Source of the DNA: Leptolyngbya sp. NIES-3755
GTDB taxonomy: Bacteria; Cyanobacteriota; Cyanobacteriia; Leptolyngbyales; Leptolyngbyaceae
Length of the DNA: 64,000 nt
Assembly (NCBI GenBank): GCA_001548435.1
Contig: AP017308.1
Span: 62,001-126,000 of the forward strand
Direction of reading: 5' to 3'
Shown: positions 1 to 64,000 of the stretch, piece after piece
Position numbering within the stretch: position 1 is the first letter of the stretch
Layout of the letters: the number at the start of each line of letters is the position of its first letter
Translations under genes and position numbers: made by a program
The notes under the pieces: generated by a model
Database searches by the model: none
Told to the model about the DNA's origin: nothing
What the model saw: only the letters and a program-made list of their open reading frames with translations

Positions 1-35
1 CCCGATAATGAGATAGGTCTTGAATCAGCGAAGAT

Positions 36-977
36 ATGCGATCGTATTCTCTAATTGCACCTGCCAAAATTAATCTCTATTTGCAAATTGTGGGTGATCG
101 TCCCGATGGATTCCACGAACTGATTATGGTGCTGCAAAGTATTGAACTGGCTGATCGAGTCACAGTACGATCGCGTTCGGTGGAAGGAATTCAAGTGCAT
201 TGCGATAACGCTGCGGTTCCAGTGGATCACACGAATTTGGCGTATCGAGCAGCAGAACTGATGATGCTCGAATTTCCAGAAGTTTATGCAAGATTTGGTG
301 GAGTCGAAATCGATTTGCAGAAACGAATTCCGATGGGTGCTGGATTGGCAGGCGGATCGAGTAATGCGGCTGCGGTTCTGGTTGGAATTGATCTGATGTG
401 GAGCTTAGGTTTGACGCAATCAGAACTGCAAGATTTGGGAGCAAAACTTGGATCAGATATTCCATTTTGCATCTCAGGAGGAACGGCGCTGGCAACTGGA
501 AGAGGCGAAAAACTTGCACCGTTAACCGGGTTAGATAGCTTCTATGTGGTGTTAGCTAAATATCGAGATTTGCCTGTTTCAACACCTTGGGCTTATCAAA
601 CTTATCGTAAAAACTTTGGTGAGACTTATCCGAAAACGTCACAGGAAATTGAAGCGAAAAAAGCTCGATCGAGAGAAATCCTGAATGCGATCGCACATCA
701 CGATTTCAAGCAAATCGGTCAGAATTTGCACAACGATTTAGAAAAAGTTGTTTTACCCGAATTCGAGAAAGTTCAACAGCTACGAGATCAGTTTGCTCGA
801 TTAAATCCAATTGGCACGATGATGTCTGGATCAGGCTCGACCGTGTTTGCATTAACAGAATCGCGATCGCAAGCTGAAGAAATTAAAAATGCAATGCGAT
901 CGAATATTCCTGACTCAGACCTCGATCTTTGGGTGACAAAACTTAGTCAGTGCGGCGTACATTTAGCAAATCATTAG
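36..977 (+). CDS. ispE: 4-diphosphocytidyl-2-C-methyl-D-erythritol kinase
   Basis: This is a GHMP-family kinase of the MEP isoprenoid pathway. It phosphorylates the 2-hydroxyl of CDP-methylerythritol using ATP in the cytosol. The N-terminal APAKINLYL stretch (residues 8-16), the glycine/serine-rich ATP loop PMGAGLAGGSSN (99-110) and the GSDIPF active-site segment (139-144) are all present, and the 313-residue length is normal for the family. The ATG at 36 starts directly at the conserved N-terminus. The DUF3082 gene follows after 9 bases with a good AAGGA ribosome site, so the two probably form an operon that ends at the hairpin just downstream. Confidence 0.96.
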   Translation: MRSYSLIAPAKINLYLQIVGDRPDGFHELIMVLQSIELADRVTVRSRSVEGIQVHCDNAAVPVDHTNLAYRAAELMMLEFPEVYARFGGVEIDLQKRIPMGAGLAGGSSNAAAVLVGIDLMWSLGLTQSELQDLGAKLGSDIPFCISGGTALATGRGEKLAPLTGLDSFYVVLAKYRDLPVSTPWAYQTYRKNFGETYPKTSQEIEAKKARSREILNAIAHHDFKQIGQNLHNDLEKVVLPEFEKVQQLRDQFARLNPIGTMMSGSGSTVFALTESRSQAEEIKNAMRSNIPDSDLDLWVTKLSQCGVHLANH

Positions 978-986
978 AAGGAAAAT

Positions 987-1295
987 ATGTCAGATTCTCC
1001 TAAAACTGAAACAAATCAAATGCCAACTCCATTGCGCTGTTTTATTGGTGCAATTTTGGCAGGGATTATGGCTTATGGACTTTACAACATGACGAGCGCG
1101 ATCGGGCTTTCATTCGCAACAAAACCGATTCAGGCTGATAGTTTAGTTGTTTACCGAATTTCTTCTGCGGTTAGAACTTTGGTGGTTGGAATGAGTGCGA
1201 TGGGTACGGGAATTTTTGGACTTGCCACACTTGGATTATTTGGATTAGGAGTTCAATTGATTTTTCAAAAACCTGAGAATCAATCTGAAAAATAG
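987..1295 (+). CDS. DUF3082 family small membrane protein
   Basis: A 102-residue protein with two predicted membrane segments, about residues 17-43 and 65-93, separated by a short loop. It resembles the DUF3082 proteins that follow ispE in many cyanobacteria. The function is unknown. The start ATG is preceded by AGAAGGAAAAT, a clear ribosome-binding site, and lies 9 bases after the ispE stop, which indicates co-transcription. The family call is from recall of the pattern and is fairly secure; no role is proposed. Confidence 0.8.
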   Translation: MSDSPKTETNQMPTPLRCFIGAILAGIMAYGLYNMTSAIGLSFATKPIQADSLVVYRISSAVRTLVVGMSAMGTGIFGLATLGLFGLGVQLIFQKPENQSEK

Positions 1296-1330
1296 TCCCA
1301 ACTCCGAATTTGCCAGAATTGGGACTTTTT
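1294..1330 (+). terminator. Rho-independent terminator after ispE operon
   Basis: An 8-bp perfect stem, AGTCCCAA (1294-1301) paired with TTGGGACT (1319-1326), is followed by a run of T (1326-1330). It overlaps the stop codon of the DUF3082 gene and ends just before the convergent ilvD stop. Confidence 0.85.
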
Positions 1331-1334
1331 GACA

Positions 1335-3020
1335 TTAATCCAAACCTCGATCGGTGACTGCACCCAAGCTACTCGAAGAAACCAGTTTGGCATATTTCGC
1401 CAAAACGCCTCTGGTATATCTCGGTGCAGGAGGTTGCCACGCAGCCCGACGCTTTTCTAATTCTTCTTCGGGCACATTCAATTGCAGCAAGCGGGCGTGA
1501 GCATCGATCGTAATTTCATCGCCTTCTTGCACTAATGCGATCGTTCCTCCAACAAAAGCTTCTGGTGCAACGTGACCGACCACCATTCCGTATGTTCCAC
1601 CAGAGAACCGCCCATCGGTGATTAATCCAACCGAATCGCCTAATCCTGCACCAATAATTGCAGAAGTTGGAGCCAGCATTTCCCGCATTCCCGGACCGCC
1701 TTTTGGTCCTTCATAACGAATCACGAGGACATCACCTGCATTGATCTTGTTTGCCAAAATCGCAGTTAAACAGTCTTCCTCAGATTCAAACACTCGTGCA
1801 GGTCCCGTAATCTTCGGATTCTTCACGCCTGTGATTTTCGCGACTGATCCTTCAAGTGCTAGATTCCCTTTCAGAATCGCCAAGTGTCCAGTCGCGTACA
1901 TCGGATTGTTCCAAGGACGAATCACATCTTGATCGGCTCTCGGTTCTTCAGGAATATCTTTGAGCCGTTCCTCGATCGTTTCCCCAGTAACAGTTAAACA
2001 ATCGCCGTGAATCAATCCATGTGCTAACAGCATTTTCATCACCTGCGGAATTCCGCCTGCTCGGTGTAAATCTGTTGCCACATAGCGCCCCGACGGTTTG
2101 AGATCGCACAAGACTGGAACCCGTTCGCGAATCACTTCAAAATCATCGATCGTTAAAGGAACACCCGCAGAATGTGCGATCGCTAAAAAGTGCAATACCG
2201 CATTCGTCGATCCGCCAACCGCCATAATGACCGAAATTGCATTCTCGATCGACTTCCGAGTAATAATGTCACGCGGCAGAATCTGATTCCGAATCGCCTC
2301 GACTAAAACTTTTCCAGCGAGTGCCGTATTCTCCGCTTTCTCAGGATCAACAGCGGACATCGTTGAGGAATACATCAAACTCATGCCCATCGCTTCAAAT
2401 GCAGAGGACATTGTATTTGCGGTAAACATTCCCCCACAGGAACCCGCACCCGGACAAGCACTTCGCTCGACCGCATACAGCATCGACTCTTCGATTCGAC
2501 CTGCGCTGTACTGTCCAACCGCTTCAAACGAACTGACAACCGTTAAATCTTGCCCGTCCAAATGTCCCGGTTTAATCGTGCCACCGTAGACGAAAACCGC
2601 CGGAATATTCATCCGAGCCATTGCGATCATTGCTCCCGGCATATTCTTATCGCAACCGCCGATCGCTAAAACTCCGTCCATACTCTGAGCATTACAGGCA
2701 GTCTCGATCGAATCTGCAATCACATCTCGCGACACGAGCGAATACTTCATGCCCTCGGTTCCCATCGAGATCCCATCGCTCACCGTAATCGTGCCAAATA
2801 TCTGAGGCATTCCACCTGCTGCTCGAATTCCAGTTTCGGCTTCGGTTGCGAGCGGTGCAATCCCCATGTTGCAGGGAGTAATCGTACTGTGAGCGCTGGC
2901 AACACCGACAATCGGCTTGGTGAAATCGTTATCGCTAAATCCGACAGCACGTAACATTGCGCGATTAGGAGAGCGCTGAACGCCTTGTGTAATGGCTTGA
3001 CTTCTTAGATTTTCGGGCAT
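1335..3020 (-). CDS. ilvD: Dihydroxy-acid dehydratase
   Basis: IlvD dehydrates 2,3-dihydroxy-isovalerate and -methylvalerate to the 2-keto acids in valine, isoleucine and leucine biosynthesis. It carries an iron-sulfur cluster. The conserved cysteines sit in [15 protein letters not shown] and [14 protein letters not shown], and the C-terminal half has the usual GRFSGGTYG motif. The open frame extends to 3056, but the ATG at 3020 ([12 protein letters not shown]) matches the usual cyanobacterial N-terminus, gives 561 residues and leaves a regulatory gap to the divergent LysR gene, so it is preferred. The divergent regulator may control it, although this is inferred from arrangement alone. Confidence 0.96.
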
Positions 3021-3058
3021 GGTAGTTCTCGCTCTCGTTGGATAGGCGTGATTCATTC

Positions 3059-3098
3059 ATATTGGAGTATAGAGAGCCGCTTTGTGCATGTCCAATAT
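3059..3098. promoter_or_regulatory. Inverted repeat between ilvD and lysR-type gene
   Basis: ATATTGGA (3059-3066) and TCCAATAT (3091-3098) form a perfect 8-bp inverted repeat separated by 24 bases in the short divergent spacer. Such dyads are common targets of LysR-type regulators that control their divergent neighbour, but the spacing is wider than a single T-N11-A box. It could bind two half-sites or another protein. Confidence 0.45.
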
Positions 3099-3136
3099 AT
3101 GTTTTGATTGTTTTAAGACGGGAAACATATCAAACA

Positions 3137-4057
3137 ATGGAACTACGTCACCTGCGTTATTTTGTGGCGGTTGCGGAAGAACTTCACTTCAATCGTGCTG
3201 CTGAGCGACTACACATCGCTCAACCTCCTCTGAGCCAACAAATCAAACATCTGGAAACGGAATTAGGAGTCGAATTGTTTCACCGCCGCACAAAGCGACA
3301 AGTTCAACTCACCGAGGCGGGGCAAGTTTTATTGCAGGCAGCTTACCGGATTCTGGCGCAGTTAGACCAAGCCGTTTACGATACTCAACAGGTCGGCAAA
3401 GGTGAAACTGGAACGTTGTCGATCGGGTTTACCAGTTCTGTGGTTTACGATGTCTTGCCTGCGATTTTGTACCAGTTTCGCCAACGATTTCCACGAGTCG
3501 ATCTGGTTTTACAGGAGTTGACGACGACTCAGCAGGAAGACGCTTTATACAACCATCGAATTGAAGTTGGCTTTTGTCATCCCCCGCTGAAAGACAATCG
3601 CCTGCAATTAGAATACATTTTGCAAGAGTCGCTGGTGGTGGCATTACCTGAGACGCATCCACTCGCAGACGAAGCCACGATTTCATTACGATCGCTTGCC
3701 AATGAATCGTTTATCTTATTTCCGCGCTCTCTCGGACCTGGACTTTACGATCAAATTATTAGTTTTTGCGAACAAGCGGACTTTAGACCGAAAGTGATGC
3801 AGGAAGCGATTCAGATGCAAACGATCATTGGCTTAATCTCCGCAGAGATGGGAATTGCTTTGGTTCCTGCTTCACTCCAAAATTTGCAGCGAGTTGGGGT
3901 TGTCTACAAACCGCTACAACCTGCAACCCCTCAAGTTGAAACAGCAATGGTCTGGCGATCGGAGGCTACGTCGTCTGTTCTACGCGAATTTCTTAAAGTG
4001 GTTCGGCAGTATGTGAATGAACGAAATGATCAGCCAGAATCTACCAGCGTTGTTTAG
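3137..4057 (+). CDS. LysR-family transcriptional regulator
   Basis: A 306-residue LysR regulator. The N-terminal winged helix-turn-helix is clear (MELRHLRYFVAVAEELHFNR, then AAERLHIAQPPLSQQIKHLE), followed by a type 2 periplasmic-binding-like effector domain from about residue 90. The frame is open upstream to 3038, but the ATG at 3137 starts exactly at the domain and is chosen here. It resembles the CatR/BenM/AlsR-like branch. The divergent ilvD and the dyad between them suggest that it regulates branched-chain amino acid synthesis or itself; the ligand is unknown. Its last 17 bases overlap the convergent rhomboid gene. Confidence 0.9.
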   Translation: MELRHLRYFVAVAEELHFNRAAERLHIAQPPLSQQIKHLETELGVELFHRRTKRQVQLTEAGQVLLQAAYRILAQLDQAVYDTQQVGKGETGTLSIGFTSSVVYDVLPAILYQFRQRFPRVDLVLQELTTTQQEDALYNHRIEVGFCHPPLKDNRLQLEYILQESLVVALPETHPLADEATISLRSLANESFILFPRSLGPGLYDQIISFCEQADFRPKVMQEAIQMQTIIGLISAEMGIALVPASLQNLQRVGVVYKPLQPATPQVETAMVWRSEATSSVLREFLKVVRQYVNERNDQPESTSVV

Positions 4058-4661
4058 AAATCTGACGGGCTGCAAAAATTCCACCCAAGAATCCAAATAA
4101 GTGTCCTTCCCAAGAGATGCCAAATTGTCCGGGCAATACACCCCAAATGATTCCACCGTAGAGCAAACCGACTGCTAGTGACATTGCGATCGACAAGGCA
4201 CTCCGCTCAAAATAAGCCCGCGATAAGAGAAATCCGAAATAGCCAAAAATCACGCCACTCGCGCCAATATGCAATCCCTGTGCGCCGAGTAGCCATACTC
4301 CAAGTCCACTCAACACCGTTACAAGCGCGGTTACTTTAAAGAACTCTGGAATGCCGCGCAGCATCACGAACCAGCCCATCACAATAAAAGGGATCGTATT
4401 GCTGATTAAGTGGCGAAAATCGCGATGGAGAAACGGTGCTAAGAAAACACCCCGCAACCCAACAAAGTTACGAGGATAAATTCCGAGATAATTCAGTCTG
4501 CCACCGAGGGCAAGATCGACCACTTCGACAATCCACATGATCCCAACGAGTGTGCCGAGAATTGCAATGTGGGCTTTGATTTCGTCTCCGATGCCGTTCG
4601 GATCGTTGGGATCACGTCGCTTCATGACTGGTTTTTGTTGAAAGTAATCCTGTTGTAACAC
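4041..4661 (-). CDS. Rhomboid-family intramembrane serine protease
   Basis: A 206-residue membrane protein with about six transmembrane segments. The catalytic serine is in GASG (Ser135) and the catalytic histidine in WEGHLFGFLGG (His187). The RHLISN segment (His84, Asn88) supplies the usual oxyanion-region residues. The family cleaves transmembrane helices of membrane substrates. It lies 14 bases downstream of htpX on the same strand, so the two make a membrane-proteolysis operon. The ATG at 4661 or the Met at residue 13 (4625) may be the start; neither removes the domain. Confidence 0.88.
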   Translation of the reverse strand: MLQQDYFQQKPVMKRRDPNDPNGIGDEIKAHIAILGTLVGIMWIVEVVDLALGGRLNYLGIYPRNFVGLRGVFLAPFLHRDFRHLISNTIPFIVMGWFVMLRGIPEFFKVTALVTVLSGLGVWLLGAQGLHIGASGVIFGYFGFLLSRAYFERSALSIAMSLAVGLLYGGIIWGVLPGQFGISWEGHLFGFLGGIFAARQISKQRW

Positions 4662-4675
4662 AGAGATCTAGGCGG

Positions 4676-5557
4676 TTAGGATGCGACTGCGGCTGTTTGT
4701 GGTTGTTGCGCCAGTTCCATCAATCGGCGAATCCGTTCTTCGGTTGGGGGATGTGTCCGAAATAGCGATTGCAAGCCTTGTGTAGAAATCGGATTCACGA
4801 TCAAGAGCGGGGAAAGTGCAGGGTTGCCATTCATTGGAATTTGATGTCCGATCGATTCTAATTTCTCTAGCGCACTCGCCAACGCTAACGGGTTTCCGGT
4901 AATTTCTGCTGATCCTTGGTCGGCTGCAAATTCACGAGTCCGAGAAATCGCAAACTGAATTAATCCCGCAGATAATGGAGCCAGAACAATCAGAAATAAG
5001 AGACCCAAAGGATTTCCACCGCGCCGATTGTCTCGATAAACCGGACCATACAATGCTCCAAAGGTCAGGATTCGACCGAGAAACGTAATTGCACCTGCGA
5101 TCGTTCCTGCAACGGCTTGCGTTAACGTATCGCGATTCTTAACATGCGTTAATTCGTGAGCCAAAACGCCTTCTAATTCTTCAGTAGACAGCAATTCGAT
5201 AATTCCTTGAGTGACTGCGACTGCTGCATGATCTGGATCGCGTCCGGTCGCAAACGCATTCGGAGATTTGGTTGGAACCAGGAAAACTCGCGGCATTGGA
5301 ATTTCGGCTCGATCGCATAATCGCTGTACCATGTCGAACAATTCAGGCGCTTGAGAACGCTCGATCGGTTGTGCCGCATACGAAGCAAGAGCCACCTGAT
5401 CCGAGTAGTACCACGAACCTAAACTGCTGAATGCTGCAAAAATAAGTCCTAGAATAAGACCTTGTTCGTTACCAACGAGATAGTATCCGGCAAGTACAAA
5501 AATCCCGCTCAAGAGTCCGAGCAGTGCCGCTGTTCTAATCTGATTTCCACCAAACAT
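4676..5557 (-). CDS. htpX: HtpX-type M48 zinc metalloprotease
   Basis: An integral membrane zinc endopeptidase of the M48B family, which takes part in quality control of damaged membrane proteins. Two N-terminal membrane segments (about residues 8-50) precede the HELTH zinc motif at 134-138. Two more membrane segments follow it, with a downstream EFAADQG that supplies the third zinc ligand. The 293-residue length is typical. It is the first gene of a pair with the rhomboid protease. Confidence 0.93.
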   Translation of the reverse strand: MFGGNQIRTAALLGLLSGIFVLAGYYLVGNEQGLILGLIFAAFSSLGSWYYSDQVALASYAAQPIERSQAPELFDMVQRLCDRAEIPMPRVFLVPTKSPNAFATGRDPDHAAVAVTQGIIELLSTEELEGVLAHELTHVKNRDTLTQAVAGTIAGAITFLGRILTFGALYGPVYRDNRRGGNPLGLLFLIVLAPLSAGLIQFAISRTREFAADQGSAEITGNPLALASALEKLESIGHQIPMNGNPALSPLLIVNPISTQGLQSLFRTHPPTEERIRRLMELAQQPQTAAVAS

Positions 5558-5663
5558 ATCAATTAATTACGTTTAATGTGCGCTCTGATTATCGAATTTT
5601 GGCTGGTGATTGGACTCTATCAAGTGATTGAATCCCTGTTGTTCTAGAGGATGAATTCTAACA

Positions 5664-6506
5664 ATGACCTTTCGGATCGGTTGTGCAATTTGGGCGTATA
5701 AACCGTGGGTGGGCGATCTGTTTCCGCCGAAAAGTAAACCGAGTGATTTTCTCAATCTGTATAGTCGGCGGTTTACTTGTGTTGAGGGCAATACGACGTT
5801 TTATTCGATTCCCGATCGCAAAATGGTCGATCGCTGGAAGTCCGAAACGCCATCCGGTTTCAAGTTCTGCCCTAAACTCCCGAAAACACTAACGCACTCT
5901 GGAAAGCTTGCCGCTTCAATTTCTGGAGCCTTGGAATTTTTAGAATTGATGCAGCGATTAGACGATCGCTTAGGAGTCATATTCGCGCAATTGCCCCCGA
6001 AGTACAGTCCTGCAAATTTCAATGATTTAGAAACGTTCTTACGCGGTTGGAAAGGTGCAGAGTTAGCGTTAGAAGTTCGACATCAGGAATGGTTTAAAGA
6101 ACCATATCGTACACAGTTAAATGAACTATTGAAAGAATTAAACATTGGTCGTGTTCTGCTCGATACTCGTCCGATTTATGAGTGTGACGACGATCCACAA
6201 TTAGAAAGTGAACGCAAAAAGCCGAGAGTGCCACTACAACCGGATATTACTGCACCGTTTAGCTTAGTTCGATATATTAGCCATCCGGATATTAATCAAG
6301 TGTATTTAGAAGAATGGGTGAAATGGATCGATCGAACTTTACAACAAGGAACTGAAGTTTATTTTTTCGTGCATTGTCCCGTGGAAGAGCGATCGCCCAA
6401 AAATGCTCGTGATTTCCAGCAACTTCTCGAACAGGCATCGATTTCAGTTCCTTCTTTACCTTGGAATGAGCTTGAACCGCCCGCTTCGCAGATGAGTTTG
6501 TTCTGA
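5664..6506 (+). CDS. DUF72 (YecE-like) protein
   Basis: A 280-residue protein that begins with the typical DUF72 sequence FRIGCAIWAYKPWVGDLFP and continues as a predicted TIM barrel, with EVRHQEWF near the middle and YFFVHCPVEERSP near the end. The family is widespread; its biochemical role is not established. It is divergent from htpX, and no operon partner is visible. Confidence 0.88.
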   Translation: MTFRIGCAIWAYKPWVGDLFPPKSKPSDFLNLYSRRFTCVEGNTTFYSIPDRKMVDRWKSETPSGFKFCPKLPKTLTHSGKLAASISGALEFLELMQRLDDRLGVIFAQLPPKYSPANFNDLETFLRGWKGAELALEVRHQEWFKEPYRTQLNELLKELNIGRVLLDTRPIYECDDDPQLESERKKPRVPLQPDITAPFSLVRYISHPDINQVYLEEWVKWIDRTLQQGTEVYFFVHCPVEERSPKNARDFQQLLEQASISVPSLPWNELEPPASQMSLF

Positions 6507-6510
6507 GAAT

Positions 6511-6532
6511 AAAAAAGGGGCAAAACGCCCCC
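6511..6532 (-). terminator. Rho-independent terminator of the ComFB-family gene
   Basis: GGGGC (6517-6521) pairs with GCCCC (6527-6531). On the minus strand the stem is followed by a T run (complement of 6511-6516). It lies about 30 bases past the stop of the gene ending at 6562. It would also separate that gene from the convergent DUF72 gene. Confidence 0.8.
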
Positions 6533-6561
6533 AAAGTTCATCAAGCTTTTTATCAAAATTC

Positions 6562-7107
6562 CTATCGACGCGGCTCCGGCTCGAAACTCGGTGCATACGC
6601 CTGTAAAAGACTGCTAACCTGGGTAAGAATTTCGTCCTTCGAGCTTTTTCCAATAATTTGCCGTTCTGGGAAGAAATCGGGCTTGTCCAAGTTTTTCGCG
6701 ATCGCTTCTCCGACTCGTTGCGAAATCACACCCTGCAAGCCTTCTTTCGCGTGTTGTCGCTGATAATTCGCGCCTTCCTCAGTGGTCGCATACAACGGCG
6801 GTAGACGGTTCAGTGCATACGCAGCAATATCCCCTAAATCTAGAGTTCGATCGCTGGTCGCTTCAATTTCTGCTACTCGTGCGATCGCTTCAGTCAGCAC
6901 CAATTCTTCCATCACATTGATGAACTGTTTCCGAGGAACAGCCACCACTTCACCCGTGAGCAACGCTCCCATCAATCGATCGAGCGCCATGTATTCCTCG
7001 ATCGACAATTCCGAGGCAGTATCGCAGATGCGCCCTACTTCGGCTTCCATCGCTGGTGTCAAATAGCCATCTTGAAGGGCTTGATCAACGATCTTTTCAA
7101 TGCTCAT
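6562..7107 (-). CDS. ComFB-family protein
   Basis: A 181-residue protein whose middle part, KQFINVMEELVLTEA followed by DLGDIAAYALNRLPPLYATTEEG, is the late-competence ComFB domain (about residues 58-125). An N-terminal helical extension and a C-terminal tail flank it. Cyanobacterial ComFB-domain proteins have been described as cyclic dinucleotide receptors, so a second-messenger binding role is plausible but not shown here. It is monocistronic, with its own terminator. Confidence 0.85.
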   Translation of the reverse strand: MSIEKIVDQALQDGYLTPAMEAEVGRICDTASELSIEEYMALDRLMGALLTGEVVAVPRKQFINVMEELVLTEAIARVAEIEATSDRTLDLGDIAAYALNRLPPLYATTEEGANYQRQHAKEGLQGVISQRVGEAIAKNLDKPDFFPERQIIGKSSKDEILTQVSSLLQAYAPSFEPEPRR

Positions 7108-7455
7108 ATCGCCTCTTTCAACTCCATCGCAGCAGATAGTTTATAGATAACCCCGACATCATTTTGCCCTAGTTTGCGTGTCCAAGAACACTTTGATTAA
7201 ACCTTTGTTAATGCAGGACAGAAATCGAGCACATTGATTTTGTCCTTTGTTTGTAACAGTTTGGGGCAAATGCCGATTCGCGTCAATGTTGTATCACACG
7301 GAGTTTGTTTTGTAGCATTAAATTCTATAGGCTTCAAATTAAGATGAAAATTCTGCTTTGAGTCGTTCAATTTGGCAACTTTAAGCAAGGGTGAACGAAA
7401 GGACGCAAACCGAGTACAGTGAAACATACCGCACGGTAAAAGGGCATTGGGAGCG
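7108..7455. other. Divergent intergenic region, no gene seen
   Basis: This AT-rich spacer of about 350 bases separates the divergent ComFB-family gene and a glycosyltransferase gene. I find no convincing ORF or tRNA. It should hold both promoters; TTCTATAGG near 7323-7331 is a possible -10 element for the rightward gene, but no good -35 partner is evident. Confidence 0.4.
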
Positions 7456-8643
7456 ATGAAGATTTTGGTGCTGACTTGGGAATTTCCACCTCGGATCGTG
7501 GGCGGGATTGCTCGCCACGTCGGAGAACTTTACCCGGAGTTGGTCAAATTGGGGCATCAGATTCAATTAATCACGGTGGAGTTTGGACAGGCTCCGCACT
7601 ATGAAGTGGTGGACGGGGTAGAAGTTCATCGCGTTGCGGTTCCCAAGCATGAAGACTTTTTCCAGTGGGTCTGTGCGATGAACGACAGCATGGGACAGCA
7701 TGGCGGGAAGTTGATGCTGGAAGAAGGTGGAATTGATGTGATTCACGCCCATGATTGGCTGGTTGGCGATGCTGCGATCGCGCTCAAACATCATTTCAAA
7801 GTGCCGTTGGTGGCAACGATTCACGCCACTGAACACGGGCGACATGGCGGAATTTTCAATCCAACTCAGCAATATATTCATGCCAAAGAGCGGGTCTTAA
7901 CGCATGAAGCTTGGCGCGTGATTGTCTGTACGAATTTCATGCGGCGAGAAGTGGAGCAAACCCTGGATACGCCTTGGGACAAAATTGATGTGGTTTATAA
8001 CGGGATTCGGCGCGAGAAAAAACAGCTTGATCCGGACTTTGACTATTGGGCATTTCGTCGTCGGTTTGCGCTAGATGACGAAAAGATCGTGTATTACGTT
8101 GGCAGAATGACGTATGAAAAAGGCGTTTCAGGTCTGATTCAAGCGGCTCCAAAGATCTTGCACGAAATGGATCAGCACGTAAAATTCGTTTTTATTGGTG
8201 GCGGACATACTGAACATCTCAAACAGCAGGCACGAGAGTTAGGAATTTGGGATCGGTGTTTCTTTGCTGGATTTATGCCCGATCGAGATCTCGATCGCTT
8301 TCAAACGATCGCGGATTGCGCGGTTTTTCCAAGCCTATACGAACCGTTTGGAATCGTGGCACTCGAAAGCTTTGCGGCAAGAGTTCCGGTCGTGGTTTCT
8401 GATGCGGGCGGATTCCCCGAAGTGGTGCGACATGGCAGAACTGGAATTGTGACTTGGGTGAACAATCCAGAATCCGTCGCTTGGGGAATTTTGGAAGTTT
8501 TGAAGCGTCCGGATTTTGCTCGATCGCTGGTCAATAACGCTTATGAAGATCTCTCTCGACGATTTGACTGGTTCAAACTGGCACAACAAACTGAAGCCGT
8601 TTATGGACGAGTTCTACACGAACGAGCAGGAGTGGATTGGTAG
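7456..8643 (+). CDS. GT4-family glycosyltransferase
   Basis: A GT-B fold glycosyltransferase of family 4. The N-terminal Rossmann half begins MKILVLTWEFPPRIVGGIARH, with the GGIARHV glycine loop typical of the family. The C-terminal half carries YVGRMTYEKG and the E-x7-E donor-binding motif EPFGIVALE. The frame starts at a TTG at 7447, but the ATG at 7456 matches the conserved N-terminus. The donor and acceptor are unknown. It is the first gene of a polysaccharide cluster, convergent with the flippase gene only 3 bases away. Confidence 0.9.
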   Translation: MKILVLTWEFPPRIVGGIARHVGELYPELVKLGHQIQLITVEFGQAPHYEVVDGVEVHRVAVPKHEDFFQWVCAMNDSMGQHGGKLMLEEGGIDVIHAHDWLVGDAAIALKHHFKVPLVATIHATEHGRHGGIFNPTQQYIHAKERVLTHEAWRVIVCTNFMRREVEQTLDTPWDKIDVVYNGIRREKKQLDPDFDYWAFRRRFALDDEKIVYYVGRMTYEKGVSGLIQAAPKILHEMDQHVKFVFIGGGHTEHLKQQARELGIWDRCFFAGFMPDRDLDRFQTIADCAVFPSLYEPFGIVALESFAARVPVVVSDAGGFPEVVRHGRTGIVTWVNNPESVAWGILEVLKRPDFARSLVNNAYEDLSRRFDWFKLAQQTEAVYGRVLHERAGVDW

Positions 8644-8646
8644 ACT

Positions 8647-10029
8647 TCAAGTGCCTTGCAATAAAATGTGAATCGGTAGCCCCAATCCCAATGAATAGCG
8701 CGTTAGCAGAAACAAGCCCAGAACTGTGACAAAGAAGGTTGTACAGTACAAATCCTGCGTTGTACAAGAGAGTTTTTCCTGCTTCAGTCCATAGAGATTC
8801 ACGGAATACAGGGGCAAATCGCTCAAGGCAATGACGACGATCGCGCCCACTTCCCCGAACTGATAAAACGCCAACGGCATTCCAATCCCAATCATTGCGA
8901 ATCGTACAAAATTGCTCTGCGCTGAATACACAGGTTTGCTAATTGCCATCAATGCGGGGCTAGTCGTGTAGAACAACACCGAGAACCAAATTCCAGAACA
9001 GAGAATTGGCATCATCCAAGTTGCATGTTGATACTGATCCCAATGCTTGTTCCTGCCTTGATACAGCAGCATAATCAGCCAGTCGCCACAGGTCGTTAAC
9101 GCTGCCAGTGACACCGCTAAACCTAGTAATAAAAGCCAGCGCTGTTTGACGATTTTTTCGCGTAGATGTAACCGAGGCAAATCTAGCTGCTTAGAAATCG
9201 CTGGATAAATGACTTTACTGCTTAATTCTCGAATCACATCGCGTGGAATACTTGCCAGTGTGTACGCGATCGTATAAACCCCTAATCTCTCAAACGACAA
9301 CAATTTCGCCAAAATAAAGCGATCGGCTTGATCTGCCATAAACATAATTGCCGATGCGACCGCGACCCATTTCCCGAAATTCTGAATCTCTTTGAGGACT
9401 TCTCGATCGAGTCGAAACCGATTCCGATATCGCGAATCGACAAAATGACTTGCCACTAAGTTAATTCCACCACTGACTACATTCCCGATCGCGAGTGACC
9501 AAACCGTAGGACTCCACCAGCACAACAGCACGAAAAACATCAGAGAAGCAGCGGTCACAGCGAGGTCATAAATCATTAATTTACGGACTTCGAGATGGCG
9601 TTCCCAACTCAACAGTGCAGACGAGCTAAAACCATCCAATACGGCTGTAAATCCAACGATCGGTAACAGATAGAGCAATTCTCCTTGAGGATCTTGTCCG
9701 CGATAGAATTGCGCGATCGGATATGCCAGTACGAAACTCAAGATCCAGATTTGAAAGCCGCGAATGACTTTAAGCGACCAAGCTGTATCGAGAAAAACCG
9801 GATCATCCCCGCGTCGATTATTCACCACGCTTTGTGAGATGCCGTAATCCGAGAACAGTTCAATGCCGATCTTGATTGTCATGACAAGCGCCATCAGCCC
9901 GAAGAACTCCGGACGGAGCAAGCGCGTCATGATGAGATTTCCACCGAGTCGGATCAGTTGTCTGCCACCAAACCCTGCGATCGTCCAAAATGCACCTCGG
10001 ATGGCTAACTGTTTGAGCGAATTGGTCAT
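8647..10029 (-). CDS. Wzx-like polysaccharide flippase (PST family)
   Basis: A hydrophobic protein of about 460 residues with around 12-14 predicted membrane helices and the N-terminal GGRQLIRLGGNLIMTRLLRPEFFGLMAL signature of Wzx/PST lipid-linked oligosaccharide flippases. It would move undecaprenyl-linked repeat units across the plasma membrane. The frame is open to 10059, which would overlap the upstream GH9 gene by 26 bases. The ATG at 10029 leaves a 4-base gap and is chosen here. It is co-directional with and immediately downstream of the GH9 gene. Confidence 0.85.
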   Translation of the reverse strand: MTNSLKQLAIRGAFWTIAGFGGRQLIRLGGNLIMTRLLRPEFFGLMALVMTIKIGIELFSDYGISQSVVNNRRGDDPVFLDTAWSLKVIRGFQIWILSFVLAYPIAQFYRGQDPQGELLYLLPIVGFTAVLDGFSSSALLSWERHLEVRKLMIYDLAVTAASLMFFVLLCWWSPTVWSLAIGNVVSGGINLVASHFVDSRYRNRFRLDREVLKEIQNFGKWVAVASAIMFMADQADRFILAKLLSFERLGVYTIAYTLASIPRDVIRELSSKVIYPAISKQLDLPRLHLREKIVKQRWLLLLGLAVSLAALTTCGDWLIMLLYQGRNKHWDQYQHATWMMPILCSGIWFSVLFYTTSPALMAISKPVYSAQSNFVRFAMIGIGMPLAFYQFGEVGAIVVIALSDLPLYSVNLYGLKQEKLSCTTQDLYCTTFFVTVLGLFLLTRYSLGLGLPIHILLQGT

Positions 10030-10033
10030 GAGT

Positions 10034-12412
10034 TTATCGATTTCCGGTTCGCGTTGCATTATGGGCGGCGAGATAGCCCCAGAGATAAGCAGTCGGCGAA
10101 ATCGATTGCATCACGGTGAACTCTGCCGCCATGGGGAAGAGGAAAATATCTAAGTAAGATTCGGTGGCGGGCCACTCGATCGGGGCTGGGAAAATTACAT
10201 CTTTGAACAGATCGATCGTCCAAATATCGCTGTAGAAAGTCGGGTCATAGGGACCATACAGAGTAATGCCGGGTGGAGGGTCAATTCCTTGAACGCGCTG
10301 ATCGAAGACCAACGGATTTTTTGGACTGCGATAGCCGATTCCAGTTGTGTAAGTCATATTATCTGGGTTTGCCCCTAACGCAAACTGTGTCGCTAGGACA
10401 CTCGATCGTAAATATTTGCCGTCTTGGGTCAGATAATGAGCGCGAGTCATCGATAAAGCTCTGGGCGCTCCGAGTCCTGTTCCCCAGCCGATTGGCATGT
10501 AGGGCAAGTCTTTCGACCATTTGAATGCAGTTTGATTTCCGACTGAGACCGCAACATCGGCATCTCGAATCAGAGCCTTTAGAGCATTCTGTTGCACTGT
10601 GGCATCGACTAGATTTTTCGGTAATCTTGCGTAGAGAAACGCGGCATCTCGCTGGTCGTGTTCATCCCAGACAAAGACATCTTTTTGCGGATCTTTGAAA
10701 ACGGTCGTTTTGAGGAAAAGTTGATGCCAGGATGAATCGCCTGTCAGTCGGTACAGTTCCAGGGCTGCCAGGTTTTGACTATCCCGCTCGAATCTGCCTC
10801 CTGGATTTTTAGCGGCTTCTCGTTCTGCATACGCCATCGCCCGTAATGCACTTTCCTGATAGGTTTGGGCAAGTTTGGCATCTCTGGATTTCAACGCATT
10901 GGCGGCTCGTGCGGCGGCTCCTGCGTACATGTAGCTTGACCACCGATCGGGCGCGTAGGCATAAACTCGATAAGATTCTTGCCAGCTTGCTTCACCGAGA
11001 CGCGGATCTCGCTGTGATTGAATTCCGCCTCGAATTCCGCCATCAGCCGTTTGCATTCGACGGAAGAAATCGAGCGTCCAAAGCGCTTCGTTGATCACAT
11101 CCGGCAAGCCATCATTCGATTCGGGCAGATTGAGCGAAACTCGATCGAAATGTCCTGGAAAGAGTTCTGCGAGTTCGAGCAAGTGTCGTGAAACTTCGAC
11201 GTGCTGAATTCGCCGGTCCCAATCTCCCGCATCGAAGTAGCCTCCCCAAGCATTCGGAACTACGCGAGTGGTTTCGGATTCAGACAGTTTTTTGACAAAT
11301 TCGGCTGATCCAATGCCTTGATCGACGCTGGAAATCGGAGCAGTCGATTCGTAAACGACAGTGCCATCGTCTGGGTGAAAGGGGCGCGGTCTCGTCCATT
11401 TCGTATACGGTTCTTTCAGAGCGATACCGCTGCGTTGATGGTACAGTCCACGGGCTGAGGTGTAGAAGGCATTATTCCAAACGGTGGGGCTGATTTCAAA
11501 CGAGAAGGAACAGCCGATCGCATCGATACAAACTCGATATTTCCCAGGAGTTTGGACACGGGTGAAATCCATCCAGTACACGTTGGTGTGGGAATAATTT
11601 CGATTGCGTAAATCTTCGTTTTCTTGACTGGTGCGGGAGAGTTGAGTTTTCCCAGTAAAGACTTTTCGGTTGGTTTTCTCATCAATCACTGAAAATCCAA
11701 GCCCTGCACCGTATTCCAATCGTCCACCGTTGCCCATCCAGGTTGAAAGAAACGCCACTTTTGCTGGATCTTGAGGGGCAAAACCGATATGAGAAACGTG
11801 AATCGCTTCGGTACGACTTACATTCGGTTCGTATTTGAAACTCAGAGGCGCAACTTTGCTATCCGGGAAATTAATTTCATACGTCTTTCCAGGCTTGAGC
11901 GGACTGGGAAGCTTGAGATACATCGTGTGCATCATTGGAAATTCAAACTTCCATTGTCCAACCCGCGCCATATCAGTCGGTTTCGATTTGCGGTGAACCG
12001 TTGTCGGATTGAGCCTGGATGAATAGGTCGAGTCTTCGGATGAAGTAATGCGATAGCTCGTCACCCGATCTGCCCACTGTGGATCGAACGGAGACGCGAC
12101 AAATTGATCAAATGGATAGAAAACATTGCGCTGTTTGCCGACCAGAGAACCGATCGCTTTTCCGTTCCGAATCACCCAATCTTCCTCGAACGGGCGAGGT
12201 TGCTCGATCTTGTCGCCTGCTTGTGGTTTGTACGGAGTTTGCTTTGCGTGAATAATTTCGCCCGTATTAATCTGGACTGCCAAGACATCGGGTTTCACTA
12301 GGTAAGCCTGGTTCACCTTGATTTGAGGTGTATTTCCCGCATCGACTTGAGAGACATTACAGCCTGAAAGAAACAGTCCAAGACCGACCGGGAAGAGAGA
12401 TTGCAGCCGCAT
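10034..12412 (-). CDS. GH9-family glycoside hydrolase, predicted lipoprotein
   Basis: A 792-residue protein with a lipoprotein signal peptide (LFLSGC, lipidated Cys18), so it is probably anchored in the cell envelope. Residues about 200-310 form a cellulase-type N-terminal Ig-like domain (HVSHIGFAPQDPAKVAFL). Residues about 310-785 form the GH9 (alpha/alpha)6 barrel, with the catalytic aspartate motif GYFDAGDWD (Asp394, Asp397) and a probable acid Glu751 in PATESYLD. The usual histidine after GYRSPKNP (normally NPHHR) is replaced by NPLVFDQ, so substrate specificity may differ from classical endoglucanases. It lies in an operon with the flippase, which suggests trimming of an exported glucan during synthesis. 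Confidence 0.85.
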   Translation of the reverse strand: MRLQSLFPVGLGLFLSGCNVSQVDAGNTPQIKVNQAYLVKPDVLAVQINTGEIIHAKQTPYKPQAGDKIEQPRPFEEDWVIRNGKAIGSLVGKQRNVFYPFDQFVASPFDPQWADRVTSYRITSSEDSTYSSRLNPTTVHRKSKPTDMARVGQWKFEFPMMHTMYLKLPSPLKPGKTYEINFPDSKVAPLSFKYEPNVSRTEAIHVSHIGFAPQDPAKVAFLSTWMGNGGRLEYGAGLGFSVIDEKTNRKVFTGKTQLSRTSQENEDLRNRNYSHTNVYWMDFTRVQTPGKYRVCIDAIGCSFSFEISPTVWNNAFYTSARGLYHQRSGIALKEPYTKWTRPRPFHPDDGTVVYESTAPISSVDQGIGSAEFVKKLSESETTRVVPNAWGGYFDAGDWDRRIQHVEVSRHLLELAELFPGHFDRVSLNLPESNDGLPDVINEALWTLDFFRRMQTADGGIRGGIQSQRDPRLGEASWQESYRVYAYAPDRWSSYMYAGAAARAANALKSRDAKLAQTYQESALRAMAYAEREAAKNPGGRFERDSQNLAALELYRLTGDSSWHQLFLKTTVFKDPQKDVFVWDEHDQRDAAFLYARLPKNLVDATVQQNALKALIRDADVAVSVGNQTAFKWSKDLPYMPIGWGTGLGAPRALSMTRAHYLTQDGKYLRSSVLATQFALGANPDNMTYTTGIGYRSPKNPLVFDQRVQGIDPPPGITLYGPYDPTFYSDIWTIDLFKDVIFPAPIEWPATESYLDIFLFPMAAEFTVMQSISPTAYLWGYLAAHNATRTGNR

Positions 12413-12842
12413 CGCGTCACGTTTCCGTAGAATTTCCTACCCCATTCTGCATGGAAGCGGGTCGCTTGTCCGTAAGTTCATGGAATTCTTGCGGAATTCG
12501 ATCGAGTATTTAAAGAAACGATTTCCTCACACACAAACTCAGGAACTTTCGCTAGAGAGATCGCTCGGATGCCTCAGTCTTTGAAGCGATCGTTAATTTT
12601 TCTTTTTAGGTGAACTGTTCTTTTTCGGTTGCAAAGCCGTACTATCACGGATAAGCGCCACAGGATGATTAAATCCGAATCGTCGGAAAATTCAAATAAC
12701 TCGCATTTCCATGTGGGTTTGATAAAAAGTGTTCTGAAACGCTTTACCAATCCTCGATCGTCTTCTTCAGTAGTAATCGTGAGATCATACTGACGCGAAG
12801 GTTTCTGGGTCGTCATTTTTAGAGCAGGGGTTATCTCAACGC
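12413..12842. other. Divergent intergenic region between GH9 and glycosyltransferase genes
   Basis: A spacer of 430 bases. It contains several short dyads such as GAATTC-N4-GAATTC near 12483-12499 and a weak minus-strand ORF listed separately. No RNA gene or clear terminator is visible. The promoters of both divergent genes should lie here. Confidence 0.35.
12574..12816 (-). CDS. Possible small hypothetical protein
   Basis: An 80-codon frame starting MTTQKPSRQYDLTITTEEDD, with a charged and then hydrophobic C-terminal half rich in arginine and lysine. It sits in the otherwise empty GH9/glycosyltransferase spacer, divergent from the latter. I do not recognise a family and see no ribosome-binding site. 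It could be spurious. Confidence 0.2.
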   Translation of the reverse strand: MTTQKPSRQYDLTITTEEDDRGLVKRFRTLFIKPTWKCELFEFSDDSDLIILWRLSVIVRLCNRKRTVHLKRKINDRFKD

Positions 12843-14126
12843 ATGGATACCAGTTTGTTTCTTGTCGTGCCTGTTCCATTCCGGATTGTGAATGGACAGT
12901 ATGGATGCGATTATCAAGCCTGTGATGGGTTAGTTCGCTGGCTCGAACATTTCGATCGCATTGTGCTGGCAGCTTCAGTTCTCCCAGAAAACGAGCCACA
13001 TGAATTCTCAAAGCTGGAAACCTGGAAGTCGATCGAGGAATTACCCTGTGCCGATCGCATCGAAATCGTTCCCCTACCGTATGCGTTCAAACCGCTGAGC
13101 TATTTACGCCACTATCAAAGCGTTCGTCAGGTTTTGCGTCAAAAAATTCAGGACTGTGAATATCTCTGTCTGATGCCTTGTGTATGGATCGGGGACGGGG
13201 CGGGAGTTGCTTGTTCAGAAGCGATTCAGTTAAACCGCTCTTATGCCATTCGCGCCGATCGCGTCGAACATGAAGTGATTCGGAAGTTGCTGAAAGAAGA
13301 TAAATCGCTCAAGCTGAAAACGCGAATCAAAGACACGATCACGGTTCCGCTGATCGAACGCTACATCATGAATTTCATGCGACAAGCGGATCTCGGACTG
13401 TTCCAAGGACAAGATTGTTATAACGCTTATGCGCCAGCGAGTCGAAATCCCCGTTTAATCTATTACGTTCACTCTCAGAAATCCGATCAAATCAGTGCAG
13501 AACGGTTGGCAGCAAAGCTCGATCGGATTCAACAAGGCGAACCGCTGAGAATTTGCTACACCGGACGAGCAACCGAAATGAAGGGCGCGATCGATTGGAT
13601 TGAAGTGATTCACCAACTGCATCAACGCGGGGTCAAGTTCAAAGCCACTTGGATCGGGGACGGCAATCTTTTAGATGAAATGAAGCAGTTAGCCACAGCG
13701 CTTGGAGTTGCTGATTTTATTAGCTTCACCGGATTTGTCAGCGATCACACCACCACGCTCGATTTAATGCAGCAGCAAGATCTCTTCATGTTCTGCCACA
13801 AAACTCCAGAATCCGCGAGATGTTTGATTGAATCTTTGGTTTCTGGATTGCCGCTCGTGGGTTATGAAAGTTCATATCCGCGTGGATTGGTGGCACAGCA
13901 GGGAGGCGGCGTGTTTGTATCCTTGGATGATAAAACAGCATTGGCAGAGCAAATTGTCGCACTCGATCGCGATCGCGCTAAACTCTCTGAACTGGTGCGA
14001 CAAGCAGCCCAAACGGGACGCAGCTTTGACGAAGAAACGGTCTTTCAACACCTGAGCGATTTGATTAAGCAGCATGTGATTCCGAAATCTGGTCAAATGC
14101 AACCTGCGATCGCGGCAGTCAGTTAG
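12843..14126 (+). CDS. GT4-family glycosyltransferase
   Basis: A 427-residue GT-B glycosyltransferase. The C-terminal domain (about residues 230-400) has ICYTGRATEMKGAIDWIEV, the ATWIGDG strand and a degenerate donor motif around ESARCLIESLVSGLPLVGYE in place of a clean E-x7-E. The N-terminal half is divergent. The donor sugar is unknown. It belongs by position to the polysaccharide cluster with the flippase and GH9 protein. The pterin dehydratase gene follows after 17 bases. Confidence 0.82.
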   Translation: MDTSLFLVVPVPFRIVNGQYGCDYQACDGLVRWLEHFDRIVLAASVLPENEPHEFSKLETWKSIEELPCADRIEIVPLPYAFKPLSYLRHYQSVRQVLRQKIQDCEYLCLMPCVWIGDGAGVACSEAIQLNRSYAIRADRVEHEVIRKLLKEDKSLKLKTRIKDTITVPLIERYIMNFMRQADLGLFQGQDCYNAYAPASRNPRLIYYVHSQKSDQISAERLAAKLDRIQQGEPLRICYTGRATEMKGAIDWIEVIHQLHQRGVKFKATWIGDGNLLDEMKQLATALGVADFISFTGFVSDHTTTLDLMQQQDLFMFCHKTPESARCLIESLVSGLPLVGYESSYPRGLVAQQGGGVFVSLDDKTALAEQIVALDRDRAKLSELVRQAAQTGRSFDEETVFQHLSDLIKQHVIPKSGQMQPAIAAVS

Positions 14127-14143
14127 AAAACTGAGGTGTAATC

Positions 14144-14431
14144 ATGTCTCCACTTTCCTTTCAAGAACTCGAATCTGAACTCAAACAGCTAAACGGATGG
14201 ACGATCGAGAATGGCAAACTGCATCGTGCGTATCAATTTCCTTCGTTTGTCGAAGCGTTTGGATTTATGTCAAGTTTGGCACTCGTTTCTGAAGCATTGG
14301 GACATCACCCGGAATGGTTCAATGTATACAATCGCGTCACGATCGACTTAACCACGCATGATGCCGGGGGGATTACCTCAAAAGACATAGAGTGGGCGCG
14401 GAAGGCAAACCAATTAGAACAATTTCCGTAA
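14144..14431 (+). CDS. Pterin-4a-carbinolamine dehydratase
   Basis: A 95-residue PCD/DCoH protein. The signature GHHPEWFNVYNRVTIDLTTHD (residues 52-72) followed by GGIT..D carries the active-site histidines. The reaction is dehydration of 4a-hydroxytetrahydropterin. No aromatic amino acid hydroxylase gene is present in the window, so the physiological partner is unclear; related cyanobacterial proteins are often assigned pterin-recycling or carboxysome-related roles. It has a GAGGTG ribosome site and may be read through from the upstream glycosyltransferase. Confidence 0.92.
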   Translation: MSPLSFQELESELKQLNGWTIENGKLHRAYQFPSFVEAFGFMSSLALVSEALGHHPEWFNVYNRVTIDLTTHDAGGITSKDIEWARKANQLEQFP

Positions 14432-14475
14432 AATCATCCAGATTTCCTACGCATCTCCGGAAGAACGAAACAATC

Positions 14476-14497
14476 GTGCGTAAAACGTTTGTGCGTA
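14476..14497. repeat. Direct repeat GTGCGTA upstream of the RodZ-like gene
   Basis: Two exact copies of GTGCGTA (14476-14482 and 14491-14497) lie 15 bases apart in the 134-base leader of the gene starting at 14566. They could be half-sites for a regulator; the sequence alone does not identify one. Confidence 0.3.
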
Positions 14498-14565
14498 CCT
14501 TTGAAAACATGGCTCGAACTTTTTACGGAGTCGATCGCAATTTTTGATTTTGGCGAGGACTGGAA

Positions 14566-15375
14566 ATGTTAGCGCAAGACTCGATGATGGTCAGTGTGAC
14601 TGGAGCAGGTGAAGAATCTTCTGAAGGATTCCGCGCCTTGCTCTCTCAACTCGAAGCAGAACTGTATCGCAGTGAAGTGTTTCGACGTGCTCTAGACAGC
14701 TTAGAAGACGGTGTTTCTGAAGGCACGTCTGCACAGTTCTGCCTCAAAGCCGTGGGGCGAGAAGCGATTCGATTGGCACTGCGGGAAATGATGCCCCAAC
14801 CTGCACCCGAACCGAAACCTGCTGAACCTGTTCGTCCGAAGAAGCCGCTATCTGAAACGCAGCAACGTCGCCAAGAATGTTTAGCGAAATTGGGCGCACA
14901 GATTCGGGCGGCGCGACACGCTCGATCGATGTCGATCGCAGAATTACACAGCAAGACGCTCGTTCCGGTTCATCAACTGCAAGCGATCGAGGCGGGTCAC
15001 GGAGCGCACTTGCCAGAAGATGTGTATTTGCGAGGATTCATTCAGCGGATTGCAAAGGTATTGAATCTCGATAGTGTTCAACTATTAGATTTATTGCCGA
15101 CCTTTGATCCGGTGAAAGCAGTGTTACCGACTTGGTATCATCCGCGTAAAAGCTCGATCGGACTCGGCGGAATGGATTTGAAGCCTGTGCATTTGTATTT
15201 GGGATATGCAGCAGTGTTGAGTGGTGGATTGATTTGGTTAGCTCAGCATCAAGCGGCTTCAACTTCATCGAGTGAATTGAATGCGCCACAAGTTGCACCT
15301 GCCGCTAAATCGGAAGTTCAACCGACTGCAAAAATGAGTGCAGGAATGCAGGTTGCCGCACCGGAAAGATTGTAG
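14566..15375 (+). CDS. RodZ-like HTH membrane protein
   Basis: A 269-residue protein. After a Pro-rich linker (about residues 83-100), residues about 105-165 form a Cro/HTH_25-type helix-turn-helix (LGAQIRAARHARSMSIAELH followed by IEAGHGAHLPEDVYLRGFIQ), as in RodZ. A single membrane segment follows at about 213-230, then a short Ala/Pro-rich tail. In RodZ this arrangement links MreB filaments to the membrane. The long N-terminal region before the HTH is unlike E. coli RodZ, so the gene is called RodZ-like only. GAGGA upstream of the ATG supports the start. Confidence 0.72.
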   Translation: MLAQDSMMVSVTGAGEESSEGFRALLSQLEAELYRSEVFRRALDSLEDGVSEGTSAQFCLKAVGREAIRLALREMMPQPAPEPKPAEPVRPKKPLSETQQRRQECLAKLGAQIRAARHARSMSIAELHSKTLVPVHQLQAIEAGHGAHLPEDVYLRGFIQRIAKVLNLDSVQLLDLLPTFDPVKAVLPTWYHPRKSSIGLGGMDLKPVHLYLGYAAVLSGGLIWLAQHQAASTSSSELNAPQVAPAAKSEVQPTAKMSAGMQVAAPERL

Positions 15376-15397
15376 AAATTGTCCCTTTCAAGCGATG

Positions 15398-15428
15398 TAG
15401 GGCAGGCGAGATGTCTGCTCTATTTTTT
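15398..15428 (+). terminator. Rho-independent terminator of RodZ-like gene
   Basis: TAGGGCAG (15398-15405) pairs with CTGCTCTA (15415-15422), with one G-T pair. Six T residues follow at 15423-15428. It lies 23 bases after the stop codon and before the convergent UPF0182 gene. Confidence 0.85.
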
Positions 15429-15462
15429 CAAATTCAGAATTGAACCAGCCTAGAGAGTTGCT

Positions 15463-18345
15463 TTACTGAGTTCCGGTAGACGGCTCAACGGGACGAATAA
15501 TCGCAGGGGCAGGAGTCACATCAGGACGAAAGATAGCTCGAAGCGATTCTTCCAAGGTGGGAGTCATGACAATGCGATTTTCGTAAGCAACGACGACACG
15601 AACGAGAGTCGGTAAGCTATTTTGCTCTGCTTCAAGATAGATCGGTTCGACATAGAGCAGCGATTGTTCGATCGGGACAACTAAGAGATTGCCTTGAATC
15701 GCTCTTGAACCTTGACGATTCCACAGTGAGATTTGTTGTGAAATCACTGGATCTTGATTGATGCGAGCTTCGATCTGTTCGGGTCCGTAGACTAATCGTT
15801 CTTTCGGGAAAGTATAGAGTAACAATCGACCATAGTTCTCCCCATCCGATCGAGCCGCTAACCAGGCAATTAAATTCGTTCTCGCTTGTGGCGTGTAAGG
15901 TAATAAGAGAATAAATTCTTCAAATGGAACAGCGGGCAAGCTCGTGATCAGATAGTAAGGTTCGACTAAGCGCGATTCATTTCCGTAGACTTCGCTGGCA
16001 ATTTTCCATTGGTCTTCGCGATTGTAGAACACTTGTGGATCGGTCATGTGATAAGTCATGAGTCGATCGGATTGAACTTTGAAAAAATCAACCGGATAGC
16101 GAATATGTTGCCGTAAAGTTTCGGGCATTGCACTCAAGGGTTTGAACAACGTTGGAAAGATTTTTGTCCAAGTCTTGATGATCGGATCATTGGGATTAGC
16201 AACATAGAAATTCACTGAGCCATTGTAGGCATCGATCACGACTTTGACGGAATTGCGAATGTAGTTAATTCGCTCTTGAGTTGGCTCGGAATAAGGATAT
16301 CGATCGCTCGTTGCATAAGCATCCACAATCCAGAAAAGATTGTTCGGATTTTCAACGTTCGGAGTTGCATCAGCCGCCACGAGATAGGGATTGCTATCGT
16401 ATTTGAGGAAAGGCGCGATCGCTCGAATGCGCTGATTGATATTACGGCGATAGAGAACTTTCGTTTCGGGCAAAAATTCTCGTGTGACCAGCAATCGCCA
16501 ATCTTTGAGATACATCGAAAACAAGGCTCGTCGCCACCAAGACCCAATCCCAATTCCGCCCTGTCCGTCGTAGCTGTTGTAGACATTATCGCTGCCGCTT
16601 GGAAAATCTAATTCTTGCTGGCGCGTTCCGGTCATCACATGCGTATCGGTGATTTCGCCATAGTAAATTCGAGGTCGCCCGATCGGGATACTATTGCGAA
16701 TGGCTTCGCTTGATGTCACTAATGCGCCACCGTTTGTATCGCCAATGTCTTTGACAAAATATTCTGGAAGTCCGCCTGCTCCAACCGTGTTGACGGGACT
16801 GAGCGTGAACCCATAACCGTGAGTGTAAACTAAATGGCGATTGATCCAGGTTTGAGCTTGTTCTGGAATCGCAGTGGTATCGAGTTCTCTCGCTGCAATT
16901 AGAACTTGGCGGCGTTCAGTTGCGGTTGGGACAGTCGGTTTTGGATTGTTCGGGGCACTCGGTCTTTGTGGTTCAGCTTCGGTTTGCAAGGTGTATCGAT
17001 CGAGATCTGCATCTGGAAATCGATAGTACAGTCGGATCTGTTGTAGTTGGCGATTTGTATCGAGCAGAGGGCGCTGATCCCAAAGTCGAATGTTCCGAAT
17101 CGTTAGCTGATTTGCTGCGATGTCTGCTTCTCTGAGTTGTCCCTGTGGATTGAAGGTTTGAGCCTCGATCGTATCCAGTTCAAAGGCTTGTCGAGTGAGT
17201 GCGATCGCTCTTTCAATGTAAGGTTGTTCTCGAACTAACTCATTCGGCTGAACGATCAGATATTGCACGATTTCAGGCACAACAAGACTGAGGAGTGCAA
17301 CACAGCTATAGATAATTAATCCGACACCGACCCAGCGACGACGTTTGGATTTCGGTCGCCAAAAGATCCAACGCCACAAGAGATAAAGCGCGATCGCAAA
17401 AGCTGTAATTCCTAATGCAATATAGGCAGGTAATTGAACATGAACATCAGTGTAGCCTGCACCATAAGTCACACCCCGTGGAGAATACAGCAATTCATAG
17501 CGACTCAGCCGATAGCTAAAGGCAAACGCAAACATGAACAAGCTACCCACTCCGAAGAGATGTCGCTGTTGTTCTGATGAAAATCCTGGAAAACGTCCTT
17601 CACTCAGACTTTTGTTTGCGAGAAGATAGCTTAGAGTAACGGAAATTAAGCCATATAAGGACAATGCAACCAGCCACAACGAGAGTAATTCTGCAACAGG
17701 AAGCGTAAAGATATAAAAGCTAATGTCTCGATCGAACAATGGTTCTGTTGCATTAAACGCAGTCGGATTTAGATATTGCAGCACTGCGATCCAACGCTGT
17801 GAAAGGAGAAATCCTAAGATAATACTGAGAAGAACTGCGATCGCGCTCAAACAGAATTGCGGGTAAATCAAAATTGCGACAGTAACTACGATCGCGCTTC
17901 CACCGTACCAAAGTGTTGTACTAAGCTGCTGTCCGATTTGCCAAATTGCACTGAGATTGAACAATGAAACGGTTGTCGCAAGCTCACTCTGCCAATACTG
18001 CCAAGCGAGTTGACCGTAGTGAACTAGCATAAATCCGAGCAAAGCACTTAAGGTTACTGCGATCGGGAGCAAGCTTCTGAGTCTGAGAGAAAAGATAGTA
18101 TCCGGTGCTTCAGTGTCGTCTTTTAGCTGTTCAACGGTTCTGAGATTGAGCAGAAAATACGCGATCGTGATTCCGGTGACAATCAGCCATAACAATCCTT
18201 GGGTTGCAGTTCTTAGCAGGAAAACAGGCAGATATCCGACTTCTTGGAACCAGAGAATTTCTGCACCGAAATGGGCGAGGAGGTTCAGTAAAATCCATCC
18301 ACCCAGAGCGATTGTTAAAACCTTTAATCCAGCAGTTTGAGACAC
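15463..18345 (-). CDS. UPF0182 family large membrane protein
   Basis: A 960-residue protein of the UPF0182 family. The N-terminal 350 residues hold about seven membrane segments, and the rest is a large soluble domain, probably outside the membrane, with the conserved [25 protein letters not shown] stretch (in part) and [14 protein letters not shown]. The family is common in cyanobacteria and actinobacteria; its function is unknown. The length is normal. The DUF721 gene begins about 55 bases upstream on the same strand. Confidence 0.92.
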
Positions 18346-18399
18346 AGTTTTTCAGCCCGGAACACTTGGCTGTTAGTGTATCGCGATTCTCACGGTCTA

Positions 18400-18939
18400 T
18401 CACTTCGCCGCACAAATCGCACACACAGACCAACGTTGGAGTTCTCCCGGTGGAGTCGGGCTGCCACACTCCGGACAAAGCGGTAAATGTTGAGCGCGAC
18501 TTTGAACGATCGATGACCATCGATCGAATGAACTTTTGGCAGAACTAAAGAGCGCTAACTGAGTCTGAACCTCCGAAGATTGTTCAGGTAATCGGCTCGG
18601 ATGACTCTGCCAAGGATCAGATTCGACAGGTGTTTCAGGTTGTGGAGGTCGCCATTGAACCGTCGAAAATCGAATGTCACTCAGGTCGATCGATAACTGC
18701 TCTCGAATTTTTTTCAACATCATCGGACGCTGAAACATCAAGGTCTGTGTCCAAACTGGGCTTGCGGTTGCGACTTCTAGAATGTTGCGCTGAATCGCGA
18801 TCGGGTGAGCATTCGTCGCGGTGGATTCAGTCACAAGCTCGTGCCAAATCTCTAGAATTTGCTGTAGCTGTTGGCGTTCTTGCGATTGATAATGCGGCTC
18901 GATCGCGCCCAAAATTGCGTATAGTCCTTCAAATGACAT
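18400..18939 (-). CDS. DUF721 (DciA-like) protein with C-terminal zinc ribbon
   Basis: The first about 95 residues, with IEPHYQSQERQQLQQILEIW and LEVATASPVWTQTLMFQRPM, match DUF721, the family of the replicative-helicase loader DciA. A low-complexity linker leads to a C-terminal treble of cysteines, CPECG...CAICA, typical of a zinc ribbon. A link to DnaB loading is inferred from the family only. The frame opens at 18957; the ATG at 18939 (MSFEGLYAIL) is preferred, preceded by GGAG. It overlaps the cobD stop by 11 bases, so the two are coupled. Confidence 0.75.
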   Translation of the reverse strand: MSFEGLYAILGAIEPHYQSQERQQLQQILEIWHELVTESTATNAHPIAIQRNILEVATASPVWTQTLMFQRPMMLKKIREQLSIDLSDIRFSTVQWRPPQPETPVESDPWQSHPSRLPEQSSEVQTQLALFSSAKSSFDRWSSIVQSRAQHLPLCPECGSPTPPGELQRWSVCAICAAK

Positions 18940-19927
18940 ATTGCAGCACCACTCCAATCAATAACCAAATCAGAAAACACGATCGCGTTAAGTTCGTGGC
19001 TTGGTGAATTTTGTCGATCGTAATCGGATGCAGTGGATCGCCTAATAAGGGTTTATGTTTCTCCACGCCTCGATAATAGTTCACGCCGCCCACTTGAACA
19101 CCAAGAATTGCAGCGTAGACACATTCGCTCCATCCCGAATTTGGACTCGAATCTTTGGGTGCGTCTCGCTGGCACAGTTTCCAAACGTTCAAAGGCTGTC
19201 CGGAGATCAAGCCTAACGTAAACACGGTCAAACGACAGGGCAACCAAGTGAGAACATCATCGGTTTTAGCGCTGAAGAAACCAAAATCAGTGTAAGGGGC
19301 TTCTCGATAGCCAATCATTGAATCGAGAGTGCTTGCGGCTTTAAATGCGATCGCACATCCGATACTGCCCACAGGTGTAAATGCTCCAAGCAACGCATAA
19401 AACAATGGAGCCATCACACCATCGACAGCATTTTCGGTCACGGTTTCTAAGATAGCTCTAAGGATTTCTGGTTTCGATAAATTTTCAGTATCACGACCGA
19501 CATATAAGCGTAATTGCGATCGCGCTTCGTCCAAATCGTCTAACACTTCTAAAACTTGATCTGCTGCTCTTCTAAGGCTTCGTCCTGCGAAACAACTCGC
19601 TAAAAGAATGATCGCGATCGCACTTCCTAAAACGGGATGAATCATTCTCGCAACGGCAACCAGTCCTGAAGCGATCGCAGCACTTCCAAGAATAAGCGCG
19701 ATCGTCAAAATGGCTCCTGCAATCCGAAGTAAGAGCGAATTTTTAGTCAGGCGAAACGCGATCGATTTGAATTGTTCGATCGTCCAGCCCATGACCTGTA
19801 CCGGATGAATCCATCCCCACGGATCACCGATGCAAAAATCGAGCACTGCTGCCCCAACCAAAATTCCGCCTGTCTCAAACCACAAAACTCGCTTCTTCCC
19901 CTTGAGATGCCTGCCAACTGCGTGCAT
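18929..19927 (-). CDS. cobD: Adenosylcobinamide-phosphate synthase
   Basis: CobD/CbiB is a membrane enzyme that attaches aminopropanol to adenosylcobyric acid in cobalamin biosynthesis. The conserved LDFCIGDPWGWIHPVQVMGW (residues 29-48), the VTENAVDGVMAPLFYALLG segment and the C-terminal NYYRGVEKHKPLLGDP are present, with about five membrane spans. The first ATG (19927) overlaps the upstream Rrf2 gene by 53 bases; a TTG around 19885 would shorten the overlap. The only other cobalamin-linked neighbour is none, so it stands alone within this window. Confidence 0.92.
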   Translation of the reverse strand: MHAVGRHLKGKKRVLWFETGGILVGAAVLDFCIGDPWGWIHPVQVMGWTIEQFKSIAFRLTKNSLLLRIAGAILTIALILGSAAIASGLVAVARMIHPVLGSAIAIILLASCFAGRSLRRAADQVLEVLDDLDEARSQLRLYVGRDTENLSKPEILRAILETVTENAVDGVMAPLFYALLGAFTPVGSIGCAIAFKAASTLDSMIGYREAPYTDFGFFSAKTDDVLTWLPCRLTVFTLGLISGQPLNVWKLCQRDAPKDSSPNSGWSECVYAAILGVQVGGVNYYRGVEKHKPLLGDPLHPITIDKIHQATNLTRSCFLIWLLIGVVLQYVI

Positions 19928-20321
19928 CGTAGTATAAGTCTTCTAGCGAAATACTGTACAGCGCATCTTGCAGCTTTTTGTACAGTCGATTCCAGATCCC
20001 AAAGGCGACCCAATCCTCCGCTTGAGAATCATCGGGAGTATGACGTGGTAAAGGTTCTACGCTTTCGCCCACGGCTGCAAGAATCTGACCGAGTGAAATT
20101 TCTGCGGGATGTCGAGCGAGTTGGTAGCCGCCTTGTGCACCCCGAATCGAGAGCACCAATTCGGCTCGACGCATCTCGATTAAGAGCTTTTCCAAATAAG
20201 GCGCAGGAAGATCTTGTCGATCGGCGATCGATTTAACCGAAGCAGGTCCATAGTCTGGCTGGAAACACAAATCGAGTAATGCCTTCACGCTGTAGTGTCC
20301 GCGTGTGGTCAACTTCATCAT
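19875..20321 (-). CDS. Rrf2-family transcriptional regulator
   Basis: A 148-residue Rrf2 protein. The winged helix is clear: LTTRGHYSVKALLDLC, then SIADRQDLPAPYLEKLLIEM and GAQGGYQLAR. Members include IscR and CymR. This one lacks the three-cysteine cluster motif of IscR, so it probably does not bind an Fe-S cluster and is closer to CymR-like or uncharacterised cyanobacterial members. Either of two adjacent ATGs could start it; the second (20318) gives the usual MKLTTRGHY start. It overlaps cobD, so the three genes Rrf2-cobD-DUF721 form an operon. Confidence 0.9.
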   Translation of the reverse strand: MMKLTTRGHYSVKALLDLCFQPDYGPASVKSIADRQDLPAPYLEKLLIEMRRAELVLSIRGAQGGYQLARHPAEISLGQILAAVGESVEPLPRHTPDDSQAEDWVAFGIWNRLYKKLQDALYSISLEDLYYDARSWQASQGEEASFVV

Positions 20322-20365
20322 GTAGGAAATCGAAAATGCTCAATCTCCATAGCCTACCAGGAATT

Positions 20366-20662
20366 CTAGGGCGATCGCTGTTCTATGGATTGTGCAGCAT
20401 TCGTCGATCGAGCAGACAGCGATTCTACCCAGTAACCTTTTGAGGTGTCTGCTGGAATCTGCGTCATTGAAGCCTCACGCGCATTTAACACGGGCATCGG
20501 TGAACGATTTCCATTAGAAGAATAAACACTCACCGCTTGAGCAGGACGAGAAGCGATCGCAGGTGAAGAAGCCCGAATTGCTAATCCGACTAGGCTTCCA
20601 AGCGATGCGATCCAACCTGCGAGTGCGGCAATGATTAACCATTTTTCGACCGTCTGATTCAT
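20366..20662 (-). CDS. Small hypothetical single-pass membrane protein
   Basis: About 98 residues from the ATG at 20662 (MNQTVEKWLIIAALAGWIAS). One hydrophobic segment at residues about 8-28 is followed by a polar Ser/Pro-rich tail that ends in SIEQRSP. It looks like a signal-anchored protein. I recognise no family. The frame is open to 20677 with an earlier Met. It lies upstream of, and co-directional with, the Rrf2 gene. Confidence 0.55.
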   Translation of the reverse strand: MNQTVEKWLIIAALAGWIASLGSLVGLAIRASSPAIASRPAQAVSVYSSNGNRSPMPVLNAREASMTQIPADTSKGYWVESLSARSTNAAQSIEQRSP

Positions 20663-20875
20663 CCCTTGACCCCGCAAACCACTTAATCAGGAAATTTCGT
20701 AGCAGACCCACTTGTATCGGGCATCAGAGGCGTTTAACTAAGCCTAATTATAGCTCGATCGATAGAAAGATCAAAGATTTCATGCTCTTGTCAACCGTAA
20801 AGTTTGGCAAATTTCTCTGTGATACCTCGGAAATTCGATTACAATCCGATGTCTCGAACTAGCAACAGAGTCGGT

Positions 20876-21712
20876 ATGAACGTTAAACGGTTTTTTCAAG
20901 TCATGATTCCGGTGGCGATCGCGATCGTGGTTTTTCTCTTCAGTACAACAATGCAGGCGACAAGCGCCCCCGCAGGTCGAACTCAACTACAGTGGTATGG
21001 GCAATCAGCATTCAAGCTCACGACTCCCTCTGGTAGAGTGTTGCTGATTGATCCCTGGCTCACGAATCCGGTGAATCCAAACGGTAAAACAGATTTGGCA
21101 AATCTCAATCGAGCGGATTTGATTCTGGTGACGCATGGACATTTTGATCATGTTGGGGATGCCATTACGATCGCGAAAAAAACGAATGCGCCGCTCGTCA
21201 GTACTGCTGACTTGGGACAAGCATTAGTGGGGATTGGCTATCCCAAGAACCTAGTCAGTCTGACCACTCAAGGAAATTTCGGTGGTGAACTGTCGCTGTT
21301 GAACAATGAAGTGAGAGTTGCTTTTATTCCAGCCATTCACAGTTCAACCGTGGCATCCGATGGGAGTCCAGCCCAGTTCGCAGGCAATCCAGGTGGATTT
21401 CTTATCAGTGTCCAAAATGGTCCAACCCTCTATCACACCGGAGATACGGACGTGTTTGCGGATATGTCTCTGATTCCACAGTTTCGCAAAGTTACGGTGA
21501 TGTTGGCTTGTATCGGGGATCACTTCACGATGGGACCCAAACGGGCGGCAACTGCGGTAAATTATGTCAAGCCTGATCTGGTGATTCCGATGCACTTTGG
21601 GACTTTTCCTGCCCTGACCGGGACTCCACAGGCTTTTCAAGCCGAACTCGATCGCCAAAAAGTCAACACCAAACTTCAAGTGATGAAAGTCGGTCAAACT
21701 GTTCAACTCTAA
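20876..21712 (+). CDS. MBL-fold metal-dependent hydrolase (UPF0173-like), predicted secreted
   Basis: The metallo-beta-lactamase fold is indicated by THGHFDH (HxHxDH motif), by PAIHSS, by HTGDTDVF and by the C-terminal IPMHFGTFPAL. The overall pattern matches UPF0173 metal-dependent hydrolases, whose substrate is unknown. From the ATG at 20876 a hydrophobic signal segment, VMIPVAIAIVVFLFSTTMQA, suggests export or membrane anchoring. The frame starts at a TTG (20804), which is less likely. The epimerase gene begins 8 bases after its stop, so it probably belongs to the dgcA-dgcN operon. Confidence 0.85.
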   Translation: MNVKRFFQVMIPVAIAIVVFLFSTTMQATSAPAGRTQLQWYGQSAFKLTTPSGRVLLIDPWLTNPVNPNGKTDLANLNRADLILVTHGHFDHVGDAITIAKKTNAPLVSTADLGQALVGIGYPKNLVSLTTQGNFGGELSLLNNEVRVAFIPAIHSSTVASDGSPAQFAGNPGGFLISVQNGPTLYHTGDTDVFADMSLIPQFRKVTVMLACIGDHFTMGPKRAATAVNYVKPDLVIPMHFGTFPALTGTPQAFQAELDRQKVNTKLQVMKVGQTVQL

Positions 21713-21720
21713 GCTTTCTA

Positions 21721-22788
21721 ATGCACATTCAGATTCAGACTTTCACCGTTCACAAGCGGTTTGCACTGAAAATTAGTCGCGGCACAACGGCTCAAACGAC
21801 GAATATTTGGCTCAAGATCGAAGAGGATGGAATCGAAGGTTGGGGGGAAGCTTCTCCGTTTTCGATCGGAGAAAAACCGCAAACCACAGAAGCGATCGCT
21901 CGTTCTCTTCAAGCGATCGCACCTTTGCTCAAAGCGATCCATCCGCTCGAACGTCAACGCATCGATCAGTTGCTCGCTCAAGCCAAACTCCCTTCTGCGG
22001 CTCGTGCGGCGATCGATCTGGCGCTACAGGATTGGTTTGGAAAGTCGGTGAATCTGCCGCTTTGGAAAATTTGGGGATTGGAGCGCGATCGCATTGTGCC
22101 CACTTCAGTGACGATCGGCATTAACACGCCCGAAGGTGCAAAACAACGAGTCAAAGATTGGCTCGGAAAAGGAACGGTTGAATCGCCGCTTCAAGACATT
22201 CAAGCGTTGAAAGTGAAACTGGGAAGTCCTGAAGGGATTGAAGCAGATCAAGCCATGTTTGAAGCAGTTCGAGAAGCGGCTCCGAACATTGATCAAATCA
22301 GTGTGGATGCCAATGGTGGATGGACAGTTGAAACGGCGCTAAAAATGGCTCATTGGTTGAGCGATCGTCATGTGACTTACATCGAGCAACCGTTACCAGC
22401 GGGACAAGAAACGGAACTTACGAAATTGTTCTATCTATCACCGTTACCCATTTTTGTCGATGAGAGTTGCTTTACCAGCCGATCGATTCCATCTTTGTGC
22501 GATCGCGTTCACGGCATCAACATCAAACTGATGAAATCGGGCGGTCTGAGTGAAGCACTCCGAATGATTCATGTGGCTAAAGCGAATGACTTAAAAGTGA
22601 TGTTCGGGTGTTACTCCGATAGTGCCTTGATGAATAGCGCGATCGCACAGTTATCTCCGTTAGCGGATTACTTAGATCTCGATAGTCACTTGAATTTAGT
22701 GGATGATCCATTTACCGGAGCAAGCTTTCAAAACGGTCGAGTGATACCGAGCGATCGACCTGGAATTGGGGTGGTACTTAGGAGATAG
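21721..22788 (+). CDS. dgcA: Enolase-superfamily epimerase, probable N-acetyl-D-glutamate racemase (DgcA) or dipeptide epimerase
   Basis: A 355-residue muconate-lactonizing/mandelate-racemase type protein. Catalytic lysines are in LKVKLG (Lys164, Lys166) and NIKLMK (Lys269). Metal ligands are Asp196 (VDANGGW), Glu222 (IEQPL) and Asp247 (FVDES). On sequence alone it would be called an L-Ala-D/L-Glu dipeptide epimerase. The immediate downstream partner is a DUF1611 protein, and that pairing is the DgcN-DgcA route in which D-glutamate is N-acetylated and then racemised to N-acetyl-L-glutamate. The assignment to DgcA is therefore based on context. Peptidoglycan-dipeptide recycling remains the alternative. 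Confidence 0.75.
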   Translation: MHIQIQTFTVHKRFALKISRGTTAQTTNIWLKIEEDGIEGWGEASPFSIGEKPQTTEAIARSLQAIAPLLKAIHPLERQRIDQLLAQAKLPSAARAAIDLALQDWFGKSVNLPLWKIWGLERDRIVPTSVTIGINTPEGAKQRVKDWLGKGTVESPLQDIQALKVKLGSPEGIEADQAMFEAVREAAPNIDQISVDANGGWTVETALKMAHWLSDRHVTYIEQPLPAGQETELTKLFYLSPLPIFVDESCFTSRSIPSLCDRVHGINIKLMKSGGLSEALRMIHVAKANDLKVMFGCYSDSALMNSAIAQLSPLADYLDLDSHLNLVDDPFTGASFQNGRVIPSDRPGIGVVLRR

Positions 22789-22792
22789 ACTC

Positions 22793-23839
22793 ATGTTGCA
22801 ATCGAAAGATCGGGTTGCGGTTCTGTTGCATGATGGAATTCAAGGCACACAGGGCAAAACGGGATTAACCTTTACTCGGTATCGATCTGAATCGGTGGTT
22901 GCCATTATTGATCATCAAACTGCTGGACAATCTTTTTCGGCACTAACTTCGATCGCGTGTAAGGCTCCCATTGTTCGCTCAGTGGATGAAGCACTGGACT
23001 ATCAACCGACGGTGTTATTGATTGGGATTGCTCCATCAGGCGGAATCTTACCCGAAGCTTGGTTGAGTGAGATTGGAAGTGCGATCGCGTCCGGGGTGTC
23101 GATCGCGAATGGATTGCATACCGCTTTAGCTCCTCGATTCAAGAAGCAATTACAGCCCGGACAATGGATTTGGGATATTCGTCAAGAACCACCGGGATTG
23201 AAAGTCGGAAGTGGGGCGGCTCGATCGCTGTCTAATCGAAGAGTTCTCACCGTGGGAACCGATATGAGCATTGGGAAAATGTCTACGAGTTTGGAACTCG
23301 ATCGTCTGGCTCAAACACGAGGAATACGATCGAGGTTTCTTGGAACCGGACAAGCTGGAATGATGATTTCTGGTGATGGGATTCCGTTAGATGCGATTCG
23401 GGTCGATTTTGCTGCGGGAGCGGTTGAACAGTTAGTCATGCGCTATGGAGATCATGACTTGCTTCACATTGAGGGACAAGGTTCGATTTTTAATCCAGCT
23501 TCGACGGCTACCCTCCCATTGCTGAGAGGTTCACAACCGACGCATTTGATTCTGGTACATCGAGCGGGGCAATTACAGATTCGGACGTTTCCGCAGGTTT
23601 CGATTCCGCCTTTGAAAACTGTGGTGCAAGTGTATGAATCGTTAGCGGCAGCGGGTGGATCGTTTACACCGTGTAAAGTGGCAGCGATCGCGCTTAATAC
23701 CGCACATTTGGATCAAGATGCAGCCTGGAGAGCGATCGCATTAATTCAAGAAGAAACGAATCTACCTTGTACCGATCCGGTTCGATTTGGGGCAGACATC
23801 TTGCTAGATGCGATTTTGAATCGTGAACCTGCAAGATGA
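22793..23839 (+). CDS. dgcN: DUF1611 protein, probable D-glutamate N-acetyltransferase (DgcN)
   Basis: A 348-residue DUF1611 protein. It has a GTDMSIGKMSTSLEL nucleotide-loop-like segment, GTGQAGMMISGDGIPLDA and HIEGQGSIFNPAST, all characteristic of the family. Characterised members (DgcN) acetylate D-glutamate with acetyl-CoA. The ATG at 22793 is 8 bases after a strong AGGAG site at 22780-22784 that lies inside the upstream gene's end, 4 bases past the dgcA stop, so the two genes are translationally close. The TTG at 22766 is rejected as start. Biochemical activity in this organism is inferred. Confidence 0.8.
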   Translation: MLQSKDRVAVLLHDGIQGTQGKTGLTFTRYRSESVVAIIDHQTAGQSFSALTSIACKAPIVRSVDEALDYQPTVLLIGIAPSGGILPEAWLSEIGSAIASGVSIANGLHTALAPRFKKQLQPGQWIWDIRQEPPGLKVGSGAARSLSNRRVLTVGTDMSIGKMSTSLELDRLAQTRGIRSRFLGTGQAGMMISGDGIPLDAIRVDFAAGAVEQLVMRYGDHDLLHIEGQGSIFNPASTATLPLLRGSQPTHLILVHRAGQLQIRTFPQVSIPPLKTVVQVYESLAAAGGSFTPCKVAAIALNTAHLDQDAAWRAIALIQEETNLPCTDPVRFGADILLDAILNREPAR

Positions 23840-25561
23840 TCAATAAGCGGTAGCCGTCTTACGATGTTGAACTGCCGTCACACCCGTTGCTTCTAGCACT
23901 TTGCCATTCTCAACCGTGGCATAAAGCAACCAATGATCGCCACAATCCATCCGGTTAACAACTTTGCATTCAAGATAAGCCAGCGCATCCAACAGAATTG
24001 GACAACCATTCGAGGCAGATTCGGTACTGAGTTCAGCAAACCGATCCTCTCCGGGTGCAGTCGCTCTCAAGAAGTTGCGTCGGACATTTCGCCCTTCTTT
24101 GAGAATGTTTAGCACAAACGGAGTCTCCGCATGATCTAATACGCCTTCTGCTCGTTCTTTGGGCACAGAGATGGTAATTCCAGGCGGTGTAAAGGTGGCT
24201 TGAGAAACCCAAGACGTGAGAATGCCAAACGGTGATCCGCCCTGACTCGCTGTGATTACACTGAGAGAACCGACCACTCGTGCGATCGCTTGTTCAGTTC
24301 GATCGCTCTGTGCTTCGATTCCGACTTGTCTCGGTGCTCTAACCTTCTTTGTTTTCTTCAATGCTTGAGCAAATTCGGTTCCAGCCGCTTCACACTGTTG
24401 AATCACTTCATCGGTTGGCTTGAACTTGACGCGAATCGTATCGAATCCAAAGACAAATCCCGCATCTTGCAGTCTGCTTTCGAGTAAGTCGATCGCTTCT
24501 CCACTCCAGCCATAAGACCCGAATACGCCTGCAATCTTCGTTTTCGATGCTGTGGAAAGTACCAACCCCAGTGCGGTTTGCATCTGAGTTGGAGCATGTC
24601 CGCCCAAAGTGGGAGAACCAATCACAAAGGCATCACATTGTTCGATCGCGGCGGTAATCTCACTCGGATCAGCCAATTCACAGTTAATCGATTCGACTTT
24701 GATTTCAGAATCGGTTAGTCCTTTCGCGATCGCATGAGCGACCGAGGCAGTGTTGCCATACGCAGAAGTGTAAAGCAGTGCAACTGAGAGTTCTTGAGTC
24801 TTTTGCTGTTCGCACCATTCGAGGTATTCGAGCTTGAGGCGGCTGAGACTGTAACGAACGATCGAACCATGACCGACCGCGTACCATTTGGGGCGAAACC
24901 GGGAGAGTTTGTCGATCGCATCTTCGACTTGTTTGGATTGAGCAGCATGGAGACAGTCGAAATAATAATGTCGATCGTCGTCCAACTGTTTCCAGTTTTC
25001 ATCGAAAATGGCATCGTCGCAAACGTGAGCACCAAACAGCTTATCGGTGTAGAGAATCCGAGTCGCTGGATCGTAGGTGCAGAGTCCATCTACCCAGCGC
25101 GGTGTGGGAATGAACGCAAATTGAAGCTCGTGACCTTTGCCTAAATCTAGGATTTCTTCACCCCGAACGGCATTAATGTTCAGCGATTGATTAGGAAACG
25201 CGGCTTTGAGAGTGTTTGCGGCAGGGCGAGAACAGACGATCGTAATTTGTGGCGCAATTTCCAGGAGTCGCTTGATCGTTTCGATTCGGTTGGAATTGAC
25301 GTGACCCAAAATCACATAATCGAGCTTTTGAAAGTATTGATGATCGTGGAGTTCTTTGAGAAAAATATCGGTAAATGAGCCACCTGGTGGATCGATCAGA
25401 GCGCTTTTTTCTGCCTGAATCAGATAGCTGTTTGCGGTCGTGCCTTTTTGTCGTGCGTATTCGACCTCAAATTTCAGGCGATCCCAAGTGCGCGATCGTA
25501 GAATCCAAGTGTTTTGTGCGATTTCGGCAACTTGTACGTCTCTGGGTTTGGTCTGAAGCAT
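23840..25561 (-). CDS. flv1: Flavodiiron protein Flv1 (diflavin)
   Basis: A 573-residue three-domain cyanobacterial flavodiiron protein: metallo-beta-lactamase (about 1-260), flavodoxin (about 265-405, TSAYGNTASVA) and flavin reductase (about 425-573). The canonical H-x-E-x-D-H iron ligands are replaced by HVNSNR (87-92), with further substitutions at TPRWVDG and TDKLFG. This is the non-canonical pattern of Flv1 rather than Flv3. Flv1 acts with Flv3 in oxygen photoreduction after photosystem I (Mehler-like reaction). Its last base abuts the convergent dgcN stop. It lies downstream of flv3. Confidence 0.9.
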   Translation of the reverse strand: MLQTKPRDVQVAEIAQNTWILRSRTWDRLKFEVEYARQKGTTANSYLIQAEKSALIDPPGGSFTDIFLKELHDHQYFQKLDYVILGHVNSNRIETIKRLLEIAPQITIVCSRPAANTLKAAFPNQSLNINAVRGEEILDLGKGHELQFAFIPTPRWVDGLCTYDPATRILYTDKLFGAHVCDDAIFDENWKQLDDDRHYYFDCLHAAQSKQVEDAIDKLSRFRPKWYAVGHGSIVRYSLSRLKLEYLEWCEQQKTQELSVALLYTSAYGNTASVAHAIAKGLTDSEIKVESINCELADPSEITAAIEQCDAFVIGSPTLGGHAPTQMQTALGLVLSTASKTKIAGVFGSYGWSGEAIDLLESRLQDAGFVFGFDTIRVKFKPTDEVIQQCEAAGTEFAQALKKTKKVRAPRQVGIEAQSDRTEQAIARVVGSLSVITASQGGSPFGILTSWVSQATFTPPGITISVPKERAEGVLDHAETPFVLNILKEGRNVRRNFLRATAPGEDRFAELSTESASNGCPILLDALAYLECKVVNRMDCGDHWLLYATVENGKVLEATGVTAVQHRKTATAY

Positions 25562-25618
25562 AAGACAAAAGGATCAAGGGTGTGAGGAGAAGATTTTAGG
25601 ATTGGAAGATTTTGGGAT

Positions 25619-25706
25619 GCCCTCATCCCCAGCCCTTCTCCCCAGGGAGAAGGGAGCCAGAGACCTCTTGTCCCCTCTCCCTCAGGGAGAGGGCTAGGGT
25701 GAGGGC
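25619..25706. repeat. Palindromic repeat element between flv3 and flv1
   Basis: An 88-base imperfect palindrome. Its ends GCCCTCATCCCC and AGGGTGAGGGC pair, and two inner hairpins form from CTTCTCCC/GGAGAAG and CCCTCTCCC/GGGAGAGGG. This C/T-rich and G/A-rich arrangement is a dispersed intergenic repeat type that I recall from cyanobacterial and other genomes. It occupies most of the 153-base flv3-flv1 spacer, so both genes' mRNA would contain it. It encodes no protein. Confidence 0.75.
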
Positions 25707-25714
25707 AAATCCGA

Positions 25715-27451
25715 TCAATAGTGATTTCCCACCTTCCGATGGTGAACGGCAGTCAGCGCATCCGCTTTCGCCACTCGTCCAGCCGTCACCGTACTGTAAA
25801 CAATCCAGTGATCGCTACATTCCATCCGGCTCACGACTTCACATTCCATATACGCGAGTGCTTCCGCCAAAATCGGTGAACCATTCGTCGCGGGATAAGT
25901 CGCCACATCTGCAAACCGATCGGCTCCCGGTGCAAATCGTTTTAAGAAGTGCTTCATCAAAGTCTGATATCGACCTTCTTCAAGTGCATTTAGAACAAAT
26001 CGATCGCCCACATGCAGCAGAGATTCGATCGCTCGATCTTTTGCAACCGCGATCGAGACTCCTAACGGTTCAGAACTCGCTTGAGCGACCCAAGAAGCCA
26101 GCATCGCACTCGAAACATCGCCTTTCTGTGCGGTAATGATGTACAAACCGCCACTGATGCGACCGAGCGCTTTATCGAGTTCGTTGTCTAGCGCTTTCAT
26201 TTGTTTGACTGTACGATCGCGAGTCAGCCATTGTCCCAAGTCGGTTCCTGACTCTTCGCAAAGCTGGTAAATCGCTTCGGTCGGTTCCGTTTCGATTTTG
26301 ATTGGCTCGAACTTTTCAACCAGTCCGACTTCTCGGAATCGGTTACGAATTGGGTAAACGGCTTCATCGTTGCCGCCACCGACTTCAAAGAGTCCGAAGT
26401 TTTGTTTAGAATTCGCCGCCGCAAGAATCGTTCCAATTGCAGCAGCAGCATTCTCAGCACCTTCTCCGGTTTGGGGTGGCATACCAAGCACGATCGCGCT
26501 TGAAAGTTCGACCAATTCACGAACTTCTTGAGGATCAGCGACTCGCAAATCCATCATTTCAACTGCAACTCCGGTTTTGGTGATTCCAGTTCCGATCGCT
26601 TGTGCGAGTCGATCGCCGTATCCATGCCCTGCCACATAGAACAATCCAACCGTTGTGGTCGCTTTTGCTTGGGTTTGGCTCCAGTCTTGGTAGCGACCGA
26701 CTAATTCTTCGATGTTGTAGCGCAAGAGAGGACCGTGACCGGTTGCGATCGTCGTAATTTCCGGGAGTTCTTTGATTCGCTTGATTGCGCCCAAGACCGA
26801 TCGAGCATTGGGAGCCATCAGACAGTCGTAGTATTGACGAAATTCGGCTTCGAGAATGTCGAGGTCTTCGTCGTAGGTGTGATCGTCGCAGAAGTGCATC
26901 CCGAACGCATCACAGGTAAAAAGCGTCTGGGTTTTGTGATCGTAGGTGAAAATGGTGTCGGGCCAATGAAGATTCGGAGCCGAGACGAATTCGAGTTCGT
27001 GACCGTTGCCCAAATCTAAGCGATCGCCACTTTTAACGATCTTGCTCTTGAAGGGTTGGTGGACGAGATTTTCGAGGAATTGAATCGCGACTTTTGCACC
27101 GACAACGGTGATTTCAGGATTCAATTCGAGAACATCGCGCACCAAGCCGCTGTGATCCGGTTCGGTGTGGCTGATGATGAGATAATCGATTTCTTGTGGA
27201 TCGATCAGTTCATTGAGCGCATCAATGTAGAGTTCGCGGAATTTGGCGTGGGATGTGTCTACAAGGGCGATTTTCTCACCTCGAATCAGAAAGGAATTAT
27301 AAGTGGTTCCGTTATCGAGCGAGAATTCAATATCAAAGCGATCGCGATCCCAGTCGAGCGATCGAATCGTGGTAGTTTCCGGGGCGATATCGCTCGTTTC
27401 GGTAGTGAGACGAACTCTCGATCGAGTGGGGCGAGGAGCAGAAGCGACCAT
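25715..27451 (-). CDS. flv3: Flavodiiron protein Flv3 (diflavin)
   Basis: A 578-residue paralogue of Flv1 with the same domain order. The diiron ligands are canonical here: HTEPDH (His95, Glu97, Asp99, His100), a further His in APNLHWPD, Asp in CDAFG and His in TGHGPLL. That pattern identifies Flv3. Flv3 pairs with Flv1 in reduction of O2 to water with electrons from photosystem I. The order flv3-flv1 on one strand with a repeat between them indicates an operon or a pair with separate regulation. A divergent promoter lies between flv3 and coaX. Confidence 0.9.
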   Translation of the reverse strand: MVASAPRPTRSRVRLTTETSDIAPETTTIRSLDWDRDRFDIEFSLDNGTTYNSFLIRGEKIALVDTSHAKFRELYIDALNELIDPQEIDYLIISHTEPDHSGLVRDVLELNPEITVVGAKVAIQFLENLVHQPFKSKIVKSGDRLDLGNGHELEFVSAPNLHWPDTIFTYDHKTQTLFTCDAFGMHFCDDHTYDEDLDILEAEFRQYYDCLMAPNARSVLGAIKRIKELPEITTIATGHGPLLRYNIEELVGRYQDWSQTQAKATTTVGLFYVAGHGYGDRLAQAIGTGITKTGVAVEMMDLRVADPQEVRELVELSSAIVLGMPPQTGEGAENAAAAIGTILAAANSKQNFGLFEVGGGNDEAVYPIRNRFREVGLVEKFEPIKIETEPTEAIYQLCEESGTDLGQWLTRDRTVKQMKALDNELDKALGRISGGLYIITAQKGDVSSAMLASWVAQASSEPLGVSIAVAKDRAIESLLHVGDRFVLNALEEGRYQTLMKHFLKRFAPGADRFADVATYPATNGSPILAEALAYMECEVVSRMECSDHWIVYSTVTAGRVAKADALTAVHHRKVGNHY

Positions 27452-27476
27452 ATACGATCTCCCAAACGTGGTGTGG

Positions 27477-27557
27477 ATAGGTAAACGTTTCTCTTATAGT
27501 TTGATTTTCGCTCGTTGTATCTCGATTTGTAAAGTTTCAATAAGTAAGCTTACCTAT
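27477..27557. promoter_or_regulatory. Inverted repeat in the flv3/coaX divergent spacer
   Basis: ATAGGTAA (27477-27484) is repeated inverted as TTACCTAT (27550-27557), a perfect 8-bp dyad 65 bases apart. It brackets the promoter region between flv3 and coaX; the right arm overlaps the palindrome GTAAGCTTAC (27544-27553). It could be a pair of operator half-sites. The regulator is not identifiable. Confidence 0.35.
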
Positions 27558-27559
27558 AA

Positions 27560-28348
27560 ATGAGTTTAATCGATCACGATTGGATCGCGCTAAATATTGG
27601 AAACTCCCGTCTTCATTGGGCTTTGTTTAAGCACGATCGAATTCAAGAAAAATGGGATACGCCCCACATCCACGGAAACTCGGTGATTTCGCTCGATGAA
27701 CGACTTCCGAATTTTATAACTCGCCCAATTAGTTTAGATTATCAATCAATTGCAGGGTTAACGATTGACGCGGAGTTATGGATCACATCTGTTGTACCGG
27801 AGCAGTTCTATTATTGGCGCGACTTGCCGAATTCGTTCTGCATCGATCTAGATCAGATCCCCCTTCGGCAACTTTACCCTACTTTGGGGGTCGATCGTGC
27901 GTTGGCGCTTTGGGGTGCGATTCAACACTATGGCAGTCCAGCACTGGTGATCGATTGTGGGACAGCGATGACGTTTACGGGCGCAAATGAGCGAAATGAA
28001 CTCGTTGGAGGTGCGATCGTGCCTGGAGTGCGGCTACAGTTTCAAGCATTGGGAAAATATACCGCTGCACTTCCAACGATCGAAACGGTTGAAACGCTGC
28101 CAAATCGGTGGGCGAGGGATACAAAAAGCGCGATCGAGAGCGGCATTCTCAATACTTTATTGGCGGGCGTTCGGAGCTTTATCGAAGATTGGCATCAACA
28201 AGTCGGGGAAAGTGCGATCGTTCTAACGGGCGGTGATGCCAATCTAATGTATTCGCTATTGGCATCCGAGCAAATTCGACTCGATTTGGATTTAGTTTTC
28301 TGGGGAATGCGATCGATCCGAAACTTGCACTTAGACCCACGATCGTAG
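27560..28348 (+). CDS. coaX: Type III pantothenate kinase
   Basis: CoaX phosphorylates pantothenate in the first step of coenzyme A synthesis. It has the ASKHA fold: IGNSRLHWALF (about residues 13-23), LGVDRALALWGA (110-121) and VIDCGTAMTFTGA. The 262-residue length is normal. The start ATG follows TATAA directly, without an obvious Shine-Dalgarno site. Its last 18 bases overlap the convergent PMT-family gene. Confidence 0.93.
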   Translation: MSLIDHDWIALNIGNSRLHWALFKHDRIQEKWDTPHIHGNSVISLDERLPNFITRPISLDYQSIAGLTIDAELWITSVVPEQFYYWRDLPNSFCIDLDQIPLRQLYPTLGVDRALALWGAIQHYGSPALVIDCGTAMTFTGANERNELVGGAIVPGVRLQFQALGKYTAALPTIETVETLPNRWARDTKSAIESGILNTLLAGVRSFIEDWHQQVGESAIVLTGGDANLMYSLLASEQIRLDLDLVFWGMRSIRNLHLDPRS

Positions 28349-29812
28349 CCACATCCGCATTTGATATTCCTGTTGCGTTAACGGCAATCCCAGATAGATC
28401 GGCATCCAAAACACAAACGCGATCGCACAAATCACCATCACACCAATCCCGATCGCTCGAAATTCACGAGTGCGAAACCAGCGATCGACAAACCAAGCGA
28501 GTCCCATCGTGGCGTAAACCAATGACCCCATGTAGTGATACAAGAACACGCAGCGCGATACGGGCATCCAAGGCAGTAGATTCGCCACGTAGCTCACCAG
28601 CAAAAATAAAACAATCCATAGCTCTTGAGGTGGTAGGAAACTTAACCGAGGAGCATGAAAGCTCGCCAAACTCGGCAAAAATTTCCAGTGTTCTACCAGT
28701 ATCCAAATGAGAAAGACGATCGCAACTGATGAAAGCCACCAGAGCGCCGGATTTCCCATCGCATGAACATCGTAAACCACCCGTCCCGGCTCTAAAACCA
28801 GCGTAGAATTCCCGTTTGGAATTGGATCAGATGCCGAATTCGCAACTTGGTAATAATACGCAATAGGACGCAGCATGAGTATCCAACTGTACCAAGTTGA
28901 ACAATAGGGATGAATATTTGTACCGCTGCCCACTCGCTGATGATAAGTCAAAATTTGGCGTTGAACTTCGAGGAAACCAAACTCAGGATTGAAGTGAATA
29001 TGCGGTAGCCAAATTAACCAATAAAACAGCGCAGGAATCGCTGCAAAACAGAGTAAAAAATAGAACAGATTGATTTGTGTAAGACGATATAACGGTGAAG
29101 TTGGTAATGAATTGCTAGGGATTTCTGTCGATAGTTTTGAGCCTTGACTTGTCCAATTTAAGAACCGAAAGATCCAGGCGATTCCCCACAGGAAATAGAC
29201 GCTCATCAAGAACCATAAACCGTTCCATTTGATCGAAGCAGATGCCCCAAAAAACACACCAGAGATCACTAGAAAAGAATTGAATCTTTTGGGCGATCGT
29301 AAACTTAATAACAGACACCATTGCCCGATTAATCCGAATATAACGAGATAGACATTATTGAGGGCATATCGCGACTCAACTAGAAACAGACCATCCATCG
29401 CAGCAAGCGTTCCAGCAATCAGAGCAAAGCTTCGACGGTGACTCAGTTGAAACGCGATCGCAGAAATGACTAATGGAATAAATGATCCCGTTAACGCATT
29501 TAGCCAGCGATAACTCCAGGTGGTTAACGTCGAACCTGTGAGATTATTGACGGTATCTTGACCGATTGGAAGCCGATTGCCAATCCAAATTCCGATCGCA
29601 ATCAAATACTTACTCAAAGGCGGATGACCATCGAAAAATTTTGTTCCTGTCAGATAGTTATTTGCGAACTTTGCATAGTAGACTTCATCAAAGACCAGGG
29701 TGTTAAATCGTTCCAATCCCCAAAATCGAAGCGCTAACGAAATTAGAAAAATCCCAACGATTCCGAGCCGAAACCAGGGGATTGGCTTGATGGATGGTTC
29801 AGTCTTCCTCAT
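28331..29812 (-). CDS. PMT-family (GT39-like) mannosyltransferase
   Basis: A polytopic membrane protein of about 493 residues with at least nine membrane segments. The early FDEVYYAKF acidic loop (catalytic Asp-Glu of the PMT/DPM-dependent family) and the HPPLSKYLI motif (first luminal loop) place it among dolichyl/undecaprenyl-phosphate-dependent protein-O-mannosyltransferases. It probably glycosylates exported proteins. The frame is open to 29908; the ATG at 29812 (MRKTEPSIKP) is preferred because it precedes the first hydrophobic segment closely. It overlaps coaX at its 3' end. Confidence 0.85.
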   Translation of the reverse strand: MRKTEPSIKPIPWFRLGIVGIFLISLALRFWGLERFNTLVFDEVYYAKFANNYLTGTKFFDGHPPLSKYLIAIGIWIGNRLPIGQDTVNNLTGSTLTTWSYRWLNALTGSFIPLVISAIAFQLSHRRSFALIAGTLAAMDGLFLVESRYALNNVYLVIFGLIGQWCLLLSLRSPKRFNSFLVISGVFFGASASIKWNGLWFLMSVYFLWGIAWIFRFLNWTSQGSKLSTEIPSNSLPTSPLYRLTQINLFYFLLCFAAIPALFYWLIWLPHIHFNPEFGFLEVQRQILTYHQRVGSGTNIHPYCSTWYSWILMLRPIAYYYQVANSASDPIPNGNSTLVLEPGRVVYDVHAMGNPALWWLSSVAIVFLIWILVEHWKFLPSLASFHAPRLSFLPPQELWIVLFLLVSYVANLLPWMPVSRCVFLYHYMGSLVYATMGLAWFVDRWFRTREFRAIGIGVMVICAIAFVFWMPIYLGLPLTQQEYQMRMWLRSWV

Positions 29813-29867
29813 CACAATTCTTGTTCTGCCGTTTTCTAGTCTTTCAGCATACTGACTTCTTCTCTGT

Positions 29868-29940
29868 TTTGGTAAATTTCTGTCACAACAGACTTGATTT
29901 ATTTGCATAAAAACTAAAAAATGATTTGGTAAAGTTTTAC
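29868..29940. repeat. TTTGGTAAA direct repeats upstream of the response regulator
   Basis: TTTGGTAAA occurs at 29868-29876 and at 29925-29933, where the second copy continues into GTTTTAC to make GTAAA-GT-TTTAC. The pair lies in the 243-base spacer upstream of the NarL-type regulator and of the divergent PMT gene. It is a candidate binding-site pair. Confidence 0.3.
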
Positions 29941-30055
29941 AAACTATTTAACGAAAAAATCACATTCATCAAGGCTGCTCGATTTCACGTTCCCTAGAAG
30001 TTAATCGATCGCCCCCGTCGTTTAACTCAAATCTCTGTTAAAAGGAAGCACAATC

Positions 30056-30772
30056 ATGATTCGCGTATTGTTAGCAGATGATCAAAATCTCATTCGAGAA
30101 GGTCTGAAAGCCCTCTTGGAACAAGAACCTGACCTCCAAGTGGTCGCGGATGTGGACAATGGTTGTGATGCAGTGGAACAAGCTGAAGCGCTCCAACCTG
30201 ATGTGGTTCTGATGGATTTGAAGATGCCGAGGATGGATGGCATTACGGCAACTCAAACCATTTGTGAACGCTGTCCTGAAACGCGAGTCTTGGTTTTGAC
30301 GGCTTCGGATGATGAAAAGTCCGTGAGAACAGCACTACAAGTGGGCGCACGGGGATATCTCTTAAAAGATATGTCACCGGATGAGTTAGCCAATGCGGTT
30401 CGGACGGCTCACAAAGGATTTACTCAATTGAGTCCGGGAATTTTGCAGAAAGCTCTCGCGTCCTCGATCGAGGATGAAACAGAGGTCGAATTGATCGAGT
30501 CCGCCGCGACGAACGTTCTCCCGTTCATGCCCTCTCAGCGTCGAACTCCCGCAAGCAATCTACCGCCCGGATTTTCCAAGCTCACTGCACGAGAACGCCA
30601 AGTCTTGAGACTGATTGCTGAAGGATCGAGCAACCGAGAAATTGCGCGGACGCTGGATATCTCTGAAGGGACGGTGAAAAACCACGTTGCCAGTATTTTA
30701 GGACGTTTGAACTTACGCGATCGTACTCAAGCCGCGATCATCGCTACCTCTGTCATGCCGCTGTTGAACTAG
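30056..30772 (+). CDS. NarL/FixJ-family response regulator
   Basis: A 238-residue two-component regulator. The receiver domain (about 1-120) has DDQ (Asp8, Asp9), the phosphoacceptor Asp54 in VLMDLKMPRMDG and Lys in LLKDMSP. A linker of about 50 residues leads to the LuxR-type helix-turn-helix LTARERQVLRLIAEG...GTVKNHVASILGRLNL (about 178-230). It is an orphan: no histidine kinase is adjacent. The AAGGA site upstream of the ATG at 30056 supports the start. The target genes are unknown. Confidence 0.93.
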   Translation: MIRVLLADDQNLIREGLKALLEQEPDLQVVADVDNGCDAVEQAEALQPDVVLMDLKMPRMDGITATQTICERCPETRVLVLTASDDEKSVRTALQVGARGYLLKDMSPDELANAVRTAHKGFTQLSPGILQKALASSIEDETEVELIESAATNVLPFMPSQRRTPASNLPPGFSKLTARERQVLRLIAEGSSNREIARTLDISEGTVKNHVASILGRLNLRDRTQAAIIATSVMPLLN

Positions 30773-30848
30773 CATTTTCTCGGACTCTCAACCGGAATGA
30801 ATGTGGTAACACTGTGCTGAACGTATACGCCGCATTCAGAGAGTAATC

Positions 30849-31079
30849 ATGATTCATTTCGTTTTAGACCTATCCACTTGGATCGATCACACGGCTCATG
30901 TGAGTGATTTTGTTCAATCGATCGATGTTTCCATTTTGGCTCAAGAATTTAAGCAGACCGATATCGCTGGAAATGTCGGCAAAAGCTGGAATCACTTTAT
31001 CAGAACTGGGCAAGTTTGGGCATTTGTCTTGGGAATTGGACTGGGCTATTTTGTCAGAACTTTTACCTCATTCGGTTAA
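30849..31079 (+). CDS. Small hypothetical membrane protein
   Basis: A 76-residue frame, with MIHFVLDLSTWIDHTAHVSD at the start and one hydrophobic segment near the end (about 56-72). I do not recognise a family. It lies between the response regulator and argH, followed by a strong hairpin, so a short transcript is plausible. The RBS before the ATG (GAGAGTAATC) is moderate. Confidence 0.5.
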   Translation: MIHFVLDLSTWIDHTAHVSDFVQSIDVSILAQEFKQTDIAGNVGKSWNHFIRTGQVWAFVLGIGLGYFVRTFTSFG

Positions 31080-31090
31080 GTGCACTCGGT

Positions 31091-31130
31091 GGGGATGAAA
31101 AACTTAATCTGGGCTTCATCCCCGCAATTT
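31091..31130 (+). terminator. Hairpin after the 76-residue ORF, terminator-like
   Basis: GGGGATGAA (31091-31099) pairs perfectly with TTCATCCCC (31115-31123) and is followed by GCAATTT. The T run is short, so termination may be leaky. It lies 12 bases after the preceding stop codon. Confidence 0.5.
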
Positions 31131-31181
31131 AACCGTTTGCGGTAGTCTTAGAACTTGCAGTAAACACGAGATTGAGTTGTC

Positions 31182-32591
31182 TTGAGTCCTCAGTTGCCTG
31201 AACATAAACCCCAACAAACTTGGAGTCAGCGATTTGAATCTGCATTGCATCCCGCGATCGCAGAATTCAACGCCAGCATCGGTTTTGATATTGAATTGAT
31301 CGAGTACGACCTCACTGGATCGCAGGCACACGCAAAAATGCTGGCAAAAACTGGCATTATTTCTGCCGAAGAAGGCGATCGATTAGTGAGTGGACTGGAG
31401 CAGATTCGCCAGGAATATCGCCAGGGACAGTTTCAACCGGGCGTGGATGCCGAAGATGTGCATTTTGCGGTGGAGAAACGGCTGACCGAGATTACGGGCG
31501 ATGTGGGTAAGAAACTGCATACGGCTCGATCGAGAAATGACCAGGTGGGAACGGATACTCGCTTGTATTTACGCGCTGAAATTGAAGCGATTCGTCAGCA
31601 TATTCGAGCCTTTCAAGGTGTTCTACTCGATTTAGCCGAAGCGAACGTTCAAACGCTGATTCCGGGCTATACGCATCTTCAGCGGGCACAGCCGATTAGT
31701 CTCGCTCATCATTTGCTAGCTTATTTTGAAATGACGCAGCGGGATTGGACGCGACTCGGTGAAATTTATCAACGTGTGAATCTGTCGCCGCTGGGGTCTG
31801 GCGCATTAGCGGGTACGACCTTTCCGATCGATCGACATTACACCGCTGAGTTATTAGAGTTTGGCGGCTTGTACGAGAACAGTTTGGATGGAGTCAGCGA
31901 TCGAGATTTCGCGATCGAGTTCCTTTGTGCTGCAAGTTTGATCATGGTTCACCTCAGCCGCTTATCTGAGGAAGTGATCTTCTGGGCATCTCAAGAATTT
32001 AGCTTTGTGACGCTGAAAGATAGTTGTGCCACGGGTTCGAGCATCATGCCACAGAAAAAGAATCCGGATGTGCCTGAATTAGTTCGCGGCAAAACTGGAC
32101 GAGTCTTTGGACATTTGCAAGGCATGTTAGTGCTGATGAAAGGTTTACCACTGGCATATAACAAGGATTTGCAAGAAGACAAAGAAGCCTTATTCGATGC
32201 GGTAAAAACGGTAAAGGCTTGTCTTGAAGCGTTGACAATTCTATTTCGAGAAGGGCTAGAGTTTCGGACTGCTCGATTACATGAAGCGGTCGCAGAAGAT
32301 TTTTCAAACGCAACGGATGTAGCGGATTATCTTGCATCGAAGGGCGTTCCATTCCGAGAAGCATATAACTTAGTTGGAAAAGTGGTTCGATCGTGCCTTT
32401 CTCAGAACAAGTTATTGAAAGACCTTTCACTTGCAGAATGGCAGGAATTACACCCCGCATTTGAATCGGATATTTACGAAGCAATCGCGCCTTCTCAAGT
32501 GGTTGCGGCTCGAAATAGTTTTGGTGGAACTGGATTTGAGCAAATCGATCGAGCGCTTCACTCTGCAAAACAACGATTTCAACAGGATTAG
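31182..32591 (+). CDS. argH: Argininosuccinate lyase
   Basis: ArgH splits argininosuccinate to arginine and fumarate. The fumarase/aspartase signature [16 protein letters not shown] is present, as are [12 protein letters not shown] and YTHLQRAQP. At 469 residues it has normal length. The start must be the TTG at 31182: an in-frame TGA at 31173-31175 lies only 9 bases upstream, and the next in-frame ATG would remove the conserved [15 protein letters not shown]-terminus. PrxQ follows after 3 bases. Confidence 0.95.
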
Positions 32592-32594
32592 ATC

Positions 32595-33053
32595 ATGAGT
32601 TTGAATATTGGCGATCGCGCTCCCGATTTTGCCCTACCCGATACGAATGGCAATCTAGTCAAGCTTTCAGAACTCAAAGGAAAGCGAGTGGTTTTGTACT
32701 TTTATCCGCGTGATAATACGCCTGGATGTACAAAAGAAGCCTGCGGATTTCGGGATGCCTATGAGCAATACCAATCTCAAGAAATTGTCGTTTTAGGGGT
32801 GAGTACGGACGATGCAAAGTCGCACGAAAAGTTCGTAAAAAAGTTCAATCTTCCCTTTCCATTACTGATTGACGAAGGCGGAAAAATCTCGGAACAATAT
32901 GAAAGCTACGGACTCAAAAAGTTTATGGGCAAAGAGTATTTAGGGATTATTCGGAATACCTTTGTGATCAGTCCAGATGGTACGATCGAAAAGGTCTATC
33001 GCAAAGTCAAGCCCGATCTTCATGCAACTCAAATTCTTGCGGATCTTGCGTAA
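32595..33053 (+). CDS. prxQ: Thiol peroxidase of the BCP/PrxQ family
   Basis: A 152-residue peroxiredoxin that reduces hydroperoxides with thioredoxin. The peroxidatic Cys45 is in TPGCTKEA and the resolving Cys50 lies five residues on, the PrxQ arrangement. It starts 3 bases after argH, so they are co-transcribed. The Nudix gene follows closely. Confidence 0.95.
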   Translation: MSLNIGDRAPDFALPDTNGNLVKLSELKGKRVVLYFYPRDNTPGCTKEACGFRDAYEQYQSQEIVVLGVSTDDAKSHEKFVKKFNLPFPLLIDEGGKISEQYESYGLKKFMGKEYLGIIRNTFVISPDGTIEKVYRKVKPDLHATQILADLA

Positions 33054-33127
33054 ATTCTTTGTAGGTAATGAAAGGTTGTGTTTGCGACTTTTCGGCGTAC
33101 TATCCCTTCCCTTTGTTTCCTAAGTTT

Positions 33128-33583
33128 ATGCGTCGGCTTTGGCACTATTTCCAAACCGTTCTGGGTGTAATTTTTCGGCATCCAGTCACCGGAACCAGCA
33201 TCATTACTGTTTTGCCAGATGAGCGAATTGTTCTGATTCGCAGACGAGATAATGGCTTGTGGAGTCTTCCTGGTGGCATTGTCGATTGGGGTGAAGATTT
33301 ACCCACTGCGATTCGACGTGAATTAGCTGAGGAGACCGGATTGGAATTGACCAAAATTCGACGATTGGTGGGAATTTATTCGGCTCCCGATCGCGATCCG
33401 AGAATGCACTCGATTTGTGTCGTCGTTGAAGTGGAAGCGACCGGAACGTTCAATCCGAAAGATACAGATGAAGTGGCAGAAGTGCAGGCGTTTGAATGTT
33501 CGCATTTGCCTCCCGGTCGGTTGTCTCATGATCACGGGAAGCAATTGCAGGATTATTTTGCGGGGAAAACGACGATCGAATAG
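33128..33583 (+). CDS. Nudix hydrolase
   Basis: A Nudix-fold pyrophosphohydrolase of about 151 residues. The complete Nudix box runs GGIVDWGEDLPTAIRRELAEETGL (GX5EX7REUXEEXGU form). The preceding RRRDNGLWSLP is typical of NUDIX proteins that act on nucleoside diphosphate derivatives. The frame starts at an ATG at 33068, but the ATG at 33128 (MRRLWHYFQTVLGVIFRHPV) fits relatives better. It is the third gene after argH and prxQ and may be part of that operon. The substrate is not predictable from sequence. Confidence 0.85.
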   Translation: MRRLWHYFQTVLGVIFRHPVTGTSIITVLPDERIVLIRRRDNGLWSLPGGIVDWGEDLPTAIRRELAEETGLELTKIRRLVGIYSAPDRDPRMHSICVVVEVEATGTFNPKDTDEVAEVQAFECSHLPPGRLSHDHGKQLQDYFAGKTTIE

Positions 33584-33607
33584 TTTGGGTTTTGTCGATC
33601 GGGCAAC

Positions 33608-33637
33608 AAAAAACGGGTCTCAGCAAATAAAACCCGT
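33608..33637 (-). terminator. Terminator for the coiled-coil protein gene
   Basis: ACGGGT (33613-33618) pairs with ACCCGT (33632-33637). On the minus strand the stem is followed by a T run (complement of 33608-33613). It lies past the palindromic element, about 190 bases downstream of the stop at 33824. Confidence 0.6.
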
Positions 33638-33673
33638 CCTCATACCTAATCAATTTTGATCGCACCACGCCCC

Positions 33674-33784
33674 AGCGAATGGAATTCGCGGCTACACAAA
33701 CGAAGTCCGCCAATGCGGATTAACAGCCATTTTCTTAACTCGCGAAGGCGGGTTTTGTCTGTCTAGCCGCGAATTCTATTCGCC
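33674..33784. repeat. MITE-like 111-base palindromic element
   Basis: The ends are an imperfect inverted repeat of about 39 bases. The left arm begins GCGAATGGAATTCGCGGCTA (33675) and the right arm ends TAGCCGCGAATTCTATTCGC (33783), with most positions paired and AGTCCGCC/GGCGGG continuing the stem. It encodes no protein. I recall very similar GCGAATnGAATTCGCGGCTA palindromes scattered between cyanobacterial genes. It looks like a non-autonomous mobile or RNA-hairpin repeat inserted between the Nudix gene and the coiled-coil gene. Confidence 0.75.
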
Positions 33785-33823
33785 AAGGTATTCGTAGCGG
33801 ATATTTTTCAATTTGGTTACACC

Positions 33824-34678
33824 CTATCGAATCTTGCTATCCTCGATTTCGATCTGAGTCGGTGGTAACTTTGGCGCATCCCCTGATTTGGTCGAAGACT
33901 TCGATCGAGCTTCTCCCGCTTCTCGCACCATATCAGTCGCTTGCTTCAACAAGTCTTTAAGCATTTGGCGCACTTGACGTTCCCGTTGTGCCAGTGCCAC
34001 TCCAGCCTCACCAATTTTTTGATCGAGTTCTGCCATCTTCTGATCGGCTTGCTGTTTCGCAGATTCGGCTTGGGGTCGTGCTTGGTCGTACCATTCTTTC
34101 GCCTCATTCAAATGCGCCTGAGCACGATCGTGATAATCTTCGCTCCGAGCCGCTAAATTCGCCTTCAGAATCGCCAATTGTGCTTGAACTTGGGCATACC
34201 GTTTCTTCAACAAAGCTGCCTCCTCACTGTTGCGAATGGACTCGATCGCATTCTCAATCTGTTCGCGAGCTTCACCCGACATTTCTCGTGCCGCATCTTT
34301 CAGCCCGCTCATGCCCGCTTCAACTTCTTGTTCCAGTTCATCCTCTTGCTCTGCCAATTGTGCTTGGAGCCGTTTCACTTCGGCTTCTGTTTCGGCAATC
34401 CGTTGTTGGCGGGCGCGACTGATGCCCTCGACCACGCCTTCAACCGATGCGGTAATGTCTTCTTTGACATGGGTTCCGCTTTCTTGCAGGCTCGTGGCAG
34501 CCGTGGAAAAGGCATCTCGAACGAGCGATCGAAGATCTCCAGTTCCGGCTTTCAGTTCTGAAGTCACTTGTGCGATCGCGCTTCTCATAATGTCGCGAAT
34601 GCGATCGGCTCTCAGTTGTCCAACTTCTTTCGCTTGTTTCAGGTCGGTTGAAATTTTTTCTTTGACAGAATTAGACAT
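33824..34678 (-). CDS. Predicted helical coiled-coil protein, unknown function
   Basis: A 284-residue protein almost entirely alpha-helical in composition. It is rich in Glu, Lys, Gln and Ala with heptad-like repeats (AEVKRLQAQLAEQEDELEQE) and a Lys/Ser/Pro-rich tail. No membrane segment or signal peptide is present. I do not recognise a family with confidence; it resembles cyanobacterial stress-associated coiled-coil/LEA-like or apolipoprotein-like proteins. AGAGGAATCC before the ATG is a good ribosome site. Confidence 0.7.
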   Translation of the reverse strand: MSNSVKEKISTDLKQAKEVGQLRADRIRDIMRSAIAQVTSELKAGTGDLRSLVRDAFSTAATSLQESGTHVKEDITASVEGVVEGISRARQQRIAETEAEVKRLQAQLAEQEDELEQEVEAGMSGLKDAAREMSGEAREQIENAIESIRNSEEAALLKKRYAQVQAQLAILKANLAARSEDYHDRAQAHLNEAKEWYDQARPQAESAKQQADQKMAELDQKIGEAGVALAQRERQVRQMLKDLLKQATDMVREAGEARSKSSTKSGDAPKLPPTQIEIEDSKIR

Positions 34679-34764
34679 AGGATTCCTCTAATTAATAACT
34701 TATCAAATCTCTTTCTTTAGCTTGACGTAGCTGTTTAGAATCATCCTCTTTCTTAAGGTCAATA

Positions 34765-34793
34765 AAAAAGCCCCTGGCAAAGGACCAGGAGCC
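34765..34793 (-). terminator. Rho-independent terminator of the outer-membrane protein gene
   Basis: On the minus strand GCTCCTGG pairs with CCAGGGGC, followed by TTTTTT. In window coordinates the arms are 34771-34778 and 34786-34793 with the T run complementary to 34765-34770. It lies about 50 bases past the stop at 34842. Confidence 0.88.
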
Positions 34794-34841
34794 AATCATG
34801 TTAGATCAGAAAGAGGGGGTTAATTTGTCGATTCAAGGGAA

Positions 34842-35366
34842 TTAGAATCGCAGACCAACACCACCGACTAAGCTGACCGAACCTGCACCACCTTCATAAG
34901 CGTTGATGCCATATTTTGCATCGCTATAAACAACAACGCCACGAGCAACTTCCGATTCAACACCTGCCGAAATCACAGCCGCATCTTTGTTACCTAATTG
35001 AGAAGTGCGACCATCATTTTGGACGAATCCATAACCTGCACCGACATAAACGTTGGTGTTTTTAGCAACAGGAACGTCATAGGTCAATGAAGGGATAATC
35101 ACGCTGTTGTCGCCGTCAAATAAGACTGAACCACGAACAGAAACAGGTGCATTCGGAACTGCAAAACGTCCTTGAATGTTTCCGCCGAATTTCGATTCGT
35201 CATTGCCACGTCCGCCTTGGGTCACGCTACCACCAACACCCGCACCAACATAGCTTCCATCGAAGCGAACGGGTTGTGCAGAAGCCGATCCAGCAAAGAA
35301 CAGAGGCGAAACTGCAACAGCGGAAAGAGCGGAAAGAACTGCAACAGATTTGAGAGAGAATTTCAT
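34842..35366 (-). CDS. Outer-membrane beta-barrel protein, porin-like
   Basis: From the ATG at 35366 the protein has a signal peptide, with hydrophobic LKSVAVLSALSAVAVSPLFF and cleavage after ASA. A small beta-barrel of about 150 residues follows, with repeated amphipathic strands such as YVGAGVGGSV and VYVGAGYGFV and a terminal VGLRF, the C-terminal aromatic residue that BAM recognises. It fits the OmpA-like/OMP_b-brl membrane barrels. The frame extends to 35417, but the first 17 residues are not part of the signal sequence. It is followed by its own terminator and preceded by a structured leader. Confidence 0.8.
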   Translation of the reverse strand: MKFSLKSVAVLSALSAVAVSPLFFAGSASAQPVRFDGSYVGAGVGGSVTQGGRGNDESKFGGNIQGRFAVPNAPVSVRGSVLFDGDNSVIIPSLTYDVPVAKNTNVYVGAGYGFVQNDGRTSQLGNKDAAVISAGVESEVARGVVVYSDAKYGINAYEGGAGSVSLVGGVGLRF

Positions 35367-35457
35367 GACTTTACCTAGAGTAGCTAAGAGTTGAACTTGG
35401 TGTTTTCTTACTTTCAATGTCGTAAGAAGGGTTTGGTTTGTTCCCAGGTTTTCAGAA

Positions 35458-35521
35458 GTTTTTGACTCAGTTGAAGGGTTCTATGTCTGAAGAAATAGCT
35501 TCGGTTTGATCAGTCAAAAAC
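35458..35521. promoter_or_regulatory. Large dyad upstream of the outer-membrane protein gene
   Basis: GTTTTTGACT (35458-35467) and AGTCAAAAAC (35512-35521) are a perfect 10-bp inverted repeat. The 44-base loop contains a second hairpin, CTGAAG-N6-CTTCGG. It lies about 90 bases upstream of the outer-membrane gene start and includes TTGACT, a good -35 match on both strands. It could be an operator dyad or a leader RNA fold. Confidence 0.45.
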
Positions 35522-35684
35522 GCTAAATTGTTTCTGGAGGAACCTTGAGAAATCAGCGACAAACTGTATTGATTTCTCATATCTATAGGTATATCGTGTG
35601 GGCTTTTAAGCTAACCAAAATGATGGTCTGTTTTGCAACTGTCACAGCGTTGAGAGTGCCAATTTTCTTCTATTCACAAATAGC

Positions 35685-35736
35685 ACAAAAAATAGAGGCA
35701 TTCTTGACAGATTTGCCAAAGAAAATGCCTCTTTTT
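35685..35736. terminator. Bidirectional intrinsic terminator
   Basis: AGAGGCATT (35694-35702) pairs with AATGCCTCT (35724-35732). T runs follow on the plus strand (TTTTT, 35732-35736) and on the minus strand (complement of the A run around 35685-35691). On the minus strand it would terminate the desaturase/SDR transcript from 35940. On the plus strand it has no known gene in front of it. Confidence 0.7.
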
Positions 35737-35939
35737 GATTGTATTTAGACGTAAGAATTCGCGTTGAAGTTCGGTTTTCCGTAACCTTAGATTGAGAAGT
35801 TTCTAACTTTAAGGGCTGAGATTAACTACGCCGTGTGAAAGACGCTTTTCGGAAAGGATGGGTGAACGATTTCCATAAAAAAATGCTGCTACACCTCTTA
35901 GATGCGGCAGAAGTTCAGAAAGTTCCAACGTGTACGAAA

Positions 35940-37133
35940 TTAATGAGTCGATCGAGTAAACATCCGAAAATACAAAGACTGCAAAGCCTCTTTAATCGGA
36001 AACAGCATGTAGGTAATCGGGTTAATCGTCACGATAATGTCTCGAAAATCGCGTCTTGCCAAAGCGACGATCGCCCAAGCTACATCGGGTGCTGACATGA
36101 CTCCATATGGATTCAATTGGCTCTTAAACGGTCCCAAAATCAGCTTACGAATAATGCAGGGTGAATCCAATCGGCGCATCGTGATCAAATCGCCCAGTGT
36201 CCGTTTCGAGAGTTCATACAGCGGACTAAATGCAGGATTGACTTCGGCTTCTGAAGTATTGATCCAAAGCTCTTTAAGCGCTTTATGGGAGGATTCGGTC
36301 ACAGTCTCTAGGAATAATTCCGCTAGCTTCCAAGTTGAGAAAGTGTTGACCTCGTAAGACTTCTGAATTGCTTCAGGAGAACGATCGCCCTGTACATTCA
36401 CGCCGTGATTCAGGATGAAGATATCGACTTTTTGGAGACGCGATCGCAGTTCTTCCTCGGCTCCAACCCGCCACTGCAAGACTTCGACCTTTGAATCGAA
36501 TTGAGCCGTATCATTCGTGGTCAGAGCGATGACTCTCGCACCTTGCTTAGTCAACTCGGCAACTAACGCCTGTCCAAGTGTGCCTGATGCTCCCGTAACT
36601 GCAACCTTCTTATCTTTGAGCGACAAACTGGTTCCTAGCATTTTGTCTACGATCGTAAAGTGACCACAAAAATAAGCGTTCGGCTCATCAAAATGATGTC
36701 GCCAGTGGTAGGTGCGATTCACAATCCACGGCTTGGGTAGATCGACCAAATCACCAGGCTTGTGGGTGACATCGGTTTTTAGGAGGAGACCTTGCGATCG
36801 TGCTAATGCTGGAATCAGAAACACCAACGAATAGAGCGATCCAAGCCAGAAACCCGGCATTTGGGTGAGTCCTGCGAGGAAGGTTGTGGCGCTAAACATC
36901 GCCATTGCTTCTGGGACATCATTATAAAGCTGCGCCCGCTGGTAGGTTTCTAAACTGGCGATCGTCAAATCAGGACGATAAGCTTTGTGATGCAAATTAT
37001 GGAACTTTCTCAAAGGTTGCCAGTAGTGTCCGGCAAGGTGGTAAGCGTCCCGCATTAGTTCTGCTAAGACGATCGCAGAAATTCCGAGGAGGCATTGAAC
37101 GAGTAGCTGACTGTCCAGAAATCGCAAATCCAT
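35940..37133 (-). CDS. Sterol desaturase/short-chain dehydrogenase fusion
   Basis: A 397-residue fusion. The N-terminal membrane half has the fatty-acid hydroxylase/sterol desaturase histidine pattern: H32...H36, HNLHH (45-49) and HWRHH (143-147), with about three membrane segments. The C-terminal half is an SDR domain with TGASGTLG (180-187) for NAD(P)H and a YELSK catalytic pair (about residue 310). Fusions of this kind are annotated as bifunctional sterol desaturase/short-chain dehydrogenase in cyanobacteria. The substrate is unknown; hydroxylation then oxidation of a lipid is the obvious guess. Its terminator is shared at 35.7 kb. Confidence 0.85.
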   Translation of the reverse strand: MDLRFLDSQLLVQCLLGISAIVLAELMRDAYHLAGHYWQPLRKFHNLHHKAYRPDLTIASLETYQRAQLYNDVPEAMAMFSATTFLAGLTQMPGFWLGSLYSLVFLIPALARSQGLLLKTDVTHKPGDLVDLPKPWIVNRTYHWRHHFDEPNAYFCGHFTIVDKMLGTSLSLKDKKVAVTGASGTLGQALVAELTKQGARVIALTTNDTAQFDSKVEVLQWRVGAEEELRSRLQKVDIFILNHGVNVQGDRSPEAIQKSYEVNTFSTWKLAELFLETVTESSHKALKELWINTSEAEVNPAFSPLYELSKRTLGDLITMRRLDSPCIIRKLILGPFKSQLNPYGVMSAPDVAWAIVALARRDFRDIIVTINPITYMLFPIKEALQSLYFRMFTRSTH

Positions 37134-37206
37134 GAACCCGATGTAATGCTTCTTAATAAAACCTTCCCTACTTTACCGTGACTGTAGGGATTCAATCGAT
37201 CGAGTT

Positions 37207-38292
37207 TTAGGTGAGATCGCTAACGGTTTCAGTCAATAGAGCAACGACAATCAGTTCTTCGACTCGCAACGCATGGCAATCGTCAATCACGATCGTGCTA
37301 TGTTTTTCGACGATATCATGCAACGATTCATCCAGATACGCTTCTAAAATATTCGGATGAATATAGTATTTTTTGCACGTTGCAGGACGATTCCCTAAAT
37401 AAGATGAAACGGTTTTAACCGCTTGAGTAATATTCTTTTTAGCAGCCGTTTGAGAAGTGAATTTTCCAATTTCTGCCAGATGTGATGCGGCTAAAACAGT
37501 TCCAGCCCAAGTCCGAAAGTCTTTTGCAGTGAATTCTTGCCCAGTAATTTCTCTCAAATAATCATTCACGTCGCTCGATTTGATATCTTGCGGCTGATTG
37601 TTCTCGTCTAAATACTGAAAAAGCTCCTGTCCTGGAAGATCCTGGCAGCGTTTTACGATTTTTGCGAGCCTTTTGTCACTCACCTCGATCGTATGATCAA
37701 CGCCGCTTTTTCCCCGAAATTCAAATTGAACTTTTGAGCCAGCAACATTCACATGCTCATCGTGCAGTGTGGTTAATCCATAAGAGTTATTCGTTTTCGC
37801 GTATTCCTCATTCCCAACTCGAATCCGCGTCAGTTCCATCAGTTTTAGAACAGTCGCTAATACCTTCTGTTTCGGCAGTCCAGGTAGAGATAAATCATGC
37901 TCGATCCGACGACGAATCTCTGGAAGTGCTTGACTAAAGGCGATCATGCGAGTGAATTTCGTTTGATCACGAATCGATCGCCAAAGGGGATGATATCGAT
38001 ATTGCTTCCGTCCTTTGGCATCTCGTCCCGTTGCCTGCAAATGTCCATTCTCAAGCGGACAAATCCACACATCTTTATAAGCAGGCGGAATCGCGAGGGA
38101 ATTGATTCGCTGAACGGTCTTTTCGTCTTTGATGCGATCGCCATCCGGATCAAAATAGAGAAAACTTTTGCCCGATCGCTTCCGTTTAATTCCCGGCATT
38201 TCGTCGCTGACATAGTGCAGTCCAACCGACTCAGCAGACTCGATCGGATCACTCGGAATTTCAGTAGGAAGCTCTTCGACAGCTAGGTTCAT
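37207..38292 (-). CDS. DNA topoisomerase IB (poxvirus type)
   Basis: A 361-residue eukaryotic/poxvirus-like type IB topoisomerase. The N-terminal domain has SGKSFLYFDPDGDRIKD and RYHPLWRSIRD. The catalytic core has LMELTRIRVGNEEYAKTNNSYGLTTL and the HV...KVQFEFRGKSGVDH strand, with the active tyrosine in CKKYYIHP (Tyr310 likely). It relaxes supercoils through a 3'-phosphotyrosyl intermediate without ATP. Bacterial TopIB genes are patchy in distribution, which suggests transfer. No partner gene is adjacent. Confidence 0.92.
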   Translation of the reverse strand: MNLAVEELPTEIPSDPIESAESVGLHYVSDEMPGIKRKRSGKSFLYFDPDGDRIKDEKTVQRINSLAIPPAYKDVWICPLENGHLQATGRDAKGRKQYRYHPLWRSIRDQTKFTRMIAFSQALPEIRRRIEHDLSLPGLPKQKVLATVLKLMELTRIRVGNEEYAKTNNSYGLTTLHDEHVNVAGSKVQFEFRGKSGVDHTIEVSDKRLAKIVKRCQDLPGQELFQYLDENNQPQDIKSSDVNDYLREITGQEFTAKDFRTWAGTVLAASHLAEIGKFTSQTAAKKNITQAVKTVSSYLGNRPATCKKYYIHPNILEAYLDESLHDIVEKHSTIVIDDCHALRVEELIVVALLTETVSDLT

Positions 38293-38389
38293 GATTCAAA
38301 CACGAATTCGGGATAGTTAGACCGTATCAAACTCAACGGTGTTTGAAATCTGCAACGAAGTATAGTCTGAAAGGTTGAGAAGAATTGCT

Positions 38390-38755
38390 ATGGAAATTAA
38401 TCTTCCTGATGTGTTGGCAGAAGTGACCGCTGTTTTTGAACAGTATGAACAGGCGTTAATCAGCAATAATGTTGCAGTCTTGGATCAGCTTTTTTGGCAG
38501 AGTCCGCATACGATTCGATACGGAGCCACTGAGAATTTGTATGGGTATGATGCGATCGCACAATTTCGCGCAGGTCGATCGGCAACGGGACTCGATCGGA
38601 CTTTGAAAAACACTGTGATCACTACTTACGGAAGAGATTTCGCCACTGCCAATACGGAGTTTGTTCGACCCAACAAAAACGGGCGACAAAGCCAGACCTG
38701 GATGCGAACATCAGAAGGCTGGAAAGTTGTCGCCGCTCATGTTTCATTCTTATAA
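38390..38755 (+). CDS. HpxZ/AtzH-like NTF2-fold protein
   Basis: From the ATG at 38390 the protein is 121 residues. It matches the DUF3225/AtzH-like family, best known through HpxZ of oxalurate catabolism: [27 protein letters not shown] and the C-terminal [16 protein letters not shown]. The fold is NTF2-like. No hpxWXY partners are present, so the role in purine breakdown is not supported here. The TTG at 38375 that opens the frame is not needed. It is convergent with the next gene after 3 bases. Confidence 0.82.
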
Positions 38756-38758
38756 GAG

Positions 38759-40021
38759 TTAGGCGCTAACTGCTGCGGGTGCTTTCGTCGGCACTTTCAA
38801 GACTTGCTGATAAAGCTTACCTAACTGAGAAGCCACGCCATCCCAGCTAAACATCTCCTCAACCCGATCGCGTCCTCCACGCCCCAATCGATCGCGATAC
38901 TCTGAATCCGCCAAAATACGATCGAGAGCTTTCGCAAACGCATCCTCATCTTTCGGTGGTGCTAACAATCCGGTTTCATCAGGAATCACCGTAAACTGCA
39001 ATCCACCCACATCTGAAGCCACCACTGGAGTCCCACTTGCCATCGCTTCGATCGCAACCAGTCCAAACGGCTCATAATGGCTCGGAACGGTACATACATC
39101 AGCCGCCGCGTAATAGAGATGCAGATTCTCAAGTCCTAAACGACCGGGGAACAGAGTCATGTCTTGCAATCCAAGCTCATTCACAATCCCCTCAATGCGA
39201 TCGCGTTCCATGCCATCGCTCTGTCCTGGAGTACTGCCTCCACCGATGATTAACTGCAAATTCTCATGCTGTAATTGTCCAACAGCGCGAACAGTCGTTT
39301 CGATTCCTTTTCGTCGATCGAAGCGTCCCACGTATAGAACAATCTTGGCATCTTGATCTAGTCCCAACGCTTGACGCGCTTCTGCACGAGAAATTCTGCC
39401 AAATCGTTCAATGTCTGTACCACAGGGAATGATATCGATATTGCCGTGAGCAGAAACCAGCGATCGCATGTGAGCCTGTTCTTGAGGACTGGTTGCAACA
39501 ATCCGTTCTGCTGTTTCTAAACATAGCTTTTCAGTCGCCAATCTCGTTTTCGCAATCATGGGAATCGCAGAAACGGCTTGATACTTCACCGCACCTAAAG
39601 AATGGTAAGTATGAATCTGTTTTGAACCTTGGAGTTTCTTTAAGGTCATGCCTACCCAAGACGATAACCAGTAATTCGTATGCACTAATGGGTATTGATA
39701 GCCCAGTTCAGCTTGGAACTGTTGAAATTGTTTGACAAACTCAGGCAAGTATCCGAACAAATCATCGCGGGGAATAAACGCTTGCGGTCCAGCGACCAAG
39801 CGAATAGTGCGGCAATGCGGTGTATGTTGAACCATCTCAGGCTGATCGATCGAGACTTTGCGAGTGAACATATCCACTTGCCAGCCTTGACGCGAGAGCG
39901 CTTCACCCACCTGACGCACATAAACATTCTGTCCACCCGCTTCTTCTTTTCCAATTTCGATCGCGGGATCACCGTGTACTGAAATTAATGCGATCCGAGG
40001 ACGCTGACCTGAGATAGCCAT
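38759..40021 (-). CDS. Sucrose-phosphate-synthase-like GT4 glycosyltransferase
   Basis: A glycosyltransferase of about 420 residues. The N-terminal EAGGQNVYVRQVGEALSRQGWQVDMFTR matches the sucrose-synthase/SPS branch of GT4 (GGQ donor loop). The C-terminal half has YVGRFDRRKGIETTVRAV and EPFGLVAIEAMASGTPVVASDVGG, the E-x7-E donor site. It could be sucrose-phosphate synthase, but the length fits the shorter cyanobacterial SPS-like proteins, and no sucrose-phosphatase domain is present. The ATG at 40021 (MAISGQRPRIAL) is preferred over 40066. Confidence 0.82.
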   Translation of the reverse strand: MAISGQRPRIALISVHGDPAIEIGKEEAGGQNVYVRQVGEALSRQGWQVDMFTRKVSIDQPEMVQHTPHCRTIRLVAGPQAFIPRDDLFGYLPEFVKQFQQFQAELGYQYPLVHTNYWLSSWVGMTLKKLQGSKQIHTYHSLGAVKYQAVSAIPMIAKTRLATEKLCLETAERIVATSPQEQAHMRSLVSAHGNIDIIPCGTDIERFGRISRAEARQALGLDQDAKIVLYVGRFDRRKGIETTVRAVGQLQHENLQLIIGGGSTPGQSDGMERDRIEGIVNELGLQDMTLFPGRLGLENLHLYYAAADVCTVPSHYEPFGLVAIEAMASGTPVVASDVGGLQFTVIPDETGLLAPPKDEDAFAKALDRILADSEYRDRLGRGGRDRVEEMFSWDGVASQLGKLYQQVLKVPTKAPAAVSA

Positions 40022-40216
40022 ATTGTTGTTACCAAAACACAATAAAAGAGTGTTAACAAACGTCAACTTTCATACCTATTGCGTTTAACTGTAGTAAGAA
40101 TCTCAGCCGTTCTCATCCTTCACGAGCAATAAATCGCACATTCAGATCTGAGAAAATTGCATAACTAGGCAGCGATGAAGCAAAAATTACTCTATCTGTC
40201 GGTAGATTTTTGGAAA

Positions 40217-40241
40217 TAAAAAAGGCAGGAACCCCCTGCCT
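40217..40241 (-). terminator. Rho-independent terminator of sds
   Basis: GGCAGG (40224-40229) pairs with CCTGCC (40235-40240). On the minus strand the stem is followed by a T run (complement of 40217-40223). It lies 27 bases after the sds stop and separates it from the glycosyltransferase gene. Confidence 0.85.
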
Positions 40242-40267
40242 CAATCGTGTATTGGGACGATTCACCT

Positions 40268-41239
40268 CTAATAAGAGCGATTTAGCACATAGTCTGCAAG
40301 CTTAATTAATGCCTGTCTAGAGTCAGACGGAGGCAAATCCGAAAGATAGTCAATCGCAGCTTTCGCATGATACGTCGCCAAATCTTTCGCCCTTTGAATT
40401 CCCTGACTATCTCGCACCAGTGCTAAAGCTTGTTCTAAATCATCTTCTTGAGCAAATTCTCGATCGATTAACTCTTCTAAATACGGCTTTTCTTCCAAGG
40501 CATACAGCACTGGAGCCGTCAGATTTCCACTCTTGAGATCCGATCCCGCAGGCTTTCCAAGTCCTTCACTTGAACTCGTAAAGTCGAAAATATCATCGAC
40601 AACTTGAAACGCTAAACCTAAGTGCCGTCCGTATTGATAAAGCTTTTGAGCCTCAGTGTCAGATGCCTCACTTAGTAAAGCCGCTGCCTTAGAACTGTTT
40701 GCGATTAAAGAAGCGGTCTTATAGTAGCTTTTTTCTAAATAAGACTCGATCGTTAAACCCGTATCAAATCGAAGTAAACCCTGCTGAATTTCTCCCTCAG
40801 CAAAATCCTTAATCACTTCGGACAAAAGTTTAATCACTTCAATATTTTCTAAGTTCGCCAAGTACCAGGAGGACTGAGCAAAGAGAAAATCGCCTGCCAG
40901 CACTGCCACTTGCGTACTAAATCGACTATGAACCGCAGGCAAGCCGCGTCGCATTTCAGATTCATCGATCACATCATCATGCACCAAACTCGCCGTATGA
41001 ATCATTTCGGTGATTTCGGCAAGGCGGCGATGGCGTTGAGTGATTTCTTGTCCTCGCATCGTGGCGCGGGCAACTAAGAGAACGATCGCGGGGCGAATAC
41101 GTTTTCCTCCGGCGCTAAACAGGTGTTCTGCGGCAGCGTAGAGAATGGGATGACGCGCACCGATGAGATTTTTAAGATTCTCGGCAAGTAAACGTAAATC
41201 CGCTTCTACCGGAGAAAAGAGGGATGTGGCTGAGGTCAT
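40268..41239 (-). CDS. sds: Solanesyl (all-trans-polyprenyl) diphosphate synthase
   Basis: A 323-residue all-trans prenyltransferase that makes the plastoquinone side chain. The first Asp-rich motif is DDVID and the second is DDIFD, in LVHDDVIDESEMRRG and VVDDIFDFT. The GGKRIRP substrate loop is present. In many cyanobacteria it follows murI directly; here an opposite-strand DUF4351 gene lies between them. A terminator follows. Confidence 0.94.
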   Translation of the reverse strand: MTSATSLFSPVEADLRLLAENLKNLIGARHPILYAAAEHLFSAGGKRIRPAIVLLVARATMRGQEITQRHRRLAEITEMIHTASLVHDDVIDESEMRRGLPAVHSRFSTQVAVLAGDFLFAQSSWYLANLENIEVIKLLSEVIKDFAEGEIQQGLLRFDTGLTIESYLEKSYYKTASLIANSSKAAALLSEASDTEAQKLYQYGRHLGLAFQVVDDIFDFTSSSEGLGKPAGSDLKSGNLTAPVLYALEEKPYLEELIDREFAQEDDLEQALALVRDSQGIQRAKDLATYHAKAAIDYLSDLPPSDSRQALIKLADYVLNRSY

Positions 41240-41420
41240 GTATTTGCCGACTTAGAAGCTATAGGTTAAGTTTTTTTACGGCTTGTGACTTTATTTTACT
41301 CATAAATCCGCATTTCTAGGGGATGAAATATTTGAGGTTCTCAGGATTCAGGATTTTAGACAGTTCGATTATATTTCTCGAATCACGATAAAGTAGAGGG
41401 CATTTGTTCTTGTTGCCTCA

Positions 41421-42305
41421 ATGACCCGACAGCCATTCGACGAATTCTCCAAACAATTATTCGAGGCACTGCTTAGTCCCTATGGGCGAGTGACGATCGA
41501 TCAAAATGTCTCTGGAGAAGCCCGCCGCATCGATATCTATTTTGAACCTACCGATTCAGCCCAACTCGATCCAGATGAACTCGGACAACTTGCTCAGTTA
41601 AGCACGACGAAATCTCTGTTCGAGCCATTTCGCAATCCGCCCTCCAGCACCGATGTGCGAACTTGTGCCATGAAACTCTACATGCTTCACGCTGAACTAA
41701 ATCGCGCTGGCGATCGAATTCTTCCCGACTCTGAACTGCCGCAGTTGTGGATTCTTGCCTCTTCAGTGAGCGATTGTGTACTTGATGAATTCGGGGGTGA
41801 ACTGTTGGGAGAAGATGGAATTTACACGTTCGATCGAGGTTGGCGAACGGGTTTGGTCAATATTACTGAACTTCCAGTGAACGAAGAAACTTTATGGCTC
41901 CGGCTCTTAGGCAAAGGAATGACTCAAGAGCAAGCGATCGAAGAATTGCTTCTGTTGCCGGCTGCAAACCCGAAACGATCTACTGCACTTGATTTGTTAG
42001 TCCGATGGCGAATTAGTATAGAAGTAACCCAAAACGTTGAAGCAGAAGAGGAGCAATTTCTGGTGGCACTCTCACAGGTATACCTTGAATGGGAACGTAG
42101 AACTCGCACCGAAGGCATTGAGCAGGGTGAGCGGCAAGGCAAGATCTCTGTTGTTCTGATGGTTTTACGATCGCGCTTTTCCGTTTCCAAAGCGATCGGA
42201 ACCCAAATTCAAGATCTAAGCACGATCGCTTTGGATGAATTAGCGATCGCGCTTCTCGATTTCAATTCGGTTGAAGACCTAGAGCAGTGGCTACAAGCAA
42301 GATAG
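41421..42305 (+). CDS. DUF4351/Rpn-like putative nuclease protein
   Basis: A 294-residue protein of the cyanobacterium-expanded DUF4351/PD-(D/E)XK group. The N-terminal half has EARRIDIYFEP, which resembles the catalytic Asp/Glu strand of Rpn-type nucleases, and the C-terminal half has a coiled helical region, EGIEQGERQGKISVVLMVLRSRF, then a helix bundle. Relatives are often called transposase-like or flagellar-assembly-H-like. It lies on the opposite strand between murI and sds, interrupting an otherwise common gene order. The short ORF at 57.9-58.2 kb resembles its C-terminal half. Confidence 0.75.
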   Translation: MTRQPFDEFSKQLFEALLSPYGRVTIDQNVSGEARRIDIYFEPTDSAQLDPDELGQLAQLSTTKSLFEPFRNPPSSTDVRTCAMKLYMLHAELNRAGDRILPDSELPQLWILASSVSDCVLDEFGGELLGEDGIYTFDRGWRTGLVNITELPVNEETLWLRLLGKGMTQEQAIEELLLLPAANPKRSTALDLLVRWRISIEVTQNVEAEEEQFLVALSQVYLEWERRTRTEGIEQGERQGKISVVLMVLRSRFSVSKAIGTQIQDLSTIALDELAIALLDFNSVEDLEQWLQAR

Positions 42306-42325
42306 CGCAACTGCTCTGAATGGTT

Positions 42326-43168
42326 CTACCCAACAGCTACAGATTCCGAAAGTGTGACTTGTTGCACGATCGGGCTAAATCCAAGCCATTGTCGTGCGAC
42401 TTCGATAAAGGGCTGCGGATCACCACTCACACAGAACTGGGTCGGCTCAGGAGATTTGAGATTTCGCAATCCTAAGAGTTCCAATTCTTGAGCCGCCGCT
42501 TTCGCAACATGAACAGCGGGATCGATAAATTGAACTGATTTAGGCACGATCGAAGTTAGCACTGGAGCTAAATGGGGATAGTGCGTACAGCCATAAATCA
42601 ACGTGTCGATGTTCTGATCCAATAGCGGTTTGAGATACTTCTGAGCCACTTCGATCGTATACGGATCATAAATTCTTCCCTGTTCAATCAAGGGCACAAA
42701 TTCAGGACAGCCCTGTTGCCACACTTGTGCAGTCGGATCAACTTCTAGAATGGCTTGACGATACGCATCACTCTTAGCCGTTGCAGGAGTCGAAATCACC
42801 CCAATTCGCTTTCCTTGTCGAACTGCCGCACTTGCGCCGGGAAGAATCACCCCTAGAATTGGTAAACCTGGAAATTCTTGGCGCACGATATCGATCGCTA
42901 AAGCCGAACTCGTATTACACGCCATGATCACCATTTTGGCGCGGCGCTCGACCATCCAATGCAGAATCTCCCGCACGAATTGAATGATTTCAGATTGCGA
43001 TCGCGTTCCATACGGGACACGCGCCGTATCTCCGAAATACAACAGCGACTCTTGAGGCAATTGACGATACATTTCGCGCAGCACCGTCAAGCCACCGACC
43101 CCGCTATCAAAAAGCCCGATCGGATCTGAACCATTCGGCGTACCGAAGTTCTCTGCTGAATTGATCAT
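42326..43168 (-). CDS. murI: Glutamate racemase
   Basis: MurI interconverts L- and D-glutamate for peptidoglycan. The catalytic cysteines are in MACNTSSA and GCTHYPHL, and the N-terminal DSGVGGLTVLREM is conserved. The ATG at 43168 (MINSAENF) gives 280 residues, the normal length; the frame begins at 43183. It is downstream of the amidase gene on the same strand, with a hairpin in the 137-base gap. Confidence 0.95.
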   Translation of the reverse strand: MINSAENFGTPNGSDPIGLFDSGVGGLTVLREMYRQLPQESLLYFGDTARVPYGTRSQSEIIQFVREILHWMVERRAKMVIMACNTSSALAIDIVRQEFPGLPILGVILPGASAAVRQGKRIGVISTPATAKSDAYRQAILEVDPTAQVWQQGCPEFVPLIEQGRIYDPYTIEVAQKYLKPLLDQNIDTLIYGCTHYPHLAPVLTSIVPKSVQFIDPAVHVAKAAAQELELLGLRNLKSPEPTQFCVSGDPQPFIEVARQWLGFSPIVQQVTLSESVAVG

Positions 43169-43198
43169 TGATTCTATCCTCACACCAGAAAAGTAGAA

Positions 43199-43244
43199 GT
43201 TAGAAGTCTGAAGCGCACCCTGACATCAGCTTCAGCTTTCTAAC
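43199..43244. repeat. Long hairpin between amiC-like gene and murI
   Basis: GTTAGAAGTCTGAAGC (43199-43214) and GCTTCAGCTTTCTAAC (43229-43244) pair over 14 of 16 positions around a 14-base loop. On the minus strand the right-hand side is followed by a T-rich but interrupted stretch. It may be a weak terminator or a mobile hairpin repeat. Confidence 0.55.
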
Positions 43245-43305
43245 ATTCACCTCAGTTTATGTCCTCTTGCCCGGTGGCTCAAGACCAGATTGGGGGATGT
43301 AACGA

Positions 43306-45153
43306 TTAACGCCGCCCTAAATATTCCAGAACGCCACGAGCGATCGAGTCTGCCATGCGCTGACGATACGCGGAATCTGATAATCGAGCCGCATCGTTTC
43401 GTCCCGTGACAAATCCCACCTCGACGAGAACTGAAGGCATGGTGGTCCGACGCAGAACGAAGAATCGAGCACTCCGAACGCCCCGATCTTCGATGCCTGT
43501 TCCTTGTAAAACGTTGCGATGAATGGTACGAGCAAGTTCTAGTCCGCTTTGGAAATAGTACGTTTCTAAGCCATTCACATCCGGGCGACTCATACTGATT
43601 GAATTGGCGTGAATGCTTACAAAAACGGTCGCATTCGCACGTTGAGCAATATCGACACGCGGTTGGAGATCCAGATCGATGTCTGCGTTCCGGGTCATGA
43701 CGACTGTGATGCCCGATCGCTCTAAGTTGGCTTGAACGCGCCGACTGATATCGAGGACGATTTCTTTTTCCTGAATTCCGCGAATTCCCACAGCTCCAGG
43801 ATCAGGTCCACCATGTCCAGGATCGATTACGACGACGAGACGACCGTTCGGAACTGGAGGACGGGGAACTGGAGTCGGAGTCGGTCTCGGAGGAACCGGA
43901 GTGGGTCTTGGAGGAACGGGAACTGGAGTCGGAACGGGTGTTGGCGTGGGAGTTGTAGGAGGCACAACTGGGAACAATCCACGGCGTAAGGGTAAGGTCA
44001 ATTGCTGCGGTGTATTTTGTACGATCTCGCCAAACTGTACTCCAGAAGCAGGAGTGAGCAAGACTGCGACATCGTTTCCATCTTGGCGAACTCGCGCTTG
44101 GATTAATGGACTGCCTGCGGGAAGTTGGGGTCCTCTGAAATTCGCGTCGGTCCGTGCCGATCGAATCAATACTCGATAGGAACTGGTTGCCCGATCCCAT
44201 CCTGCGGTGTAGCTCAGCGGCTGATTGCCTCGAATAATTAACTGATTATTTGCACCCAGTTCGACCGATTGCACGATCGCAGTTTGTCCTGCTGGCGGTT
44301 GGGGGGTGACAGGCGTTCCTACCACAGTTTGAGGGAGCACAATTAATCCACCGGATGGACTTGCACTCGCGTTCCAATTACCGCTTTCAGGAGTCAGCGT
44401 TAGTGTTAATCGCACCGTATTGGCATCGAATTGAGCGATTTGGGCGCGAGAAACGCCGCTGACATTCACCGGAAGATCACGCTGTACTAAGTTCGGGGAA
44501 AGGGTTGAGTTGAAGATATCAATGACCATCTGACGACGATCGGTCGAACGAATCGATCGAACTGTGGGAGTTCCACCTGTAGTACGGAGGAAGAAGCCGT
44601 CCCCGGTTGCTTGAAGGCTTTGAATAAAAGTTCGTCCGGCTGTGGGAGGTGGCAATTGTGAGATCGGCGGTTGGGTGACTGGCGGTTGGGTGACTGGCGG
44701 CGTTCCAACACCGGAAAGCGTGGGAGTCGGCAACTGGACTGCCCATTGATTTGCCGCTCTGCCTTGGAATTGGATGCGGCTCGGATCAACGGTATAACCC
44801 GGTGCATATTCGACCACAATTCGGGTCGTTCCTCGATCGAACTGTCCGACCCGAATAGCGCGAACTGCACCACTGTAATTCTCCGTGACTTGCGGTCGTC
44901 CAAAGGTGACACCGGGTAAATCGATGACTAGGCGAGTTGGATCACTGAGGAGTTGCGCTCTCGGTTGGACTCCATCATCGGTAAAAAATTCGAGTTGATT
45001 TTGGGTTGGACTCAATCGCCAAGACTGTAATCGAGCCGCTTGAGCCGGAAAAGTCAATAGTAAAAAATAGAATGAACAGAGCAAAAAGTACGTCTGTAAA
45101 TTAAATCTTTTATTCCATTTTTTTGCTCTGGTAGACTGAAGACCGCGTTCCAA
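43306..45153 (-). CDS. N-acetylmuramoyl-L-alanine amidase with AMIN domains
   Basis: A 615-residue AmiC-type cell-separation amidase. A signal peptide ends near AQA (about residue 40). Three AMIN-like beta domains follow (about 40-140, 170-275, 285-395), with PPVTQPPVTQPP and a long Pro/Thr-rich linker (about 395-440). The amidase_3 domain runs to the end: VVVIDPGHGGPDPGAVG, the EKEIVLD glutamate, SIHANS and EVGFV supply the zinc and catalytic residues. It cleaves the amide between muramic acid and the peptide. It is the first gene of amiC-murI(-sds). Confidence 0.92.
   Translation of the reverse strand: MERGLQSTRAKKWNKRFNLQTYFLLCSFYFLLLTFPAQAARLQSWRLSPTQNQLEFFTDDGVQPRAQLLSDPTRLVIDLPGVTFGRPQVTENYSGAVRAIRVGQFDRGTTRIVVEYAPGYTVDPSRIQFQGRAANQWAVQLPTPTLSGVGTPPVTQPPVTQPPISQLPPPTAGRTFIQSLQATGDGFFLRTTGGTPTVRSIRSTDRRQMVIDIFNSTLSPNLVQRDLPVNVSGVSRAQIAQFDANTVRLTLTLTPESGNWNASASPSGGLIVLPQTVVGTPVTPQPPAGQTAIVQSVELGANNQLIIRGNQPLSYTAGWDRATSSYRVLIRSARTDANFRGPQLPAGSPLIQARVRQDGNDVAVLLTPASGVQFGEIVQNTPQQLTLPLRRGLFPVVPPTTPTPTPVPTPVPVPPRPTPVPPRPTPTPVPRPPVPNGRLVVVIDPGHGGPDPGAVGIRGIQEKEIVLDISRRVQANLERSGITVVMTRNADIDLDLQPRVDIAQRANATVFVSIHANSISMSRPDVNGLETYYFQSGLELARTIHRNVLQGTGIEDRGVRSARFFVLRRTTMPSVLVEVGFVTGRNDAARLSDSAYRQRMADSIARGVLEYLGRR
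43855..43960. repeat. Pro/Thr-rich linker repeat within the amidase gene
   Basis: Repeated GGAGTCGG/GGAACCGG-like units encode a PTPTPVP/PRPTPVPP-type linker. It lies inside the amidase reading frame and separates the AMIN domains from the catalytic domain. Expansion or contraction between strains is likely. Confidence 0.6.
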
Positions 45154-45497
45154 CTTTTCTCTCCTTGTTATGCGTTAAGCCGCTATTTTCGGCAATCATT
45201 TCAAGTTTTTTGATCCTCAGAATTGCAGCACAAAATCATCTGATTTCACCTACAAATTTGAGCATCAATACTGAATCTACGTCCTCTCTCACCCACGATC
45301 GATGAAGATCGATACAGCCAAGTACAAGACCTTGAGCCGATATTCATCTTTAGTTTTTCTCAACGAAATAAAGCAAAAATCAAGCGCATTGGATCGATTG
45401 ACCTAATATCCTCAAGCTCGTTCCTGATATCTGGAAAATTTGCTCAATTTATGTGAGAAACGTGTCAACTCCTTCGATGTCGGGGACGCAAAAAAAA

Positions 45498-45532
45498 GCG
45501 ATCGAGTTTCTGAATTCTGCGATCGAATTTCT
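45498..45532. repeat. Direct repeat with HIP1-core
   Basis: Two 14-base copies, GCGATCGAGTTTCT and GCGATCGAATTTCT, are offset by 21 bases, about two helix turns. They differ at one position. They contain the common HIP1 core, so chance is possible. Confidence 0.3.
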
Positions 45533-45577
45533 TAGGAATAGCGGTTGCATAAAATTTTGAGCGTGAAACAACGATAT

Positions 45578-45614
45578 CCCAAACCCAAAAAATCAAAACT
45601 TCTTCAGGTTTGGG
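45578..45614. repeat. Hairpin after the antiporter gene
   Basis: CCCAAACC (45578-45585) pairs perfectly with GGTTTGGG (45607-45614). It lies about 48 bases past the antiporter stop. No T run adjoins either side, so it may protect the 3' end rather than terminate. Confidence 0.4.
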
Positions 45615-45661
45615 CTAGAGCATTCTAGTACGGAAGGCTGGACTTCAACATACTTTTTTGC

Positions 45662-47041
45662 TCAGAGGTCATCGATGCTACTTAGGCTCGGTGTAGGTAC
45701 GGAGTCAGTTTGGGGAAAGACGACGCGCAATAACGGCGGTGCAATAAAGGTCGTCAAAATCACCATGACAATAATCGCCGCTTGAAGCGCATCCGAGAGA
45801 ATTCCCGTACTCGCTCCAAAAGAGGCGAACACTAGACCGACTTCTCCCCGTGGAATCATTCCCACTCCGATCGCTAATCGATTCAGTCCCGGTTGACCAA
45901 CCAAAGTGAAGCCTGTCACCACTTTCCCCACGATCGCAACCACGATCAGGAAAGCCGACATAATCAATCCTTCGCGATTGGCAGGATCGAACGGGTTCAA
46001 AACGCTGACATCGGTTCTAGCTCCAACCACGACGAAGAAAACGGGCACGAGCATATCTGCGATCGGTTTAATTTGCTCTTCGAGTTCTGTCCGCTTCTCG
46101 GTTTCTGCCAAAATCAATCCAGCGGCAAATGCACCGAGAATCGCTTCTAATTGAATCACAGCAGCAATATCCGCCAGCACGAATGCGACAATCAGAGCAC
46201 TCACAAGCAACTGTCCACGAGTTCTAAGCTCATTCACCAATTTCACAAACAGCGGACTCAATAATCGTCCAAGCCACAGACTCCCGATCAAGAACACACC
46301 GGCGCTCAGAATCAGGTAAACCACATCACCCACTTGAACTTCGCCAGTCTTCGCCAATCCTGCAACAACCGCCAGCACGATAATGCCAAGCACATCATCT
46401 AGAACGGCTGCACCGATAATGATTTGCCCTTCTTTTGAGCTAATCTGTTGCAGTTCTGACAACACCCGCGCCGTAATCCCGATACTGGTTGCAGTCAAAG
46501 CGGCTCCCGCAAAAATCGCGGGAATGGCTGGCACATCAAAGATCGTCATTAGTCCAGCAGTTCCAAGCGCGAACGGAACAGCGACCCCAACACAAGCGAC
46601 GATCGCAGCTTGCCAACCGACTCGAATCAGTTCTTTCAAATCCGACTCTAAGCCAATCTCAAACAGCAGAATTACGACCCCAATTTCCGCTAATACAGAA
46701 ATGACCTCACTCTGAGTTGCAAACACGGTATTGAGCGATTCTGGGCTGAGATGGGCTGTCATTTGGAGCGCTTGCATGATCAGCGATCGACTGGCATCAA
46801 AATCAGCACTGGGAAACACGAGTAAATGTAGTGCAGAGACACCGACAACCACACCCGCAACTAATTCACCTAACACTGAGGGCAAATCAAGTCGAGCGCA
46901 AAGTTCACCGCCAATTTTACTGGCGAAATAGACGACGACCAAACTGAGAAGAACGCCAGCAAGAACCAGCGAACCGCTTTCCGCTTCGGCAGCAGCAAAG
47001 AGAGGCGGCGAAACATGAAACCAAGAAAGGGAATTGAACAT
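45662..47041 (-). CDS. CPA2-type cation/proton antiporter
   Basis: A membrane protein of about 459 residues with about 13 predicted spans. The AAVLDDVLGIIVLAV sequence carries the paired aspartates of electrogenic CPA2 (NapA/NhaS3-like) sodium/proton antiporters. The start is taken at the ATG 47041 (MFNSLSWFHV); the frame opens at 47080. It likely exchanges Na+ (or K+) for H+ at the plasma or thylakoid membrane. Its ion selectivity is inferred. It is divergent from nothing and directly downstream of the CheB-like gene on the same strand, with a 68-base gap. Confidence 0.85.
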   Translation of the reverse strand: MFNSLSWFHVSPPLFAAAEAESGSLVLAGVLLSLVVVYFASKIGGELCARLDLPSVLGELVAGVVVGVSALHLLVFPSADFDASRSLIMQALQMTAHLSPESLNTVFATQSEVISVLAEIGVVILLFEIGLESDLKELIRVGWQAAIVACVGVAVPFALGTAGLMTIFDVPAIPAIFAGAALTATSIGITARVLSELQQISSKEGQIIIGAAVLDDVLGIIVLAVVAGLAKTGEVQVGDVVYLILSAGVFLIGSLWLGRLLSPLFVKLVNELRTRGQLLVSALIVAFVLADIAAVIQLEAILGAFAAGLILAETEKRTELEEQIKPIADMLVPVFFVVVGARTDVSVLNPFDPANREGLIMSAFLIVVAIVGKVVTGFTLVGQPGLNRLAIGVGMIPRGEVGLVFASFGASTGILSDALQAAIIVMVILTTFIAPPLLRVVFPQTDSVPTPSLSSIDDL

Positions 47042-47109
47042 ATTTCGAGGGAGTGACCGAAAATCCTCCCTATCGTACAAACTTCTTAACGTTTATCAAA
47101 ATTTTGGGT

Positions 47110-48213
47110 CTAAGAGGGGGTTTGGAAAGTGTCGTTCATTGCACTCATCCGCCGCAGATCTTCCCTTTCTGGCTCAAGACTTTTTTCCTGAAGCCTCACT
47201 GCTTCATCTAACAGATCCTCGCTCAAGACTTCATTACCCATCACCGCTTGTCGCACCAAATCTGCACGTCGCTTAGCAGCTTCAGCTTTTTGCAGCAACA
47301 AATCCGCCGCTTCAGGCTGATTCATCTCGCGTAAATGGTTCGCCGTATGCGTCATCAACATTTCACTCGCCTCGATCGTGCGAATGCCATCCCAAAGCGT
47401 TTCTTCGATCGATTCAGTGACTTCTGCAAGCAGCGAATTCAGCGAATAAGCGTGTCCGGTATGACAGCGAAATCGAATCAAATTCCCTTCTTTCAACTGC
47501 ATTAAAACGCCGTGACACTCTGGACAAGTGTACGGGGAAAATTCGCCAAAATTAATGATGCCCCTCTCTAATCCATTGTCCTCTCGCGCCACACCCACTT
47601 CGATTTCTAGATTGTTCGACACCAGACTTTCCTCCTGATCGTCAATGGATTCGTTTACCAACTGGACGAGTAGCGCTGCCATCTGATCGATCGGTACACA
47701 GTAATCGACTTCTACAGATTGCAGTGCCGCTTTGGGCATCGAGGCATGAAGCGCGTCGATCGGATCTTGAACGACTGCGATTCCGCCACGCTGTTTGATG
47801 GCATACAGTCCTGCGGCTCCATCATCGAGGCTTCCGGTTAACACAATGCCAACCACGCGACGACCATATGATCGAGCCGCCGAACGAAACAACACATCGA
47901 TCGCGGGACGAAAACGGTTTTCTTTCGGACCACGCGTCAGTCGAACGGTTCCAGGTTCGACTAATAAATGGTGATCTGGCGGTGCGATGTAAATGTGACC
48001 GGGTTCGATCGACTCGTGATTGATCGCGTGAGCCACTGGAAGTGCAGAACTTCGCGCCAGAATTTGAGGCAGCAAACTGGGATGATCTGGAGAAATATGC
48101 CACACAATAAAGACCGCCGCCGGAAAGTCAGGAGGCAATTGAGGCACGAGGGTATCAAAGGCTCCGAGTCCCCCGGCTGATGCTCCGATTACAATAATGT
48201 CCGGCTTTACCAC
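47110..48213 (-). CDS. CheB-type methylesterase with zinc-ribbon C-terminus
   Basis: A 367-residue CheB methylesterase domain (about 1-195) with the catalytic triad Ser12 (GASAGG), His39 (VWHIS) and an Asp in GSLDDGAAG. There is no receiver domain. The C-terminal part has CPECHG...CHTGHAYS, a zinc ribbon, then a helical tail. The start is a GTG at 48213, with AGGAG directly upstream on the minus strand. CheB normally demethylates chemoreceptors; here no receptor is near. It lies divergent from the CheB-CheR fusion gene and is likely part of the same signalling module. Confidence 0.85.
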   Translation of the reverse strand: MVKPDIIVIGASAGGLGAFDTLVPQLPPDFPAAVFIVWHISPDHPSLLPQILARSSALPVAHAINHESIEPGHIYIAPPDHHLLVEPGTVRLTRGPKENRFRPAIDVLFRSAARSYGRRVVGIVLTGSLDDGAAGLYAIKQRGGIAVVQDPIDALHASMPKAALQSVEVDYCVPIDQMAALLVQLVNESIDDQEESLVSNNLEIEVGVAREDNGLERGIINFGEFSPYTCPECHGVLMQLKEGNLIRFRCHTGHAYSLNSLLAEVTESIEETLWDGIRTIEASEMLMTHTANHLREMNQPEAADLLLQKAEAAKRRADLVRQAVMGNEVLSEDLLDEAVRLQEKSLEPEREDLRRMSAMNDTFQTPS

Positions 48214-48398
48214 GATGCTCCTAAATGAAAATGAGTTTGCGATCGATAGGGATTCAGTAGAGTTACACTAACACGCTAATTCAGTCGCTCCCACATCCCT
48301 ACGAGTAATGATTGGATGTTGCAGGTCATCCACAGGCTCTATGAAGTTCTGTCAAAATAGACAATAGTTGATTTCCTACCAGTCACATTCCAGCGACC

Positions 48399-51362
48399 AT
48401 GCCTTCCAAACGTTCCAAAAAATCTCAGCCAAACTCCTCGGAGGGGAAAGTTTCTGTAAACAATCCGCAGAATCCTCACGATAAATCATTTCCAGTGGTC
48501 GGGATTGGCGCTTCTGCTGGAGGATTAGACGCTTTTACACAATTGCTGAATCATTTACCGATCGATACCGGAATGGCATTTGTGATTATTCAACATATGC
48601 CAGCAGATCAAATTAGCGCTTTGAGTGAGATTTTGGCGCGATCAACTCAAATGCCTGTGCAGGAAGCGCAAGATGGCATGACGATCGCACCCGATCAGGT
48701 GTATGTGATTCCGCCAAATGCGAGTTTGACGATCGCTCAAGGCGTACTGAAACTGACACCGCGCCCGACCCAGAAGTCGGTGTTTATGTCGGTCGATGCG
48801 TTTTTGCTGTCGCTGGCTGAAGAGCGCGGCAATAAAGCGATCGCGGTGATTTTATCCGGGGCGGATTCGGATGGAACGCGGGGACTCGAAGCAGTGAAGG
48901 CAGCGGGCGGAATTACGTTTGCTCAGTGTCGGGAAACGGCACAAGTAGAGAGTATGCCGAATACCGCGATCGCGACCGGAGAAGTGGATTTTGAGTTGCC
49001 GCCAGAACAAATCGCTCAAAAGTTGGTAGAGATTAGCCACTGTTCCTATCTTGCGGACGAAATGCCTGTTGAATCTCAAGTGTCTCCGGTGGCTCCGGAT
49101 GCTCAACAGGCGCTGACGGTGATTTTTAATCTGCTGAAACGCACGAGCGGGGTGGATTTTACGCACTATAAGCAAACGACGCTAAGTCGTCGGTTTCAGC
49201 GGCGAATGGTGTTATACAAGCTCGAACGGCTAGAAGATTATGCGGGGTATCTTCAGAGCAATCCGGCGGAAGTGATGGCGCTGTATCAAGATTGCTTGAT
49301 TCATGTGACCAGTTTTTTCCGCGATGCTGACAGCTTTGAGATGTTGAAAACGCTGGTCTTTCCGGTGATCACGAAAGACAAATCGCCGGGGACTCCGCTG
49401 CGGGTTTGGGTGGCGGGATGTTCGACCGGGGAAGAAGCGTATTCGATCGCGATTTGTTTGCTAGAGTTTCTCGCGGATCAAGTGCCACGTGTGCCGATTC
49501 AGATTTATGCGACTGATATTAGTGAAAGCGCGATCGAACACGCTCGGAATGGGATTTATTCACCGAGTCAGGTAGCGGATGTTTCACCGGGACGGCTGCA
49601 TCAATTTTTTGTGAAAGTCGAGGGCGGCTATCAAATTAGCAGGTCGGTGCGCGAACTCTGTGTGTTTGCTCGACAGAATTTGGTTGGCGATCCGCCGTTT
49701 TCTCGATTGGACTTAATTACCTGTCGCAATGTGTTGATTTATCTCGGCAATGCGTTGCAGAAAAAACTGCTTCCAGTTTTTCATTATGGACTGAGACCAT
49801 CGGGCTTTTTGATGTTGGGCACGTCTGAAACGGTGGGAGACTTTATCGATCTATTTACTCTGCGCGATAAAAAGAACAAAATCTACTCCAAGAAAGCGAC
49901 CTCGACTCGACCCGCGATCGAATTAACATCAAGCTCTTATGCTTCAAAGATAATCAATCCGCAACCGCTCGCGCCCGATCACTTCCCCAACGATCTAGAA
50001 CTCCAGCGCGAAGCAGACCGAATTGTGTTGCATCAATACGCCCCTGCTGGCGTGGTGATCAATCAAGATTTGGAGATTTTGCAATTTCGGGGGCAGACGA
50101 GTCCGTATCTTGAACCCGCTCCGGGTCGTGCGAGTTTGAATTTGCTCAGAATGACAAAAGACCCTCTGCGGCGGGAGCTTCAGTCGATGATTCATCAAGC
50201 GAAACAGCAAAACCTGCCGATGAAGCGCGACGGCTTGCAGGTGAGAAACGGCGATCGATTCCGTCAAGTCACAATCCGGGTTACGCCGTTTCGAGTGAGA
50301 GACACGCAGGAGTGTTTTTTGGTGCTGTTTGAAGATGCGTCGATCGTCGAAGTTCCAGTCGTAGAAAGTCCGTCTCCGAATCGCAAGACTAGAGAAGCAC
50401 AAGAAATTGCCCGACTGAAACAAGAACTTGCCACATCGAGAGAGCATTTGCAATCGATCATCGAAGAGCAGCAAGCGACCAATCAGGACTTGAGAGCGGC
50501 AAACGAAGAAATTTTGTCGAGCAATGAAGAACTACAAAGCGCCAACGAAGAACTCGAAACAGCAAAAGAAGAAATTCAGGCAACCAACGAAGAACTAAAC
50601 ACGGTAAACGATGAATTGCGCCGTCGCACTCAAGAAGCCACCCAAGTCAGCAACGATTTGCAAAACTTACTCAATAGCATTCACATTCCGATTTTGATGC
50701 TCGGTGCGGATCTGCAAATTCGGCAGTTTACGCCTGTGATGGAAGGCATTTTCAATCTGATTTCAACCGATATCGGGCGACCGTTGAGCGATATTACAAA
50801 CAAGCTGAATGTTCCGAACTTAGAGCAGCAGATTTTAGAAGTGATTCGGACGCTGAATTTAAGAACGCAGGAAATTCAGGATCGAGATGGACATTGGTAT
50901 CATTTGCGGATTCGTCCGTACCGCACGATCGATAATAAAATCGATGGAGCCGTTTTGGTGCTGATCGATATCGATGATCTCAAGCGCAGTAATGCTCAAC
51001 TGATGGAAGCGCGAGATTATGCGGATGCGATCGTGGAAACCGTGTGGGAGCCGCTGCTTGTCTTAAATGGTAGTTTTCGTGTGATCACGGCAAATCAGCC
51101 GTTTTACGACAAGTTTCAAGTATCACCGCTACAAACCGAGCAATATTCGATTTTTGAATTAGGCAACGGGCAATGGAACATTCCGCAACTGCGATCGCAA
51201 CTCGAAGGCATTGTCGCGAGTAATGCTCAGTTTCAAGATTTTGAAGTGGAGCATGAATTTGAGCAAATCGGACGCAAGGTGATGCAGCTTAAAGCTCGTA
51301 AAGTGCCAACCAGCGACAATACACAGATGATTTTATTAGCGATCGACGATATTACCGCATAG
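48399..51362 (+). CDS. CheB-CheR fusion with PAS domains
   Basis: A 987-residue multidomain signalling protein. CheB domain (about 31-215): Ser39 in GASAGG, His in IIQHMP and Asp in SGADSDG. CheR N-terminal then SAM-methyltransferase domain (about 230-490): HVTSFFRDADSFE and WVAGCSTGEEAYS. A coiled-coil region follows (about 660-760, SSNEELQSANEELETAKEE), then PAS domains (about 765-985). It has no kinase or receiver domain. Such CheB/R-PAS proteins accompany histidine kinases in sensor modules of cyanobacteria and proteobacteria. It is immediately upstream of the hybrid kinase on the same strand. Confidence 0.88.
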   Translation: MPSKRSKKSQPNSSEGKVSVNNPQNPHDKSFPVVGIGASAGGLDAFTQLLNHLPIDTGMAFVIIQHMPADQISALSEILARSTQMPVQEAQDGMTIAPDQVYVIPPNASLTIAQGVLKLTPRPTQKSVFMSVDAFLLSLAEERGNKAIAVILSGADSDGTRGLEAVKAAGGITFAQCRETAQVESMPNTAIATGEVDFELPPEQIAQKLVEISHCSYLADEMPVESQVSPVAPDAQQALTVIFNLLKRTSGVDFTHYKQTTLSRRFQRRMVLYKLERLEDYAGYLQSNPAEVMALYQDCLIHVTSFFRDADSFEMLKTLVFPVITKDKSPGTPLRVWVAGCSTGEEAYSIAICLLEFLADQVPRVPIQIYATDISESAIEHARNGIYSPSQVADVSPGRLHQFFVKVEGGYQISRSVRELCVFARQNLVGDPPFSRLDLITCRNVLIYLGNALQKKLLPVFHYGLRPSGFLMLGTSETVGDFIDLFTLRDKKNKIYSKKATSTRPAIELTSSSYASKIINPQPLAPDHFPNDLELQREADRIVLHQYAPAGVVINQDLEILQFRGQTSPYLEPAPGRASLNLLRMTKDPLRRELQSMIHQAKQQNLPMKRDGLQVRNGDRFRQVTIRVTPFRVRDTQECFLVLFEDASIVEVPVVESPSPNRKTREAQEIARLKQELATSREHLQSIIEEQQATNQDLRAANEEILSSNEELQSANEELETAKEEIQATNEELNTVNDELRRRTQEATQVSNDLQNLLNSIHIPILMLGADLQIRQFTPVMEGIFNLISTDIGRPLSDITNKLNVPNLEQQILEVIRTLNLRTQEIQDRDGHWYHLRIRPYRTIDNKIDGAVLVLIDIDDLKRSNAQLMEARDYADAIVETVWEPLLVLNGSFRVITANQPFYDKFQVSPLQTEQYSIFELGNGQWNIPQLRSQLEGIVASNAQFQDFEVEHEFEQIGRKVMQLKARKVPTSDNTQMILLAIDDITA

Positions 51363-51492
51363 GGATGCTTAGAGGGTGTTTAAAGCATTCTTTCAGAGGA
51401 TGATCGATCGACGCTGGCAAGACTATCTTGAGAAAGATGTAAGCATGAAAGCTTGTTGGTAATCTAGACCTTCGCACGCTCGCAAAATTCAC

Positions 51493-53295
51493 ATGAATGT
51501 AGACCGTGATTGGTTGACTCAGCAAACCGACATATTAAGTGAGCGCGTGACTGCACTTCTTCAGTGTAGTCACGCGGATCTGTCCGAACACCCAGAGCTA
51601 CTGCTCAAAGCCTTTGCAGAATTATCGAATGCTCTAGAGGAACTGCGAGTCGCTCAAGAAGTTCTACAGCAGAGAAACCAAGAACTGCTAGATGTCCAGA
51701 CGGCATTAGATACTGAGCGGCAACGCTATCGAGAGTTATTTGAATTTGCTCCAGACGGCTACATCATTACCGATGTGAGCGGTCGCATTCAGGAAGTGAA
51801 TCAGGCGGCAAGTCAGCTCTTCAAAATGCCGAAAGCGTATATGCTCGGAAAGCCGCTGACCGTGTTTATGCCTGAAGCTGAGCGACGTGCCTTGTGGATC
51901 GAACTCGATCGCTTACCCCGAACCGGACGACTGCAAGAATGGAGTACGCAACTTCAACCGCGTGATGGTGCTGCGTTCGATGCTGCTTTAACCGTAACCA
52001 CGATCGTGAATTCGGCAGGTAAGATTGTCGGGTTGCGCTGGATTATGCGCGATATCAGCCAACGATTGCAACTTGAAGAAACTCGATTAAGAGCAACGCT
52101 AGCCGAAGCGACCAACCAAGCTTTAAACGCAGAAATCGACCAGCGTAAACAGCTAGAACAAAACCTGCGCCAGCAAGCCGTCGCGCTCAATCAAGCAAAC
52201 ACGCTCAAAGATGAATTTCTCGCGATCGTGTCACACGAATTGCGTGCGCCGCTGAATGCGATCTTAGGTTGGTCACAAATGTTACGCTCTCGACAGATGG
52301 ATACAGAGCGGGTCGATCGCGCTTTAGAGTCGATCGAGCGCAACGCGAAAGCCCAAGCTACTGTTGTTTCTGATCTGCTCGATATTTCTCGCATTATTCA
52401 AGGAAAACTCCAGCTTAGTATTCGATCGATCAATCTAATCACTGTGATTCGTTCTGCGATCGATTCGGTGCAGCTTGCCGCCAATGCGAAACAGATCGAG
52501 CTACAAACGGTGTTCGATCGCTCCGAAGTTTTAGTATCTGGAGATGTCGATCGCTTACAGCAGATTGTCTGGAATTTGCTATCAAACGCAATTAAGTTCA
52601 CGCCTGCACACGGACGAATCGAACTTCGACTCACACAAACGGATTCGCACGTTCAGATGATTATCAAAGACAGCGGGCAAGGCATTCAGCCCGATTTTCT
52701 GCCGTATGTCTTCGATCGGTTTCGTCAAGCAGAACGCGCCACGACTCGACATCATGGCGGCTTAGGATTAGCACTAGCGATCGTTCGACAATTAGCTGAA
52801 ATGCACGGCGGTACAGTTGCAGCAACGAGTCCCGGTGAAGGACAAGGCGCAACTTTTACCGTCGAGCTTCCCCGACTGGAGATCGATCGATCTTCGATCA
52901 AAGACTCGATCGAGGCAGCACCAGATTTGAGCAATGTCTCGATTTTGGTAGTCGATGACGAAGCGGATACCCGTGAACTAATGCAGGCTTTACTCGGAGA
53001 AGCAGGCGCGATCGTTCAAACGGCTGCTTCGGTCGATGAAGCGTGGGAAATGCTTCAACAGGGGCAACCCGATGTGTTGATTAGCGATATTGCAATGCCC
53101 AATCGTGACGGCTACGATTTGATTCGGCAAGTGAGGGCGTTCAATCAAACCCTGCCCGCGATCGCGCTTACGGCTTATGCAAGAGATGAAGACCGTGAGC
53201 GATTGTTAGCGGCTGGATTCCAAGTGCATTTGTCGAAGCCTGTGGAAGAGGCGGCGTTATTAACCGCAGTGATGAGCCAACTTGCTTCAGCTTGA
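51493..53295 (+). CDS. PAS-containing hybrid histidine kinase
   Basis: A 600-residue hybrid kinase. Order: N-terminal coiled coil (about 40-80), PAS (about 80-190), coiled coil, HisKA with His248 in VSHELRAPLNAI, HATPase (about 350-462, with DVDRLQQIVWNLLSNAIKFT and GLGLALAIV) and a C-terminal receiver (about 480-597) with Asp532 in ISDIAMPNRDG. It lacks membrane segments, so it senses a cytosolic signal. It follows the CheB-CheR fusion after a 130-base gap. No separate response regulator is beside it; output may pass through the receiver or to another protein. Confidence 0.92.
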   Translation: MNVDRDWLTQQTDILSERVTALLQCSHADLSEHPELLLKAFAELSNALEELRVAQEVLQQRNQELLDVQTALDTERQRYRELFEFAPDGYIITDVSGRIQEVNQAASQLFKMPKAYMLGKPLTVFMPEAERRALWIELDRLPRTGRLQEWSTQLQPRDGAAFDAALTVTTIVNSAGKIVGLRWIMRDISQRLQLEETRLRATLAEATNQALNAEIDQRKQLEQNLRQQAVALNQANTLKDEFLAIVSHELRAPLNAILGWSQMLRSRQMDTERVDRALESIERNAKAQATVVSDLLDISRIIQGKLQLSIRSINLITVIRSAIDSVQLAANAKQIELQTVFDRSEVLVSGDVDRLQQIVWNLLSNAIKFTPAHGRIELRLTQTDSHVQMIIKDSGQGIQPDFLPYVFDRFRQAERATTRHHGGLGLALAIVRQLAEMHGGTVAATSPGEGQGATFTVELPRLEIDRSSIKDSIEAAPDLSNVSILVVDDEADTRELMQALLGEAGAIVQTAASVDEAWEMLQQGQPDVLISDIAMPNRDGYDLIRQVRAFNQTLPAIALTAYARDEDRERLLAAGFQVHLSKPVEEAALLTAVMSQLASA

Positions 53296-53355
53296 CCATC
53301 CTCGAACCGATCGAATTCACGCTATTCTGGATAAGCTCTTTAGCCTCCTCGATCG

Positions 53356-54684
53356 TTGTCTCAAAATCCTCGCCAGCTTGCGTTTAATGCCCTTCGAGCC
53401 GTTCATAAGGGAGCCTTTGCCGATGTTGCGGTTGATCAAGCCTTGCAGCAGAGTGAGATTTCATTGCTCGATCGACGTTTATTCACCGAACTCGTTTACG
53501 GAATCATTCGCCGCCAACGCACCTTAAACGCGCTGATTGATCAGTTTGCCAAAAAGAGCGATCAGCCTCCAGATTTGCGCTTGATTCTGCAATTGGGACT
53601 GTATCAACTGCGCTATCTCGATCAGATTCCAGAGTCGGCAGCAGTCGATACGAGTGTGGAACTAGCAAAACGCAATAAGCTGAGCGGTTTAACGGGCGTG
53701 GTAAATGGATTGTTGCGGCAGTATTTGAGGACTCAGAAGATTCTGAAAGCTGATCCGCTGGAATTGCCGGAAGATGCAATTGCAAGAATCGGAACATTAC
53801 ACAGCTATCCCGATTGGATTGTTCAAGCTTGGTGTGATCAGTTCGGAATCGAAGACACTGAAAAGCTATGTGAATGGATGAACCGGACACCAAAGATTGA
53901 TTTGAGAATTAACACGCTGAAAACAGATATTGATCAAGTTGAAGCGGCGATGATTGCTCAAGGGATTCAAGTCGATCGCATTTCCAATGTTCCAAATGCA
54001 CTCAGATTGCCGCCCAGTGCAGGCGCGATTCAGAACTTACCAGGCTATACAGAGGGCTGGTGGATTGTTCAAGATAGTAGCGCTCAGTTAGTAAGTTATT
54101 TAGTTGATCCACAACCTGGAGAAATGGTTGCGGATGCTTGTGCGGCTCCGGGTGGAAAGACTTTGCATTTAGCAGAATTGATGCACGATCGAGGAACCGT
54201 TTGGGCGATCGACAAAACAGTATCGCGATTGAAAAAACTACAACAGAATGTCGATCGCTTATCCCTAAAGTCGATCCAAGTTTTGACCGCTGATAGCCGC
54301 AATGTTCCACAATTGAAAGGAAAGTGCGATCGTGTGTTAGTGGATGCGCCTTGCTCTGGGCTTGGAACTTTGAATCGTCATGCGGATGCCCGTTGGCGAC
54401 AGACTCCAGAAAGTGCAACAGGACTCGCACAATTGCAACTAGAAATTCTTACTGAAGCAGCAACTTGGATCAAACCTCAAGGCGGATTAATTTACTCAAC
54501 TTGCACACTGAATACGATCGAGAATGAATCCGTGGTGAAACAGTTCTTAGCTCAACATTCAAATTGGTCAATTGAACGGACAGAGCTTTTTCCAGAACTA
54601 TCCACTTCAGAAGGTTGGATCAAAGTTCTGCCGCACTGCCACAATATGGACGGATTCTTTATGGTCAGGCTGAAACATGGATGA
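53356..54684 (+). CDS. rsmB: 16S rRNA (cytosine-967-C5)-methyltransferase
   Basis: RsmB methylates C967 of 16S rRNA. The NusB-like N-terminal domain (about 1-140) precedes the SAM-dependent core: ADACAAPGGKT, the DAPCSGLG catalytic cysteine, and STCTLNTIENE for the second cysteine. At 442 residues it is full length. The start is a TTG at 53356; an in-frame TAG at 53341-53343 rules out an upstream start. The TerB-like gene overlaps its last 8 bases. Confidence 0.93.
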   Translation: MSQNPRQLAFNALRAVHKGAFADVAVDQALQQSEISLLDRRLFTELVYGIIRRQRTLNALIDQFAKKSDQPPDLRLILQLGLYQLRYLDQIPESAAVDTSVELAKRNKLSGLTGVVNGLLRQYLRTQKILKADPLELPEDAIARIGTLHSYPDWIVQAWCDQFGIEDTEKLCEWMNRTPKIDLRINTLKTDIDQVEAAMIAQGIQVDRISNVPNALRLPPSAGAIQNLPGYTEGWWIVQDSSAQLVSYLVDPQPGEMVADACAAPGGKTLHLAELMHDRGTVWAIDKTVSRLKKLQQNVDRLSLKSIQVLTADSRNVPQLKGKCDRVLVDAPCSGLGTLNRHADARWRQTPESATGLAQLQLEILTEAATWIKPQGGLIYSTCTLNTIENESVVKQFLAQHSNWSIERTELFPELSTSEGWIKVLPHCHNMDGFFMVRLKHG

Positions 54685-55090
54685 TACAAAAACGTTAGTG
54701 AAAATCTTGATTGGAGTGGCTTGGTTGGATGGGAAGATTCAGCCAGAAGAGCGATCGTATCTTCAGCAAATTGCGAAAGAGAAAGGAGTGGAGAGCGATC
54801 GAGAAATTCAGCCGATTCTCTACGAACTGCGATCGGTCAAACCGGAAGAATGTTATCAGTGGGTGCAGGACTATCTAGGCGAATATCCGACCTCTGAACG
54901 CTGTCATCAATTGATCGAAGAGATTAGTGGCTTGATTTATTTGGATGGCTCGATCGACAGTGAGGAAGCGAAACTATTAACTCGATTGCAAATTCTCGAA
55001 TCTGAACCTGCTCCAAGCTTGCACACCAAAGTAATTGCAGCGATTCGCAAACTCTATCAACATGGAGTGTCAAAAATCGAAAAGCTCTAA
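54677..55090 (+). CDS. TerB-like protein
   Basis: A 137-residue all-helical TerB-domain protein with the two repeated acidic motifs of the family, GVAWLDGKIQPEERSYLQQI and GLIYLDGSIDSEEAKLLTRL. TerB domains occur in tellurite-resistance and in metal- or membrane-associated stress operons; no ter genes are near, so the role is unknown. The ATG lies within the end of rsmB (ATGGATGA overlap), which couples their translation. Confidence 0.85.
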   Translation: MDDTKTLVKILIGVAWLDGKIQPEERSYLQQIAKEKGVESDREIQPILYELRSVKPEECYQWVQDYLGEYPTSERCHQLIEEISGLIYLDGSIDSEEAKLLTRLQILESEPAPSLHTKVIAAIRKLYQHGVSKIEKL

Positions 55091-55206
55091 GATCACCCGA
55101 TCGAATGACCTCTGCTCATCCAAAAGCACGAAGTGTCCTTTAGAAAAAAACGAGTAGAGTCTTACACGGAGGCAGAGGAAGACCATCTTATCCCCTCAAC
55201 ACCACA

Positions 55207-55392
55207 ATGAGTTCAGATTATTGGTATCGCTCGTTCAGACTAGCAACTCAGAAATTGCATCTGGAAGCTTGTTTTGGTTTAGCAACTCACGATCGCAATG
55301 CTGAACGTGTCTTTCAAGAGATCGCTCATTTGTTTGCTTCTAAAGAGCTACAGCAACGACTAAAAGAGAAACGTGGCTGTCGCTCCTGGTAA
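55207..55392 (+). CDS. Small hypothetical protein
   Basis: A 61-residue frame, MSSDYWYRSFRLATQKLHLE to KEKRGCRSW, with a predicted helical, basic C-terminus. I recognise no family. The leader before the ATG has no strong ribosome site. It lies between the TerB-like gene and the convergent narM gene. Confidence 0.35.
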   Translation: MSSDYWYRSFRLATQKLHLEACFGLATHDRNAERVFQEIAHLFASKELQQRLKEKRGCRSW

Positions 55393-55412
55393 TTCTGACT
55401 ATTGATAGTTGT

Positions 55413-55865
55413 TTAAGCCAAATGGAATTCTTTCACCGCAGGCAGGAAATTTGCATTCTCGTGAGACGATCGACTCAGCTTAATCAGAACAAATCGCTGA
55501 ATCGGTGTGAGAGATCCCCATTGAGCCTGGGTGATTGTAATTCCAACTTCTTTGGCTTTGGTGTTAACGCTCTCAGGGACAATCGTGGCACCATTCCAAG
55601 CAGGATTAGGCTCGATCGCTAAATCGGTCGCGGTTTCCCCGGTTCGCTCTTTGATCAAGTCATGCAACAAGTCGTGATAGTTGCGAATTTCGTCTTCTGT
55701 CGTGCAAGGTAACTCTATGGTTTTTTGTCGATCGCTTTCCGTGAACTTATTCCATTGATGCAGCTTTAACTTCACGCCGCACGTATCTAGTTTGTACCGA
55801 ACAATCATCGGAATACAGCGGAGGGAATCGACAAAATCGGATTCAAACTGAAAAAAGGGATTCAT
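55413..55865 (-). CDS. narM: Nitrate reductase-associated protein NarM
   Basis: A 150-residue protein of the nitrate-reductase-associated family, with FVDSLRCIPMIVRYKLDTCG and IPESVNTKAKEVGI-like segments (VPESVNTKAKEVGITI). NarM is required for active nitrate reductase in cyanobacteria. GGAGTCGATCG before the ATG is a good ribosome site. It starts 11 bases after the PsiE-like gene, so the two form an operon. NarB is about 2.3 kb upstream on the same strand. Confidence 0.9.
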   Translation of the reverse strand: MNPFFQFESDFVDSLRCIPMIVRYKLDTCGVKLKLHQWNKFTESDRQKTIELPCTTEDEIRNYHDLLHDLIKERTGETATDLAIEPNPAWNGATIVPESVNTKAKEVGITITQAQWGSLTPIQRFVLIKLSRSSHENANFLPAVKEFHLA

Positions 55866-55876
55866 CGATCGACTCC

Positions 55877-56341
55877 TTAGTGATGATTTTTAGGAGCAAC
55901 ATTCCGAACAATCCAGTAGCTGACAGAGAGCGCAAAAATCGCGGTTGCCAATGCAATCAGATCAACTCCAGCCGTCTTCTCTAAGTCTAAGATAATAATC
56001 TTCCGAGCGACCGCAATCAATGATGTAACAATGACTAACTCTACTTGAATCACATGCTTTTTCAAGTAAGCAGTAATGTTCTCTAAAATCTCAAATGCGA
56101 TCAGAACATTCAAGAACAAACCAAAGATCGTAAATAACACTTTTGTAGAGTAGTCATACGCCGAAATCGAAGTCAACTCAGAGACTAAAACTCTGCCGAG
56201 TTGAAACACCGAAAGAAAAATTACGAGCAGCATCATGATCGACAAAAGCTTCGACACCCAGACTTCGATGCGTTCTAGGAAGCTGAGAAAATTTTCGTCT
56301 TTCATGCCTTCTCGCAAGGATTTCCACAGGGAACGACGCAT
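55877..56341 (-). CDS. PsiE-family membrane protein
   Basis: A 154-residue protein with four predicted membrane segments that match the phosphate-starvation-inducible PsiE family (VEVWVSKLLSIMMLLVIFLSVFQLG-like start and a LVIVTSLIAVARKIIILD segment). The function of PsiE is unknown. It is directly followed by narM on the same strand, an unusual pairing that may be chance or may reflect shared nutrient control. Confidence 0.82.
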   Translation of the reverse strand: MRRSLWKSLREGMKDENFLSFLERIEVWVSKLLSIMMLLVIFLSVFQLGRVLVSELTSISAYDYSTKVLFTIFGLFLNVLIAFEILENITAYLKKHVIQVELVIVTSLIAVARKIIILDLEKTAGVDLIALATAIFALSVSYWIVRNVAPKNHH

Positions 56342-56452
56342 AAATACCTACCACCTCTACTGCTGTGAGCATACCCAGACAGTGCGATCGGAGTAAAGCG
56401 AATCGTGCGGTTCTTTACATGGAGGATTCTATCAGGAACAATCGAACAAAGT

Positions 56453-57799
56453 CTATGTTTGGGATGTTACACTCTGCTCAAAGCTAAAAAAGTTTCCTGG
56501 ATCGAATCTCTGTTTCACTTGTTTAAGTTTCTGCCAGTTGTTTCCATAGTATGCAGTTTGCCAGTTCGTTAAATCGCGATCGCAGTAATTGAGATAGCAT
56601 CCTCCAGTCACATGCGGCTGCATTGCGGCTCGAAAATTCCGCACCCAATTGACGTGAACGGTTTGATCTTGTGGTTTGATCCAATAGGTTTGATATTGAA
56701 TATTGAATTTCACTTGCCGATGTGTAAAAGCAGTTGCATCTGATGAAATTTTTGCGATCGCGCCTCCATAGCTATCAAATTGCAGCACAATATTTTTACT
56801 CGGTGCCTGCTTGAGAAAGTTAATCACCGTTGCAATTCCAGCCGCATTCAAGGGAGTTGCTACATAGTCTGAAGCATTCTTAAACTTCGTTTGTGAACCA
56901 TGCCAATGTGCTAACCGCTTCGGATAGCCCGGTTTCAATCCTGCAAAAGCATACACCGCTTCAATATAGGGTAAAGTCTCGATCGAGATTGCTTTCGGAG
57001 CGAGTTCTAACAATGGAGCTAAAACTTGTCGTAGTTCTGCTTCTGTTCCTACAAATTGCCCAACCACGAACACAGAACCCACCGATTCAGGCACTAACTT
57101 GAGAATGCTCGTGTGTCGATCGTCGGTCTCCGCTGCCCAAGTTTGCCAGAACTGAATAATTCGCTCAATCTCTGTCCAGTTCCAACTGAGTTGATAGACC
57201 GTTACTTTGTCGATCGAATACGTTTGATAAGTCAGCGAAGTCACAATTCCAAAGTTTCCACCTCCTCCACCGCGCAATGCCCAGAATAAATCTGTGTTCT
57301 GAGTTGAATTTGCAACAATCACTTTTCCTGCCGCTGTGACCATTTCAATTGATCGTAAACTATCACATGTTAATCCTTTCCATCTTGCTAACAATCCATA
57401 GCCGCCACCCAGTGTCAGTCCTGTAATTCCAACCGTTGCACATGATCCGCCTGGAATTGTTACACCCTGGGCGCTGAGTGTTTCATACACTGGAACCAGT
57501 TCTGCTCCCGCTTGAATCGTTGTTTGTCCTTGCCCAACTTGAATTTGCTCCATTTCGTTGAGGTCAATGATCAGTGCATCATTCGCCACTGAAAACGCCT
57601 CATAGTGATGTCTTCCGCTCCGTACCCGAACTGGAATACCGCTGGTCTGTGCCCAATTCACAGCATTGATCACATCTTTGACTGACTGACAAAATACGAT
57701 CGCAAAAGGGGAAGCCGTATATCGAGTATTAAAGTTCAGTCGTGCATCTTCATAGCCTGATTCACCTGCATAAATTACTCGTCCTGTGAGTTCCACCAT
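56453..57799 (-). CDS. FAD-linked oxidoreductase of the BBE family
   Basis: A berberine-bridge-enzyme-like flavoprotein of about 448 residues. The PCMH-type FAD domain has SGRHHYEAF for 8-alpha-histidyl attachment and GGSCATVGITGLTLGGGYG, whose cysteine fits a second covalent flavin link. The C-terminal BBE segment is YGNNWQKLKQVKQRFDPGNFF. It oxidises a small organic substrate with O2; the substrate is unknown. The ATG at 57799 follows GGAGAACAACCA closely and is preferred to the upstream frame start at 57835. It lies between narB and the psiE-narM pair, without an obvious tie to nitrate use. Confidence 0.88.
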   Translation of the reverse strand: MVELTGRVIYAGESGYEDARLNFNTRYTASPFAIVFCQSVKDVINAVNWAQTSGIPVRVRSGRHHYEAFSVANDALIIDLNEMEQIQVGQGQTTIQAGAELVPVYETLSAQGVTIPGGSCATVGITGLTLGGGYGLLARWKGLTCDSLRSIEMVTAAGKVIVANSTQNTDLFWALRGGGGGNFGIVTSLTYQTYSIDKVTVYQLSWNWTEIERIIQFWQTWAAETDDRHTSILKLVPESVGSVFVVGQFVGTEAELRQVLAPLLELAPKAISIETLPYIEAVYAFAGLKPGYPKRLAHWHGSQTKFKNASDYVATPLNAAGIATVINFLKQAPSKNIVLQFDSYGGAIAKISSDATAFTHRQVKFNIQYQTYWIKPQDQTVHVNWVRNFRAAMQPHVTGGCYLNYCDRDLTNWQTAYYGNNWQKLKQVKQRFDPGNFFSFEQSVTSQT

Positions 57800-57895
57800 T
57801 GGTTGTTCTCCGATCGGTTGTGGAGATGGACACACTGCGATCGAGCTTCATTTCCGATTTCTCATCGATAACGGCTATATCGAGAAATTTTAGCT

Positions 57896-58198
57896 TTGCC
57901 ACGCAATCATCCTTGGCGAGAGCGAATTCTGCGATTGCTGGCGAGTTGGAAAGTTAGAATAGACTTGAGCGAGATTGAAAACTTTACTGGGCAGGAGGCA
58001 CTTATGGCACTTTCCGAATCATTTCTACAGTGGGAACAACAGCACGATGAACAACTAGAGCAGCGAGTAAGGAGGCAACAGCAGCAAGAAATTGCTCGAA
58101 ACCTTCTCAGAACAAATCTACCACTCGAAACGATCGCTGAAGTCACCGGACTTGAAATCGCTCAGTTGCAGCAGCTCCAAGCCCAGTTAGATTCCTAA
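57896..58198 (+). pseudogene. Truncated DUF4351-like fragment
   Basis: The 100-residue frame opens with a TTG and has no proper N-terminus; an internal ATG at 58004 would leave 64 residues. NHPWRERILRLLASWKVRIDLSE and the ALSESFLQWEQQ region are recognisably similar to the middle and C-terminal part of the 294-residue DUF4351-like protein at 41.4-42.3 kb (NPKRSTALDLLVRWRISIEVT, VALSQVYLEWERRT). The N-terminal nuclease-like half is absent, so this is a remnant or a small domain protein. Its last 4 bases overlap the convergent narB end. Confidence 0.6.
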
Positions 58199-60405
58199 GA
58201 TGGCGTAGAAGCGAGAACATGAGTCAGCACAGTCGTCTCGCTTGTTTCGATCGCGGAAATCGGAATTAATTGCACCGCACACGCTTTCAGTTCAGGCTGT
58301 TTTGAATCGGGACATGCCACTTCATGAGTTAACGCATTCGCTTCTGCGTGATCTGCCCAGAGTGCGCCCCAGTGCATTGGGACAAAGACAGTTCCAGGCG
58401 CGATCGCTTTCGTGACTCTTGCTGGAAATCTTGCCATGCCCCGCCTCGATCGTACTTCGATCAGTTCGTCCGCTTGAATCCCTAATTTCGCTGCATCTTT
58501 GGGATGGATCTCAATGAAGGGATTGGGATACATTTGGCGAATTTTCTCAATCCGTCCAGTGCGGCTCTGAGTGTGCCAATGTCCATACAATCGTCCAGTG
58601 GTTAGCACGAATGGATAGTTATCGTCTGGGGGTTCTGCGAGTCCGCGTGAGTAGACATTCGAGAAACGCGCTTTACCATCTGGAGTGTGGAATTTTAGAT
58701 CGGTATAAAGACGTTTTGCTTTCTCAGTTTTTTGTTTGTGTGATTCGGCTTTGTTGGTAAAGGGCCATTGAGTTGCACCCATTTCGCGTAGGAAGGTATG
58801 GCTTAATCCAGATTGATCACAGGGTCGATCGTGCGTTAAACGAACAAATTCAGCGTAGACTTCTGCGGCATAGTTAAAGGCAAATTGTTTCCGATAGCCC
58901 AATCTACGTCCAACTTCTGCAAAGATTTCCCAATCGGTTCGAGCTTCACCCGGTGCGACTCGGAACTGTGGACAGAGGGTGATTCGCCGCTCGGAATTAG
59001 TCATCACTCCGGTTTTTTCGCTCCATTGTGTTGTGGGCAGTAACACATGAGCATAGTCCGCCATTTCTGTTGGATAGTAACATTCTTGGTAGACCGTGAA
59101 TGGCGATCGACGAAGTGCTGCTTTCGTTCGTTCAATATCTGGCATACTCACAGCAGGATTGGTTGCTGCTACCCAAAGCATTCCAATCTCTCCGGTTTCA
59201 AGTCCGGTGATCATATCCCAAGCGGTTCGACCTGGATTTGCAGAGATCGAACCCGCTGGAAGCTGCCAGAATTGTTCGACTTGGGCACGATGTTCTGCAA
59301 CTTGCACTAATCGATATCCCGGCAATAAATGAGACAGTCCACCTGCCTCGCGTCCACCCATTGCATTCGGTTGCCCAGTGAGCGAAAAAGGTCCGGCTCC
59401 AGGCTTACCAATCTGTCCAGTGAGCAAATGTAGATTGATAATCGATCGAACTTTTGCGGTTCCTTCTGAAGATTGATTGATCCCCATCGACCACATCGAC
59501 ATCACCCGCTTCGATCTGCTCCAATAATGTGCAGCGGTTAGCAAATCAGTTTCAGCAATTCCACATCGAATCGCAACCACATCAGGTGGATAGTGCTTAA
59601 TGACTTCTTTGAACTCTTCAAAGCCATTGGTGTGGGATTCAATGAATGCTTTATCGATATCACCCCACCGCAGCAATAGGTGAGCAATTCCGTACATTAA
59701 ATCAATGTCTGTTCCCGGATTAATGGCTAAGTGAAGATCAGCCGCTTCAGCCGTTTCAGTACACCGGGGATCAACCACGACTAGCTTCACATTAGAATTC
59801 TTTTTGTGATAGCGGCGGAAGCGATTAAAAATAATTGGGTGACATTCTGCGGTGTTAGTCCCAATCAGAAAAGCACAATCGGTTTGCTCTAAATCTTCAT
59901 AGCAACAAGGTGGACCATCAGCCCCAAAACTTTGAATGTATCCCGCCACCGCAGAAGACATACAGAGACGCGAATTTGCATCAAAGTTATTAGTTCCAAG
60001 ACAGCCTTTCATGAGCTTCTGAGCAATGTAGTAGTCTTCGGTTTGGAACTGTCCCGAAGCATACATGCCGATCGCATCGACTCCTTGAGTAAACTTCACG
60101 GTGCGAATACGATCGACAACCTTGGTTAATGCTTCTTCCCAAGAAACTCGTCGAAACGGCTCATCCAACGAATCTCGCATCATTGGATAACGCAGGCGGT
60201 CTTTGTGCAGTGATTCTGCGATCGTGGCTCCTTTCACACAGACCATTCCCTGGCTCGATGCGTGAGCGCGATCGCCTCGAACGTTCCAAATCGGTGTGCC
60301 GTCTTTGTCGCGGTTGACGGCTTTTCCGGGTATTGCAGGCGGCAGTACCTCTAAGCCGCAACCCACCCCACAGTAAGGGCAGAGCGTTTTAGTTGGTTCA
60401 GCCAT
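58195..60405 (-). CDS. narB: Ferredoxin-nitrate reductase
   Basis: A 736-residue molybdopterin enzyme that reduces nitrate to nitrite with ferredoxin. The [4Fe-4S] cluster motif is Cys9-x2-Cys12-x3-Cys16-x39-Cys56 (CPYCGVGC...GMVCVKG), followed by molybdopterin dinucleotide-binding segments such as [26 protein letters not shown] (in part). Length and sequence fit cyanobacterial NarB. It follows the nrtC-nrtD transporter genes and a DUF1830 gene on the same strand, as in nitrate-assimilation operons, although nirA and nrtAB are outside the window. Confidence 0.95.
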
Positions 60406-60419
60406 GACGGTGTTCTCCC

Positions 60420-60665
60420 TTATGTCTCAAGTTCTGCTGAGTAGCGTTGTAGGACTTGTAGCTGCTCACAGGCGATCGTTTGAAGTAACTGCAATCCAGT
60501 TGCAGTGTAAGTATAAATCTCTAGTAGCCCTTCTGGTAAGGCTTCAAATATAAATTTTTCGCCGGGGAATACAATGCGATCGAGTGATGAGTGCGGGTTC
60601 GTCTGTAATCGGATTTGCTGAATCAGCCGGGATTGATTGCTGTAGTAACACAAGATTGAGGTCAT
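60420..60665 (-). CDS. DUF1830 family protein
   Basis: An 81-residue protein of the cyanobacterial DUF1830 family. Features include [15 protein letters not shown] near the start and the [12 protein letters not shown] core with a following EIYTYTATG segment. The function is unknown. It lies 14 bases upstream of narB on the same strand, an arrangement that I recall from other cyanobacterial nitrate operons, so a role in nitrate assimilation is possible. The ATG at 60665 opens the frame. Confidence 0.8.
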
Positions 60666-61068
60666 AAATCGTCGGGGAGTTTACCCGTAAAAGAGGACAA
60701 GTCGAACCGGAGCGGAAAAGCGATCAATAGCTTCAGACAGCGGTTGCAGAAAGTCATCTAAACCGACGTTCTCAACCTCGTTCATTCTGATTGGATGAGT
60801 AAGTCTTGAACTGTGTTGTCGGTTACGAGTTCACAATTTTGATCATAGTGCGCTCAGTTCAATCAGGTGTTCTCACGAGAAAAAAGTATACAAATCTGAA
60901 TGAGTAGAACCAGCGAAATCCTTTTGATGAAGGTGTTTCAGGATTTCGATCGCTGTACATGATCGAGACTTAAACTGATTTGAGAAGCGTGTCTGAAAAT
61001 GTTTTCTTTTGATGATGCGATCGTATACAGTATTTTGTTGACTTGAATACGATCGCACTGGTATTTAG
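60666..61068. other. Intergenic region between nrtD and DUF1830-narB
   Basis: A 403-base spacer inside the nitrate cluster. I looked for the NtcA consensus GTA-N8-TAC and found no exact copy. A perfect 11-bp dyad with HIP1-like arms lies at 61016-61057 just past nrtD. A minus-strand 61-codon ORF (60873-61058) has no support. The DUF1830-narB promoter probably lies in the left part of the spacer. Confidence 0.4.
61016..61057. repeat. Perfect dyad with HIP1-core arms after nrtD
   Basis: TGCGATCGTAT (61016-61026) and ATACGATCGCA (61047-61057) form an 11-bp perfect inverted repeat with a 20-base loop. Both arms contain GCGATCG. It lies 12 bases beyond the nrtD stop on the minus strand. No T run follows, so it is more likely a 3'-end-protecting stem or a regulatory site than a terminator. 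Confidence 0.55.
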
Positions 61069-61902
61069 TTACTCATCGTGAGCGTACCGACCAAATAAGA
61101 AGTCGAGCGCTTGGTTTCTCAGAGTGTAGTACTGCGGATCTTCCATCAATGCGGCACGATCTCTCGGACGCGGGAAAGGAACCGTCATAATTTCACCAAT
61201 GTTCGCCGCAGGTCCATTCGTCATCATCACAATGCGATCGGCAAGGAACAAGGCTTCGTCAATGTCATGCGTAATCATCATGACCGTAACTTTGTGCTGT
61301 GCCCAGATTTGTAGAAGTTCTTCTTGCAGTTCTTCTTTGGTGATAGCATCGAGCGCACCAAACGGCTCGTCAAGAATCAGCACTTCAGGATAGATCGATA
61401 AAGCGCGAGCGATCGACACCCGTTGTTTCATCCCACCCGATAGCTGTCCGGGCTTTTTATGTGCTGCTTCTTCGAGTCCGACCATTGCTAAGTGCTGATT
61501 CACAATCTCGATTTTGTCAGCCTTGGATTTGTCAGGATAAACCGAATTCACCGCTAAGTAAATGTTCTCTAATGCAGTCTTCCAAGGTAAGAGCGAATAG
61601 TTTTGGAACACGACCATACGATCGGGTCCTGGCTCTTTGACTTGCTTTCCTTGGACGCGCACTTCACCAGACGAGGGCTGACGGAAACCGGAAACCATAT
61701 CTAGCAACGTGGACTTACCGCAGCCAGAGTGACCGATCACACAAACAAATTCACCTTCTGCAACGGTTAAATTGACATCTTGGAGAACAATGTTTTCACC
61801 ACCGTCACGCTTTGGATAAACCTTAGAAACTCCCTCAATCTCGACAAAGGGAGCGGCTGACGGAGCTTCGGTTTGAGAGGTTTGAGTTGAGAGAATTTGC
61901 AT
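61069..61902 (-). CDS. nrtD: Nitrate ABC transporter ATP-binding protein NrtD
   Basis: A 277-residue ABC ATPase. Walker A is GHSGCGKST, the signature LSGGMKQR and Walker B LILDEPFGALD; the Q loop FQNYSLLPW is typical of the NrtC/NrtD/CmpD/TauB branch. Its position after nrtC and near narB makes nitrate the likely substrate, with CmpD-type bicarbonate transport the alternative. The ATG at 61902 has no Shine-Dalgarno sequence; a heptanucleotide repeat occupies the usual position. Confidence 0.9.
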   Translation of the reverse strand: MQILSTQTSQTEAPSAAPFVEIEGVSKVYPKRDGGENIVLQDVNLTVAEGEFVCVIGHSGCGKSTLLDMVSGFRQPSSGEVRVQGKQVKEPGPDRMVVFQNYSLLPWKTALENIYLAVNSVYPDKSKADKIEIVNQHLAMVGLEEAAHKKPGQLSGGMKQRVSIARALSIYPEVLILDEPFGALDAITKEELQEELLQIWAQHKVTVMMITHDIDEALFLADRIVMMTNGPAANIGEIMTVPFPRPRDRAALMEDPQYYTLRNQALDFLFGRYAHDE

Positions 61903-61910
61903 AAGGGAGT

Positions 61911-61938
61911 GGGAAATGGGGAATGGGGAATGAGGAAT
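61911..61938. repeat. Heptanucleotide tandem repeat in the nrtC-nrtD spacer
   Basis: Four heptamers, GGGAAAT, GGGGAAT, GGGGAAT and GAGGAAT, run in tandem (ATTCCCC on the minus strand). Such short tandemly repeated sequences (STRR) are known from cyanobacterial genomes. They begin 9 bases upstream of the nrtD start codon on the minus strand, where the ribosome-binding site would be expected. Confidence 0.8.
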
Positions 61939-61971
61939 GGAGAGGATCAGAACCAGTCTGATCCCTGGATA

Positions 61972-63990
61972 TTAAGCTGCGATCGATGTCTTTTTCTGTT
62001 CAACCGGATCAATGTTCACTTCTTCAACGCGAACATCACCGCGAATTTCAAAGCTGTTGAGATAGCTCATTGGGTCATCAGGATTGAAGACTTTACCATC
62101 AAACAGCGCGAAAGATTTACGATCGCCTTCATTGTCCGGGAAGCCAACTTCACGAGCCGCCCGACCATAAAGATCGACACGACGAACCCGCTCTGTGATT
62201 TCGATCCAGTTGCGTGGGAAGGGAGTAATACCCCATCTTGCAAGCTGCGTTAGAATCCACAGTCCTTCTACGCGACCAGGACAGTTTGCATTGTCCACAT
62301 GAAACTGATTAAAGCGTAAGAGATGGCTTGGAGCTTCACCTGTTCCTTTGTCATAGTCATCAATGAATCCAGGACGAGCGAATTCTGCGGCTGGACCCAC
62401 GTACTGAGGACGAGCAAGCAAGCTCAGAATCTCTTCACGATTTCTACGATCGTCACAGTATTCACAAGCTTCGAGTAGTGCTTTTACCAACGCATTGTGC
62501 GTTTCTGGATGCAGATTCGTCCAATCTTCCCGGACTCCTAGAACTTTCTCCGGGTGTCCTTGCCAGATATCCGCATCAGTTGCGATCGCATATCCTGTTC
62601 CTTCTTTGATAGCGCGGGAGTTCCAAGGTTCACCCACACAATATCCGTCAATGTTACCTGCCACTAAGTTCGATACCATTTGTGGGGGTGGAACCACAGT
62701 GAGTGCGAGGTCTTTGTCTGGATCAATTCCACCCGATGCTAACCAATACCGCAGCATGAGATTGTGCATCGAAGTCGGATATACCACACCCAAAGTATGA
62801 GCACGATCCTGTGTTTCTTCCAGGAATCGCTTGAAATCAGAAAGCGATCGCACTCCCCGTTCTAAAAAGGTTTTCTTCAGCGTAATTGCATTTCCGTTTC
62901 GCGATGTCACCAAAGCTGTGACCACTGGAAGCGGTGCATGACCTCCATATCCGAGCGTCATTGCTAATGGCATTGCTGCAACCATTTGAGCCGCATCGAG
63001 CCGACCTGTGCGAATTCCTTCTGAGATTGCTTTCCAGCTTGGTTCGCGACTCAGAGTAACTTCTTCCAATCCATGTTTCTTGAAGAAGCCTTTTTCTTGA
63101 GCCACAATCAGCGGTGCACAGTCAGTCAGAGGAACAAAGCCGATTTCGAGATTGACTTTTTCTAAGCCGTTTCTGGCGATCGCAATTTTCTCTTTCGCCT
63201 GACGTTTCTTCGCTCGTTTCTGCTGGTTGAGGAAGTAAATCATCTCATTCCGTAGAGCATAGTAGCTCGGATGATTTACCACTTCCAAACGGTTACGAGG
63301 ACGTGGAATCGGTACTGAAAGAATCTGTCCGATATGCGCTTCTGGTCCATTTGTCAGCATCACAATCCGATCGCTGAGCAGCAATGCTTCATCCACATCG
63401 TGCGTCACCATAATGCAAGTCACATTGTTTTCTTGCGCGATCGACATTAATTGCTGCTGTAGATTCCCTCTAGTCAGTGCGTCTAATGCTCCGAATGGTT
63501 CATCGAGTAAGAGCAACTTTGGACGGATTGCGAGGGCACGTGCGATCGCAACTCGTTGTTTCATCCCACCAGATAGTTCTTTCGGCTTTTTGTCGGCTGC
63601 ATGGCGCAGTCCCACCATATCAATGTGACGTTCTACAACTTCACTCCGCTCTTCTTTCGGAGCATCTTTCATCACCTTATCGACTGCTAGCGCAATGTTC
63701 TCGCGAACGGTCTTCCAAGGTAAGAGCGAATAGTTTTGGAACACCATCATGCGATCGGGACCTGGCTCTTTGATTTGCCGACCTTCGAGGATCACGCCAC
63801 CCGTCGAAGCCTGATCCAATCCCGCAATAATGTTCAGCAATGTGGACTTACCACAGCCCGAATGTCCGATAAAAGAAATGAACTCGCCTTGTTTGATCTT
63901 GAGTTCAATGTTCTTCAGCGCAATGTACTCGCCGCCATCTTTGAGCGGAAATATCTTATCTACGTGGTCAACTTCTAGAAAAACAGACAT
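61972..63990 (-). CDS. nrtC: Nitrate ABC transporter NrtC, ATPase fused to NrtA-like binding domain
   Basis: A 672-residue fusion. Residues about 1-250 form an ABC ATPase with Walker A GHSGCGKST, LSGGMKQR and LLLDEPFGALD. Residues about 270-672 are a substrate-binding-like domain related to NrtA/CmpA, with VNLEIGFVPLTDCAPLIVAQEKGFF and GYCVGEPWNSRAI. In NrtC this domain senses nitrate or ammonium inside the cell and inhibits transport. CmpC has the same architecture, but the neighbourhood (nrtD, narB) favours nitrate. nrtB should follow beyond the right edge. The start at 63990 is clear. Confidence 0.93.
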   Translation of the reverse strand: MSVFLEVDHVDKIFPLKDGGEYIALKNIELKIKQGEFISFIGHSGCGKSTLLNIIAGLDQASTGGVILEGRQIKEPGPDRMMVFQNYSLLPWKTVRENIALAVDKVMKDAPKEERSEVVERHIDMVGLRHAADKKPKELSGGMKQRVAIARALAIRPKLLLLDEPFGALDALTRGNLQQQLMSIAQENNVTCIMVTHDVDEALLLSDRIVMLTNGPEAHIGQILSVPIPRPRNRLEVVNHPSYYALRNEMIYFLNQQKRAKKRQAKEKIAIARNGLEKVNLEIGFVPLTDCAPLIVAQEKGFFKKHGLEEVTLSREPSWKAISEGIRTGRLDAAQMVAAMPLAMTLGYGGHAPLPVVTALVTSRNGNAITLKKTFLERGVRSLSDFKRFLEETQDRAHTLGVVYPTSMHNLMLRYWLASGGIDPDKDLALTVVPPPQMVSNLVAGNIDGYCVGEPWNSRAIKEGTGYAIATDADIWQGHPEKVLGVREDWTNLHPETHNALVKALLEACEYCDDRRNREEILSLLARPQYVGPAAEFARPGFIDDYDKGTGEAPSHLLRFNQFHVDNANCPGRVEGLWILTQLARWGITPFPRNWIEITERVRRVDLYGRAAREVGFPDNEGDRKSFALFDGKVFNPDDPMSYLNSFEIRGDVRVEEVNIDPVEQKKTSIAA

Positions 63991-64000
63991 AGCAACTCAG

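Follow-up and report, generated by a model that had tools for sequence, protein, structure and literature searches.

The window, which is the whole stretch of 64,000 nucleotides analysed here, carries an enolase-superfamily epimerase gene directly followed by a gene for a DUF1611 protein. The features relevant to this pair are as follows.

19875-20321: Rrf2-type regulator, the nearest regulator found
20876-21712, + strand: MBL-fold hydrolase of PRK00685 type, probably exported, a neighbour outside the conserved unit (ORF, Pfam, NCBIfam)
21721-22788, + strand: enolase-superfamily epimerase, dipeptide-epimerase/DgcA-like, 355 aa (ORF; Pfam MR_MLE_N and MR_MLE_C)
22780-22784, + strand: AGGAG ribosome-binding site of the DUF1611 gene, 8 bases 5' of the ATG (read directly)
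22793-23839, + strand: DUF1611 protein, DgcN-like, 348 aa, ATG at 22793 (ORF; Pfam, NCBIfam, fold)
31218-32579, + strand: argH, context only, about 7 kb downstream (profile match)
42380-43120, - strand: murI, context only, about 19 kb downstream (profile match)

The original prediction had described the epimerase and DUF1611 genes as adjacent, on one strand, 4 bases apart and with an AGGAG site for the second gene, which is indeed what is read in the sequence (the spacer between the epimerase stop and the DUF1611 start being 22789-22792). The MBL gene ends 8 bases 5' of the epimerase gene; its product matches NCBIfam PRK00685 and begins with a stretch that, read by eye, resembles a signal peptide, so that the protein is probably exported. 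Promoter-like sites in 20650-24000 were no commoner than in shuffled sequence in a promoter/terminator scan. As had also been noted, murI and argH lie in the same window, and each is the sole match over cut-off in the genome.

Conservation of the pair and of its neighbours

In a phylum sample of 194 genomes (89 from the class of the window and 105 others), a close epimerase was found in all 55 genomes with a strong DUF1611 match, versus 1 of the 139 others (Fisher p 5e-48, which ignores the kinship of the genomes), and the pairing therefore exceeds chance. Weak DUF1611 matches (E above 1e-5) in six further genomes were counted as absence; four of these reach the Pfam cut-off once neighbouring frame pieces are added, and a close epimerase is absent from all six. 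Within the class of the window the pair occurs in 52 of the 89 genomes. The search for DUF1611 neighbours in cyanobacteria that had been suggested shows the epimerase gene linked on one strand in 50 of the 55 genomes, with the epimerase first in 47 of these 50 and overlapping genes in 36 (with homology-trimmed starts); in one of the 55 (G174) the DUF1611 gene is split between frames. Both genes, linked or not, are present in 13/13 genomes of the window's family in a sample of relatives, although the DUF1611 gene of one (G202) has an in-frame stop. The epimerase-first order was also seen in 66 of the best 80 named loci, 28 of which are titled Bacteroidota, Pseudomonadota, Planctomycetota or Verrucomicrobiota; of the non-cyanobacterial loci kept by this named-genome scan, 28 of 31 have it. 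Synechococcus elongatus is among the species with a DUF1611 match.

The distances of the two proteins correlate at 0.90 (49 genomes), which is equally expected from plain vertical descent and would suit two co-inherited neighbours without a shared pathway. Such a coincidence is nevertheless very improbable, given that linkage is kept across phyla and that the genes are co-retained where unlinked.

The MBL gene is present in 12 of 20 relatives, but linked to the pair in only three of eight genomes of the genus (G000, G196 and G199) and in 1 of the 55 genomes of the phylum sample that carry the pair. The idea that a conserved operon begins with the MBL-fold hydrolase is thereby rejected; the original prediction had let this exported hydrolase start the operon. 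In fact, clustering of the neighbours (for some loci within stretches of only 4-6 kb) returned no real third gene common to more than 13 of the 55 pair genomes, two clusters of 27 and 17 genomes having been set aside since, by their position, they are in our reading antisense ORFs inside the two genes. The next cluster is a divergent NUDIX gene (13 genomes), followed by a nucleoside hydrolase, Uma2 and a 143-aa ORF (7 genomes each). Among the named loci, a flavobacterial M20 peptidase lies near the pair in 8 of 80 by clustering; the one member checked begins with a signal-peptide-like stretch.

The two proteins and their relatives

The DUF1611 protein (Pfam DUF1611_N 86.7 bits, DUF1611 247.2 bits) consists of a Rossmann-like N domain and a P-loop domain, with the motifs GTDMSIGKM (the P-loop), TGQ and EGQGS. 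Its model matches the solved DgcN structure 7xrj nearly end to end (Z 37.7, rmsd 3.0, 324 residues aligned), while in the fold search Z falls to 14.3 after three entries of the DUF1611 family. By sequence search its first 62 residues are unmatched to DgcN. In an alignment with six named DgcNs and six other DUF1611 proteins, 36 columns are invariant, including G155, D157, G161 and K162 of the P-loop, as well as H109, R130, E227-Q229, H256 and N302. The NCBIfam DgcN equivalog NF041892 is, however, not reached (235.9 bits against a cut-off of 480, with 493.4 bits for the CF6-2 DgcN as control). The tree places the named DgcNs (100/100) and the cyanobacterial DUF1611 proteins (100/99) in separate clades, which are united, together with f35 and one unnamed DUF1611 protein, at 95/83. 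The solved DUF1611 protein 2obn from Anabaena variabilis (Ava_3511) is a close homologue (60% identical residues in the fold alignment); neither for 2obn nor for Thermotoga TM0796 (2g0t) do the entry titles and molecule names reveal an enzymatic function.

The epimerase has the residues K164/K166, D196, E222, D247 and K269 and the motif D319-L-D321, and these catalytic lysines, metal ligands and DxD motif are present in 52/52 sequences from the window's class. The same set is common to DgcA and the L-Ala-D/L-Glu epimerases. Family scores fall short on both sides, at 206 bits for the NCBIfam DgcA equivalog NF042940 (cut-off 400) and at 143.1 and 130.3 bits for the dipeptide epimerase (AEE) models (cut-offs 343 and 500). 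The DgcA label is a poor discriminator as judged from these scores, because E. coli YcjG passes its cut-off with 424.1 bits (CF6-2 DgcA 412, Bacteroides finegoldii dipeptide epimerase 221.8 bits), and this control rules out the use of DgcA as best NCBIfam family as evidence of DgcA identity. Automatic 'DgcA' labels are thus indistinguishable from those of L-Ala-D/L-Glu epimerases, which is a warning in itself. In the trees, DgcA and YcjG form one clade (100/100) with the window epimerase outside it, the latter grouping with Bacteroidota epimerases, including the Bacteroides dipeptide epimerase (95/88 and 96/89). Since YcjG sits within the DgcA clade and above the DgcA cut-off, clustering with L-Ala-D/L-Glu epimerases cannot decide the identity of the enzyme.

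The best solved match by sequence is 3iji, a Bacteroides dipeptide epimerase crystallised with L-Ala-D-Glu (189.3 bits), and 3iji and 3ijq are the best fold matches (Z 45). The DxD motif of dipeptide epimerases binds the free ammonium group of the substrate, which an N-acetyl substrate does not have. It could be that the pair serves the recycling of murein dipeptides, with an epimerase for L-Ala-D/L-Glu or another dipeptide, and with the DUF1611 protein acting, perhaps ATP-dependently, on the dipeptide or its product; two enzymes that use ATP, cobyrinic acid diamide synthase and BioD, are similar in fold to the P-loop domain (Z about 13 to 14). This explanation is nonetheless quite unlikely. 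All five named DgcA proteins keep DxD, which rules out the motif as a discriminator between dipeptide and N-acetyl substrates, and the six named DgcNs of the alignment carry the same P-loop. A peptidase for murein peptides is absent as a conserved neighbour, unlike in the C40 peptidase-epimerase pair of Bacteroides, and DUF1611 is missing from the three annotated dipeptide-type loci that were compared (YcjG, B. finegoldii and Halorussus). Peptidase_S66 (the LdcA family) would fit murein recycling, but occurs in 172 of the 194 genomes (one pair genome, G177, being without it), too widely to be an informative partner.

The paired epimerases form a clade of their own (25 rows, 100/99), in which, compared with DgcA and YcjG, F16 is replaced by L, E199 by G, L/V/I299 by S or G and GP322-323 by SH, and M298 is replaced by Y in 52/52 epimerases of the window's class. 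At 298-299 the window enzyme reads Y-S; the six solved chains carry M at the first of these positions and T, A, L, I, G or V at the second. A loop position after ISRGx, which we take to correspond to Arg24 of YcjG, is R or K in the five DgcA proteins and YcjG (5/5 DgcA) and in 7 of 26 non-cyanobacterial proteins, but in 0 of the 51 class proteins aligning there. These differences would suit the same two-step chemistry on another substrate (e.g. D-Asp, D-Gln or a non-canonical amino acid), with an epimerase retuned for that N-acyl amino acid; an excerpt of a recent paper (mSystems 2025) ascribes a key role to dgcN in a pathway that handles acidic D-amino acids as well as their amides. However, R20 of ISRG, as in DgcA, is kept in 49 of the 52 class epimerases, and lineage-specific residues can be neutral, which leaves another substrate improbable. 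A bolder proposal, also rather improbable, is that cyanobacteria have, in common with several other phyla, a third racemisation module beside DgcN-DgcA and the epimerases of murein dipeptides. Its DUF1611 acyltransferase and its retuned epimerase (signature VDANG, GC[YM][SG], DLDS) would work through an N-acyl intermediate and change the configuration of a D-amino acid that is not D-Glu.

Arginine synthesis and a tentative reaction sequence

ArgJ is present in 55/55 pair genomes and, outside the window's class, in 4 of 105 genomes, which are the same four that have a close epimerase (a match that rests on two families). It is, however, universal in the class (89/89), and the pair is missing from 38 genomes with ArgJ. 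No ArgA over cut-off was found in any of the 194 genomes; the strong matches in this search are presumably the kinase ArgB, because their coverage of the profile stops after its first two thirds. A link of the pair to arginine synthesis is plausible but weak. A link to cyanophycin was rejected, as no cyanophycin synthetase over cut-off occurs in 9 of the 55 pair genomes (G036, G054, G121, G175, G181, G189, G077, G096 and G106), and the pair is lacking in 33 of the 79 genomes with the synthetase.

Of the identity originally proposed, DgcN-DgcA, the real two-gene unit, the homology of both proteins and the fold match to DgcN stand, whereas scores of about half the cut-off, positions outside both clades, the reversed gene order and the differences near the active site speak against it. 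Our preferred, though tentative and not quite evenly probable, reading sees in the pair a variant that is sister to the DgcN-DgcA module, with D-Glu as its most likely substrate and a product entering the ArgJ arginine cycle. In a first step, the DUF1611 protein would use acetyl-CoA to acetylate a D-amino acid, most probably D-glutamate, on its amino group. By the established mechanism of the enolase superfamily, the epimerase would then abstract the alpha-proton and put it back, by means of its two lysines and an enolate held by the metal, and the resulting N-acetyl-L-glutamate could enter the ArgJ-based cycle.

This sister-variant reading is supported by the co-occurrence and linkage of the genes, their presence throughout the family, the gene order shared across phyla, the 7xrj fold, the invariant columns, the retention of all catalytic residues, the co-distribution with ArgJ and the lack of ArgA matches. 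It is weakened by the low family scores, the placement outside the named clades, the residue changes in the epimerase, the retention of the ammonium-binding DxD in all these epimerases (DgcA included), the genomes with ArgJ only, the universality of ArgJ in the class and the split DUF1611 gene.

If true, a D-amino-acid salvage step would be present in more than half of the genomes sampled from the window's class, and a function would be suggested for the solved Anabaena structure. The arginine branch is controlled by PII, and the salvage step could feed N-acetyl-glutamate into it. The fate of D-Glu given in an excerpt of a review of Synechocystis metabolism is peptidoglycan (PMC7133116). Among the literature matches listed (titles and abstract starts, most subscription journals lying outside), no work on this pair in cyanobacteria was found.

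Comparison with known systems

The L-Ala-D/L-Glu epimerases share their fold, the KxK-D-E-D-K set and DxD with the window enzyme, the Bacteroides enzyme being its nearest solved relative, but the genes of YcjG and of the B. finegoldii epimerase have a peptidase gene alongside, and DUF1611 is absent from the stretches inspected. On Vibrio and Aliiroseovarius plasmids, a DUF1611 gene lies beside a PLP-dependent racemase of the alanine/ornithine type, which resembles the combination of DUF1611 and racemase in the window; this racemase is annotated in another family than the window epimerase, however, and the plasmid DUF1611 falls in a separate clade. A Klebsiella locus named as DUF1611 plus L-Ala-D/L-Glu epimerase has DUF1611 first, while two S. 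meliloti loci have no epimerase annotated directly beside dgcN/DUF1611.

The closest counterpart is DgcN-DgcA (EC 2.3.1.312 and 5.1.1.25) of Pseudoalteromonas sp. CF6-2 and relatives, the primary description of which is that of Yu et al. (2023, ISME J 17:537). In the five named dgcNA loci fetched dgcN comes first, the reverse of the window, and the LysR regulator DgcR of dgcN-dgcA is absent beside the window pair, although some named dgcNA loci are also without LysR in the stretch seen. The window epimerase differs from DgcA in G199, S/G299 and S322-H323, and in the Y298 of its class. Both systems nevertheless consist of the same two families, adjacent and on one strand, with predicted catalytic residues that are alike.

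The gene pair in the window and across the phylum

The original prediction placed an epimerase gene and a DUF1611 gene 4 bases apart, with an AGGAG site serving the second, and this is borne out, with the epimerase gene coming first:

21721-22788, + strand: epimerase gene (MR_MLE by Pfam)
22780-22784, + strand: AGGAG, read in the sequence, ahead of the DUF1611 gene
22793-23839, + strand: DUF1611 gene (DUF1611_N plus DUF1611 by Pfam)

The end of an MBL-fold gene lies 8 bases before the epimerase gene. The nearest named relatives (Myxacorys, 72% over the DUF1611 protein) place the organism among the cyanobacteria. Two opposite-strand genes (23840-27451) run towards the pair's end; the first carries ODP beta-lactamase, flavodoxin and flavin reductase domains, and the second resembles it by eye.

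A search of cyanobacterial DUF1611 neighbours, proposed with the prediction, favoured the pairing. In a phylum sample of 194 genomes, PF07755 matched strongly in 55 and weakly (E above 1e-5, left out of the count) in 6 more, 4 of which attain the Pfam cut-off once neighbouring frame pieces are added. A close epimerase relative (at least 150 bits) was found in 56 genomes, namely all 55 with a strong DUF1611 match plus G053, and in none of the six weak ones (Fisher p 5e-48, computed ignoring relatedness). The two genes lie on the same strand within 2 kb in 50 of the 55 (including G174, where DUF1611 is split between frames), while the five unlinked genomes nonetheless contain both. Of these linked pairs, 36 overlap (with homology-trimmed starts), 8 have gaps of up to 100 bases and 6 larger ones; the epimerase gene is first in 47, and the three reversed pairs belong to one family, f35. 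Among relatives of the window, both genes are present in 13/13 genomes of its own family (with a stop inside the DUF1611 frame of G202), adjacent in 8/8 of its genus and in 0/5 other family members, one of which is a fragmented assembly (82% complete). No widely conserved third gene was found around the pair in the pair-bearing genomes of the phylum sample. The gene pair is real and widely kept, and the two genes are in all likelihood functionally coupled.

The assembly of G053, the sole genome of the 194 with a close epimerase but without a DUF1611 match, has 94% completeness and 9% contamination. In G129 the epimerase and DUF1611 genes are separated by a Uma2-type gene (L085 6452-7264), and another Uma2 gene directly follows the pair in G042 (L084 8286-9008). 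A second DUF1611 match in G175:C2 (near 39368-39958) falls in an oddly long reported open frame (24,637 codons), which may reflect masked or missing sequence.

Spread and active site of the paired epimerases

Named genomes were scanned with a DUF1611 alignment and the best 80 loci analysed (more existed), with phyla sorted by record title. An epimerase is present in 66 of these 80. It always lies upstream on the same strand, no farther than 1,093 bases off, and of seven epimerase queries the window enzyme gave the top score for every one of the 66. They comprise 38 of the 49 cyanobacterial loci (one titled only 'bacterium') and 28 of the 31 from other phyla: Flavobacteriaceae and other Bacteroidota, Rhodobacteraceae, Acidiferrobacteraceae, another gammaproteobacterium, Planctomycetota and Verrucomicrobiota. 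Because many non-cyanobacterial loci come from metagenome bins or single cells, an individual title may be in error; among them is one named strain, Maribacter polysiphoniae DSM 23514.

None of the catalytic residues is lost: K164, K166, D196, E222, D247, K269 and D319/D321 are kept in 52/52 sequences of the window's class, and the DxD motif is also found in 5/5 DgcAs (the racemase of the DgcN-DgcA D-glutamate pathway). Compared with DgcA and with E. coli YcjG, whose record names it an L-Ala-D/L-Glu epimerase, the paired epimerases carry L16 for F, G199 for E, S or G299 for L, V or I, S322 for G and H323 for P. Among the 28 non-cyanobacterial members, G199 and S322 are found in all, H323 in 26 and L16 in 26, the remaining 2 having a gap at that position. 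Of these differences the three f35 proteins have G199 and H323 only. Y298 occurs in 52/52 of the class and 4/28 non-cyanobacterial members, versus M in all six solved chains compared. In an alignment to 1jpm, window C297-Y298-S299 corresponds to B. subtilis S296-M297-I298, residues that line the substrate pocket. The position following ISRGx holds R or K in 5/5 DgcAs and in YcjG (whose Arg24 we take to be a substrate contact); the 51 class sequences that align there have T, N, A, Y or H, and 7/26 non-cyanobacterial paired epimerases have R or K. By fold the window epimerase is best matched by 3iji (Z 45.3), a Bacteroides enzyme with L-Ala-D-Glu, which says little, since the scores of three other dipeptide epimerases differ from this by no more than 1.3 Z units.

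Other DUF1611 contexts and the arginine link

DUF1611 relatives (up to 36% identity) occur in 34 Erwinia and Dickeya phage records, of ~263-267 kb and annotated as hypothetical protein among the matches listed (n=25). On Vibrio and Aliiroseovarius plasmids (L068 3884-6168; L070 3809-6180), the gene immediately after DUF1611 is annotated as a PLP alanine/ornithine-type or an alanine racemase, and DUF1611 therefore couples with two kinds of racemase. Among matches from Klebsiella, Enterobacter and Pantoea, plasmids of Klebsiella and Pantoea (L142; L063) carry dgcN-dgcA-type genes and, after them, genes for ABC transporters, of which one is annotated for glutathione; the Klebsiella plasmid examined is typed as conjugative. 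Two haloarchaeal plasmids from different genera, Halostella pelagica (L073, 316,071 bases) and Salinibaculum litoreum (L137, 316,107 bases), are almost equal in length and may be one and the same. Not every dgcN has a racemase adjacent: two pSymA records of S. meliloti (L064, L066; gene tables incomplete) list no epimerase directly beside dgcN/DUF1611.

ArgJ is found in 93/194 genomes, every one of the 55 pair-bearing genomes among them, and is uninformative within the window's class, where 89/89 have it. Among the 105 genomes outside the class, ArgJ occurs in G053, G077, G096 and G106 only, which are also the only ones there with a close epimerase; this match is striking, but comes from two families. 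ArgA over the cut-off was found in 0/194 genomes, and according to a Synechocystis review both steps are done by ArgJ (PMC7133116). Following these results, N-acetyl-Glu could enter through the pair by a side route rather than by the main one.

Relation to DgcN-DgcA

The pair had been read as a probable DgcA-DgcN operon. Comparison was made with the locus of Pseudoalteromonas sp. CF6-2, the strain in which the pathway was reportedly elucidated, and with four other loci named dgcNA. Homology and fold speak for this reading: the window DUF1611 has 30% identity to CF6-2 DgcN, and its predicted model (pLDDT 92.9) matches the DUF1611 structure 2obn (Z 49.4), DgcN itself (7xrj, Z 37.7) and 2g0t (Z 36.9), the next match being at Z 14.3. 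Against it, the DUF1611 protein obtains 235.9 bits on the DgcN family model (cut-off 480) and the epimerase 206 bits on that of DgcA (cut-off 400). Cyanobacterial DUF1611s (100/99) and DgcNs (100/100) form separate clades, which join, with f35 and one unnamed DUF1611, at 95/83, and the epimerases of epimerase-first pairs form one clade (25 rows, 100/99, five phyla) apart from that of DgcA (100/100).

The DgcA label itself may be broad. YcjG (L074 2931-3893) groups with the named DgcAs, inside their clade, and with the DgcA equivalog NCBIfam NF042940 it reaches 424.1, over the cut-off and higher than CF6-2 DgcA itself (412), while a Bacteroides dipeptide epimerase with an adjoining C40 peptidase gene reaches 221.8 on the DgcA model, more than the window enzyme. 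Hence neither model nor tree separates N-acetyl-D-Glu racemase from dipeptide epimerase, and since NF042940 accepts YcjG, automatic DgcA names may cover L-Ala-D/L-Glu epimerases too.

The pair probably works like DgcN-DgcA, with D-Glu as the best single guess for its substrate. It should not be filed as DgcN-DgcA, because family cut-offs, clades and gene order were all tested and all set it apart: in CF6-2 (dgcR-dgcN-dgcA) dgcN precedes dgcA, whereas in the window the epimerase gene precedes DUF1611.
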